The position numbers were made by a program, and so were the translations under genes. 39,955 nucleotides of DNA from positions 1 to 39,955 of the forward strand of contig JAFTEL010000178.1 in assembly GCA_017453685.1 (NCBI GenBank). Direction: 5' to 3'. Below, in pieces: positions 1 to 39,955 of the stretch (positions are counted from its first letter, which is position 1; the number at the start of each line of letters is the position of its first letter). The DNA is from Clostridia bacterium (GTDB lineage: Bacteria > Bacillota > Clostridia > Oscillospirales > Acutalibacteraceae). The notes beneath the pieces were generated by a model that saw only the letters and a program-made list of their open reading frames with translations, had not been told where the DNA came from and made no database searches.

Positions 1-15
1 CCCTCATTTTTTCAT

Positions 16-3000
16 TCAGATTTTGACAAATAAGAGATGGAAGAGATACGTCATCACCGAACGGAGGAAGCTGAGGATGCGCTCAATGGTACTCCCCTGC
101 TCCGCCGCGGCTTCTTCCTGAGGTTTGTCGGGCGCGGTTTCATTGATCACGTTGATCTCGATCACCTGGTCAATGAGACCGCAGTATTCAAGATAAACGC
201 TGTTCATTTGCAGTTCATCGTTCGGCAGAGTCTGGTCAACGCTTTCGAGCAGCAGACCTGCCTGTTCCAGCAGCGCCACGTCGGCGGCATCGATCACGCC
301 GTCGTGGTTGCAGTCGGCAGCCATGCGCTGCGCATGAGTCAGAGAGTCGGCGCTGATCATGCCGTTCGCCACGAGCCTGACGAAATAGGCGTCGGTGCCG
401 TCGTACAAACTGTCACCGCTGACGTCGCCGAAAATGACGAGCGTGAACGTGTCGACCGCGTCGCCGTACTCGTCTTTCATCGTGATGATGCTGCCGGTAC
501 CGCCGCCGTTGGCAGCGGGCGTAAAGACAAGGCTGCCGTTTGCCGTCGTGGTGAACAGCGACAGAACGTCCGCCGTGCCGGGCAGAACGCCGTAGACGAA
601 GCGGTCGGTCTCATCCACCACCGCGCTGCTGCCCTCGGACGGGGTCAGCTGCACGGTCGGGCGTTCGGCAAGTTGGGCGATGGCGGTAAGTATGGCGGAA
701 CGGGCCGCGGCGACTTCGGCAGTCGTGGCGTATGTCTTTGCGCTGACCGCGTCTCCCTCTTGTATCGCCTCCTGCAGCGCGGCAAAGCTCTCGGGCGTAT
801 AGGAAGCGCCGTTGATGGCTCTCGCTTCGGCGAGCGCTTGATTCAGCGCAGATTTATCCACCGTGACGGAGACGGAACAGGTCGCCGTGAAGCCGCCGTC
901 CGCCGTGATGCATCGAATCTGAGCCGTGCCGCCGTCCACCGCGGTCACGACGCCGTTATTGACCGTGGCGACCCGCGGATCGCTGCTTTCCCACAGCACG
1001 GTTTTGATCGAAGCCGATCCCATGCCGAGCGTCCCCTTCGGGGTGATCTCATTGGTGAGAGAAGCGGTTTCACCGGGCGAAAGGGAAAGCGACGTCGGGC
1101 TGACGGTGACGCCTGTCACGGGGTAGTTCGCGAAGGAAACGTAGACCCAGTCGCTGTATGTTCTGCCGTAGTAGTCCGTGACCGTGACCATGATTTTCGA
1201 GGCGACCGCGCTGTTCTTGGTGGGCTTGACGGTGCCGTTCTGATCAACGCTCATATTGCTGTCGGAAGACGTCCACGTGACGGATTTGTATTCCACGTCG
1301 GCGGGCGTGACCCTGTAGCCCAAAGAGAAGGACTGGTTCTTATAAGAGCTGCTGAGCGGAACCTTGACGGAATTGTATTTGGCGGCCGGCGAGCCGTCGT
1401 GCGTGATCACCAGCGATTCGATCACGACCAGCGGCTCCAGATTGTGCAGAGCCGCGCGCAAATCCGCTGCCGCGGCGTCAATTTGAGCCTGCGTATAGGT
1501 CAATCCGTTGTAAACCTCATCCGCTCGCTGATAAGCGGCCGCATAGACGGTATAGGTCGCGTTCGTATAATTTGAAGGAATGATGGCGGCGGCCCGCGCC
1601 TCAGCCATCGCGGCATACAGCTGCGTTTTATCGCCGAGAACCGTGATAGTTGCCGACGCGCTGAAATCGCCATCGATGCTGTAAGCCTTGACGATGGCGA
1701 CGCCGCTGTCGGAAAAGCTCAGCGTGCCGCTGTCGGAGACCGAAACGATCGGGCTTTCACTGACCCAGCGCACATCCTGGATGCTTGCCGGCTGACCGTT
1801 GGCGGCGGAAACGAGCGCGCTCAGCGTGATCGGCGCCGCACTGACGGAATCAGCGGTATAAGCGGAGGGAGTGACCGAGACGCCGGTCGCGGGACGTTCG
1901 GCAAAGCAGAGCCGCACGGAATCCGTCGCCGTGTTGCCGCGATAGTCCGTCACGGTAACGGTGACGCTGCCATAGCAGGGCGCGCCCTGCGCCGGTGTGC
2001 AAACGCCGTCCTCCGAAACGGTGATGGCGGACGTGTCGGAAGAAAAGCGCACGGTGCCGAGGGTCGTGTCGGTCGGGCTGAGACGGTAATCCAGATCGAC
2101 GCTCGCGCTGCCGCCGCTGACGGCAGCGGTATAGGTATCGCCGACGTCGGCGCCGTTGACCGTAAGCGTGACGGAACCGATATTCTGGATGAGCACGAGC
2201 GCGCGAATGGCAGCGGAAAGCTCCGCAGCCGCATTGTTGATCTCCGCCTGCGACGTCTTGCTGTCTTCGGTCAGATAGACGGAGACCGCGCGGGAACGCA
2301 CCGCCCACATCTGCTGCCAGCTTTCCACCGTATAAAGCGTGCTGCTGAGCTGATCGGATTCGGTGATCTTTTCCAGCAGCGCGGTACGGTCCAGCGTGAC
2401 GGTCACGGTGCAGCTTGCAGTTTTGCCGCCGTCAACCGTCGTAGCCGTCACCGTCGCCGTGCCGATGCCGAGATAATGCAGCGTGCCGTCGGCGTCCGCT
2501 GTCACAACGGAAGGATCGCTCGTTTCCCAGATCAGATCCTGAATATTCGCAGCGCCGACTCCTGCAACGCCCTTGGGCGCGATCGTGTATTCCACCTGCC
2601 CCGTGTCACCGGCATAGCCGGAAACCTCGGTTTGGGAGAACGTCAGATCGGTCACGGGCGTTCTGGCAAAGGCAACGTAAAGGCTGCCGGAAATCTCCCA
2701 GCCGCGATGATTCGTGATGGTGACGGTGATCTGCGAATACTGCGCGCTGTTGACCGTCGGCGAAGCCAGACCGTCCTGCGTGACGGAAACGTTATCATTG
2801 GATGACGACCATCTGACGGAGCGGATCAGCGCGCCCGCCGGATGGATCGAATAGCCGAACTGGCGCGAAACGTTGCGGTAATCTTCAATCAGACCGACGT
2901 CGACCGTATCGAAAGACACCGGCGAGCCGTCAAGGGTGACGTACACGTTTTCGGGCTCAACAATAGAAGACAGCGCTTCATATGCTTCGGCAAGTTCTTC

Positions 3001-5406
3001 ATACGCCTCGTCGACCGTGATCTGATACACGCTCTCGTCCTGTTCCACGGCTTTTGCCAGCGCCAAAGCGGCGCGGAAAGCGTCAATATCTTCCTGCGGC
3101 GCTGCAATCTGCGTCAGATCCAGCGCATCCGAAAGAGCGATCAATTCACGCAGAGCGTCCTTATCCGAAACGACCGTCACGGTGCAGGAAGCGGTTTTCA
3201 GTCCGTCAACGGTCGTGCAGGTGATCGCAGCCGTGCCGCGATCCACCGCGTAGACCGTGCCGCTGTCATCCACTGCGGCAACGGTCGGATCGTCGCTTTT
3301 CCAAGTAACCTCTTTGATCGTTGCGCCGGTGAGCGTGCTGTCCGGCGTTACGGTTTCCTGCAGCTGCAGGGTTTTGCCCGCCTTGAGCGTCACGCTCGTT
3401 TCCGAAAGCGAAACGCCCGTCACGGCGACGTTGATAAAAGCGACCTGTGCGCTTGCCGTATAGCCGCCGTCGACCGATTTGGCGGTCACGGTGCCGTAAG
3501 CTGCCTTGTTTTCAACGGGATGTATCTGACCGTCCTGCGTCAGCTCCAGATTGACGGCGTCGCTGAGGCTCCATTTGACCTGCGGATTCGCCACTTCTTC
3601 AGGCGTCAGCGTCGCATGGAGCTGCTGAACGGTTTCGTTGTAGGTGTTGTAGATCGGCACGGTATAGGTCACGCTGGGCGCCTCTTCCAGCGTGATGCTG
3701 GTAACCGCCGCGCCGATGTTGACGGGGATCATCTCCGTCACGCCGTTGGAGGCGCGGACATACAGCTCATTTGCCCCGAGTGAAAGACCCGTGACAGTGC
3801 CGTCGCTGTAAACGCGCATACTGCTGTTAAAGGCGGAATTGCCGACCGACGCGTAAATGACCGTACCGGCGTCGGTTTTTAAGCCCCACGAAACGGTCTG
3901 ATCCACACGGGCGGGGTAAACCAAAGCGGTAAAGGTAGCGGAATCCCCGGGCATGATGTGTGTCGGCCCCGACACGTCGATGCCGGCGGGTTCGGCGCCC
4001 GTGCCGTAAATGGTGAACGATCTTGTCACGGAAATGTCATTGAGCGTCGCCGTGACGCTGACCGTCTTCTGTGCGTTCACACCGCCCGCATCCAGAATAC
4101 GGAGGAAGCCGTCTTCGGTGATGCTCGCCGCCGTCGGATCGCTGATCTGCCACGTCGTTTCGCCGACCAGCGCGCCGCCGGGCGTCAGATGCGTCACGTA
4201 CAGCTGCTCACGGTCGCCTTCCTGATAGGCGTCGGAGCAGCTGATATCAAAGCTCTGCAGCGGCAGATCGTCCACGATGGTGAAGGTGATCTTATCGTTC
4301 GTGCTCGCTTTCATCAAAGCGTTGGAGAGGAATTTGAGTACGGAGTTGCCCGTCGTGACGTAAGAAATGTATTTGCTGACTCCGAAGAATTTTAAGCCAA
4401 GCTTGAGGGCATAGGTCAGCGCCGTGGAAACGGTGGACTGCGAAACGTTCATGCCGAGCGTGTCGATGAGCCACGCGGAAACGGAATCCATGCCCTCATC
4501 GCCGGTCTCTGTCAAATAGTCCACGATTTTGGAAAGGAACAGTTCAAATTCCGGCGAGGCCGTCACGGTCACCGTACCGGCTTTTTTGAACGTGATCACG
4601 CCGTCTTCCGTGATATCAGCGTAATTCGACGCGAGATCGAGCACGCTGTCGGTCGAAAGCGACCAGGTCGTGGTCATGCCCAAACGAACGGGTGTGATGA
4701 CGTTTTGAATACGGAAGCTGGTGCCGACGGCAACGACGGTCGGCAGCGCGTCTTTATTGGTGATGCAGGTGCCGTTGGGCAGCGTGTTGCCCAGCGCCGC
4801 CGTCGATTTCATCACATGGACGTAAACAACGGCGCTTGTAAGGAGCTCGCCGTTATGATCCACGAGCGTGGCGGTGATCGGAACAGCGTCGGTCTCCACC
4901 TTTTGCGTCAACGCGTCGTGCAGTTCATTCTGCGCTGCCTGCGCAAGATCGGCAAACACCGATGAAAACGCGTTCCAAAGCTCCGCCGCGGAAAGCGATT
5001 CCACGTCGAGCTCTTTCATGATCGTTTCCACCTGCTCGCCCAGACTCGGACCCGCGCCGCGGATCGACTTAACGTCATTGTCAATCCAGAGCTGAACCCG
5101 CGCCTGACGGGAACTGTCGCGCGCACGGATGGTGCCGTCCTCATCGACGCTGGCGATCAGCCCCGTGGAAGAGTGCCAGCAAATCTGAGAGCCGTTGGGT
5201 TCCGAACAGTCGATGTAGGTCACGGAGCATTTGGTATTCTTCGCCTCTTCGAGCGTGATGGTCGAGCCGGTAATGTCGTTGCCGTTTGCATCGAGAATGC
5301 CGATGGTATAGGCAACGGCGGAGCTTTGAAAACCCGGCACGGCGCAGGTCAGCAGCAAAGCGACCGCACAAATCACGCTGCATAATTTCTTTCCAACGTT
5401 ACGCAT
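16..5406 (-). CDS. Large secreted modular surface protein (Big_2 / FIVAR / dockerin-like)
   Basis: This 1796-residue protein has a signal peptide (hydrophobic core about residues 8-30) and is presumably exported to the cell surface. After a less repetitive N-terminal third it repeats a three-part unit: an Ig-like module opening with a DGSP-type strand, a Big_2-like module with W-S-D-P-x-V-A and G-T-A motifs, and a helical FIVAR module. The four FIVAR copies lie near 748-815, 1004-1072, 1256-1322 and 1512-1579. A dockerin-like pair of calcium loops (DVSGD..YDGTD and DCNHDGVIDAAD) sits near 1659-1722. The protein ends in a short aromatic hydrophobic helix (ILSFLRSV...LLFVKI). The start has a GGTGAGG ribosome site. 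It is a paralogue of the 915-aa protein at 13475-16222. A role in adhesion or glycan binding is inferred; no catalytic motif was seen. Confidence 0.85.
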   Translation of the reverse strand: MRNVGKKLCSVICAVALLLTCAVPGFQSSAVAYTIGILDANGNDITGSTITLEEAKNTKCSVTYIDCSEPNGSQICWHSSTGLIASVDEDGTIRARDSSRQARVQLWIDNDVKSIRGAGPSLGEQVETIMKELDVESLSAAELWNAFSSVFADLAQAAQNELHDALTQKVETDAVPITATLVDHNGELLTSAVVYVHVMKSTAALGNTLPNGTCITNKDALPTVVAVGTSFRIQNVITPVRLGMTTTWSLSTDSVLDLASNYADITEDGVITFKKAGTVTVTASPEFELFLSKIVDYLTETGDEGMDSVSAWLIDTLGMNVSQSTVSTALTYALKLGLKFFGVSKYISYVTTGNSVLKFLSNALMKASTNDKITFTIVDDLPLQSFDISCSDAYQEGDREQLYVTHLTPGGALVGETTWQISDPTAASITEDGFLRILDAGGVNAQKTVSVTATLNDISVTRSFTIYGTGAEPAGIDVSGPTHIMPGDSATFTALVYPARVDQTVSWGLKTDAGTVIYASVGNSAFNSSMRVYSDGTVTGLSLGANELYVRASNGVTEMIPVNIGAAVTSITLEEAPSVTYTVPIYNTYNETVQQLHATLTPEEVANPQVKWSLSDAVNLELTQDGQIHPVENKAAYGTVTAKSVDGGYTASAQVAFINVAVTGVSLSETSVTLKAGKTLQLQETVTPDSTLTGATIKEVTWKSDDPTVAAVDDSGTVYAVDRGTAAITCTTVDGLKTASCTVTVVSDKDALRELIALSDALDLTQIAAPQEDIDAFRAALALAKAVEQDESVYQITVDEAYEELAEAYEALSSIVEPENVYVTLDGSPVSFDTVDVGLIEDYRNVSRQFGYSIHPAGALIRSVRWSSSNDNVSVTQDGLASPTVNSAQYSQITVTITNHRGWEISGSLYVAFARTPVTDLTFSQTEVSGYAGDTGQVEYTIAPKGVAGVGAANIQDLIWETSDPSVVTADADGTLHYLGIGTATVTATTVDGGKTASCTVTVTLDRTALLEKITESDQLSSTLYTVESWQQMWAVRSRAVSVYLTEDSKTSQAEINNAAAELSAAIRALVLIQNIGSVTLTVNGADVGDTYTAAVSGGSASVDLDYRLSPTDTTLGTVRFSSDTSAITVSEDGVCTPAQGAPCYGSVTVTVTDYRGNTATDSVRLCFAERPATGVSVTPSAYTADSVSAAPITLSALVSAANGQPASIQDVRWVSESPIVSVSDSGTLSFSDSGVAIVKAYSIDGDFSASATITVLGDKTQLYAAMAEARAAAIIPSNYTNATYTVYAAAYQRADEVYNGLTYTQAQIDAAAADLRAALHNLEPLVVIESLVITHDGSPAAKYNSVKVPLSSSYKNQSFSLGYRVTPADVEYKSVTWTSSDSNMSVDQNGTVKPTKNSAVASKIMVTVTDYYGRTYSDWVYVSFANYPVTGVTVSPTSLSLSPGETASLTNEITPKGTLGMGSASIKTVLWESSDPRVATVNNGVVTAVDGGTAQIRCITADGGFTATCSVSVTVDKSALNQALAEARAINGASYTPESFAALQEAIQEGDAVSAKTYATTAEVAAARSAILTAIAQLAERPTVQLTPSEGSSAVVDETDRFVYGVLPGTADVLSLFTTTANGSLVFTPAANGGGTGSIITMKDEYGDAVDTFTLVIFGDVSGDSLYDGTDAYFVRLVANGMISADSLTHAQRMAADCNHDGVIDAADVALLEQAGLLLESVDQTLPNDELQMNSVYLEYCGLIDQVIEINVINETAPDKPQEEAAAEQGSTIERILSFLRSVMTYLFHLLFVKI
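439..526. repeat. 88-bp exact direct repeat, copy 1
   Basis: This stretch, in the C-terminal part of the 1796-aa gene, is identical by eye to 13892-13979 in the 915-aa paralogue, in the same orientation and about 13.45 kb away. Homology continues imperfectly on both sides. It marks a recent duplication or gene conversion and could serve as a recombination substrate. Confidence 0.85.
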
Positions 5407-5473
5407 AATGCCTCACCTTTACGTCATTTTTCGTTCACAGCGAACGCTAATTCACTACTTCAATTTTCCAATA

Positions 5474-5502
5474 ATTATATTACTTCGTGCGTAAGAATGC
5501 AA
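5474..5502 (-). promoter_or_regulatory. SigA-type promoter for the 1796-aa surface protein
   Basis: Read on the minus strand: TTGCAT (5497-5502), a 17-base spacer and a perfect TATAAT (5474-5479), about 67 bases before the start codon. The same TTGCAT-N17-TATAAT pair precedes the paralogue at 16253-16281. Confidence 0.6.
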
Positions 5503-5525
5503 TAGGACAAAATGCTCATATGGAG

Positions 5526-5618
5526 TCAAGCGAAAATAAATTCACACACCGCCGCCAGCACGGTATAAAAACCGACAAACAGCGTTTTTAACACCAAATA
5601 AAACGTGTGCGTGGACAT
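5526..5618 (-). CDS. 30-aa hydrophobic micropeptide
   Basis: This small ORF translates to MSTHTFYLVLK, then a stretch rich in L, F, V and A, ending CEFIFA. It looks like a single membrane helix. The ATG at 5616-5618 is preceded by a strong GGAGGAGG-type ribosome site with good spacing. It lies 50 bases after the stop of the metallophosphoesterase gene with no terminator visible between them, so it is probably the last cistron of the glycoside hydrolase operon. The promoter of the next gene begins just beyond its stop. No family was recognised. It could be a chance ORF, but the ribosome site argues against that. Confidence 0.5.
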   Translation of the reverse strand: MSTHTFYLVLKTLFVGFYTVLAAVCEFIFA

Positions 5619-5668
5619 CTTTGCCTCCTCCGTGAACAATGCGAAGGAAGCGATTTGCAATTGTTACA

Positions 5669-6847
5669 TCAGAACCCGTATACCCTTTTGGTCAAAGCCT
5701 TCCAGAAAATCAGGGAAGCATCCGCAAACACTTTCCAGATTTTCACAATAAAGAGTTCAATGCGTGAAACAGCGCCCACCGCAACGAGCTGTGAACCCTC
5801 CTGCTCGGCAAGTTCGCACGTCATCAAAACCTTGCTTTCATAAGAGCCGTCCTCGCGGAGGGTAATGACCCGAGAACCCCAGTTGATCTTTCTGAGCAGA
5901 ATATGCGGTTTCACGCTGGGCGTGTTGACAATATCAACGCCGTCGATCTCCACGGTAAAGCTGTTGTAATGATCGTGACCGCAAAGAATCGCGCGCACAT
6001 CGCCGTTTTCGCTCATCGCGTCGAGCTGACCGTAATTGTAATAACCGGGGCAGGGTTTTTCAAAAATATAGCCGTCCTTGATATTGGAGAGGTTGGGGAT
6101 CGGAACCAGATTGTAGGAGATGCCGTCATAGTTCCGGACTCCGGCGTTATAATCCTTGGCGACGGGGAAGAGCTTGTCGTAGATTTCCTGCACGATGATG
6201 TGCTGGAACACGACCGCGGGGACGTATGCCCCGCCGTTTTCGGCTTTCAGCGCTTCCGCCTTGGACTGATACCACGCGATCTGTTCCGGATGCACCGACT
6301 CGTAGCCCTTGCCCTTGACCTCACATCCGGAATCGAAGCAATAAATGCTGTATGCCACGCGGCTGCCGTCATGCGAATAAACGGGCAGACTGCAGGTGCC
6401 GCAGCCGAACAGATCGGGGTCTTCATCCGTGCCGATGAAATACGTGCCGCCGTACTCTTTATAAAAAGCGAACATCTCGTCAATCGAATAGCCGTGCATA
6501 TAATCATGATTGCCGAAGGTGATGACGAAGGGGATTTTCGCCTGCATAAAGATTTCGCAGATCTCCTTGATCGCGGCGGGCTGATCCTCGTTGGCAGCCT
6601 CGGACAGATCGCCGCCCAGCACCACCAGATCGGGCTCGGCGGCAGCCAGAGATTCCATCACAAGCTGTCTGTGCGTCGCCGGCAGCGGATAGGAGCAGTG
6701 CCAATCCGTCAGATGCAGGATCGTAAAATCACCGTTCTCATCGAATTGCAGACGAGCCTGCACGCTCTGCGCAAAGCTGATCGGCTGCATAACGGCAACC
6801 ATCAGAAGAACCAGAAGGGCGCAGATCGTTCTTTTCAATGCTTTCAT
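5669..6847 (-). CDS. Secreted calcineurin-like metallophosphoesterase
   Basis: This 392-residue protein has a signal peptide (about 1-28) and the motifs of the binuclear metallophosphoesterase fold in order: a D-W-H variant of DxH (LTDWHCS), GGDL, GNHD, a lone His (FQHI) and GHDH. It resembles purple-acid-phosphatase-like secreted phosphoesterases, so it should hydrolyse phosphate mono- or diesters outside the membrane; the substrate is unknown. The chosen ATG (6845-6847) has GAGGTG six bases upstream, better than the in-frame GTG at 6856. It follows the GH78 gene by 33 bases in an operon, which suggests it removes phosphate from a decorated glycan or from released sugar phosphates (inference). 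The C-terminus carries an extra aromatic, basic helix (FIVKIWKVF...FWKALTKRVYGF). Confidence 0.85.
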   Translation of the reverse strand: MKALKRTICALLVLLMVAVMQPISFAQSVQARLQFDENGDFTILHLTDWHCSYPLPATHRQLVMESLAAAEPDLVVLGGDLSEAANEDQPAAIKEICEIFMQAKIPFVITFGNHDYMHGYSIDEMFAFYKEYGGTYFIGTDEDPDLFGCGTCSLPVYSHDGSRVAYSIYCFDSGCEVKGKGYESVHPEQIAWYQSKAEALKAENGGAYVPAVVFQHIIVQEIYDKLFPVAKDYNAGVRNYDGISYNLVPIPNLSNIKDGYIFEKPCPGYYNYGQLDAMSENGDVRAILCGHDHYNSFTVEIDGVDIVNTPSVKPHILLRKINWGSRVITLREDGSYESKVLMTCELAEQEGSQLVAVGAVSRIELFIVKIWKVFADASLIFWKALTKRVYGF

Positions 6848-6880
6848 TTGTAACACCTCGCAAAGGATTGATTAGCAAAA

Positions 6881-9241
6881 TCAGACAGCCTCAAAACGCA
6901 GCTGTTCGTCCGCAGGGAAACTTGCCGAAACCTCAAGGAACTCATGATCGGCAGCGACAAAAGAAATGCCATCTGTCTCAAAGAAACGCCCGTTTTGATA
7001 GATCACGCGGTCATTCAGCTTCACGGTCTGCCCGTCGGCATACGGCACGCAAATATGCGCCGTTGTATCTTTCGGCACAGCCGCTTCAAGAATGAATGCG
7101 TCAGCGGTTTTGTTTGCGGTGACGCGAATATAGCCCTTGACGGACGGAACGACGCATTTGACGGTATCGGACGCGGAAAGCTGCGGCTTGATGATAAAGG
7201 AGGCGTATCCCGCTTCGGTCGGTCGGATGCCCGCAAAGTATTTGCTCATGATGACCAGCGGCCCGCCCGACCAGGCGTGATTCATGGTGCCGTCCTCTTT
7301 CGTCCAGCCCTCCCAAAGGGTCGAATAGTCTTCCCGAATCATGGCGTCATAACGCTGCAGCATCCTGTCCTTCACCGCGTCGAAGCGCTCCATCTGACAG
7401 AGGGCTTCCAGCACATAATACTCCATGTACGGGCTTGCGTTTTTCGTGTTCGTGAGCACGTAGGCGATCACGTCATACTGTTCCCGTTCCGCCAAACCGG
7501 AGAGAACGGCAAGTGCGTTTGCCCGGTCATCGGGGAAAAGAACGTCATTGCTTTTGTACCCCTTTTTTGTCCAGAGCGCCGCATATCCCGTTTTGATCTC
7601 GTTCATTTTTGAAGCGAGCGCATCGCTGTTTCTGCCGATGACGTCCGCTATTCTTTGCAGACAGGCAAGCGCGTAATAGTACCACGCGTTCTCGATCGCG
7701 GTCGTGTCGGCGTGATAGCCCCAGTCCATCCAATCCCAGGAACCGCCCCGATGATTGACCAGATGATTGCCGTTGATCGACCAGAGATCAACGTAATTGA
7801 CTGCCGCGTCATAGACTTTTTCCAGAAAATCCCGATCGCCTGTGTAGAGGTAATACGTCCAGAACCCGCAAATGCCCGCCAGCTGCTGAACAGGCAGCTC
7901 AAAGTAATCCTGACTGATCGGCACCACGGTCTGCAGGACGTTTGTCTTGCCGTCGATGTGCCCCAACATGGAGGCGACGCCTTTTTGATAGAGCAAATAA
8001 GCGTTCGCATCAAGCGAATACATCGACATCGCCATTTCGTTGGTCACGTCGCCCCACCACTGCGCCCGTTCCCGATCGGGACAGTCCATGAAATTGTCGC
8101 GCATGGTGACGTAAAGGGTGCGGAGCGATTTCTGCCAGAGCGTATTCAGTTCTGCGTTTTCACATTCAAAAAGACCGGAAAACGCCGCATCATAACCCGT
8201 TTCGCGGTATTTCAGTTCAAGGATCGTGACGCCTGCCGGAATCTCATAGGTAATGTGCTCACCATTGAACCAGCCGAGCGCCTCAAATTCCTGCTCACCG
8301 TTTTTCGTGATATACGTATCGCTCACGGCGCCGAGCCACGTATTTTCCGTAAATATCCTAATCTTTTTCCCCGCTTTTGCGCTAATTTTGAGATACGGCG
8401 TGCACTGTGCGTTATACGGAATGTCAAGGGTGATGAGCTTTTTTCTCCGCATCGTGCGGCCCGTGTAATCGGCTGAGTTTTCATAGTCCTTCAGCCCATT
8501 GTCTTTCAACAGCGGAATACCGCGCGGATAGAGTTTCCCCCACGGCGCACAGCCGCCCAAACCATATTCCCGAGCGTTTTGCCAAGCGCTGTCATCAAAT
8601 TCGGGCGAAAGCCAGTCGCCGATTTCTTTCCTCGCGTCATAATAAATGTTGGATTCGGGCAATCGGTAGTTGGGTTTAGACGCGCCCGTATCCTGTCGGT
8701 AGGCAGTATTTCTGCACACTTTCCAGCTTCGGTCGGAGCGGATGCTCCCCGCCTCAAACAGGAAGCCGGCCTTGCCGCTGTCCTTGCTGGAATAGCTCGT
8801 GTCCTTGCCCCAATACCAGACGAGCGCGCAAATGACGTTCCTGCCCGATTTCAGATAAGAGCCGATCTCGACGGTATCGTAGTAACTGTCCTCAGCCGTC
8901 GGTCCGCGCTTGGCGCCGCCCTCAAAAACGACAGCTTCGCCGTTGATATAGAGCCAATACTTAGAATCGGCGGAAAGATAAGCCGTCAGCGTTTCGGGCG
9001 CTTCGGAAAGAACAAAAGCCTTTCTGAAGCACATCCAAACATTTTCTTCGCTGCCGTCAGAGGAATCCCAGATATACTGCGCCGTCCAGTCGGTTTTCGG
9101 CGTCGTGTCGATCTGCCGGTACGGCGTCACTGTCTCGGGAATAGTGTATTCATTTTTAAAATACGGCTGATCGGTTTTGCCGCTGAACAGAGAAGAAAAG
9201 AAAGCAGCGACAGCCAAAAAGAAAGAGATGATGCGATTCAT
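6881..9241 (-). CDS. GH78 family alpha-L-rhamnosidase-like enzyme
   Basis: This 786-residue protein has N-terminal beta-sandwich modules (residues about 50-330), an (alpha/alpha)6-barrel and a C-terminal beta-sandwich. At about 383-396 it carries DCPDRERAQWWGD, whose Asp, Glu and Asp are spaced 5 and 7 residues apart, exactly as in characterised GH78 rhamnosidases; a later LWEGW supplies the second key Glu. It should release terminal alpha-L-rhamnose from polysaccharides or glycosides. The N-terminus is a short hydrophobic stretch (IISFFLAVAAFFSSLFS) with no obvious cleavage site, so the enzyme may stay membrane-tethered. The start has GAGGAG seven bases upstream. It is the fourth gene of the operon, 45 bases after the clan GH-A hydrolase. 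Other six-hairpin activities in related families cannot be excluded. Confidence 0.85.
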   Translation of the reverse strand: MNRIISFFLAVAAFFSSLFSGKTDQPYFKNEYTIPETVTPYRQIDTTPKTDWTAQYIWDSSDGSEENVWMCFRKAFVLSEAPETLTAYLSADSKYWLYINGEAVVFEGGAKRGPTAEDSYYDTVEIGSYLKSGRNVICALVWYWGKDTSYSSKDSGKAGFLFEAGSIRSDRSWKVCRNTAYRQDTGASKPNYRLPESNIYYDARKEIGDWLSPEFDDSAWQNAREYGLGGCAPWGKLYPRGIPLLKDNGLKDYENSADYTGRTMRRKKLITLDIPYNAQCTPYLKISAKAGKKIRIFTENTWLGAVSDTYITKNGEQEFEALGWFNGEHITYEIPAGVTILELKYRETGYDAAFSGLFECENAELNTLWQKSLRTLYVTMRDNFMDCPDRERAQWWGDVTNEMAMSMYSLDANAYLLYQKGVASMLGHIDGKTNVLQTVVPISQDYFELPVQQLAGICGFWTYYLYTGDRDFLEKVYDAAVNYVDLWSINGNHLVNHRGGSWDWMDWGYHADTTAIENAWYYYALACLQRIADVIGRNSDALASKMNEIKTGYAALWTKKGYKSNDVLFPDDRANALAVLSGLAEREQYDVIAYVLTNTKNASPYMEYYVLEALCQMERFDAVKDRMLQRYDAMIREDYSTLWEGWTKEDGTMNHAWSGGPLVIMSKYFAGIRPTEAGYASFIIKPQLSASDTVKCVVPSVKGYIRVTANKTADAFILEAAVPKDTTAHICVPYADGQTVKLNDRVIYQNGRFFETDGISFVAADHEFLEVSASFPADEQLRFEAV

Positions 9242-9286
9242 TCAAAAGCTCCTCGAAAAATGAAATGATTGGGAAAGCGTCGGGAT

Positions 9287-10489
9287 TCATTCCGCTTCGG
9301 CGATGATTTCTTTGACCGCGTCGTAAGCGGGCTTGGGCGTGCCGTCCAGATTGAAAAGCCCCCATTTTGTCTCAAACGGGCACCAGGTGTGACCGCAGGC
9401 CCAACACTTTTCCATATCCTGACAGCAGTAGATGATCATGCCGGCCAGACAGTTCAGCTTTTTGAGTTCGCCCATGACCCGCCTGAAATATTCCGCCTGC
9501 CCCTCGGGCGTATGCGGGATATTTTCGATGGTTTCCGCCGCTGTCTCGCCGTAAAAATGCTGATATTCCTTTTCAAACACGATTTCTGCCCAGCGTTCCT
9601 CGTCGTCCGGATAACCGTCCTTCAGTCTCTGCTGGAACTGCGGCGGCAGCTTGCGGATGAAATTCATGCCGTCCGCAATGGCTTCTTCCTCGGTCGCATA
9701 GCCGTAATAGCCGAGAATTTCCGCCTTCTGTTCGGGCGTTTTCGGCCCGCCCACGCTCCAGAAGCCGAATTCCTGAATGATGATCGGCTTGCAGGTGATG
9801 CGGTATAATTCCTTGACCTTTTTGCAGTAGTCGCGCGCTTCGGCGTTCCCCTGATTGCCGGTGTAAAGATCGATGCCGACATAATCACAGTATTTAAGGT
9901 ACGGCTTCATCAGCTTATGAAGGTTACGGCTCATATCCGCCGAATTGTAGCCGATGGGGAAGTTTTCGGTCACCTTGTCCAGCGCTTCGAGCTGAATGCC
10001 GATGAACACCGCCGCTTCTTCCAGCGTCAGCGGTTTTGTGAACGTGTCCAACCCCATTTCGTTGGTGATCTGGAACGCACCCGTGATATCCTTGAGATCG
10101 TTGTAAAGAAACACGGCGATCTCCTGCGTCTTTTCCACCTCTTCCACAGGGTTGAAGCCGCCGATGTTGAAATAATCTTTGGGATACGGCGTCACCGCCA
10201 TGACCTTGAAGCCGCGGTCGGTGTAACCCTTGGCGCGGGCCTTGAAATCGAGATAATGCTGACTGATCTCGCCGATCTGATTATAGGGATAGGGAATATC
10301 AAACCGCACCCATTTCAGCCCCGCGTCGGCGAGCATTTCGTAATTCTCGTTCGGGTGACACACGCCGTACATAAACCCGCCGTTTTGCTCGATCAGGTTC
10401 TGAACGTTTTTGTCGGGCAGGTTGAAAATACTGCCGAAAAAGCAGGAAATCGTGATGAGGAGCGTTTCAAAGAATGCGATGATTTTCAT
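9287..10489 (-). CDS. Clan GH-A glycoside hydrolase (TIM barrel), membrane-tethered
   Basis: This 400-residue protein begins with a hydrophobic segment (about 3-23, ending in CFFGSIF) and then a TIM-barrel. The strand-4 motif ITNEM gives an Asn-Glu acid/base candidate at Glu144, and IIQEFGFWS gives a strand-7 nucleophile candidate at Glu240. That Asn-Glu / Glu arrangement is the hallmark of the retaining clan GH-A. The family (GH5, GH39 or another) could not be settled by eye. The start has GGGAGG upstream, and the gene begins 15 bases after the stop of the GH39-like gene. It probably acts with the rhamnosidase and GH39-like enzyme on one branched plant or microbial glycan (inference from the operon). 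Confidence 0.75.
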   Translation of the reverse strand: MKIIAFFETLLITISCFFGSIFNLPDKNVQNLIEQNGGFMYGVCHPNENYEMLADAGLKWVRFDIPYPYNQIGEISQHYLDFKARAKGYTDRGFKVMAVTPYPKDYFNIGGFNPVEEVEKTQEIAVFLYNDLKDITGAFQITNEMGLDTFTKPLTLEEAAVFIGIQLEALDKVTENFPIGYNSADMSRNLHKLMKPYLKYCDYVGIDLYTGNQGNAEARDYCKKVKELYRITCKPIIIQEFGFWSVGGPKTPEQKAEILGYYGYATEEEAIADGMNFIRKLPPQFQQRLKDGYPDDEERWAEIVFEKEYQHFYGETAAETIENIPHTPEGQAEYFRRVMGELKKLNCLAGMIIYCCQDMEKCWACGHTWCPFETKWGLFNLDGTPKPAYDAVKEIIAEAE

Positions 10490-10504
10490 GAGAAATCCTC
10501 CCGA

Positions 10505-11866
10505 TTATTTCTTGAACGTGACGTAAAGCATGGAGCCGCTTTCGATTTTTTCGGGCAGCGGAACCTCGACCCATTCACAGTTCTCGTTGACCGTCATGCA
10601 TTTGTCAACGATATAGTCCCCCGCGTCGAGCTTCAGCTTTCTGTCTCTCTTCTCGGAAACGTTTGCGATCAGCAGCGCATGCCCGTCTTCGCCCGTTGCC
10701 GCGAGGGCGTAAAGATCATCGGCAAGCCGCAGATTTTTGATCTGAGCCTGCTGACCGAGCTGATACAGCTGACCGAACGCCCAGAAGCCATAGTAAGCCG
10801 TGGAGGGCTGATGCTTGACAAACAGACCCGCCCACATCAGTCCGTCGTCGTCTCCGTCGTAGTAATGTGCCATGTCAAGCCCTTCGTTCTGGAACATAAT
10901 GAGCATCGACGTCTGATTGGCGCCGTAGCGGCGATCGAGCTTGTCATTCTCCGTGGGGTTATAGTTCCATTCGTCGCAGATGATCTCCGTGTCGCCGTAA
11001 CCGGCCTCGGAGAGGGTCTCTTTGACATATTCGATATATCTGGCGTTCTTCCCCGTGGTGGTATAGCTGTGCCACGAGAAGAAATCCATGGGAGAACCGT
11101 GCTCCTCAATGTAGCTGAGGAAATTTTGGTAATAGGTGATGAAATACTGATTTCTCGGGGTCGAGCCCGTGTTGATCGCGTTCGTTTTGGTCAGCGCGTA
11201 GAACCCGCAGGAACCGTAGCCGCCGATTTTCAGGTCGGGAAATCGGTTCTTCAGATGCTTCGCCGCAACATCGTAAAGGCGGAAGAATTCTTCATCGGAG
11301 CCGACCCAGAAGTGGTTGTCCGCGATATCGTCGCTGTTTTCGGGCTCGTTCCAGATTTCCCAGTACTCAATATTATAGCGGAATCCGTTTGCCCAGCCTT
11401 CGTTGTAGTGCAGGATGATATGCTCGCAAATCTGCGCCCATTTCTCATAGTCCGCAGGAGGCAGCAGAAACTCGCGATCGCGCACCGGGTCGCTGTAGCT
11501 GATCCCCAAACGGAAGAAAGGCTCCATGCCCGTGTCGACGATCGACGCGATCACCTTATCACATTCCGCAAAGCAGTAGGAGCTTTCATCATTGACGTCC
11601 TTGGAAAAATCAGGAAAGATATTATGAATGTCCGTCGCATGGATATCGTGCGTGCGGCAGGAGGTCATGTTCGCCTCGGTGAAATAACGGTTGATCTCGC
11701 TGTTCAGTTCATATTCCGGCATCCGGCCGATATTGTGGACGGGTCTGATCTCGCCCACCGTTTGGTCAAAATCGATCCGGATGACGTTTGGCGTGAAGAT
11801 CAACTGGAACAGAGAGGTGAAAAAGGTGAGAATTGCCATCAATACGGCGCTGAATCTTTGCAGCAT
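10505..11866 (-). CDS. GH39-like glycoside hydrolase (beta-xylosidase family)
   Basis: This 453-residue protein has a hydrophobic N-terminus (about 4-26, containing TFFTSLFQLIF), a TIM-barrel and a C-terminal beta-sandwich (about 375-450). The barrel shows YWEIWNEPE with the acid/base Glu174, and CDEWNY with the nucleophile Glu299. WNEPE and DEW, with the accessory sandwich, resemble GH39 enzymes such as beta-xylosidase and alpha-L-iduronidase; other GH39 specificities exist, so the substrate is open. The start has GGAGG seven bases upstream. It is the second gene of the operon, 35 bases after the MFS transporter. Confidence 0.78.
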   Translation of the reverse strand: MLQRFSAVLMAILTFFTSLFQLIFTPNVIRIDFDQTVGEIRPVHNIGRMPEYELNSEINRYFTEANMTSCRTHDIHATDIHNIFPDFSKDVNDESSYCFAECDKVIASIVDTGMEPFFRLGISYSDPVRDREFLLPPADYEKWAQICEHIILHYNEGWANGFRYNIEYWEIWNEPENSDDIADNHFWVGSDEEFFRLYDVAAKHLKNRFPDLKIGGYGSCGFYALTKTNAINTGSTPRNQYFITYYQNFLSYIEEHGSPMDFFSWHSYTTTGKNARYIEYVKETLSEAGYGDTEIICDEWNYNPTENDKLDRRYGANQTSMLIMFQNEGLDMAHYYDGDDDGLMWAGLFVKHQPSTAYYGFWAFGQLYQLGQQAQIKNLRLADDLYALAATGEDGHALLIANVSEKRDRKLKLDAGDYIVDKCMTVNENCEWVEVPLPEKIESGSMLYVTFKK

Positions 11867-11901
11867 AAAATCGCCTCCACAGTTATAGAGAATATCGCGC
11901 G

Positions 11902-13332
11902 TTACTGCGCATCAACGGGTGTTTCTTCCCCCAGGGTATTCAGATCGGTACCTTTGGTCTCTTTCACCTTGCGTTTGAGCATGACGGCGGCGCACGCGAT
12001 GAACGGGACGGCGACGACCAGACAGGTCAGCCAAACCGGCAGAACAAGCATGCCGACGATGACCAGCAGATAGCCGACGACGAGGCCGATCATGGTGAGC
12101 ATGCCCACCGCGCCGACCGCGGAGGCGCGAATATCCGTCGGGACTTTTTCGGTCATCATAATGTTCATGTAATCCCTGCCGATCCAGTAGCAGCCCTGGT
12201 ACAGCCCACAGAAGCCGCCGATCAGGTAAGGATTCCAAAGCCGGTTGATGCCTACAGCAAAGAGGATGAAGCCCGTAATGCTCAGCACGCTCGCCGAAAG
12301 AATGGTTTTTCTTCGACCGAGCGTGTCCGCGATGAACCCCGAAAAGAAGGTCAGCAGCGCGTAAACGATCGGCAGAACAAACAGCGCTTTGGTGATTTCC
12401 GCCGTCGTCATGCCTGCAATATGCATGGACGACTCAAAATACAGCGCGATCGCGGGCATACCCGCGTCAAAGATGATATTGGCAAGGATCAGGTACTTGG
12501 TGTCATCGCTTGAAAAAATATACTTGACGGCATTGATCACGCCGGACTGATTCCGGTGCGCTTTTTTCGATTCTTTTTCGCGCTGCTTGAGCGCCTGCCG
12601 TTCCTCATAGGGTATGGAAAGATAAGCGGTTCGCTCTTTGATAAACACTTTTGTGTCTTTCACCAGGAACAGCACCAGAAAAGCCGCCGCAAAACCGATC
12701 AGGGACGGCAGAAGGAAGATCCTTCTCCACAGCGTCGCGTCGTCGCCCATCAGGATGCGGCGCAGCACAGGGATCATCACAACGCCGAAGATGCCAAGGC
12801 TTTTCAGCACGCTGTAAATCGCGGCGCGGGAGCGGTCAGGCGCTTCTTCCAGTATGTAAATGATCTGGATATCGTGACCGATGAAGAAGCTGATAACGGC
12901 AAAACCAAGCAGGAAAACGAGATAGTTGGGCGAAAAATAGATGATCAGCAGCCCCGACGCCATGCCGAGGGTCGAAATGACGAACAGCGGCTTTCTGCCC
13001 CATTTATCCGCCAGCGCTTTGTAAAACGGCGTCACCGCGCCCAGCGCATAGCCGAGCACGCTGACGGAAGTATGCAGCGACAACCCCTGCTCGAAAGTGT
13101 AAGTCTTGCCGAGAAAAGGCTTGTTCACAAAGAATTCCGTCACAAAAGAGGACTGCACGGAGACGGACAGATTGCTCGTGATCTCATCCAGAATGTTGAC
13201 AACGGCGATGATCACCAGCAGAAGCAGAAAATAATACCGCCAAGGATTGCTCTGCGCGCTTTTGGTCAGACGCGCCAGCTGTTTTTCTTCAAACCGCTTC
13301 GCCCGCAGGGCTTTGCTTTCCATATTCTTCAT
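11902..13332 (-). CDS. Major facilitator superfamily transporter, likely sugar or glycoside
   Basis: This 476-residue membrane protein has about twelve hydrophobic segments in two halves. The MFS loop signature is visible as ADKWGRKPLF after TM2 and again as ADTLGRRKTI in the second half. A charged N-terminal tail (residues 1-35) and a charged central loop (KDTKVFIKERTAYL...KQREKESKKAHRNQ) lie on the cytoplasmic side. The chosen ATG (13330-13332) has GGAGG five bases upstream; the in-frame double ATG further up has no ribosome site. As the first gene of the hydrolase operon it probably imports the sugars or oligosaccharides released by its neighbours (inference). Sugar-porter-like MFS proteins are the nearest type I recognise. 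Confidence 0.8.
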   Translation of the reverse strand: MKNMESKALRAKRFEEKQLARLTKSAQSNPWRYYFLLLLVIIAVVNILDEITSNLSVSVQSSFVTEFFVNKPFLGKTYTFEQGLSLHTSVSVLGYALGAVTPFYKALADKWGRKPLFVISTLGMASGLLIIYFSPNYLVFLLGFAVISFFIGHDIQIIYILEEAPDRSRAAIYSVLKSLGIFGVVMIPVLRRILMGDDATLWRRIFLLPSLIGFAAAFLVLFLVKDTKVFIKERTAYLSIPYEERQALKQREKESKKAHRNQSGVINAVKYIFSSDDTKYLILANIIFDAGMPAIALYFESSMHIAGMTTAEITKALFVLPIVYALLTFFSGFIADTLGRRKTILSASVLSITGFILFAVGINRLWNPYLIGGFCGLYQGCYWIGRDYMNIMMTEKVPTDIRASAVGAVGMLTMIGLVVGYLLVIVGMLVLPVWLTCLVVAVPFIACAAVMLKRKVKETKGTDLNTLGEETPVDAQ

Positions 13333-13364
13333 GGCTGCCTCCGTATTCATCATTTCTGTTTTTA

Positions 13365-13393
13365 ATTATAACAAAATAATAGCCGCCATTCAA
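13365..13393 (-). promoter_or_regulatory. SigA-type promoter of the MFS/glycoside hydrolase operon
   Basis: On the minus strand: TTGAAT (13388-13393), 17-base spacer, TATAAT (13365-13370). Start of transcription is expected near 13358, leaving a short leader before the chosen ATG at 13332. Confidence 0.65.
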
Positions 13394-13405
13394 CATAAAA
13401 TCGGC

Positions 13406-13441
13406 AAAAAAGCAGGGGACAACGCTGTGTTTGTCCCCTGC
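13406..13441 (-). terminator. Intrinsic terminator after the 915-aa surface protein gene
   Basis: A perfect 11-bp stem (13412-13422 with 13431-13441, GCAGGGGACAA), an 8-base loop and, on the minus strand, a run of six T (13406-13411). It separates the surface protein gene from the MFS operon. Confidence 0.85.
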
Positions 13442-13474
13442 TGATCGTGTTAAGGTTTTATGCAGATTTTCCTG

Positions 13475-16222
13475 TTAAGCAACTTTGACAAATAATAGAT
13501 TGAACAGATACGTAAACACCGAACGGATGAAGCTGAGGATTTGAGCGACGACGCTCCCCTGCTCCGCCGCGGCTTCTTCCTGCGGCTGATCGACCGCGGG
13601 CTCGTCGAACTCGATCACCTGGTCAATGAGACCGCAGTATTCGAGATAAACGCTGTTCGTTTGCAGCTGATCATCCGGCAGCGTCTGATCAACGCTATCC
13701 AGCAGCAGACCGGCCTGTTCAAGGATCGCCGCATCCGCTTCGGTGATGGCGCCGTCGTGGTTCACGTCGCACGCCATGCGCTGCGCGTCGGTCAGCGAGT
13801 TTTCGCTGATCATGCCGTTCACAACGAGCTTGACAAAGTAAGCGTCCGTACCGTCGTACCAGACGTCACCGTTGACGTCGCCGAAGACGATGAGCGTGAA
13901 CGTGTCGACCGCGTCGCCGTACTCGTCTTTCATCGTGATGATGCTGCCGGTACCGCCGCCGTTGGCAGCGGGCGTAAAGGTAAGGCTGCCGTTTGCCGTC
14001 GTGGTGAACAGCGGCAGAACGTCCGCCATGCCGGGCAGAACGCCGTAGACGAAGTGGTTGGTCTCATCCACCACCGCACTGCTGCCCTGAGCCGGAGTCA
14101 AATGCGGCACCGCCCGCTCCACGAGCTGCGCAATGGCGTTGGTGATCGCCTGCGCCATGGCATCGACTCTCGCCTGATCCGTATAGGGCAAATCATAAAC
14201 GACATTATTGATCGCCTGCTGGACAGCCGCAAAGCTTTCCGTCGTATAACGGTCGGGGGTAAGCGCTTCGTACGCGCTGACCGCCTGATACAACGCCGTA
14301 TAATTCGCCGGACGGATCTGCAACCCGTTGATGGCGTCATTGATGGCGTTCGTTGCCTCGCTCACTTCCGCGGTCGTGGGATATTCCTTGCTATAAACAG
14401 CAGAGCCCGTTTGGATTGCCGCCTGCAGCGCCGCATAGCTGTCTGCCGTATACGGCGTGCTGAGGTAACTGTTTGCGTTAAAGAGCGCCTGATTCAGAGC
14501 CGTTTTATCGACCGTAACGGCGACGGAGCACGTTGCCGTATAGCCGCCGTCCGCCGTGATGCAGCGGATTTCAGCCGTACCACCGTCCACTGCTGTCACC
14601 GTGCCACCGTTGACCGTTGCGACAGTCGGATCGCTGGTTTCCCAGATCACGGTCTTGATCGTTGCCGCGCCGATGCCTAAAGTGCCCCCCTGCGGAGCGA
14701 CCGTGGCGGTAAGCGAGGCGGTGGAGCCGGGGGTCATGGAAAGCGACGTTGTGTTGAGGGTGACGCCGGTCGCCTGCGTTTTCACAAAGGAGACGTAGAC
14801 CCAGTCGCTGAACTGTCTGCCGTTGTAATCCGTGACCGTGACGGTGATCTTCGCGGCAGCCGCGCTGTTGGAAACAGGTTTGACCGTGCCGTTCTGGTCA
14901 ACGGACATCGCCGTGTCGGAGGACGACCACGTGACGGATTGATACGCCGCATCAGCGGGCGACACCGTAAAGCCCAGCGAGAAGGACTGGCTGGCGTAGT
15001 TGACAAGCGTTCCCACCTTGACGGAATTATATTTGGCGGCGGGCGAACCGTCGTGCGTGATCACAATGGAATCGATCGTGGCAAGCGGTTGCAGCGCCTG
15101 CATCGCGGCGGAAAGCGCCGCCGTCGCGTCGTCGATCTCCTGTTGGGATGACGTGGTATAGAAATCCTTTTCATTGACGGCGACCGCCTGCGCAAGCGCG
15201 TTCGCCACCGGCTGCCAGCTTTCCGCCGTGTAAAGCGTTTGGTCGAGCTGATTGGCTTCGTTGATCTTTTGCTGCAGCGCTTTGCGGTTATAATCGACGT
15301 ACACCCAGCAGTTCGCGGAATAGCCGCCGTCGACCGCCGTGGCCGTAATGACCGCAGCCGGAAGCTCCGGACCCGACGCCCGGTTGAAGTGCAGCGTGCC
15401 GTCGCTGTCCACCGACACATCCTCGGAATTGGTTGACGACCAGATGATATCCTGAATGTTCGCAGTGCAGTGCCCGAGAACCTGAGGCGAAAGCGTATAG
15501 CTGATTTTGCCCGTTTCGCCCAGATAACCGGTCATCGACTCGGCGCCGAACGTCAGACCGCTCGTATGGATCTTGGCAAAGCATACGTTCAAGGTGGGGT
15601 TGTTCGTGAGCTCCCTGCCGTCATAGGTCGTAACGGTGACGGTGATCTGCGCAACCTGCGGATCGTTGACCGTGGGGGTCACGACGCCGTCCGCCGAAAC
15701 GGAAACGTTCGGGTTGGAGGACGACCATCTGACCGAGCGGATGAGCGATTCATAGGGATAGGTCAGGCAGGAATACTGCTGCGAAACGTTGCGGTAATCC
15801 GTCGTCAGACCGACGGAGACCTGATCGTAATAAACGAGCCCGCCGCTGCGAAGGGTGAACACCTGATCGGGGTCGATGATGGGGGTCAGCACCGCGTAGG
15901 CAGCACCGAGGGCGTTATAGGCGGCGTTGATTTCGGCTGCGCTCGCGCCGCCGTTCTGTTCCACAGCCTTTGCCTGCGCCAGTTCAGTTTGAAACGCGTC
16001 GATATCCGATTGCGGCGCAGTGAGCTGCGTCAGATCCAGCGCGTCTGACAGCTCGATCAGATTCCGCAGACCGTAGATGTCCGCTTGAGGCGTCGCGTCG
16101 CGCGTATCGGATTGCAGACCGATGACCGCGGCGGCAAAGCCCTGAAGACCGGGCACGGCGCAGGTCATCAGCAAAGCAATTGCGCAGACCACGCAGCACA
16201 GTTTCTTTACGGAGGTATGCAT
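13475..16222 (-). CDS. Secreted modular surface protein, shorter paralogue (Big_2 / FIVAR / dockerin-like)
   Basis: This 915-residue protein has a signal peptide nearly identical to that of the 1796-aa protein and repeats its architecture without the long N-terminal region. FIVAR-type helical modules lie near 45-118, 312-381, 572-638 and 639-705, and Big_2-like modules near 220-308 and 483-568. A dockerin-like pair (DVNGD..YDGTD and DVNHDGAITEAD) lies near 780-841. It ends in the same aromatic helix (ILSFIRSV...LLFVKVA). The last 200 residues are almost the same as in the paralogue, including an 88-base identical DNA run. The start has AAAGGAA upstream. It has its own promoter and a strong terminator, so it is monocistronic. 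A cell-surface adhesion or substrate-binding role is inferred. Confidence 0.85.
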   Translation of the reverse strand: MHTSVKKLCCVVCAIALLMTCAVPGLQGFAAAVIGLQSDTRDATPQADIYGLRNLIELSDALDLTQLTAPQSDIDAFQTELAQAKAVEQNGGASAAEINAAYNALGAAYAVLTPIIDPDQVFTLRSGGLVYYDQVSVGLTTDYRNVSQQYSCLTYPYESLIRSVRWSSSNPNVSVSADGVVTPTVNDPQVAQITVTVTTYDGRELTNNPTLNVCFAKIHTSGLTFGAESMTGYLGETGKISYTLSPQVLGHCTANIQDIIWSSTNSEDVSVDSDGTLHFNRASGPELPAAVITATAVDGGYSANCWVYVDYNRKALQQKINEANQLDQTLYTAESWQPVANALAQAVAVNEKDFYTTSSQQEIDDATAALSAAMQALQPLATIDSIVITHDGSPAAKYNSVKVGTLVNYASQSFSLGFTVSPADAAYQSVTWSSSDTAMSVDQNGTVKPVSNSAAAAKITVTVTDYNGRQFSDWVYVSFVKTQATGVTLNTTSLSMTPGSTASLTATVAPQGGTLGIGAATIKTVIWETSDPTVATVNGGTVTAVDGGTAEIRCITADGGYTATCSVAVTVDKTALNQALFNANSYLSTPYTADSYAALQAAIQTGSAVYSKEYPTTAEVSEATNAINDAINGLQIRPANYTALYQAVSAYEALTPDRYTTESFAAVQQAINNVVYDLPYTDQARVDAMAQAITNAIAQLVERAVPHLTPAQGSSAVVDETNHFVYGVLPGMADVLPLFTTTANGSLTFTPAANGGGTGSIITMKDEYGDAVDTFTLIVFGDVNGDVWYDGTDAYFVKLVVNGMISENSLTDAQRMACDVNHDGAITEADAAILEQAGLLLDSVDQTLPDDQLQTNSVYLEYCGLIDQVIEFDEPAVDQPQEEAAAEQGSVVAQILSFIRSVFTYLFNLLFVKVA
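13892..13979. repeat. 88-bp exact direct repeat, copy 2
   Basis: Identical to 439-526 and in the same orientation. Recombination between the two copies would delete the whole MFS/glycoside hydrolase/phosphoesterase operon and leave one chimeric surface protein gene. Confidence 0.85.
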
Positions 16223-16252
16223 AAAACCATTCCTTTCCGATTATTTTTTCTT

Positions 16253-16281
16253 ATTATATACTTGTTTGCAGCAAAATGCAA
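16253..16281 (-). promoter_or_regulatory. SigA-type promoter for the 915-aa surface protein
   Basis: On the minus strand: TTGCAT (16276-16281), 17-base spacer, TATAAT (16253-16258). The hexamers and spacing match those before the 1796-aa paralogue although the surrounding bases differ. Confidence 0.65.
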
Positions 16282-16291
16282 TAAAAAAAGC

Positions 16292-16323
16292 AAAAAAGCC
16301 TGTTTGTTTTTGTACAAACAGAC
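16292..16323 (-). terminator. Intrinsic terminator after the lipoprotein gene
   Basis: On the minus strand a stem of about 10 bp (GTCTGTTTGT with ACAAACAGGC, 16298-16323) is followed by six T (16292-16297). It ends the two-gene operon 17623-16385. Confidence 0.75.
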
Positions 16324-16384
16324 GTTTTTTGTTCTGCTATTGAGTCATTTGACCAAAATCAGCAAGTCAAATCAGAATATGCCG

Positions 16385-17068
16385 TCATTTCGCGCCGAGC
16401 GCGCCGACAAACGCGGGCTGCGTTTTCAGCACGGTTCCGTCTGCGTCGAGCACCTCGATGACCGCGTCAAATCTGGAATCATCGGTCTGAAAACGGATCG
16501 TATAGCCGTCGCCGAGCGTGACGTCCTTGACGGAAAAATAGGCGTGATCCTCGTCGATCGCTCTGACGATAAACAGCTGCTCCGCCGGTTCCGTGAGGGT
16601 GATCTCGCGCTGTTCCCCGGCGCCGAGCGCTTTTGCGGTCGCCGTGCCCCACAGGGAGGATTTCAGGTTGTCCTCGGTCTGCGGCATGATCCAGAAGTCG
16701 GCGGTCGCCACGTTGTTGACCAGCGTGACGCGGAGACTTTCCCGTTCGGCGGCAAGCATGCTGTTATGTGATTCCACGTGCAGCGTTACGTCGTGTTTCG
16801 GCATGGTAAAGTTGAAAATATAGCCGTGCTCGTTGTCGTAATCCTGCGACAAACCCACGTCGTCATCCGCCCAAAAACGGTAATCCGTATCGGTGGCGAT
16901 GAACTTGAAATAGACGGTCACCCTGTCCCCCGCGGCATACGCGGTCTTTTTGCTTTCAAACCCGTAGCCGTCGAAGTTGAGCGCATATTTTTGCCTGCCG
17001 CAGCCGAATAAGGCCAGCATCATGATCACTTCCAAACAAACGCAAATACAACAAACGATTCGCTTCAT
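16385..17068 (-). CDS. Putative lipoprotein with a beta-rich extracellular domain
   Basis: This 227-residue protein has a basic, Cys-rich N-terminus and a lipobox-like LFGC (Cys at about 23), so it is probably anchored by lipidation outside the membrane. The following part (about 28-100), with AGDRVTVYF and FTMPKHDVTLHV, resembles divergent InlB-type B-repeats. The rest is beta-rich with no motif that I recognise. The start has AGGAG seven bases upstream. It follows the secreted protein gene by 21 bases and precedes a terminator, so the two form an operon. The function is unknown. Confidence 0.7.
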   Translation of the reverse strand: MKRIVCCICVCLEVIMMLALFGCGRQKYALNFDGYGFESKKTAYAAGDRVTVYFKFIATDTDYRFWADDDVGLSQDYDNEHGYIFNFTMPKHDVTLHVESHNSMLAAERESLRVTLVNNVATADFWIMPQTEDNLKSSLWGTATAKALGAGEQREITLTEPAEQLFIVRAIDEDHAYFSVKDVTLGDGYTIRFQTDDSRFDAVIEVLDADGTVLKTQPAFVGALGAK

Positions 17069-17089
17069 CGGTTTTCTCCTGAAAGAATA

Positions 17090-17623
17090 TCAGTTCAGCC
17101 CAAACAGTTTGCGGAAGAAATTGGCGATTCTTGCAAAGAAAGCTTTGATGGAATCGATTGTCCGTTTGAAAAAGCTGTCGGGTTTTGGCTGAACGGGCGA
17201 CGCGGGCGTCACGACATAGGAACGGGCGAGCATCGTGTCCGTTTCCATGGAAACGCAGTGCGTCTTCTGACCATTCAGATACACGACCGTGGGGCTCTCA
17301 TTGAAGTTGCTTTCGTTTTTCTGCACTACCGCGAACTTATATCCCGCAGCGGGTCTGACTTCAAACACCAGCGCGTATTCCCAGCCTTCTTCAAACGCCG
17401 TGACCGGCTCATCGGCGGCCATTCTCTTGATCCAATAGCGGATCGTCGCGGTGTATTGATCGGGCTCGGCGGACTCAATGGTCAAGTCGGGCGCTTCGCC
17501 GACGACGGGTTCCGTGACGGACAGGCGGACTTCGGTGATGGTCTGCGCCTCATCCGCGAACGCGGGAATCGCCGTCAGCACGATCAGCAGCAGACAGAAG
17601 AAAACAGGCAGGATTTTTTTCAT
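17090..17623 (-). CDS. Small secreted protein with an amphipathic C-terminal helix
   Basis: This 177-residue protein has a classical signal peptide (about 1-24, ending AFADE), a beta-rich middle (about 25-140) with an IRYWIKR segment, and a Pro-rich linker before a strongly amphipathic tail (FFKRTIDSIKAFFARI...KLFGLN). Aromatic-basic tails of this kind recur in this window and may bind membrane. The ATG at 17621-17623 has AAGGAG eight bases upstream; an in-frame GTG nine bases earlier overlaps that site and is less likely. It is the first gene of an operon with the lipoprotein at 16385-17068. No family was recognised. Confidence 0.7.
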   Translation of the reverse strand: MKKILPVFFCLLLIVLTAIPAFADEAQTITEVRLSVTEPVVGEAPDLTIESAEPDQYTATIRYWIKRMAADEPVTAFEEGWEYALVFEVRPAAGYKFAVVQKNESNFNESPTVVYLNGQKTHCVSMETDTMLARSYVVTPASPVQPKPDSFFKRTIDSIKAFFARIANFFRKLFGLN

Positions 17624-17646
17624 GGCAATCACTCCTTAAAGGACAG

Positions 17647-17675
17647 TTGAAAAAACCAATTCTTTTCGTTATAAT
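17647..17675 (+). promoter_or_regulatory. SigA-type promoter of the EamA transporter gene
   Basis: TTGAAA (17647-17652), 17-base spacer, TATAAT (17670-17675), 32 bases before the ATG. It lies in the divergent space shared with the operon on the other strand. Confidence 0.65.
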
Positions 17676-17707
17676 GGTGGTAGAAATGCGAACGAGGAGG
17701 TGACGCG

Positions 17708-18643
17708 ATGCTTTTCGGGATTATGGCAGGTATACTCTGGGCGCTGGAGACCGTGACGCTGAGCGCGGCTCTGAAACACGCCGCTTTCCCCGCGGCTGGA
17801 GCCATCGCGATTGCCGCGCCTTTTATCTGCACCTTTTTGCACGACCTATGCTCCGCCGCATGGATCGGCGGCTATAATGCGCTGAGAAGGGAACCTTTCG
17901 GCGCGTTTCGTGCGCTCGGAACGAGGGGCGGAAAGCTGATCGCGCTGGGCGCTCTGATGGGCGGACCGATCGGGATGACGGGCTATGTTCTCGCGGTCAA
18001 CAGCCTCGGTTCATCGCTTGGCGCGGTCGCAAGCGCGATCTATCCCGCCATCGGCGCCGTACTGGCTTACTTTGTCCTCAAAGAAAAGCTGCAATGGTAT
18101 CGGTGGATTTTTCTGCTGCTTACGCTTTGCGGCGTTTACGGTCTGAGCTTTACACCGGGTGTAGAGCCGAAGAACTACCTGCTCGGCGTCATCGGTGCTC
18201 TCGCCTGCTCCTTCGGCTGGGGCACCGAAGCGGTCATTCTCGCAAAAGGCATGGGCAGCGGGACTGTGTCGCATGAATTCGCGCTGCAGATCAGACAGAG
18301 CACGTCGGCTTGCGTCTATGCCGTGATCCTGCTGCCGATCTGCCTGATCCACCGCGATAAATTCGCCGAAGCCGCGTTTGATAAGCGCTTTTTCGCGCTG
18401 ATCGCACTGGCAGCGCTGTTCGCTGCCGCCTCTTACCTCTGCTATTATCGGGCGATCACTTCCATCGGCGCCGCCAAAGCAATGGCTTTGAACGTCACTT
18501 ATTCCGCGTGGGCGGTCGTCTTCACCGTACTGATCCTGAGAGATTATTCCATGCTGCGTCCCCTGCCGATCGCCTGCACGGTTTCAGTCATTGTCTGCGG
18601 TCTGCTGGCAGGAGTCGATTTCAGACACAGGCTCGATAGCTGA
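17708..18643 (+). CDS. EamA/DMT superfamily transporter
   Basis: This 311-residue protein is made of about ten hydrophobic segments in two EamA halves, the usual size for the drug/metabolite transporter superfamily. Small residues and a conserved Pro-Ala-x-Gly segment (YPAIGAVLAYFVLKEKL) mark the end of the first half, and a similar helix ends the second. Members export or import small metabolites such as amino acids, purines or sugar derivatives; the substrate cannot be read here. GAGGAGG lies upstream of the ATG. The 3' end overlaps the convergent GtrA gene by 60 bases. Confidence 0.8.
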   Translation: MLFGIMAGILWALETVTLSAALKHAAFPAAGAIAIAAPFICTFLHDLCSAAWIGGYNALRREPFGAFRALGTRGGKLIALGALMGGPIGMTGYVLAVNSLGSSLGAVASAIYPAIGAVLAYFVLKEKLQWYRWIFLLLTLCGVYGLSFTPGVEPKNYLLGVIGALACSFGWGTEAVILAKGMGSGTVSHEFALQIRQSTSACVYAVILLPICLIHRDKFAEAAFDKRFFALIALAALFAAASYLCYYRAITSIGAAKAMALNVTYSAWAVVFTVLILRDYSMLRPLPIACTVSVIVCGLLAGVDFRHRLDS

Positions 18644-19156
18644 CTCTTCTTCCGCCGGCTTCTTATTCTTGTAAATCACAAAGCGCTGAAGCGGATAGGT
18701 CCAAAGGAAGGGAACGATCATGACAGCCAGCTTCGTCAGCAGTACGATAAAAACATTTTCATGTCCGCTGTCTTTGATGAGCGTTCCGAGGAACGCGCCG
18801 AACCAGGTGCTGAAAGCGATGGTAAAAATGACCATGATCGCGAACAGTATCGTTGAAACCAGCAGGTTCGAGTTGGATTTGAACGTGAGCTTGCGGTTCA
18901 TGATGTAAGAAGCTACATAGCCCGTGGTCGTGGAAATAAAATAGGCATACATATACCCTTTGTATTTGATGCCGAGAAAAGCCAAAACGGCGCTGTCCGT
19001 CACCGGCGTTTGGTTCAGGTTTCTGAACACGACATAAAACAGCAGGGAAAACACGGCGACGTCCAGCAGAGACGTGCTCGCACCGGTGAAGGTAAATTTG
19101 ACAAATTTCCAAATCTCAGCATGTTTTTCCGTGAATTGATTGATTTTTTCTTTCAT
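18584..19156 (-). CDS. GtrA-like family membrane protein
   Basis: This 190-residue protein has four hydrophobic segments between about residues 15 and 165, preceded by a charged N-terminus. The motifs FVKFTFTGASTSLLD and GYVASYIMNRKLTFKS, and the closing LQRFVIYKNK, are typical of GtrA-type proteins, which are proposed to flip lipid-linked sugars for cell-surface glycan synthesis. The charged, Glu-rich C-terminal tail (about 168-190) is the part encoded in the overlap with the convergent EamA gene, so it may be a late extension. It has its own promoter. Confidence 0.82.
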   Translation of the reverse strand: MKEKINQFTEKHAEIWKFVKFTFTGASTSLLDVAVFSLLFYVVFRNLNQTPVTDSAVLAFLGIKYKGYMYAYFISTTTGYVASYIMNRKLTFKSNSNLLVSTILFAIMVIFTIAFSTWFGAFLGTLIKDSGHENVFIVLLTKLAVMIVPFLWTYPLQRFVIYKNKKPAEEESAIEPVSEIDSCQQTADND

Positions 19157-19184
19157 GGTTTCACCTCATTGGAACTTTTTGTAT

Positions 19185-19213
19185 ATTATATAACACAATT
19201 ACGACTTTTTCAA
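19185..19213 (-). promoter_or_regulatory. SigA-type promoter of the GtrA gene
   Basis: On the minus strand: TTGAAA (19208-19213), 17-base spacer, TATAAT (19185-19190), about 28 bases before the start codon. Confidence 0.65.
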
Positions 19214-19251
19214 CCGGATACCGTAAATTGACGAAATGAGTGTGGTTTGTC

Positions 19252-19878
19252 ATGCCAGAAGAAATATTGCCCGAAAGCACGACGCGAGCCGCCGCCTACG
19301 CGCTTTGGATGAATGCGCCGAACCCGACGGTCACCCTGTTCAAAACCTTTGACGTCACGAATCTGGTGCGGCTCAGCAGAAAAAAGCATTTGAAATTCAA
19401 CATGCTTCTCGACTTCTGCATCGGGAAAGCCGCCGCCCCCATCGAAGAATTCTACACGCTGCCCGTCGGCAAAAAACTGATCCGTTATGACGCGCTTGCC
19501 GTCAGCACGATTGTGAAGAACCGAAGCGGCGGGATCAATTCCTGCGACGTCAGATTCACGGAGGAGCTGTCGGTTTTTCATCGGGATTACCTGAACCTCA
19601 CCTCCCGAACTGCGGCAGCCTGCGAGGATCACGATCTATCCGAAAGCTGCATGGTCATCGGAACTTCTGCGATCACGGAAACCCAGCTCGACGGAGCGGT
19701 CGGTATGAACAGCGGCATTTTCAACAATCCCTTCCTGATTTGGGGCAAATACCGCAAACAACGCTTTCGCTTTGCTCTGCCGATCTCTTTTCAATTCCAC
19801 CACACACAGATGGACGGCGCCCACGCGGGACGGTTTTTAGCGAACCTTCAAAGAGAAATCACCGATTTGAAGCCGTAA
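19252..19878 (+). CDS. CatA-like (chloramphenicol acetyltransferase family) acyltransferase
   Basis: This 208-residue protein matches the CAT fold in length and motifs. FQFHHTQMDGAHAGRFL near the C-terminus contains HHxxxDG, with the catalytic His and the structural Asp of acetyl-CoA-dependent CAT trimers, and NPFLIWGKY matches the strand before it. The N-terminal part (FKTFDVTNLV, KFNMLLDFCIGKA) fits the family too. Whether it acetylates chloramphenicol is uncertain, since many commensal CAT-like proteins have unknown acceptors. The start is doubtful: the ATG at 19252 lacks a clear ribosome site, and an in-frame GTG lies at 19240. The gene is followed directly by the folded intergenic element. 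Confidence 0.78.
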   Translation: MPEEILPESTTRAAAYALWMNAPNPTVTLFKTFDVTNLVRLSRKKHLKFNMLLDFCIGKAAAPIEEFYTLPVGKKLIRYDALAVSTIVKNRSGGINSCDVRFTEELSVFHRDYLNLTSRTAAACEDHDLSESCMVIGTSAITETQLDGAVGMNSGIFNNPFLIWGKYRKQRFRFALPISFQFHHTQMDGAHAGRFLANLQREITDLKP

Positions 19879-19896
19879 GTACTTCTTTTTCAAACA

Positions 19897-20214
19897 AAAA
19901 GCAGATCGGGGAAAGGGCGTGCAAATTAGGGATACAACCGGTTTTGAGCGGCTCTTTTCCGCTTATGCTTACCAAAAACCGCCGAGAATACGTCAAGTAT
20001 TCCCGACGGTTTTCGCTTTACCTAAACAAAAAATAGCTCGCTCAAAACTGCTTTGCACCTCAAAAAGAAAGATTTTTGTGTCAGGCAAGGCAAAAAGCAT
20101 AGGAATACTGTGGTTTGTATTCCGAGCATTTTTAACGCCGCATGGCGCAAGAAGATTCTTTTTGAGGCGATTGGCTCCCTAACTTGCACGCCCCAATCTC
20201 CCGGTCTGCTTTAT
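19897..20214. repeat. Highly structured intergenic element with terminal inverted repeats and two nested hairpin arms
   Basis: This element fills the 341-base gap between two convergent genes. Its ends form an imperfect inverted repeat of about 38 bases (19897-19933 and 20175-20214; core GGGCGTGCAA and TTAGGGA). Inside are two arms. Arm 1 has GTTTTGAGCG..GCT (19941-19953) with its complement (20035-20048), enclosing a hairpin at 19975-20013 with AATAC/GTATT in its stem. Arm 2 has a perfect 12-bp stem (20058-20069 with 20156-20167), enclosing GGAATAC/GTATTCC (20102-20123) and CGCC/GGCG (20136-20147). The short ORFs across it are not convincing. It could be a MITE-like mobile repeat or a structured RNA, and it may also act as a bidirectional terminator. 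Confidence 0.7.
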
Positions 20215-20219
20215 TTGCG

Positions 20220-21356
20220 TTATTCCAAGTCGGAAACGTCCGTGTCGGGAATGATCAAGAGCGTATAATCGGGATACAAAGGTTGCACCTCCCGATAGAG
20301 TTCCTCCAGCGCCTGATGGTGGTCGACGTCAAAGCTCATCACCACGTCAAAGCGGATGGTCTTCTTATCGTCGTCCAGATAAAACCCATGCAATTGAAGC
20401 GCCCAATCATGCGCCAGAACGATTTCTTGAATCTGCTCGCGGATCTTTTTGATTTCTTCACTTTGCGTATTGAAGGAATAAATGCTCACGCCCGTAAGGA
20501 TCACGCCGGTTTCGGCATAGACGCGCTCCTGTGCGCGCCGCGTCAATCGGTCGATCTCATCCGCCGTCAGCACGTCCGACACTTCCAGATGAACGGAACC
20601 GTAATCCTTTTCGGGTCCGTAATTGAACAGAACCAGATCATACGCCCCCCGAACGGCGGGGTCTTCCGATAAAATGCGCTTGATGGTCGTCACCAGCTCC
20701 CGATCGCCGCGGTGACCGAGAGTGTCATTGAGGGTTTCGATCATCATTTCAATGCCCGCTTTGATGATAAAAATCGCGATGACGACGACAACGTAGGCTT
20801 CCAGCGAAATGCCCCAAACCTTGAAAATGATCGCCGACGCCAAAACGGACGCGGAAAGAACGGCGTCAAACGAGGCGTCCGAACCTGAAGCGACGAGTGC
20901 GCCGGAATCGACTTTCTTGCCTTGCTTTTTCACATAAGCGCCCAGAATCAGCTTGACGACGACGGCAGCGGCGATAATGACCAGGGAAACAACGGTGTAA
21001 TCGGCAGCCTCGGGGTGAATGATCTTCTTCACCGACTCCACCAGCGAAGTGATACCCGCGTAAAGCACGATCGCCGAAACCATCATGGAGCTGAGATATT
21101 CGATCCGACCGTAGCCCAGCGGGTGCTTTTTGTTTGGCTGTTTGGCGCCGAGCTTGGCGCCGAGAATGGTGATCACGGAGGACAACGCGTCAGACAGGTT
21201 GTTGACGGCGTCCAGAATTACTGCGATTGAACCGGACGCCAAACCGATGGCGGCCTTGAACGCGACCAGCAAGGCGTTCGCCGCAATGCCGATCACGCTT
21301 GTTTTGACAATTACTTTTTCGCGATTTAACGAAAGAGCGGCATCAGTCTGTGCCAT
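20220..21356 (-). CDS. Cation diffusion facilitator (CDF) metal exporter, Mn-type site
   Basis: This protein of about 378 residues has six hydrophobic segments followed by a soluble ferredoxin-like domain and a charged C-terminal extension (about 280-378). HPLGYGRIEYLSS is the CDF signature after TM2. The metal site reads NxxxD in TM2 (NNLSD) and DxxxD in TM5 (DASFD) in place of the HxxxD of zinc exporters, which fits manganese or iron export (inference from known MntE-type proteins). Three starts compete: ATG 21356 with AGGAG nine bases upstream (chosen), ATG 21365, and GTG 21389, which overlaps the stop of the upstream peroxidase gene. Co-transcription with glutathione peroxidase suggests a metal/oxidative-stress link. 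Confidence 0.83.
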   Translation of the reverse strand: MAQTDAALSLNREKVIVKTSVIGIAANALLVAFKAAIGLASGSIAVILDAVNNLSDALSSVITILGAKLGAKQPNKKHPLGYGRIEYLSSMMVSAIVLYAGITSLVESVKKIIHPEAADYTVVSLVIIAAAVVVKLILGAYVKKQGKKVDSGALVASGSDASFDAVLSASVLASAIIFKVWGISLEAYVVVVIAIFIIKAGIEMMIETLNDTLGHRGDRELVTTIKRILSEDPAVRGAYDLVLFNYGPEKDYGSVHLEVSDVLTADEIDRLTRRAQERVYAETGVILTGVSIYSFNTQSEEIKKIREQIQEIVLAHDWALQLHGFYLDDDKKTIRFDVVMSFDVDHHQALEELYREVQPLYPDYTLLIIPDTDVSDLE

Positions 21357-21385
21357 GGTAGTCATCTCCTCTTCCTGTTTGCAAC

Positions 21386-21931
21386 TCACAGAAGCTCCGC
21401 AACGGCTTTTTTCACGACGTCCATATCGACGGTCGGCTCAAAGCGAGCGACGACCTTCCCTTCGCGGTCAATGAGGAATTTGGTGAAATTCCACTTGATA
21501 TATGCCTTATCCCCGAATTTTTTATTGTTCGCGTTGAAGATTTTGCTCATCATGGCGGCTTTGACGCCCTTGCCGAAGCTTTCAAACGGTTTTTCCGCAG
21601 CGAGGAAGGCAAAGAGCGGATCGGCAGTATCACCGTTGACGTCGATCTTGGCGAACTGCGGGAACTCCGTGCCGAATTTCAACGTGCAGAATTCGTGGAT
21701 CTCGTCATCACTGCCGGGCGCCTGACCGGCAAACTGGTTGCACGGGAAATCAAGGATCTCAAATCCCTGCTCTTTGTACTCCTTATACATCGCTTCAAGG
21801 GGATCATAATGCGGCGTAAACCCGCAGCCCGTGGCGGTGTTGACAATGAGCAGCACCTTGCCATGATATTCAGCTAAACTGACCTCGTTCCCCTGCCGGT
21901 CTTTTACCGTAAAATCATAAACGGTTTTCAT
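21386..21931 (-). CDS. Glutathione peroxidase family thiol peroxidase
   Basis: This 181-residue protein has the full-length bacterial GPx fold. The peroxidatic Cys is Cys36 in NTATGCGFTPHY, followed by LDFPCNQF with the tetrad Gln66, and by KWNFTKFL with the Trp-Asn pair. FPCNQF also supplies a second Cys. Bacterial members usually take electrons from thioredoxin rather than glutathione and reduce hydrogen peroxide or lipid peroxides. AGGAG lies seven bases before the ATG, and a promoter lies upstream. The CDF exporter gene begins at or just after its stop, so the two are probably one transcript. Confidence 0.9.
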   Translation of the reverse strand: MKTVYDFTVKDRQGNEVSLAEYHGKVLLIVNTATGCGFTPHYDPLEAMYKEYKEQGFEILDFPCNQFAGQAPGSDDEIHEFCTLKFGTEFPQFAKIDVNGDTADPLFAFLAAEKPFESFGKGVKAAMMSKIFNANNKKFGDKAYIKWNFTKFLIDREGKVVARFEPTVDMDVVKKAVAELL

Positions 21932-21968
21932 TTATTGCTCCTCTCTTTCTATCATTTGTCTTATTGTT

Positions 21969-21997
21969 ATTCTTTCAAAATCGGATGGTTTTGTCAA
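21969..21997 (-). promoter_or_regulatory. Promoter of the peroxidase/CDF operon
   Basis: On the minus strand: a perfect TTGACA (21992-21997), 17-base spacer and a weak AAGAAT (21969-21974). The weak -10 could mean help from a regulator. Confidence 0.45.
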
Positions 21998-22064
21998 GCT
22001 TTTTTTACTATACAAAATCTTTGAGTAAGTCTATGGATATAATAGGATATTTTCAAAAAAACGC

Positions 22065-22092
22065 TTGACGATAAAGAAAAACGTGATATAAT
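22065..22092 (+). promoter_or_regulatory. Promoter of the tRNA-Thr/tRNA-Tyr operon
   Basis: TTGACG (22065-22070), 16-base spacer, TATAAT (22087-22092), 13 bases before the mature 5' end of tRNA-Thr. Confidence 0.7.
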
Positions 22093-22105
22093 AATTGCGA
22101 AATGC

Positions 22106-22181
22106 GCTGGTGTAGCTCAGTTGGTAGAGCAGCTGATTTGTAATCAGCAGGTCGGGGGTTCGAGTCCGTCCACCAGCTCCA
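22106..22181 (+). tRNA. tRNA-Thr (anticodon TGT)
   Basis: Cloverleaf read by eye: acceptor GCTGGTG pairs with CACCAGC, the D-loop holds GTTGGTAGAGC, anticodon stem GCTGA/TCAGC encloses loop TTTGTAA with anticodon TGT, and the T-arm contains GGTTCGAGTCC. The CCA end is encoded (22179-22181). Confidence 0.95.
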
Positions 22182-22192
22182 TTTTTATATCC

Positions 22193-22277
22193 GGGAGAGT
22201 TCCCGAGCGGCCAAAGGGAACAGACTGTAAATCTGTCGGCGATGCCTTCGGTGGTTCGAATCCACCCTCTCCCACCA
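22193..22277 (+). tRNA. tRNA-Tyr (anticodon GTA)
   Basis: Acceptor GGGAGAG pairs with CTCTCCC, anticodon stem ACAGA/TCTGT encloses CTGTAAA with anticodon GTA, a long variable arm (class II) follows, and the T-arm has GGTTCGAATCC. The CCA is encoded. It lies 11 bases after tRNA-Thr in the same transcript. Confidence 0.95.
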
Positions 22278-22307
22278 TAATGAATATGACACTTTTGTGG
22301 TTTCACT

Positions 22308-22337
22308 TCAAGCCGTCAGTTTTCTGTTACGGCTTGA
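22308..22337 (+). other. Hairpin between the tRNA operon and the radical SAM genes
   Basis: A 9-bp stem (TCAAGCCGT / ACGGCTTGA, 22308-22316 with 22329-22337) with a 12-base loop and no T run directly after. It may be a weak terminator or a processing site. No clear promoter was seen between it and the next gene, so read-through from the tRNA promoter is possible. Confidence 0.4.
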
Positions 22338-22378
22338 TTGTATATCAAAGATGTTGTTTTTGAGAAAGGGTGAGATAA

Positions 22379-23857
22379 ATGAACATTATGCTGATCAATC
22401 CCAAGTTTGACCGCTATACGCGTACACTTTGTACGCCTTCCGGCTTACTCTCTATTGCCTCTTACCTGGAACAGCACGGTCACAAAGTCAAGTTTCTGAA
22501 TCGCGCATTTAAAGAAACGGATATCCGCAAGGAATTCGACAGTTTTAAGCCGCAAATCATCGGTTGTTCGTTTTTATCGCCCATGCCGCTCAAGGATGCT
22601 ATCGCTGTATCAACCGAAGCAAAAAAGCGCGGTATTTTCGTCGTTTGGGGCGGGCCGTTTGTCTCCAGTGTACCAGAGCTTTGTCTTTCGCTTGGCTGCT
22701 TTGACACGATCAGCCTTGGCGAGGGGGAACAAACCTGGCTGGAACTGGCTGAAACGTTTGAAAAGGGTGAAGACTGGCATAATATAAAGGGTCTGGCGTA
22801 TCTTCAGGAAGGAAAACTCGTCAAAACGGAAGAACGCGAGTTTCTGGATCTTTCCACACTGCCCCCTATCAACTATGAGCATATCGAGGATTTTGAAGCG
22901 CTCTTTTTGACCTACTACGATTATGACGGCGTTTTCGGTATGTATCTTTCCAAAGGATGCACACAGAACTGCACCTTTTGTTATAATCGTGGTTTTCATA
23001 ACAATTGCCGCCGCCAGCGTCCGATTGAAGTAGTGATTGAGGAAGCAAAATACCTCAAAGAAAAACACGGAATCAAAGCAATTGGTTTTCAAGATGAGCT
23101 TTTCGCCGGAAACAAACAGAATCTCGCGGAGATCTGTCACGCCTTTATCGACGCAAACCTTGGGCTGTACTGGGGATGTATGACACGAATCGGCATCTTT
23201 GATGAAGAAGATTTTCAGCTGATGTACGACGCCGGCTGCAGATGGATCGAGTTTGGTGTGGAAAGCGGCTCAAGATCGGAACTCAAACGCATGAAAAAAG
23301 GTCTCGTTCCGGAACGTGTTCCCGTCGATTTACAAATCTGCAATAAAATCGGTATTACAACTCTGTGCTATTTTATTGTCGGTTTTCCGGACGAAACCGA
23401 AGAAGAGCTCAAAGAAACCTGTAAACTGATCAACAGTATTCCATATTCCAGAGTAGTGTGTTCCTATTATAATCCTCTGCCCGGTTCCGAAGCATTTGAA
23501 AAGCTCGTTGCCGAAGGGCGTTTTACTCCGCCGACAAATATTGAGGATTATATGAAGGTTAAGGTTTTGTATTCTCCAAAACCGAATCTGTCAAAAGTCA
23601 GCACCAAAGACCTGAAAGCGGTTCGCTGTTCCATGCTGTGGAAAAGCTTTACACAGCAGCGTTTTAATAAAGGCGAAAAGAAGCTGTGGTCAACGGCTCG
23701 CAAAGATATCGCTGACGCACTTCTGCTGCTGACCGGACACGGCCTTAAACGGGGGATTGAGCAATTCTTCATCACGGCATATGAATTTTTGGATATTTTC
23801 TTCTATGCGAATTTTTTCCCGAAAACCATCAAAAAGTATGGACTTAAGCGTCACTGA
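22379..23857 (+). CDS. B12-binding-type radical SAM protein, tandem copy 1
   Basis: This 492-residue protein has an N-terminal Rossmann-like cobalamin-binding-type domain (about 1-140; IMLINPKFDRY, IIGCSFLS) without the DxHxxG histidine motif. The radical SAM core carries CTQNCTFC (Cys194, 198, 201) for the 4Fe-4S cluster. Later motifs typical of this group include FGVESGS and VGFPDETEEE. A conserved C-terminal region (about 400-492) ends in an aromatic hydrophobic segment (FLDIFFYANFFPKTIKKYG). Such proteins often methylate or rearrange unactivated carbons in lipid or natural-product pathways; no substrate can be named. The second copy follows after six bases. Bases look more AT-rich than in the neighbours, a possible sign of transfer. 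Confidence 0.82.
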   Translation: MNIMLINPKFDRYTRTLCTPSGLLSIASYLEQHGHKVKFLNRAFKETDIRKEFDSFKPQIIGCSFLSPMPLKDAIAVSTEAKKRGIFVVWGGPFVSSVPELCLSLGCFDTISLGEGEQTWLELAETFEKGEDWHNIKGLAYLQEGKLVKTEEREFLDLSTLPPINYEHIEDFEALFLTYYDYDGVFGMYLSKGCTQNCTFCYNRGFHNNCRRQRPIEVVIEEAKYLKEKHGIKAIGFQDELFAGNKQNLAEICHAFIDANLGLYWGCMTRIGIFDEEDFQLMYDAGCRWIEFGVESGSRSELKRMKKGLVPERVPVDLQICNKIGITTLCYFIVGFPDETEEELKETCKLINSIPYSRVVCSYYNPLPGSEAFEKLVAEGRFTPPTNIEDYMKVKVLYSPKPNLSKVSTKDLKAVRCSMLWKSFTQQRFNKGEKKLWSTARKDIADALLLLTGHGLKRGIEQFFITAYEFLDIFFYANFFPKTIKKYGLKRH

Positions 23858-23863
23858 GTAAAC

Positions 23864-25333
23864 ATGAGAGTTTTATTTGTAAACCCCGCCATGGAAAGAT
23901 ATACCCGGCAGATCGCTATGCCGCTGGGTCTTCTTTCCATTGCTTCTTATTTGCAGGCAAACGGTCATACGGTCAAAATTCTGGATCACACGCTGCGCGC
24001 TACAAACTTTAAAAAGGAACTGGAAGCCTTTCAGCCGGACATTGTCGGCGTATCCCTGCTTTCCATCAAGTCCTTTTCTGACGCCTCAAAGATTTCAATG
24101 CAGGCAAAAAAGTTCGGCGTTCCCGTAATTTGGGGCGGCATTTTTGCATCGCTTGATCCCGCGTTTATTTTCAGCAACATCGATATTGATTTTGTTTCGA
24201 TTTCCGAAGGGGAAGCCACCTGGTTGGATGTCATGAATACGCTGGCCGTCGGCGGTGATCTGAAAAAGATCCCCGGTCTCTGCTACGCGGAAAACGGCAA
24301 AGTCATTTATACCGAACAGCGTCCTTTCATCGACCTGTCGATCCTGCCGCCGATGGATTTCACACTGGTCGACGTTGAAAAATATCTCGGCGGCATGTAC
24401 GGCTGCAAAAAGACCGCAGCGCTCTACATGGCAAAAGGCTGCGTCGGCAATTGCGCGTTCTGCTATAACAAAACGTTCCACCGGCAGTGTTACAGAATGA
24501 GGCCTGTTGAAACGTTCCTGCAGGAAGTCAAATACCTGATCGAACATCACGGTGTTGATTGCATCTACTTTGCGGACGAGCTTTGGTGCCGTTCCCGCGA
24601 GGAAATGCTGTATCAATGCGAGGCATTCAAAAACTCCGGTCTGGATTTTAAATGGGGCGTGCAGACCCGCATCGGCATTTTCGAAAAAGAGGACTTCAAG
24701 ATCATGAAGGACGCCGGATGCCTTTGGGTCGATTTCGGCGTGGAGAGCGGTTCCCCGACAACGTTAAAGAGAATCCGCAAAGGTATTCCCTACGACAAAA
24801 TCCAACAAACGTTTCTTGATTGCTCTGAGGCCGGCATCATTTCGCTGGCTAACTTTATCATCGGCTTTCCGGATGAAACAGAAGAGCAGCTTCGTGAAAC
24901 TGTCCGAATGGCGCGAACGATCGCCGCCACGCAAAAGACTTTCTTCTTTTTTATGCCCGGTCCCGGCGCTTCCCTGTTTGACGAGCTGGTATCGTCCGGC
25001 AAATATGATCCGCCGAAGACGTTCAGAGAGTATACAAAGATCAAGTTCTTTTATTCTCCCAAACCCAATTTTTCAAAAATTCCCACCAAAGACCTCAAGG
25101 CGGTGCGGGCACGCTTTTTATGGGAAGGCTTTTCCAGAAAATATTTCAATGAAGGAACCCGCTCGTACGACCTGGCGAAAAAAGATATTGCCGACGTATT
25201 AAAGCAGTTTCGCGGGCACGGGCTGCGATTCGCCTGGCAGCTTTTCTGGATTTCAGCCTATGAGTTTACCGATATTTTTTTCTACGCGCACTTTTTCCCG
25301 AAAGTCATGAAAAAATACGGTATCTTTGAATAA
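23864..25333 (+). CDS. B12-binding-type radical SAM protein, tandem copy 2
   Basis: This 489-residue protein is collinear with copy 1 over its whole length, so the pair arose by tandem duplication and then diverged considerably. The cluster motif is CVGNCAFC (Cys193, 197, 200), followed by FGVESGSP and IGFPDETEEQ. It has the same C-terminal region, ending FTDIFFYAHFFPKVMKKYG. It starts six bases after the stop of copy 1, with only a weak ribosome site, so translation may be coupled. Both may act on successive or alternative positions of one molecule, or form a heterodimer (inference). A terminator follows. Confidence 0.82.
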   Translation: MRVLFVNPAMERYTRQIAMPLGLLSIASYLQANGHTVKILDHTLRATNFKKELEAFQPDIVGVSLLSIKSFSDASKISMQAKKFGVPVIWGGIFASLDPAFIFSNIDIDFVSISEGEATWLDVMNTLAVGGDLKKIPGLCYAENGKVIYTEQRPFIDLSILPPMDFTLVDVEKYLGGMYGCKKTAALYMAKGCVGNCAFCYNKTFHRQCYRMRPVETFLQEVKYLIEHHGVDCIYFADELWCRSREEMLYQCEAFKNSGLDFKWGVQTRIGIFEKEDFKIMKDAGCLWVDFGVESGSPTTLKRIRKGIPYDKIQQTFLDCSEAGIISLANFIIGFPDETEEQLRETVRMARTIAATQKTFFFFMPGPGASLFDELVSSGKYDPPKTFREYTKIKFFYSPKPNFSKIPTKDLKAVRARFLWEGFSRKYFNEGTRSYDLAKKDIADVLKQFRGHGLRFAWQLFWISAYEFTDIFFYAHFFPKVMKKYGIFE

Positions 25334-25350
25334 CTAAACAATCAATGTGC

Positions 25351-25380
25351 GGCGGCAACCATCGTGTTGCTGCCTTTTTT
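25351..25380 (+). terminator. Intrinsic terminator after the radical SAM pair
   Basis: A 9-bp stem (GGCGGCAAC / GTTGCTGCC, 25351-25374, one G-T pair) with six T (25375-25380). The rest of the gap before the next gene holds the LRR-gene promoter and leader; 25381-25496 shows nothing I can interpret. Confidence 0.8.
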
Positions 25381-25496
25381 ATACCTGCACAACTTAACGG
25401 TAACACTTGTAGTCCTCATTCGTCATTTCTATTTTTCAACCAGTAACACAGCTATTACAAACCTACTCCATGGCATACCGTTTCGGGCTGAAATCA

Positions 25497-25525
25497 TTGA
25501 CAAATCCGGCTGAGTCGGATAGAAT
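25497..25525 (+). promoter_or_regulatory. Strong SigA-type promoter of the LRR surface protein gene
   Basis: Perfect TTGACA (25497-25502), 17-base spacer, TAGAAT (25520-25525), giving an untranslated leader of about 100 bases. Confidence 0.7.
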
Positions 25526-25536
25526 ACAATATATAT

Positions 25537-25625
25537 TCCACCGCGGAAATTTTCGCGGGGCAGCGAAACAGTTTCAGGCAAGGCGCGCAGCGGAATTCGC
25601 GTGATACCGCCTTGCTTTTGGGAGG
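25537..25625 (+). promoter_or_regulatory. Structured 5' leader of the LRR protein gene
   Basis: The leader holds a hairpin CCGCG/CGCGG near 25540-25557 and a second stem GCAAGGCG (25578-25585) with CGCCTTGC (25608-25615), followed by TTTT and then at once by the GGGAGG ribosome site (25620-25625). The second hairpin could act as an attenuator or gate the ribosome site. It matches no riboswitch class I can name. Confidence 0.4.
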
Positions 25626-25633
25626 AATTCGGG

Positions 25634-28126
25634 ATGTCAAAATCAATCAAACGTGTTTTATCCTTTCTGCTTTGCGCCGTTCTGTTGTTTGGCGCTATGC
25701 CGCTGAACGGTCTTGCCGGACTGTCTGATTTTTCTAATATCAAGTCGCTGTTCAGCGTTACGGCGTCTGCCGAAAGCGTCACCAAGGGGACCTATGGCGT
25801 TTTGTCCTACGAGCTTGATGAAGAAGCCGAAACGATCACCATAACCGGCTGTGATAAGACGGCGAGCGGCGAACTGGTGATCCCGAAAGAAATCAACGGT
25901 TATGCCGTGCGCGCGATCGGGAATTGTGCCTTTCGAGACTGCACGGAATTGACCGGTTTGAACCTTGACGCATTCAGCGGCGTCAAACTGGATCTGTATG
26001 TGAGAATTCTGGAAGGCTGCGTGAATGTCAAAACATTTCAGTTCAAAAAAGGTTGGTATGCCTATTACAACGAAACCGAGGGCGTCCTCACGGGTTCCAG
26101 CGTGGAAGAGATATCGTTTGAACAGGGCGCTTCAAGAGCGGTAAAATGTATTGCTTCCAACTGTCCTCAACTAAAGAAGGTCAACCTGCCCGACACGCTA
26201 AAAGAAATCGGCGAGCGCGCTTTCTACAACTGCCCGTCTCTGGAGAGCATCAACATCCCCGATTCAGTTGAAAAAATCGGCTTTCAGGCATTTGCCGACT
26301 GCACCTCACTGAGCGAATTCCATTATCCATCCGCTTTGAAGGAATGTACCCCTGCCGCCTCGGGCAGCAAAAATCCCGATGAGTGCGGTCATATCTTTGA
26401 AGGCTGCCGTTCGCTTTTGACCATCCATGTGCCGGAGGGGGTCGAACACATTCCGGAATACCTGTTCTGCTATGCGGACTGCGTCGACTTCATCCATCTG
26501 CCTGCAAGCCTTTCTGCCATCTCCAATTATGCTTTCTATCACTGTTCTTCGCTGGTCGATATAAAGCTGCCTGACGGGATCGAGAATATCGGGCAATACG
26601 CTTTTGCCGATTGCGATTCTTTGTTGTCCTTTACCGCACCCGACGCCTTGACCGAGATCAAAGGATCGGCTTTTTCGGGTTGCGACGCCCTTACCGCCGT
26701 AACACTGGACAAAAAAATCGCGCGCATTGAAAACGACGCGTTTCAGGCCTGCCCCTCCTTGCAAATCATTTATTACGCCGAGGATGCGGCAAACTGGTCT
26801 AAGGTTGCCATCCATAATAATACGGCGCTTCAAAACGCCGCTTTGGTGGATCATGCCGCTCCGACCTACATGGAACCAAGTCGGATCATGAACAGCCATT
26901 TTGAGCCGTCCGATTCGCTTGCCTATGAAGACTTTTTCGGCGGAATCATTGCGGATTCCGAAACGCAACGGATGCTTGTTGACGTCAACGAAGCATCCTT
27001 CGGGGAAAACCGCCGACATACTTTCATCTCCTTCCCAACGGGATCATACATTACCTATGGCTTTATGAGACCGTTGGTATTGCCGGATCAAGCTTATCTG
27101 TTTATAGAAACCACAGGCAATATGGGTGCAGCCGCAGCAATTAATCTCTTGCTTGAAAACGGCGAAACCGTACCGGCGGGCAGCATACGGGATAATACGG
27201 AGAAGCATGTCATCGTGATACCAAGCGTTGAAGCAAACGTAACGGGCATTCAGATTCTCGGAGCCGATTCCAAAGGAGAATCCCCCTGGTTTGACATGGT
27301 CAGTCTTGCGATCATGGCCAATGAAGCGGAACCCCCTGCTCCCTGCTGGGGCGATTTCAACGGCGACAACAAGATTGATCTCAGCGATATGCAGAAATAC
27401 GACCGAATTCGTCTCGGTCTCGAAACGCCGACGCAGGAAGAACGCTGCTTTATGGACGTGAACCTCGACGGCAAAATCGATGAAGATATTGCGCAAAACT
27501 TAGATGATCCGATCACCGCCGACATGCGCGCGATCCATGAATACCGGCTCGGCAATATTTATTCGTTCCCTGCCGATACGCTGGCTGTTTACGACTTTAT
27601 TCCGCCGACCAAAACAGCCTATTTTGTCGGCGAAAGCTTCGACCCCTCCGGCATGAAGATCGTCGTTTCCAACCGAAACGATCCCTCTGTGAAGTATGAA
27701 CTGACAGACTGCATCACGGTGAACGGCTTCAACTCCGCTCAAACGGGTCAGCAAACCGTGACCGCCTCATTGAGAGGGCTGGAATACTCGTTCACCGTGA
27801 CGATCAGTAATATGCCGCATGTGAGAAAAGTCGAACTGAGCAACATGACGATCGCCTACAAATCCACGGCACAGCTTAAGCCGATCATCACTGCCGATGA
27901 GGGCGTGCAGTACACCGACATCCGGTATGCATCCTCCTATGAAAAAATCGCAAAGGTCGACAAAAACGGCAATGTGACAGGCGCGAAACGCGGCACGTCG
28001 ACCATCACCTGCACGGTGACGGATCAGTACGGCGCCACCGTCACCGGCACCTGCAGAGTCACGGTCAAGTATACCGCGTGGCAGTGGCTCATCATCATCC
28101 TGCTTTTCGGTTGGATCTGGTACTGA
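25634..28126 (+). CDS. Secreted BspA-type leucine-rich-repeat protein with dockerin-like and Ig-like domains
   Basis: This 830-residue protein has a signal peptide (about 1-28), LRR_5/BspA-type repeats (about 90-385, with AFxxCxSL units) and a beta-rich domain of unknown type (about 425-565). A dockerin-like pair follows (about 573-622; DFNGDNKIDLSD and DVNLDGKIDED), then a Big_3-like domain (about 649-725) and a Big_2-like domain (about 730-813). The last 15 residues form a hydrophobic aromatic end (WLIIILLFGWIWY), a tail I associate with Ig-domain proteins of Ruminococcaceae-type clostridia. The ATG at 25634 has GGGAGG upstream, unlike the in-frame codon at 25601. It probably binds host or plant ligands at the cell surface (inference). 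It has its own promoter and terminator. Confidence 0.85.
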   Translation: MSKSIKRVLSFLLCAVLLFGAMPLNGLAGLSDFSNIKSLFSVTASAESVTKGTYGVLSYELDEEAETITITGCDKTASGELVIPKEINGYAVRAIGNCAFRDCTELTGLNLDAFSGVKLDLYVRILEGCVNVKTFQFKKGWYAYYNETEGVLTGSSVEEISFEQGASRAVKCIASNCPQLKKVNLPDTLKEIGERAFYNCPSLESINIPDSVEKIGFQAFADCTSLSEFHYPSALKECTPAASGSKNPDECGHIFEGCRSLLTIHVPEGVEHIPEYLFCYADCVDFIHLPASLSAISNYAFYHCSSLVDIKLPDGIENIGQYAFADCDSLLSFTAPDALTEIKGSAFSGCDALTAVTLDKKIARIENDAFQACPSLQIIYYAEDAANWSKVAIHNNTALQNAALVDHAAPTYMEPSRIMNSHFEPSDSLAYEDFFGGIIADSETQRMLVDVNEASFGENRRHTFISFPTGSYITYGFMRPLVLPDQAYLFIETTGNMGAAAAINLLLENGETVPAGSIRDNTEKHVIVIPSVEANVTGIQILGADSKGESPWFDMVSLAIMANEAEPPAPCWGDFNGDNKIDLSDMQKYDRIRLGLETPTQEERCFMDVNLDGKIDEDIAQNLDDPITADMRAIHEYRLGNIYSFPADTLAVYDFIPPTKTAYFVGESFDPSGMKIVVSNRNDPSVKYELTDCITVNGFNSAQTGQQTVTASLRGLEYSFTVTISNMPHVRKVELSNMTIAYKSTAQLKPIITADEGVQYTDIRYASSYEKIAKVDKNGNVTGAKRGTSTITCTVTDQYGATVTGTCRVTVKYTAWQWLIIILLFGWIWY

Positions 28127-28136
28127 TTTAAGAGTT

Positions 28137-28167
28137 AAAAAGGCACTTGCCAGAGCAAGTGCCTTTT
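28137..28167. terminator. Bidirectional intrinsic terminator
   Basis: Stem AGGCACTTGC with GCAAGTGCCT, tetraloop CAGA, a T run on the plus side and an A run on the other, so it serves both the LRR gene and the convergent ZIP gene. Confidence 0.85.
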
Positions 28168-28179
28168 ACATTTTACGGC

Positions 28180-28962
28180 TTAACCGAGCGCAACGTCCAT
28201 GAACATCATCAGAGAAAAGCCGCTTACGAACAGGACGGCGGATTTACGGGCATGAGCGCCTGAAGTCATTTCCGGTATTAATTCCTCCGCGACGGCATAC
28301 ATCATCGCGCCCGCTGAAAAGCCGAGCAGATACGGCAAAACCGCCGCGATAAACCGGGCCGCGAGCAGGGTGATCAAACCGGCGATCGGTTCCACAAGGC
28401 CGGACGCCACACCGTACAGAAATGATTTCCCTTTTGACAGACCGCTGCCGTGAACGGGCATGGAGACGATCGCGCCCTCGGGAAGATTCTGCAGGGCAAT
28501 GCCCAAAACGAGGGAAAAAGCCACGGCTCGGGTGATCCCGGGCTGACCTGCCAGCCATGCGGCGTAAACAACGCCGACCGCCATACCTTCGGGAATATTG
28601 TGCAGTATGATGGCAAGCACCATGGTTCCCGTTTTGCCGGGCAGCAGCTTATCTAATGCGCCGTTTTCCTGCGTCATGGGGATCAACTGATCCAGAAGCA
28701 TCAGAAAAGCGGCGCCGCAGCAGAAGCCGATGATCGCCGGCAGAGCCGCCATTTTACCGTAATGCTCGCATTGTTCGATCGCGGGGATCAGCAGGCTCCA
28801 GATCGTTGCCGCCAGCATCACCCCCGCAGCGAAGCCGGTCAAAGACTTCTGCACCGACTGCTTCATTTCTTTTTTCATAAAAAACACGAGTGCCGCGCCC
28901 AGGGTCGTGCCCCAAAACGGCAGCAGCAGCCCGTTCGCTGCCACACTGTATTCCAAAGTCAA
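28180..28962 (-). CDS. ZIP family divalent metal transporter
   Basis: This 260-residue protein has about eight hydrophobic segments. The ZIP metal site appears in TM4 as HNIPEGMAVG and in TM5 as LQNLPEGAIV, where the usual His is replaced by Gln. A short charged loop after TM3 stands in for the His-rich loop of eukaryotic members. Members import zinc, iron or manganese. The start is not ATG: the TTG at 28962 sits three bases from AGGAG, while a second in-frame TTG at 28956 has nine-base spacing, so the latter may be the true start. It lies alone between two terminators. Confidence 0.85.
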   Translation of the reverse strand: MTLEYSVAANGLLLPFWGTTLGAALVFFMKKEMKQSVQKSLTGFAAGVMLAATIWSLLIPAIEQCEHYGKMAALPAIIGFCCGAAFLMLLDQLIPMTQENGALDKLLPGKTGTMVLAIILHNIPEGMAVGVVYAAWLAGQPGITRAVAFSLVLGIALQNLPEGAIVSMPVHGSGLSKGKSFLYGVASGLVEPIAGLITLLAARFIAAVLPYLLGFSAGAMMYAVAEELIPEMTSGAHARKSAVLFVSGFSLMMFMDVALG

Positions 28963-29009
28963 TCACTCCTCATTCTTTATCCTATGAAAAAGGAAAAAGG
29001 ATGTGAAAT

Positions 29010-29032
29010 GAAAAAGCGCCCTTACGGACGCT
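29010..29032 (-). terminator. Intrinsic terminator after the PfkB kinase gene
   Basis: On the minus strand AGCGTCC, loop GTAA, GGGCGCT (29015-29032, one G-T pair) followed by a T run (29011-29014). Confidence 0.7.
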
Positions 29033-29050
29033 TTGTATAAGTAGGTTCTG

Positions 29051-30043
29051 TTAGAGCTGTTTCATTTCTTCCATCGTCGGGTAGGAACTCATCGCGCCCC
29101 GTTTGGTAACGCTGACAGAACAGAAATCGACGGAAAAATCAATGCATTTTTGAAGCGTCCGTTCGTCCAATTCCGCGATATTTGCGGGCGTTATGCCGCT
29201 TTGATTGAGCATGAACAGGAACGAACCGATGAAGCCGTCCCCTGCCCCCGTGGTGTCAACCGCTTCGACAGCGCGCGGCGCACTGTAAGCCCGCGCGTTC
29301 TTGGTGAAAGCGTAACCGCCTTTTGCGCCGCAGGTGTAGACGAGAAGCTTGACGCCCTTAGCAAACAGCGCGGGAAGCGCCTTTTCCACATCCGTTTCGC
29401 CCGTGATGAATTCAAGCTCGTCATCGGAGATCTTGAGAATATCCGCAAACGAGATAAACTCGTTTACGGTTTGTCTGAGCTTTTCTGCGTCACCCCAGAG
29501 CTGAAACCGCAGATTCGGGTCGAAGCTCACCAGTGCGCCGCTCTGCTTTGCGTATTCGATCGCGCGCTTGTGCGCCTCCCGCATCGGGAAATCACCCAGA
29601 TCGACGCTGCAGAAATGGAACGCATAGGCGTCGGTAAAATAGGCTTGATTCAATTGTTCGGGGCTGTAAAGCATATCGGCGGATGGCTTGCGATAGAAGG
29701 AAAACGTTCTGTCTCCGTTTTTGCTCAGACTGACGAAGGCAAGCGCGGTGTTCGCCGCGTCGGTTCGCGCGACCTCGGTCGTTTCAATGCCGAACATGGC
29801 AAGCTCACGCAAAATTTTATCGCCGAACGGGTCATTGCCGAGCTGCGTGATCATACCCGCTTTCCCGCCGAGCACGGCATAGGCGCAGCAGACATTGGCG
29901 GGCGCGCCGCCGACCTTCGGCTCAAAGCCCGTGACCTCATAAAACTCGCAGCCGGTCCTATCCGGTATAAAATCGATCAGAGCCTCACCTAAAGCGATCA
30001 GTTTATTCTTGTTCAATTCACTCATCTCCGAAATCTTCTTCAT
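29051..30043 (-). CDS. PfkB family carbohydrate kinase (fructokinase-like)
   Basis: This protein of up to 330 residues has the ribokinase/PfkB fold. The N-terminal strand reads LIALGEALIDFIPD, the substrate lid region GGAPANVCCAYAVLGG, and the C-terminal signature DTTGAGDGFIGSF holds the anion hole and catalytic Asp. The pattern is closest to bacterial fructokinases of the PfkB type, which phosphorylate fructose with ATP. The start is ambiguous. The ATG at 30043 lies only some seven bases from the predicted transcription start and has no ribosome site; the ATG at 30025 has GGAG directly against it. The gene stands alone with its own promoter and terminator. Confidence 0.87.
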   Translation of the reverse strand: MKKISEMSELNKNKLIALGEALIDFIPDRTGCEFYEVTGFEPKVGGAPANVCCAYAVLGGKAGMITQLGNDPFGDKILRELAMFGIETTEVARTDAANTALAFVSLSKNGDRTFSFYRKPSADMLYSPEQLNQAYFTDAYAFHFCSVDLGDFPMREAHKRAIEYAKQSGALVSFDPNLRFQLWGDAEKLRQTVNEFISFADILKISDDELEFITGETDVEKALPALFAKGVKLLVYTCGAKGGYAFTKNARAYSAPRAVEAVDTTGAGDGFIGSFLFMLNQSGITPANIAELDERTLQKCIDFSVDFCSVSVTKRGAMSSYPTMEEMKQL

Positions 30044-30056
30044 TTTTCACAATTTG

Positions 30057-30085
30057 ATTATATATCAAGGCAGTCGTCGATTCAA
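30057..30085 (-). promoter_or_regulatory. SigA-type promoter of the PfkB kinase gene
   Basis: On the minus strand: TTGAAT (30080-30085), 17-base spacer, TATAAT (30057-30062). Transcription should start near 30050, giving a very short leader. Confidence 0.65.
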
Positions 30086-30111
30086 GTCAGAAATCAGAAT
30101 GACCGCCCATC

Positions 30112-30140
30112 TTGACAAAATTCCGGAAATTCACTAAAAT
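30112..30140 (+). promoter_or_regulatory. SigA-type promoter of the small membrane protein/AlkD operon
   Basis: Perfect TTGACA (30112-30117), 17-base spacer, TAAAAT (30135-30140), 34 bases before the ATG. Confidence 0.65.
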
Positions 30141-30174
30141 ATAGTCAATCGCTAACGGGAAGAGGGCTAACACG

Positions 30175-30420
30175 ATGGATAAGCAGGAACAATCAGTCGT
30201 ACCCGAACAGGAAGAAGAAGGTACCTCTTTTTCGATCAAAAACCTGATCAGCCGTTTGGTTTGCATCGCCGCTCTGGCCTATGGGTTAAAATATCTGTTG
30301 GATAAGGGGCAATTGCTGTTTGCCGCTTTTGTCGCCGTTTGTACGGCGGGATTTATTCTCTCTCTGATCATGTATATCAGCAGAGTGATCAAGGAACACA
30401 GAAAGAATAAAAAGAAATGA
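30175..30420 (+). CDS. Small two-helix membrane protein
   Basis: This 81-residue protein has an acidic N-terminus (about 1-22, EQEEEG), two hydrophobic segments (about 28-45 and 48-70) and a basic tail (KEHRKNKKK), consistent with a helical hairpin with both ends in the cytoplasm. Its stop overlaps the start of the next gene as ATGA, so the two are translationally coupled. No family was recognised. Confidence 0.65.
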   Translation: MDKQEQSVVPEQEEEGTSFSIKNLISRLVCIAALAYGLKYLLDKGQLLFAAFVAVCTAGFILSLIMYISRVIKEHRKNKKK

Positions 30421-31088
30421 CGAAGCTGCAAATCGAATTAAAGGGATTGGCAGACAAGGATTACCGCCGCTTTCATCAAAAACTGGTGCCGAACATTGAG
30501 CCGGAGACGATCTTAGGCGTTCGGGTGCCGAAGCTGCGGCAATTCGCCAAAGAGATCAGTACCGAGGAGCGCGAACGCTTTCTGCAAACGCTGCCGCACG
30601 CATATTACGAAGAAAACATGCTTCACGCGCTGCTGCTGGAAAAGAAAAAGGATTTCGCAGCCGCTGTCAATCTGGTCGACGCGTTTTTGCCCTTTGTGGA
30701 TAACTGGGCGGTGTGCGACGTTCTCAAGCCGAAAGTGTTTTCCAAACACAAAGACGAACTGCTGCCGCACGTCAGGCGCTGGATCGATTCTCCCCTGCCC
30801 TACACCTGCCGCTTCGGGCTGGAAATGCTGATGACGCATTATCTGGACGAGGCGTTTCAAGCCGAATTCGCCGTTTTGCCGCTGAGCGTGACGAGCGAGG
30901 AATACTACGTTCGCATGATGGTGGCGTGGTATTACGCGACGGCTCTTGCCAAGCAGTGGGACGCCATCATTCCCGTCTTGGAGCAGCGAAGGCTTCCGGA
31001 ATGGACGCATAGGAAAGCCATTCAAAAAGCGCGGGAAAGTTACCGCATCACGCCTCAACAAAAAGAATACCTGAACACACTTAAATAA
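30417..31088 (+). CDS. DNA alkylation repair protein (AlkD-like)
   Basis: This 223-residue all-helical protein has the length of the AlkD/AlkC HEAT-repeat DNA glycosylases. Family features include GVRVPKLRQFAKEI near the N-terminus and FVDNWAVCDVLKPKVF, whose Trp and Asp belong to the active-site cleft. AlkD removes bulky or cationic alkylated purines such as 7-methylguanine without flipping the base. The start overlaps the stop of the small membrane protein gene. A hairpin terminator follows. Some family members lack glycosylase activity, so the activity is inferred. Confidence 0.87.
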   Translation: MTKLQIELKGLADKDYRRFHQKLVPNIEPETILGVRVPKLRQFAKEISTEERERFLQTLPHAYYEENMLHALLLEKKKDFAAAVNLVDAFLPFVDNWAVCDVLKPKVFSKHKDELLPHVRRWIDSPLPYTCRFGLEMLMTHYLDEAFQAEFAVLPLSVTSEEYYVRMMVAWYYATALAKQWDAIIPVLEQRRLPEWTHRKAIQKARESYRITPQQKEYLNTLK

Positions 31089-31092
31089 AATC

Positions 31093-31124
31093 AGCGCGCC
31101 GTGGGCCAAAACCTGCGGCGCGCT
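31093..31124. terminator. Bidirectional hairpin terminator between convergent genes
   Basis: Perfect 9-bp stem AGCGCGCCG (31093-31101) with CGGCGCGCT (31116-31124). TTTC follows on the plus side and GATTTTATTT on the minus side. Confidence 0.7.
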
Positions 31125-31140
31125 TTCATGATAATTATGC

Positions 31141-31605
31141 TTATTCGATGGTGACAGTGCCGTCCGCGCTGACGGTGATGGTGTCCCCGTCCTTCACGGT
31201 GTCAAGGAATTCCTGACCGAGGCAATCAACGACCGGCATGGGGCTGTCCGTCCAGACAGCGGAGATCGCCGCGCCGGCAGCCGCCAGAGAATCGATATGT
31301 TCGGAAAAGAGCAGGCACGCCGGGCATTTGCCCATCGCCTTGGCGCAGAACAGGATCATGCCGCCGGTGGTGGAACCGATGGTCTGCGGCAGGCAGAGCG
31401 CTTTGTTGAGCATGGGCTTGCCGAACAGATCCTTGTTATTCTGATCGTCACATTCCGTCTGCTGATATTTTTTGCCGATGATCGGCAGATCGCCGAACTG
31501 GAGCGCGCCCTGGAAAGAGGCAAGGGTGTTGAAACCGCCGTGGGAAACGAGCGCGGGAGCTTTGCATTCGCCGGCAACGACCGGACGACCTTTGAACTGT
31601 TTCAT
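31141..31605 (-). CDS. Aconitase X small (swivel) subunit, DUF126-like
   Basis: This 154-residue protein matches the swivelling-domain subunit of aconitase X. It opens with KQFKGRPVVAGECKAPALVS and contains STTGGMILFCAKAMGKCPACLLFS and the typical SADGTVTIE-like end. With the large subunit it should form a dehydratase such as cis-3-hydroxy-L-proline dehydratase or an archaeal-type mevalonate 5-phosphate dehydratase; which one is open. The ATG at 31605 has AGGAGG seven bases upstream, placed inside the end of the large-subunit gene. One base separates the two genes, so expression is coupled. Confidence 0.85.
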   Translation of the reverse strand: MKQFKGRPVVAGECKAPALVSHGGFNTLASFQGALQFGDLPIIGKKYQQTECDDQNNKDLFGKPMLNKALCLPQTIGSTTGGMILFCAKAMGKCPACLLFSEHIDSLAAAGAAISAVWTDSPMPVVDCLGQEFLDTVKDGDTITVSADGTVTIE

Positions 31606-31606
31606 G

Positions 31607-32905
31607 TTACTTGACCTCCTTCGTGATGATGGAACAAATCTCATCGCTCGTGTAGTAACGGGCGGTGGTGTATGTTCTGAGCTTGTTGGAGTTGGTGATG
31701 ACGGGCATCTTCTTGGAAAGCGGGTTGTTCATATACATCAGCGGGCAAATGTAGCTGAGGATCACGCCGGTCGCGCTGAGCTGAGCGGCATATTCGGTTT
31801 TTTCAAACTGCTCGATGACGCCGGGCGCCGCGGTGAACACGGTGGGAACGGAAACCTTTTTCAGACCGCTGGCTTTCAGCCCCTCACTGACGTTCTTCGT
31901 CCACTCGATGAGCTGGGCGAGAGAGAGATGCGGGCAGCCGACGAAGCAGAGCTTGGGTTTCGCGCTCTGATCGCTCCACATCACGGGATAGCTCTTGTAG
32001 ACCCGCTCCAGCTCCGCGTCGTCGATGACGTAGGTCTGCGCGTTTTCGGCGATAAGAGCCGCGCCCTGCTCTTTGGCTTCGGGCGTGAGATTCTCAATGT
32101 GATACAGACCGACTGCGCCGTTGGAAGCGGTCGCCGCGCCGAAATCCTTGAGGTAGGCGGTGGTGTCGCCGTCAAGCTCGGTGCCGAGCCATTGATCCAG
32201 ACCCTTAATGAAAGGAACGTCTTCCATGACCTTCATGCCGATGGCGGAGCCGAGGATCTGCGCTTCGGGCTTTTTGGTGGTCTTGACTTCCACGATCCAG
32301 GTCGCTTTTCTGCCCTCATCGGTCAGCAGACCAAAATAAGGCACGTAGCCGACGATGGAGCCGAACAGCTCGATGATACCGGAATTGCGGTTGCAGCGCG
32401 CACCCAAAACGGAATTGGCGTAAACAACGGCGGAGGATTCCGCCCAGGAGAGGATATCGCCCTGCTGCGGCTTGTTGCCGACCTCATCCATGTAGCAGGT
32501 GCAGGTGTAGGCGTCGTCGCCGATCAAACCGAGCTTCTGAAGCTGCTGATCGTATGCATCCTGCACGGAATACATGAACTTTTTGAACACGAAATTCTGA
32601 AGGAAGTTGGCGGGGACCTTGGGATCGAGCGGCTTGGGGTCGACCGAGAATTTCTGACCGGAAAGCGCGCCGCCCTTGATGAGCTGATCCATCATCTCAT
32701 GCACTGGCTTCATCACGCCGAGGCCGAAGCTGGTGACCAGATGACCCATTTTGCTGGTGACGGGCACCATCTTTTCGGCGCCGAACGCGTCGCCGTAGAG
32801 CACGAGGGTCTGCATGACCTTCGCCATGGTCTCGCCCTTTGCGCCGTGCAGAATGGCGGCCTGCTCATCGGTCAGCTCCATTTTGTAGTTGAAGTTTTCA
32901 TTCAT
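31607..32905 (-). CDS. Aconitase X large (catalytic) subunit, DUF521-like
   Basis: This 432-residue protein is full length for the catalytic part of aconitase X. Features are LTDEQAAILHGAKGETMAKVM at the N-terminus, TCTCYMDEVGNKP, WAESSAVVYANSVLGARCNRNSG and CFVGCPHLSLAQL, which together supply Cys residues for an iron-sulfur cluster. Characterised bacterial relatives dehydrate cis-3-hydroxy-L-proline; archaeal ones act in a modified mevalonate pathway. A PutP-type symporter gene two genes upstream slightly favours a proline-related substrate (inference). GGAGG lies upstream of the ATG. Confidence 0.87.
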   Translation of the reverse strand: MNENFNYKMELTDEQAAILHGAKGETMAKVMQTLVLYGDAFGAEKMVPVTSKMGHLVTSFGLGVMKPVHEMMDQLIKGGALSGQKFSVDPKPLDPKVPANFLQNFVFKKFMYSVQDAYDQQLQKLGLIGDDAYTCTCYMDEVGNKPQQGDILSWAESSAVVYANSVLGARCNRNSGIIELFGSIVGYVPYFGLLTDEGRKATWIVEVKTTKKPEAQILGSAIGMKVMEDVPFIKGLDQWLGTELDGDTTAYLKDFGAATASNGAVGLYHIENLTPEAKEQGAALIAENAQTYVIDDAELERVYKSYPVMWSDQSAKPKLCFVGCPHLSLAQLIEWTKNVSEGLKASGLKKVSVPTVFTAAPGVIEQFEKTEYAAQLSATGVILSYICPLMYMNNPLSKKMPVITNSNKLRTYTTARYYTSDEICSIITKEVK

Positions 32906-32971
32906 GGGGGATTTCCTCCTTTATCACTGCCGCCTTTCGACAGCCGCATAATTGATTTCCATGCTTTGTTT

Positions 32972-32977
32972 ATTATA
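32972..32977 (-). promoter_or_regulatory. Possible -10 box of the aconitase X operon
   Basis: A perfect TATAAT on the minus strand with no recognisable -35 at 16-18 bases. The upstream side is an unbroken pyrimidine-rich tract on that strand (about 32979-33011). Confidence 0.35.
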
Positions 32978-33031
32978 CTGCAAACAAAAAAGAAAAGAAA
33001 GAGAAAAAAGGAAATACTTACCCTTTTCAGC

Positions 33032-33062
33032 AAAAAAAGGCAGGTTGCATAAAAAACCTGCC
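33032..33062 (-). terminator. Intrinsic terminator after the secreted hydrolase gene
   Basis: On the minus strand GGCAGGTT with AACCTGCC (33039-33062) and seven T (33032-33038). Confidence 0.85.
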
Positions 33063-33071
33063 CAAACAAAA

Positions 33072-33761
33072 TCAAAACGTAATGGTGGAGCTGCCGCCCT
33101 TGATGCCCAGCGCGTCATACTGCTGCCAGCAGGACGCCTGACTGTAAGAAAGCGTGTGCGCCGTCAGCGGGTTGGAATAAGCGCTGGTTTCAACGCTCTG
33201 ATCCTTGGAATACTGCCCGAGGATGAGCGCCGCCATGCTGAGATGGGGCACGATATCGGCGCTGTCCGCCATGCGGTGCAGCGTTCCCTCGCGGGCGTCA
33301 TCCGCAATATAAGGGGCGCCCATGGTGAGCACATAGGAAATGTTGTAATTCGACTTCATGGTCGAATCATCGGCAAACTGCTGAGCGATCATGCCGCCCA
33401 TGCTGTGACCGATCAGCACGACCTCGCTGCCCTTGGGGATGACTTCGTTCGCCTTGGCGATCACTGCGGACAGATAGGAATTCGGCAGAGAACAGCCGCT
33501 GCGGATGGCGTTCTGCAGGCAGGTGATGCTGGATTCGTTCCACGAATAATCCGAACCGCCCAGCGCGATCAGATAAACGCCGCGACCCGCCTTGCCGCTT
33601 TCATTCAGCGTTGCGCGCCGGACGGTGATCACGTCGGTCTGCTCCAGAATATAGTTTGTGGCGTCGTTCACGTTGCTGATCTTGCTGACCTTTGCGAAAC
33701 AGGGAAATGCCAGCGCCGCAAGCAGCACGACCACGGTCAGAATCGAAATCGTTCGTTTCAT
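33072..33761 (-). CDS. Secreted alpha/beta hydrolase (lipase/esterase-like)
   Basis: This 229-residue protein has a signal peptide (about 1-23, ending CFAKV) and an alpha/beta-hydrolase core with the nucleophile elbow GHSMGG (VVLIGHSMGGMIAQQF). An Asp in DSADIVPH and a His in TAHTLSYS are candidate triad members in the right order. It resembles PGAP1-like or lipase-type hydrolases with no clear lid domain. It probably acts on esters outside the cell; the substrate is unknown. GGAGG lies upstream of the ATG, and the gene has its own promoter and terminator. Confidence 0.78.
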   Translation of the reverse strand: MKRTISILTVVVLLAALAFPCFAKVSKISNVNDATNYILEQTDVITVRRATLNESGKAGRGVYLIALGGSDYSWNESSITCLQNAIRSGCSLPNSYLSAVIAKANEVIPKGSEVVLIGHSMGGMIAQQFADDSTMKSNYNISYVLTMGAPYIADDAREGTLHRMADSADIVPHLSMAALILGQYSKDQSVETSAYSNPLTAHTLSYSQASCWQQYDALGIKGGSSTITF

Positions 33762-33793
33762 GGCGTAACCTCCGTAAAGTTTGGATTGCCTGT

Positions 33794-33822
33794 ATTATAA
33801 CGTATTTTTCCGAATAATTCAA
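33794..33822 (-). promoter_or_regulatory. SigA-type promoter of the secreted hydrolase gene
   Basis: On the minus strand: TTGAAT (33817-33822), 17-base spacer, TATAAT (33794-33799). Confidence 0.65.
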
Positions 33823-33827
33823 GACAG

Positions 33828-33858
33828 AAAAAAACCGCCCGCTGCTGCGGACGGTTTT
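33828..33858 (-). terminator. Intrinsic terminator after the symporter gene
   Basis: On the minus strand AAAACCGTCCGC and GCGGGCGGTTTT form the stem (33831-33858, one G-T pair), followed by more T. It overlaps the upstream side of the hydrolase promoter region. Confidence 0.8.
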
Positions 33859-33870
33859 ATGCTTATACAA

Positions 33871-35385
33871 TCAGTCGTCGTTGCTGTCGTCGGTGGCTTT
33901 TTCGTAGATCGCCTGCACCTCAGCGGAGGGAGCGGCGTCGATGAGCGAAACCACGACCGCGAGAATAAAGCAGCAGATAAAGCCGGGGATGATCTCATAA
34001 ACGCCGGTCTTGCCGGAGAGGAAGATCAGCCAGAGGATGTCGACCAGCGTGCCGCCGACGATGCCGGCGATGGCGCCCTTGTAGGTGAAGCGCTTCCAGA
34101 ACAGAGAGAGCAGGATGACCGGACCGAACGCCGCGCCGAAGAGGCCCCATGCGTTTTCGACCAGATTCATGATCGCCTGCGCGCCCTCGCCCTTGCTGGA
34201 GGCGATGAAATAAGCGATCACGGAAACGACCAGCACCACGATGCGGCCGATCCACAGCACTTCTTTATCGGAAGCGTTCTTTCTGAAAACGGGCTTATAG
34301 ATATCGCTGGTGAAGGAGGAGGAAGCCACCAGAAGCTGCGAGTCCGCCGTGGACATGGAGGCCGCGATGATGGCGGCGAGCAGCAGGCCGGCGATGAAGG
34401 TCGGGAACAGACGGCGGGCAAGCTCAATGAAAACAAGCTGCTGACCGCCGCTTTCAAGCAGCTCTTTGGCAAGAACTTCGTTGCCGAACAGCGCGATGCG
34501 GCCGAAATAGGCAATGACGATGGCGCAGGCCAACGAGATCACAACCCAGATGATGGCGACGGTCGCGCTTTTTTTGACCATGGACGGCTTTTTGATGGAC
34601 ATGAAGCGCACGATGATGTGCGGCATGCCGAAGTAACCGAGACCCCAGCCGAAGCCGGAAACGATATCCTGCCACGATGCGTTGAACAGACTGGGCACGA
34701 ATTCGTAGGTCGTTCCATCATAACTATAAACCTCGGAAAGCAGGCCGGCGTCATAATTGCCTTTGATCGCCATGATGATCGGCACCGCCAGCAGAGCGAT
34801 GAGCATGAGTGTGCCCTGGATGAAATCCGTCCAGCATACGGCCTTGAAGCCGCCGAGGAAGGTGTAAAGAATGATGATCGCCGCAAAGATGAGCATAGCC
34901 GTGCCTGAAGACAGATTCGGCACAAGGGAAGTGAACACCTTGGTGCCGGCAACAAAGGCGGAAGCGACGTAGAGCGTAAAGCTCACCAGGAACACGACCG
35001 CGCAGATCACGCTGAGCACGTGGTTATGCGCGCAGAAGCGGTTGGACAGATATTGCGGCACGGTGAAGGAATCGCCCGCCGCGGCGGAGAATTTACGCAG
35101 CCGCTTGGCCACAAAGATCCAGTTGAGAATGGTGCCGACGGCAAGGCCGATGCCGATCCACGCTTTGCCCAGGCCAAACGCCAGAATGCTGCCGGGCAAG
35201 CCCATAAGCAGCCATGCGCTCATATCGGATGCCTGCGCGCTCATGGCCGTGACCCACGGACCCATGCTGCGGCCGCCTAAAAAGTAATCTTTTTCGCCGC
35301 TGCTTTTGGACTTGATGAAAAACACCACGCCCACGCTGATAACGAGCAGAAAATAAATGGCAAATGCAAGAATTTCGCCGCTCAA
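33871..35385 (-). CDS. putP: Sodium/solute symporter, PutP (sodium/proline) type
   Basis: This 504-residue protein has about thirteen hydrophobic segments, the size of PutP. SSS-family features include FFLGGRSMGPWVTAMSAQAS near TM2, GLGYFGMPHIIVRFMSIK, and AAIIAASMSTADSQLLVASSS near the sodium site. PutP imports L-proline with sodium. The true start is judged to be TTG at 35383-35385, because AGGAG lies eight to nine bases upstream and a promoter at 35423-35451 would not transcribe the longer reading frame that extends upstream. It precedes the hydrolase and aconitase X genes on the same strand but has its own terminator. Confidence 0.87.
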   Translation of the reverse strand: MSGEILAFAIYFLLVISVGVVFFIKSKSSGEKDYFLGGRSMGPWVTAMSAQASDMSAWLLMGLPGSILAFGLGKAWIGIGLAVGTILNWIFVAKRLRKFSAAAGDSFTVPQYLSNRFCAHNHVLSVICAVVFLVSFTLYVASAFVAGTKVFTSLVPNLSSGTAMLIFAAIIILYTFLGGFKAVCWTDFIQGTLMLIALLAVPIIMAIKGNYDAGLLSEVYSYDGTTYEFVPSLFNASWQDIVSGFGWGLGYFGMPHIIVRFMSIKKPSMVKKSATVAIIWVVISLACAIVIAYFGRIALFGNEVLAKELLESGGQQLVFIELARRLFPTFIAGLLLAAIIAASMSTADSQLLVASSSFTSDIYKPVFRKNASDKEVLWIGRIVVLVVSVIAYFIASSKGEGAQAIMNLVENAWGLFGAAFGPVILLSLFWKRFTYKGAIAGIVGGTLVDILWLIFLSGKTGVYEIIPGFICCFILAVVVSLIDAAPSAEVQAIYEKATDDSNDD

Positions 35386-35422
35386 TTGATCTCTCTCCTC
35401 TTCAATTTGAAAAATATGCTCA

Positions 35423-35451
35423 ATTTTACAATATCCGTGCATGAATGTCAA
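35423..35451 (-). promoter_or_regulatory. putP: SigA-type promoter of the symporter gene
   Basis: On the minus strand: perfect TTGACA (35446-35451), 17-base spacer, TAAAAT (35423-35428). It fixes the start of the symporter downstream of 35416. Confidence 0.7.
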
Positions 35452-35527
35452 GTTTTTCCCCGAAAAACCTGCAAGAATATAAATAGAATCGGCGTTTTTC
35501 AACAATTTTTCAACAGACTGTCCGCAC

Positions 35528-35556
35528 TTGCGAATCCCGACAAAATATGGTAAGAT
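35528..35556 (+). promoter_or_regulatory. Possible promoter of the trmN6/rsmI operon
   Basis: TTGCGA (35528-35533), 17-base spacer, TAAGAT (35551-35556). Both hexamers are imperfect. Confidence 0.45.
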
Positions 35557-35587
35557 AAAACAAATCTGAACTGCTGTGGATGATACC

Positions 35588-36304
35588 ATGAAATCTGTTC
35601 ATTATGAAGCCCTCGGCCGCGGCGTATTCGCCGCCACGAACGAAACGCACACCTTCGGCACCGACGCTTTGCTGCTGGCGGATTTTGCCGCCCCGAAACG
35701 CAAGGAGCGGGTCTGCGACCTGTGCAGCGGGTGCGGGATCGTGCCGCTCATTTTTTTGCGCAACGAGCCAAAGCAAAGTCTCACGGCGGTGGAAATTCAA
35801 GCCGACGGCTGCGCGCTGATCGAGGAAGGCTTAAAAAAATCGAACAGAGAAAACGCGATCGCGATCGTGAACGCCGATCTGCGCGAATGGCAGGAGCGTC
35901 TACCCTTCGGCGGATTTGATCTGATCACGATTAACCCGCCGTATTTCAAAGTCGGGAGCGGGTATGCCTGCCAATCGGAAGAGCAGCAACTGATCCGCAG
36001 CGAGGTCTGCTGCACGGTGGACGACTTTTCCCGGTGCGCCGCCCGCCTGCTGCGCAGCGGCGGAAGGCTGTGCCTGTGTCACCGCCCCGAACGGCTGACG
36101 GACGTGATCGCCGCGCTGCGGAATAACCGTTTGGAACCGAAACGCCTGCGCTTCGTGACGGCTGACGAGGGCGCGGCGCCATGGCTGTTTTTGCTGGAAG
36201 CCAAAAAAGACGCCGCAAGCGGTCTGATCGTGGAAAAACCGCTGAGCATGAAGGACGAAGCGGAACAGAAACGAATCCTCGGCGAATACGCCGAAAGAGA
36301 ATAG
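35588..36304 (+). CDS. tRNA1(Val) (adenine-N6)-methyltransferase-like protein
   Basis: This protein of about 238 residues is a class I SAM-dependent methyltransferase. It opens with THTFGTDALLLADF, as in the TrmN6/YfiC family, has the SAM loop VCDLCSGCGIVPL, the acidic strand VEIQADG and the catalytic NPPY (ITINPPYF) used for N6-adenine methylation. It should modify A37 of a tRNA. The ATG at 35588 has a weak GGA-containing site; an in-frame GTG at 35576 is an alternative. It heads a plus-strand operon with rsmI, 10 bases away, a common clostridial pairing. Confidence 0.85.
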   Translation: MKSVHYEALGRGVFAATNETHTFGTDALLLADFAAPKRKERVCDLCSGCGIVPLIFLRNEPKQSLTAVEIQADGCALIEEGLKKSNRENAIAIVNADLREWQERLPFGGFDLITINPPYFKVGSGYACQSEEQQLIRSEVCCTVDDFSRCAARLLRSGGRLCLCHRPERLTDVIAALRNNRLEPKRLRFVTADEGAAPWLFLLEAKKDAASGLIVEKPLSMKDEAEQKRILGEYAERE

Positions 36305-36314
36305 AAGGGAACCT

Positions 36315-37151
36315 ATGGGTATGCTTTACGTGGTCGGTACGCCGATCGGAAATCTGGGCGATCTGTCCCCCCGCGCCATCGAAGCGCTGAACGGCTGCGA
36401 TTTTATCGCGGCGGAAGACACGCGCGTCACCATGAAGCTCCTCAACCATTTCGGCATCAGAAAGCCGCTGGTCAGCTATTTTGAACACAACAAGCTCGAA
36501 CGCGGCGAACAAATCTGCGCGCGTCTGGCGGCCGGCGAGACCGCCTGCCTCGTCACCGACGCGGGCATGCCGGCAGTGTCCGACCCGGGCGAAGATCTGG
36601 TGCGGCTGTGCCATGAAAACGGTCTGCCGGTCACGGTGGTGCCGGGTCCCTGCGCCTTTGTCAGCGCGCTGGCGCTTTCGGGGCTGCCCGCAAAACGGTT
36701 CTGCTTCGAGGGCTTTTTGAGCGTGAATAAAGTCAGCCGCCGCGAACATCTGGCGCAGCTGAAAAACGAGCCGCGCACGATGTGTTTTTATGAAGCGCCG
36801 CACAAGCTCGCCAACACGCTGAAAGATATGCTGGAAGCGTTCGGCGACCGCCCGATCGCCCTTGTGCGCGAGATCACGAAGATACACGAAGAAGTGATAC
36901 ACACCACGCTGGCGCAGGCAGCCGACACCTATGCCGACAATTCGCTCAAGGGCGAGATCGTGCTGATCGTGGCGGGCGCCGCCGAAGAGCAGGAAGAAAC
37001 GCTCACCCTTGCAGACGCGGTGGCACAGGCGAAGCGGCTGATGGAAAAGGGCGTGAGCATCAGCGAAGCCGCCAAGCTCGCCGCCAAAGCGAGCCGATTC
37101 AAAAAGGGAGAAATCTACAAAGAGCTGTTGGAGGAAGAAACCGATGCTTGA
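36315..37151 (+). CDS. rsmI: 16S rRNA (cytidine(1402)-2'-O)-methyltransferase RsmI
   Basis: This 278-residue protein has the full tetrapyrrole-methylase fold of RsmI. Signatures are LYVVGTPIGNLGDLSPRAIEAL, AAEDTRVT, VTDAGMPAVSDPG and VVPGPCAFVSALALSGLP, and the C-terminal part contains LVREITKIHEE and the helical KLAAKASRFKKGEIYKEL. It 2'-O-methylates C1402 in the decoding centre of 16S rRNA. AAGGGA lies four bases before the ATG. The last codons overlap the next gene by eight bases. Confidence 0.95.
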   Translation: MGMLYVVGTPIGNLGDLSPRAIEALNGCDFIAAEDTRVTMKLLNHFGIRKPLVSYFEHNKLERGEQICARLAAGETACLVTDAGMPAVSDPGEDLVRLCHENGLPVTVVPGPCAFVSALALSGLPAKRFCFEGFLSVNKVSRREHLAQLKNEPRTMCFYEAPHKLANTLKDMLEAFGDRPIALVREITKIHEEVIHTTLAQAADTYADNSLKGEIVLIVAGAAEEQEETLTLADAVAQAKRLMEKGVSISEAAKLAAKASRFKKGEIYKELLEEETDA

Positions 37152-37767
37152 AAATATGAAAGAATACTGGTATTTGTATCTGATCTTATTTGCGTTGATC
37201 GTGCTGACAATCTTTGTAATAAAAAAAGCGGCGGAAGCCTCAAAACGCACCCACGGGCGCAATCAGGCGCTGCTGGCGAAAGCCAAACGGGAAAAGGAAC
37301 TGCGTGACGCATACGCGAACCTGACCGAAGAGGTCATTGCCGCGGCGCCGGCCGACGCGCTATTTGAAGGCGTTGCACTGATTCTGGAAAATCAATGTCA
37401 AAAAGCGGTCAGTTCCACTGCGTTTTATCAGGGCTTGACCCGACCGCAGCAGTTGATTTACGCGGTTTATTACCTGCTGACCGATGCAAAGGAAGCGACA
37501 CTTTCCGCGTTTTTCCGCCGCAGCGCGCAGCCGCTCACGGGCGACGCCGCCGAAGCTGCCCAAGCCATGTTCGACCCCGACGCCGCCGAAACGGTCAAAT
37601 CGATGTTTGACTGTTTTGATGAAAACAACGAAAGCGCGTCCGTGACTCCCGAGGTTCTTGACGAACTGGACGGGAGATTCGCCGCACGGCTGGCGCAGGA
37701 CAACCTCTATGTTTCCTGTGGGGAATATATCAAAAAAAATTCCGCATTTTTCTGCAATAACCGTTGA
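37144..37767 (+). CDS. Membrane-anchored protein of unknown function
   Basis: This 207-residue protein has one N-terminal hydrophobic helix (about 7-27, YWYLYLILFALIVLTIFVI), a basic stretch (KKAAEASKRTHGRN) and a mainly helical cytoplasmic domain (about 45-207). Its start overlaps rsmI by eight bases and GAGGAAG lies upstream, so it is co-translated with rsmI. I recognise no family. The stop codon lies within the -35 box of the next promoter. Confidence 0.75.
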   Translation: MLENMKEYWYLYLILFALIVLTIFVIKKAAEASKRTHGRNQALLAKAKREKELRDAYANLTEEVIAAAPADALFEGVALILENQCQKAVSSTAFYQGLTRPQQLIYAVYYLLTDAKEATLSAFFRRSAQPLTGDAAEAAQAMFDPDAAETVKSMFDCFDENNESASVTPEVLDELDGRFAARLAQDNLYVSCGEYIKKNSAFFCNNR

Positions 37768-37792
37768 CAGCACCGAAAAATGGTGCTATGAT
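37764..37792 (+). promoter_or_regulatory. Consensus promoter with a perfect dyad in its spacer (candidate operator)
   Basis: Perfect TTGACA (37764-37769), 17-base spacer, TATGAT (37787-37792). The spacer is a perfect inverted repeat, AGCACC-N7-GGTGCT (37769-37787), touching both boxes. A dimeric repressor bound there would block RNA polymerase. The downstream gene encodes an XRE helix-turn-helix domain, so autoregulation is a natural guess. Confidence 0.65.
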
Positions 37793-37821
37793 GACTCCAA
37801 TCTTGACAGGAGGAACGACAC

Positions 37822-37908
37822 GTGACTGCTTTTTTCAACATCGCCATTATTATCGGCATTATCATTACCATTGATAATGTCTTAGTGCGTTGTGCTGAAA
37901 AAGCCTGA
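37822..37908 (+). CDS. 28-codon isoleucine-rich leader peptide (or small membrane peptide)
   Basis: This short ORF starts with GTG at 37822, six to seven bases after AGGAGG, and ends with TGA at 37906-37908. The peptide starts MTAFFN, continues IAIIIGIIITID and ends NVLVRCAEKA. Eight of the eleven codons from 37840 to 37872 are Ile. Together with the terminator hairpin 24 bases later this has the form of an amino-acid-responsive attenuator leader. It could also be a one-helix membrane peptide; the two readings are not exclusive. Confidence 0.6.
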   Translation: MTAFFNIAIIIGIIITIDNVLVRCAEKA

Positions 37909-37966
37909 GCGTTCCGAAAAGAACCGCTATCAAGCCTTGCAGCATCTACGCTGCAAGGCTTTTCTT
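37887..37966 (+). terminator. Attenuator: terminator hairpin with a competing antiterminator pairing
   Basis: The terminator has a perfect 11-bp stem, AGCCTTGCAGC (37933-37943) with GCTGCAAGGCT (37950-37960), a 6-base loop and a T-rich tail. An alternative pairing joins GCGT-tg-TGCTG (37887-37897, inside the leader ORF) to CAGCA-tct-ACGC (37940-37951), which would break the terminator stem. A small hairpin (37908-37928) lies between. No promoter fits between the terminator and the next ATG, so that gene needs read-through. Confidence 0.6.
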
Positions 37967-37983
37967 ATTGAGGAGGTAACAAA

Positions 37984-39955
37984 ATGAGCACGAATTCAGA
38001 ACTCCAGAGCATCGCCGGACGCATCCGCGAATTGAGAACCATCATGGGGCTGACCCCCGCGCAGATGGCGGAAATTACGGGAGTGAGCCAGCGGGAGTAT
38101 ATTGAAAGCGAAAACGGCTACCGCGATATGTCCTTCACCTTTTTGCATAAGTGCGCCACCGCGTTCAAAACCGACCTGTCGGCGCTGGTCACCGGCGAAA
38201 TGCCCAAGCTTTCCAAATACACGCTCCTGCGCAACGGCGAGGGCATGCCCATCCGCCGCAAGGAAGGCTTTGAATACCAGCACATGGCGCCGCTGTTCAA
38301 GGACCGCCTGATCGACCCGTTTCTGGTCACCGCCAAATACAGCGAAAAACTCGAAAACGCGCCTATCGCCTGCACCCAGCACGACGGGCAGGAATTTGAA
38401 TACATCATCAGCGGGCGGCTGAAGGTGCAGATCGACGAACATATCGAGATTCTCGAACCAGGCGACAAAATGCTGCTCAACTCCTCCCTGCCCCACGGCA
38501 TGGTCGCCATCGACGGCGAAAACTGCCAGTTCATCAGCGTGGTCGTCAAGGGCAGCGGCTCTTCCGCGACCCTGCCGAATCTGCCGGAAATGAGCGAAAG
38601 CGCCGACGTGGGCAACAACGAGCTGCTGTATAAGCGTTACGTCAATGAAACCGTGAATGAAAACGGGCTGCTGACCGATATTTCCTTCAACGTGCCCGAA
38701 AACTTCAACTTCGCTTTTGACGTGGTCGACGAGCTGGGGCGCACCAAGCCCGACAAGGTCGCCATGGTCTGGCTCTCCAACAAAAAAGAAAAGCGCGTTT
38801 TCACCTTCCGCGACATCTCCGTGCTTTCCTCTCAGGCCGCCAATTACCTCAAGTCACTTGGCATCAAGCGCGGCGACCGCGTGGTGCTCGTACTCAAGCG
38901 CCACTGGCAGTTCTGGGTCGCCATCAACGCGCTGCATAAGATCGGCGCCATTGTTATCCCCGCCACCAACCAGCTCACCGCCAAGGACTTTTCCTACCGC
39001 TTCAACGCCGCCGGTGTGCGCGCCGTGATCGCCACGAGCGACGGCGAAGTGCGCGACGCCATCGACGATGCGCATAAGGACAGCCCGACGCTGGAATTCA
39101 AGCTGTGCGTCAACGGAACGCGTGAGGGCTGGCTGAACTTCGACGAGGGCACAGCCGCCGCCTCGAGCGTATTCCCCCGCCCGACCGACCACAATGTGCG
39201 CGACAAGATGATCATGTATTTCACCTCCGGCACGACCGGTTATCCGAAGATCGCCGCGCACAGCTTCGCCTACGCCATCGGTCATATCGTTACCGCCCGC
39301 TACTGGCACAATGTTGACCCCGACGGACTGCATTTCACCATTTCCGACACCGGCTGGGGCAAGGCGGTCTGGGGCAAGCTCTACGGTCAATGGCTGTGCG
39401 AAGCGGCGGTATTCACCTATGACTTCGACCGTTTCCACGCCTCCGAAATTCTGCCGATGTTCCATGATTACAACATCACGACTTTCTGCGCACCGCCGAC
39501 CATGTACCGCTTCTTCATCAAGGAAGACCTTTCCAAATACGATTTCAGCAGCGTCAAGCACGCGACCACGGCGGGTGAAGCGCTCAACGAAGAGGTGTAT
39601 GAGCAGTTCAAGAACGCGACCGGACTGATGATCCACGAGGGGTTCGGTCAGACCGAGACCACGCTGACCGTCGCCAACCTCATCGGCGCCGAGATCAGAC
39701 CCGGCTCCATGGGCAAGCCCACGCCGCAGTTCGACATCAAGCTCATTAACAGCGACGGCGAAGAAACCAAGGTGGGCGAGGTCGGTGAGATCTGCCTGAG
39801 CACCAAAAACGGCGTCCCCTACGGCATGTTCATCGGCTACTATCTCGACGATGAAAAGACGACCGAGGCGTGGTACGATGACCTGTATCACACCGGCGAC
39901 ATGGCATGGCGTGACGAGGACGGCTACCTGTGGTACTTCGGCCGCACGGACGATC
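37984..39955 (+). CDS. XRE helix-turn-helix - cupin - AMP-binding acyl-CoA ligase fusion (3' end outside window)
   Basis: The reading frame stays open from ATG 37984 (GAGGAGG upstream) to the window edge, at least 657 residues. Residues about 9-66 form an XRE-type helix-turn-helix (GRIRELRTIMGLTPAQMAEI). Residues about 105-190 form a cupin (HDGQEFEYIISG near 132 and PGDKMLLNSSLPHG). From about 230 on it is an ANL-superfamily adenylating enzyme with the P-loop YFTSGTTGYPK (Thr414 to Gly419), FGQTETT and YHTGDMAWRDEDGYLWYFGR. The last part resembles acetyl-CoA or medium-chain acyl-CoA synthetases, which make acyl-AMP and then acyl-CoA. The C-terminal subdomain with the catalytic Lys lies beyond the edge. 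The fusion suggests an enzyme that also binds DNA. Confidence 0.85.
   Translation, partial: MSTNSELQSIAGRIRELRTIMGLTPAQMAEITGVSQREYIESENGYRDMSFTFLHKCATAFKTDLSALVTGEMPKLSKYTLLRNGEGMPIRRKEGFEYQHMAPLFKDRLIDPFLVTAKYSEKLENAPIACTQHDGQEFEYIISGRLKVQIDEHIEILEPGDKMLLNSSLPHGMVAIDGENCQFISVVVKGSGSSATLPNLPEMSESADVGNNELLYKRYVNETVNENGLLTDISFNVPENFNFAFDVVDELGRTKPDKVAMVWLSNKKEKRVFTFRDISVLSSQAANYLKSLGIKRGDRVVLVLKRHWQFWVAINALHKIGAIVIPATNQLTAKDFSYRFNAAGVRAVIATSDGEVRDAIDDAHKDSPTLEFKLCVNGTREGWLNFDEGTAAASSVFPRPTDHNVRDKMIMYFTSGTTGYPKIAAHSFAYAIGHIVTARYWHNVDPDGLHFTISDTGWGKAVWGKLYGQWLCEAAVFTYDFDRFHASEILPMFHDYNITTFCAPPTMYRFFIKEDLSKYDFSSVKHATTAGEALNEEVYEQFKNATGLMIHEGFGQTETTLTVANLIGAEIRPGSMGKPTPQFDIKLINSDGEETKVGEVGEICLSTKNGVPYGMFIGYYLDDEKTTEAWYDDLYHTGDMAWRDEDGYLWYFGRTDD

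Follow-up and report, generated by a model that had tools for sequence, protein, structure and literature searches.

In Escherichia coli and Salmonella, ilv and leu are controlled by leader-peptide attenuators, and the Firmicutes are generally known for T-boxes. The passages of PMC5794164 on branched-chain amino acid leaders name those of E. coli and Salmonella, add that of Staphylococcus aureus, and include predicted examples from Lactococcus, Corynebacterium and Streptococcus; the Firmicutes are thus represented by few cases, in S. aureus, Lactococcus and Streptococcus. PMC1262725, in its relevant part, treats Actinobacteria and ascribes T-boxes to the aminoacyl-tRNA synthetase genes of Firmicutes. 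A different leader, uORFC-13-1 ahead of aroF in Acholeplasma, is described in the corresponding part of PMC8632094 from Acholeplasma and environmental sequences only.

The locus analysed here lies near the end of a 39,955-base stretch of DNA (the window) from a gut bacterium. It appears that this bacterium turns on an acyl-CoA ligase, which salvages a branched-chain acid for isoleucine synthesis, only through ribosome stalling at isoleucine codons. As with the ilv/leu attenuators of E. coli and Salmonella, and that of S. aureus outlined in PMC5794164, the locus has a short ORF in which the regulated amino acid is abundant, together with antiterminator and terminator hairpins. However, its target is an XRE-cupin acyl-CoA ligase, its control codons are almost purely isoleucine, and the relatives identified occur in Oscillospiraceae-like Clostridia, an order taken to be Oscillospirales from its named members. 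It would share with T-box leaders (RF00230) the sensing of tRNA-Ile charging upstream of orthologous ligases, but T-boxes bind tRNA directly, whereas the window has a predicted translated leader and no T-box. An Rfam scan of the window gave no T-box match at the gathering score, and a T-box was rejected as the identity of the window leader. The combination of a leader ORF and a terminator before a DAHP synthase gene in uORFC-13-1 is like that of the Phe/Tyr leaders reported below. The mechanism of leader-peptide attenuation is known; the ligase target, the exchange with T-boxes and the leader family look new. Among the titles, abstracts and passages retrieved from an open-access library, none dealt with leaders of this kind in the Clostridia concerned or ahead of an acyl-CoA ligase gene, which is weak evidence of absence since subscription journals lie mostly outside its coverage.

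Anatomy and predicted switching of the leader

The leader is preceded on the plus strand by a promoter matching 11 of 12 consensus bases (TTGACA at 37764-37769, a 17-nt spacer and TATGAT at 37787-37792, with TG before the -10 element), from which transcription would start near 37799. The same promoter was found for the leaders of genomes G008 and G009, and a TTGACA-like site was seen by eye at the equivalent place in locus L165. A ribosome site, AGGAGG (37808-37813, plus strand), lies eight bases ahead of the GTG start of the leader ORF (37822-37908, plus strand), which comprises 28 codons, ends in TGA at 37906-37908 and encodes the peptide MTAFFNIAIIIGIIITIDNVLVRCAEKA. Eight of the 11 codons from 7 to 17 (37840-37872, plus strand) specify isoleucine. 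No other place in a six-frame scan of the 39,955 bases reaches eight isoleucines in 11 codons, the maximum elsewhere being six, and when the bases of the leader ORF were shuffled 20,000 times no shuffle matched it. The first-pass annotation, made from the letters alone, had described this GTG ORF, its good ribosome site and its isoleucine run correctly; the promoter and a hairpin spanning most of the ORF were both absent from it.

The order of the hairpins is the classical one of a 1:2 protector, a 2:3 antiterminator and a 3:4 terminator, all on the plus strand. Segment 1, the 5' arm of the protector hairpin (37828-37844), pairs with segment 2, its 3' arm (37887-37904), and encloses an inner hairpin over the isoleucine codons with arms at 37855-37864 and 37872-37881. 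The first part of segment 2 (37887-37897) is also the 5' arm of the antiterminator, whose 3' arm, segment 3 (37940-37951), lies within the terminator 5' arm, its loop and the first bases of its 3' arm. This 2:3 pairing, which had been claimed earlier, comprises 10 pairs with one small internal loop and a predicted energy of -12.0 kcal/mol. In the intrinsic terminator (37932-37967), bases 37932-37943 pair with 37950-37961, followed by the T-rich tail TTCTTATT; the terminator and tail had been recognised previously, but the stem (37932-37961, loop of 6) is of 12 bp rather than the 11 bp given. The folding energies were -24.0 kcal/mol for 1:2, -20.4 for the region spanning segments 2 and 3, and -22.0 for 3:4, and the fold of the leader as a whole (37797-37975) had a z-score of -5.0, with none of 200 shuffles equally stable.

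The terminator ends just ahead of the ribosome site (AGGAGG, 37971-37976, plus strand) of a gene encoding a fusion of an XRE-HTH domain, a cupin and an AMP-binding acyl-CoA ligase (37984-39955, plus strand), the 3' part of which is cut by the contig end. The gene upstream of the leader is DMP19-like (37144-37767). Elsewhere in the window, two tRNA genes are present on the plus strand at 22106-22274.

Folding of the window leader was simulated with a ribosome footprint of 31 blocked bases and a transcript cut short of segment 4, at 37953. All 10 antiterminator pairs formed with the A site at codon 2, 7, 9, 10, 11, 13, 14, 15, 17 or 18, six formed at codon 20, and none at codons 24, 26, 28 or 29 or without a ribosome. 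In these folds a stall on the isoleucine codons thus promotes read-through, and termination is promoted instead when the ribosome is near the stop codon or absent. The attenuation logic proposed by the first-pass annotation is therefore supported in silico, the antiterminator forming only when the ribosome occupied one of the tested codons from 2 to 20. The full-length leader took the terminator fold at all ribosome positions tested in silico, so the choice of read-through must be kinetic and made during transcription, as it is in known attenuators.

In the cell, ample isoleucine would allow the ribosome to reach the stop codon and cover the first part of segment 2, the terminator would form, and transcription would stop ahead of the ligase gene. 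With isoleucine scarce, the ribosome would stall in codons 7-17 and block the protector hairpin, segment 2 would take segment 3 before segment 4 exists, and RNA polymerase would continue. If translation were absent, the protector hairpin would occupy segment 2 and the terminator would again form. The ligase is proposed to activate 2-methylbutyrate as its thioester, 2-methylbutyryl-CoA, and a 2-ketoacid:ferredoxin oxidoreductase would then carboxylate this thioester, giving the 2-oxoacid of isoleucine; an isoleucine shortage would in this way switch on isoleucine supply from the acid. We give this whole reading, a ribosome-mediated attenuator that senses charged tRNA-Ile ahead of a ligase supplying isoleucine, a probability of roughly 0.84.

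Conservation of the leader and T-boxes on orthologous ligases

Three further genomes, G008, G009 and L165 (JAJUHS010000021.1, Clostridiales bacterium bin70), have a homologue of the leader ahead of their orthologous ligase. The ligase of the congener G009, which is full length at 759 aa, is 98% identical to that of the window, and that of L165 is 64% identical; the contig of G008, likewise a congener, contains only the first 36 ligase residues, all identical to those of the window. The leader peptides of G008, G009 and L165 are MTALFSIAIIIIGIIIRIDNVLVRYAEKA, MALVFSIAIIIISSIIITIDNASLRCAETA and MIHFVNNAIIIIISIIIIIIDNNADLRCAEKRVDIA, respectively. Isoleucine occurs 8, 9, 9 and 13 times per leader (own first), with valine and leucine constant at 1-2 each. 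The comparison of homologous leaders that had been suggested as a check thus showed retention of isoleucine codons and not of hydrophobicity alone, among the four ligase-fusion leaders known, three of which come from one genus.

All four leaders keep the ORF-spanning hairpin, the antiterminator and the terminator. Protector and terminator pairing was retained in 96.6% of 148 pair cells of the four-leader alignment, and seven of these pairs had changed on both sides (shuffle mean 2.5, with 1 of 500 shuffles reaching 7; slid versions at most 1). Antiterminator pairing was retained in 39/40 cells, compared with 3-64% for slid versions. The compensating changes sought as a further check were accordingly seen in the protector and terminator of these close leaders, but not in the antiterminator, which had no double change among the four.

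Synonymous recodings as stable as the native ORF hairpin numbered 42, 16, 2 and 45 per 1000 for the four leaders, and equally stable permutations of synonymous codons 3, 47, 17 and 68; the hairpin is thus more stable than its recodings, but only moderately. For the 2:3 duplex, the corresponding counts per 2000 in our own genome, G008, G009 and L165 were 2, 0, 1 and 80 for synonymous recodings and 28, 20, 18 and 14 for codon permutations. It is unlikely that the structure is merely a side effect of codon choice.

The orthologous ligases of other genomes are preceded by T-boxes. Six congeners (G001, G002, G003, G005, G006 and G007) each carry tandem ligases of 55-57% identity, one following an Ile (ATC) and one a Val (GTA) T-box. 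On the opposite strand, five of the six have a third T-box, with a CTC (Leu) specifier; in G007 the script gave no match for it. In G003 (L042:5992-10250), this Leu T-box lies ahead of an operon comprising a homologue of leuA and the gene for an 842-aa protein, part of which is an acyl-CoA ligase; the operon is divergent from the ligases with Ile and Val T-boxes; in G001, G002, G005 and G006 the CTC T-box is at the equivalent place, the genes having been profiled in G003 alone. Genes for VorB and for the beta and gamma subunits of a 2-oxoacid oxidoreductase are present downstream of the tandem ligases of G003. The nearest outgroup genus (G022, G152 and G234; 63%) also has Ile T-boxes.

Across 176 regions upstream of ligases (96 from genus and family searches and 80 from GTDB r220 contigs, near-duplicate genomes included), the script read a T-box specifier in 149, comprising 98 ATC (Ile), 51 GTA (Val) and no other, with secondary specifier matches in 12 regions set aside by eye. 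Nine of the 27 regions without a script reading had a specifier by eye or in another script reading, which was Ile in L051-L053, L087, L128, L133 and L175 and Val in L085 and L234. The remainder were L109, with a Val specifier ahead of a large insertion, L165, which has the leader, and 16 regions that were truncated or had no T-box. These specifiers indicate that the ligase family is controlled by the charging of tRNA-Ile or tRNA-Val.

In a tree of 177 ligases labelled by a more restricted specifier script than that used for the 149 readings, one that accepted ATC or GTA alone, all 53 Val-labelled rows fell within one clade of 58 rows (three unread and two without) with a support of 99. The leader-bearing rows (own, G009 and L165) formed one clade with a support of 96 inside a 13-row group that also included five Ile-T-box rows and five with neither sensor. 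The placement assigns the leader to the Ile lineage. The presence of a leader-peptide attenuator and a T-box before orthologous genes, both for the same amino acid, represents a natural experiment in RNA-sensor replacement. The type of sensor upstream also suggests the substrate, namely 2-methylbutyrate for Ile-type and isobutyrate for Val-type ligases, and so points to genes that are candidates for making amino acids out of branched-chain acids, and to the logic of their regulation.

The ligases of three records named Lentisphaerae or Lentisphaeria (L170, L177 and L194) lie near the leader-bearing and Ile-T-box ligases in the tree, and no T-box or leader was seen for these three; inter-phylum transfer or a binning error is possible. 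In our own genome, locus L139 (G000:C172:21019-21260, minus strand) contains a T-box scoring 104.8 bits upstream of an AMP-binding ligase that carries an AMP-binding_C_2 domain and that we take to be phenylacetate-CoA-ligase-like. Its specifier, read by eye, is TGG (Trp), which suggests a putative salvage of indoleacetate to tryptophan.

Identity and probable metabolic role of the ligase

The fusion protein matched HTH_3 and Cupin_2 above the Pfam gathering scores, and the best NCBIfam match of its ligase part was MbcS (NF047394). The full-length G009 orthologue scored 450 bits on this model against a curated cut-off of 850, and the ligase was therefore not assigned to the MbcS family. PMC10026030 describes MbcS as an activator of both 2-methylbutyrate and isobutyrate in the priming of fatty acids; the window ligase differs in its score far under the cut-off, in its additional XRE and cupin domains, and in belonging to a type with Ile or Val sensors upstream. 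According to the relevant passage of PMC7356843, 2-methylbutyrate and isobutyrate are precursors of isoleucine and valine, respectively, in rumen fermentation. The likely role of the ligase, as judged from its sequence and gene context, is the activation of 2-methylbutyrate for isoleucine synthesis by reductive carboxylation.

The first-pass annotation had set the ligase apart from biosynthetic genes, and considered that attenuation would make sense if the enzyme handled branched-chain acids. The latter suggestion agrees with the Ile and Val T-boxes on the orthologues; with the VorB genes and the Leu-T-box leuA operon of G003, these T-boxes indicate that the ligase is itself probably biosynthetic, through acid salvage, contrary to the former.

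The attenuator could respond to isoleucine as described and yet serve lipid synthesis, with 2-methylbutyryl-CoA priming anteiso fatty acids, as for MbcS of S. aureus, instead of feeding isoleucine synthesis. The closest named family has this very function in the cited part of PMC10026030, and a shortage of isoleucine would starve the primer too. However, the G003 ligases adjoin VorB and 2-oxoacid oxidoreductase subunits and face a leuA/ligase operon under a Leu T-box, and ligase and acetolactate synthase (IlvB) tend to exclude each other. On these grounds we regard a lipid-primer role as unlikely, although it retains some weight.

The exclusion was assessed in 398 genomes of the family, with IlvB called by TIGR00118 above its cut-off and on the assumption that the ligase and IlvB searches sampled the same genomes. 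IlvB was present in 41 of 135 genomes with the ligase (E <= 1e-205) compared with 199 of 263 others (Fisher p 4e-18, a statistic that ignores the relatedness of the genomes), which leaves 41 of the 398 with both and 64 with neither. At a looser ligase cut-off (E <= 1e-150), the proportions were 89/188 and 151/210. Such exclusion is expected of alternative routes to the amino acids, and acid salvage and de novo synthesis look like alternatives in this comparison of gene content, with exceptions. No IlvB above the cut-off was found in our own genome, G008, G009, G003 or G004; as our genome is 80.6% complete, its lack of a match is not proof of absence. G004 is also without a close ligase orthologue, and in the congener G001 ligase and synthase occur together.

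No VOR gene was found beside the window-type ligase in G009, where the ligase is followed by a single gene, for a convergent oxidoreductase, with which the contig ends, and none was evident around L165, with ORFs judged by eye. A paralogue of the ligase on contig C167 of our own genome (46%) had no Ile leader upstream by eye. An order-wide protein search (E <= 1e-262) also identified a ligase of 58% at L245 (G467:C50) with two stop codons inside, which is likely a pseudogene; no leader was seen there by eye.

A wider family of leaders in the order

The four leaders were used to build a covariance model, R1, and its search of 394 genomes from the order gave 66 matches at E <= 0.01 in 52 genomes, our own included. 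Two of the matches were in our own genome. Among the 64 in other genomes, 39 were inspected, of which nine were rejected (3/19 loci and 6/20 fetched) and 30 kept; of nine further R1 loci inspected, seven were rejected and two kept (G022 and G755). With the four founders, this gave a set of 36 leaders. No second R1-type leader was found in our own genome, where the other matches were at E 0.004 or worse; the one inspected, on contig C32, was a terminator without such a leader and was rejected. None of the leaders matched an Rfam 15 family when 18 sources were scanned.

Related attenuators occur in other families of the order, and their control codons match the next gene. The genes downstream of the 36 leaders were the ligase fusion (4), an XRE-cupin gene with a separate MbcS-like ligase (3), ilvB (12), leuA (1), ilvE (1), DAHP synthase (11), prephenate dehydrogenase (tyrA; 2), a transporter (1) and one that was unclear. 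These families were profile-checked for L247, L251, L255, L256, L300, L305-L307 and L309 and, among the ilvB cases, for G022 and G755, and the remainder were assigned from N-termini; L287 has no identified gene downstream. Control codons were of the Ile/Val/Leu type before ilvB, leuA and ilvE, Phe/Tyr before DAHP synthase, and Tyr before tyrA. The richer residue class (Ile+Val+Leu or Phe+Tyr+Trp) suited the downstream amino-acid gene in 34 of 34 leaders, an agreement that is partly circular because leaders were also judged by residue class. The narrowest case was L258, with 10 Phe+Tyr and 9 Ile+Val+Leu. Many members have an LRCAE-like peptide end, the codons of which would double as segment 2.

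The antiterminator covariation missing among the four close leaders was seen in this wider set. For 27 non-redundant leaders, the cognate 2:3 duplex had a mean energy of -14.97 kcal/mol compared with -11.75 (sd 0.46) with permuted partners, and none of 20,000 permutations was as low. This covariation was not built in by the model, since R1 has no 2:3 pairing. While 22 of the 27 were at or under 5% relative to shuffles of their own segment 2, the other five (L247, L288, L249, L253 and L289) failed this test, and the cognate partner ranked first of the 27 for only five leaders. The terminator of L250 was missed by the script and set by hand.

We consider it likely that Oscillospirales-type Clostridia possess an undescribed, modular family of attenuators in which a single hairpin architecture is retained and control codons are swapped to suit the gene, which exchanges with T-boxes of the same specificity and which extends to acid-salvage enzymes. 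If so, the sensor reveals the substrate of the enzyme.

The wider set also bears on whether the leader reads isoleucine at all. Any leader-peptide attenuator also reports translation, and the leader might respond to ribosome supply, drugs or temperature in general, with the isoleucine run as hydrophobic filler. This is improbable given the agreement between residue class and gene, partly circular as it is, and the sensing of Ile or Val by T-box on the orthologues. The ORF might instead encode a small membrane peptide, such as a type I toxin, with the hairpin simply its terminator, which would be in keeping with a hydrophobic peptide of 28 residues that has a promoter and a terminator to itself. 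However, residues other than the isoleucine run and the LRCAE-like end vary among the four genomes, the pairings are conserved with compensating changes, and in the leaders of other families Ile is replaced by Phe or Tyr to suit the gene, which makes such a peptide very improbable. Chance, with a spurious small ORF and a terminator belonging to the upstream operon, is barely credible despite the nearness of the upstream gene, since a near-consensus promoter lies between that gene and the terminator and the leader is kept in G008, G009 and L165, the last with a different upstream gene; in our view this conservation already refutes chance.

Beyond the proposed isoleucine-sensing attenuator of the window, several individual loci were noted. 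A scan of viral contigs for the isoleucine-run pattern gave eight matches. At L309:100-560 (G755:C7), tandem leader ORFs, each with a terminator-like hairpin by eye, precede leuA, ilvB and further genes. In L255 (G406:C92:914-1074, minus strand), a Phe-rich leader lies before a gene whose best match, below the cut-off, is an MFS lactate transporter, an apparent case of a transporter under putative Phe attenuation. Two split XRE-cupin/ligase pairs are present in one genome, G429 (L305 and L306), one preceded by an Ile-rich leader (I7 V4) and the other by one containing 5 Ile and 5 Val, an arrangement that recalls, by analogy, the Ile and Val T-box paralogues found elsewhere.
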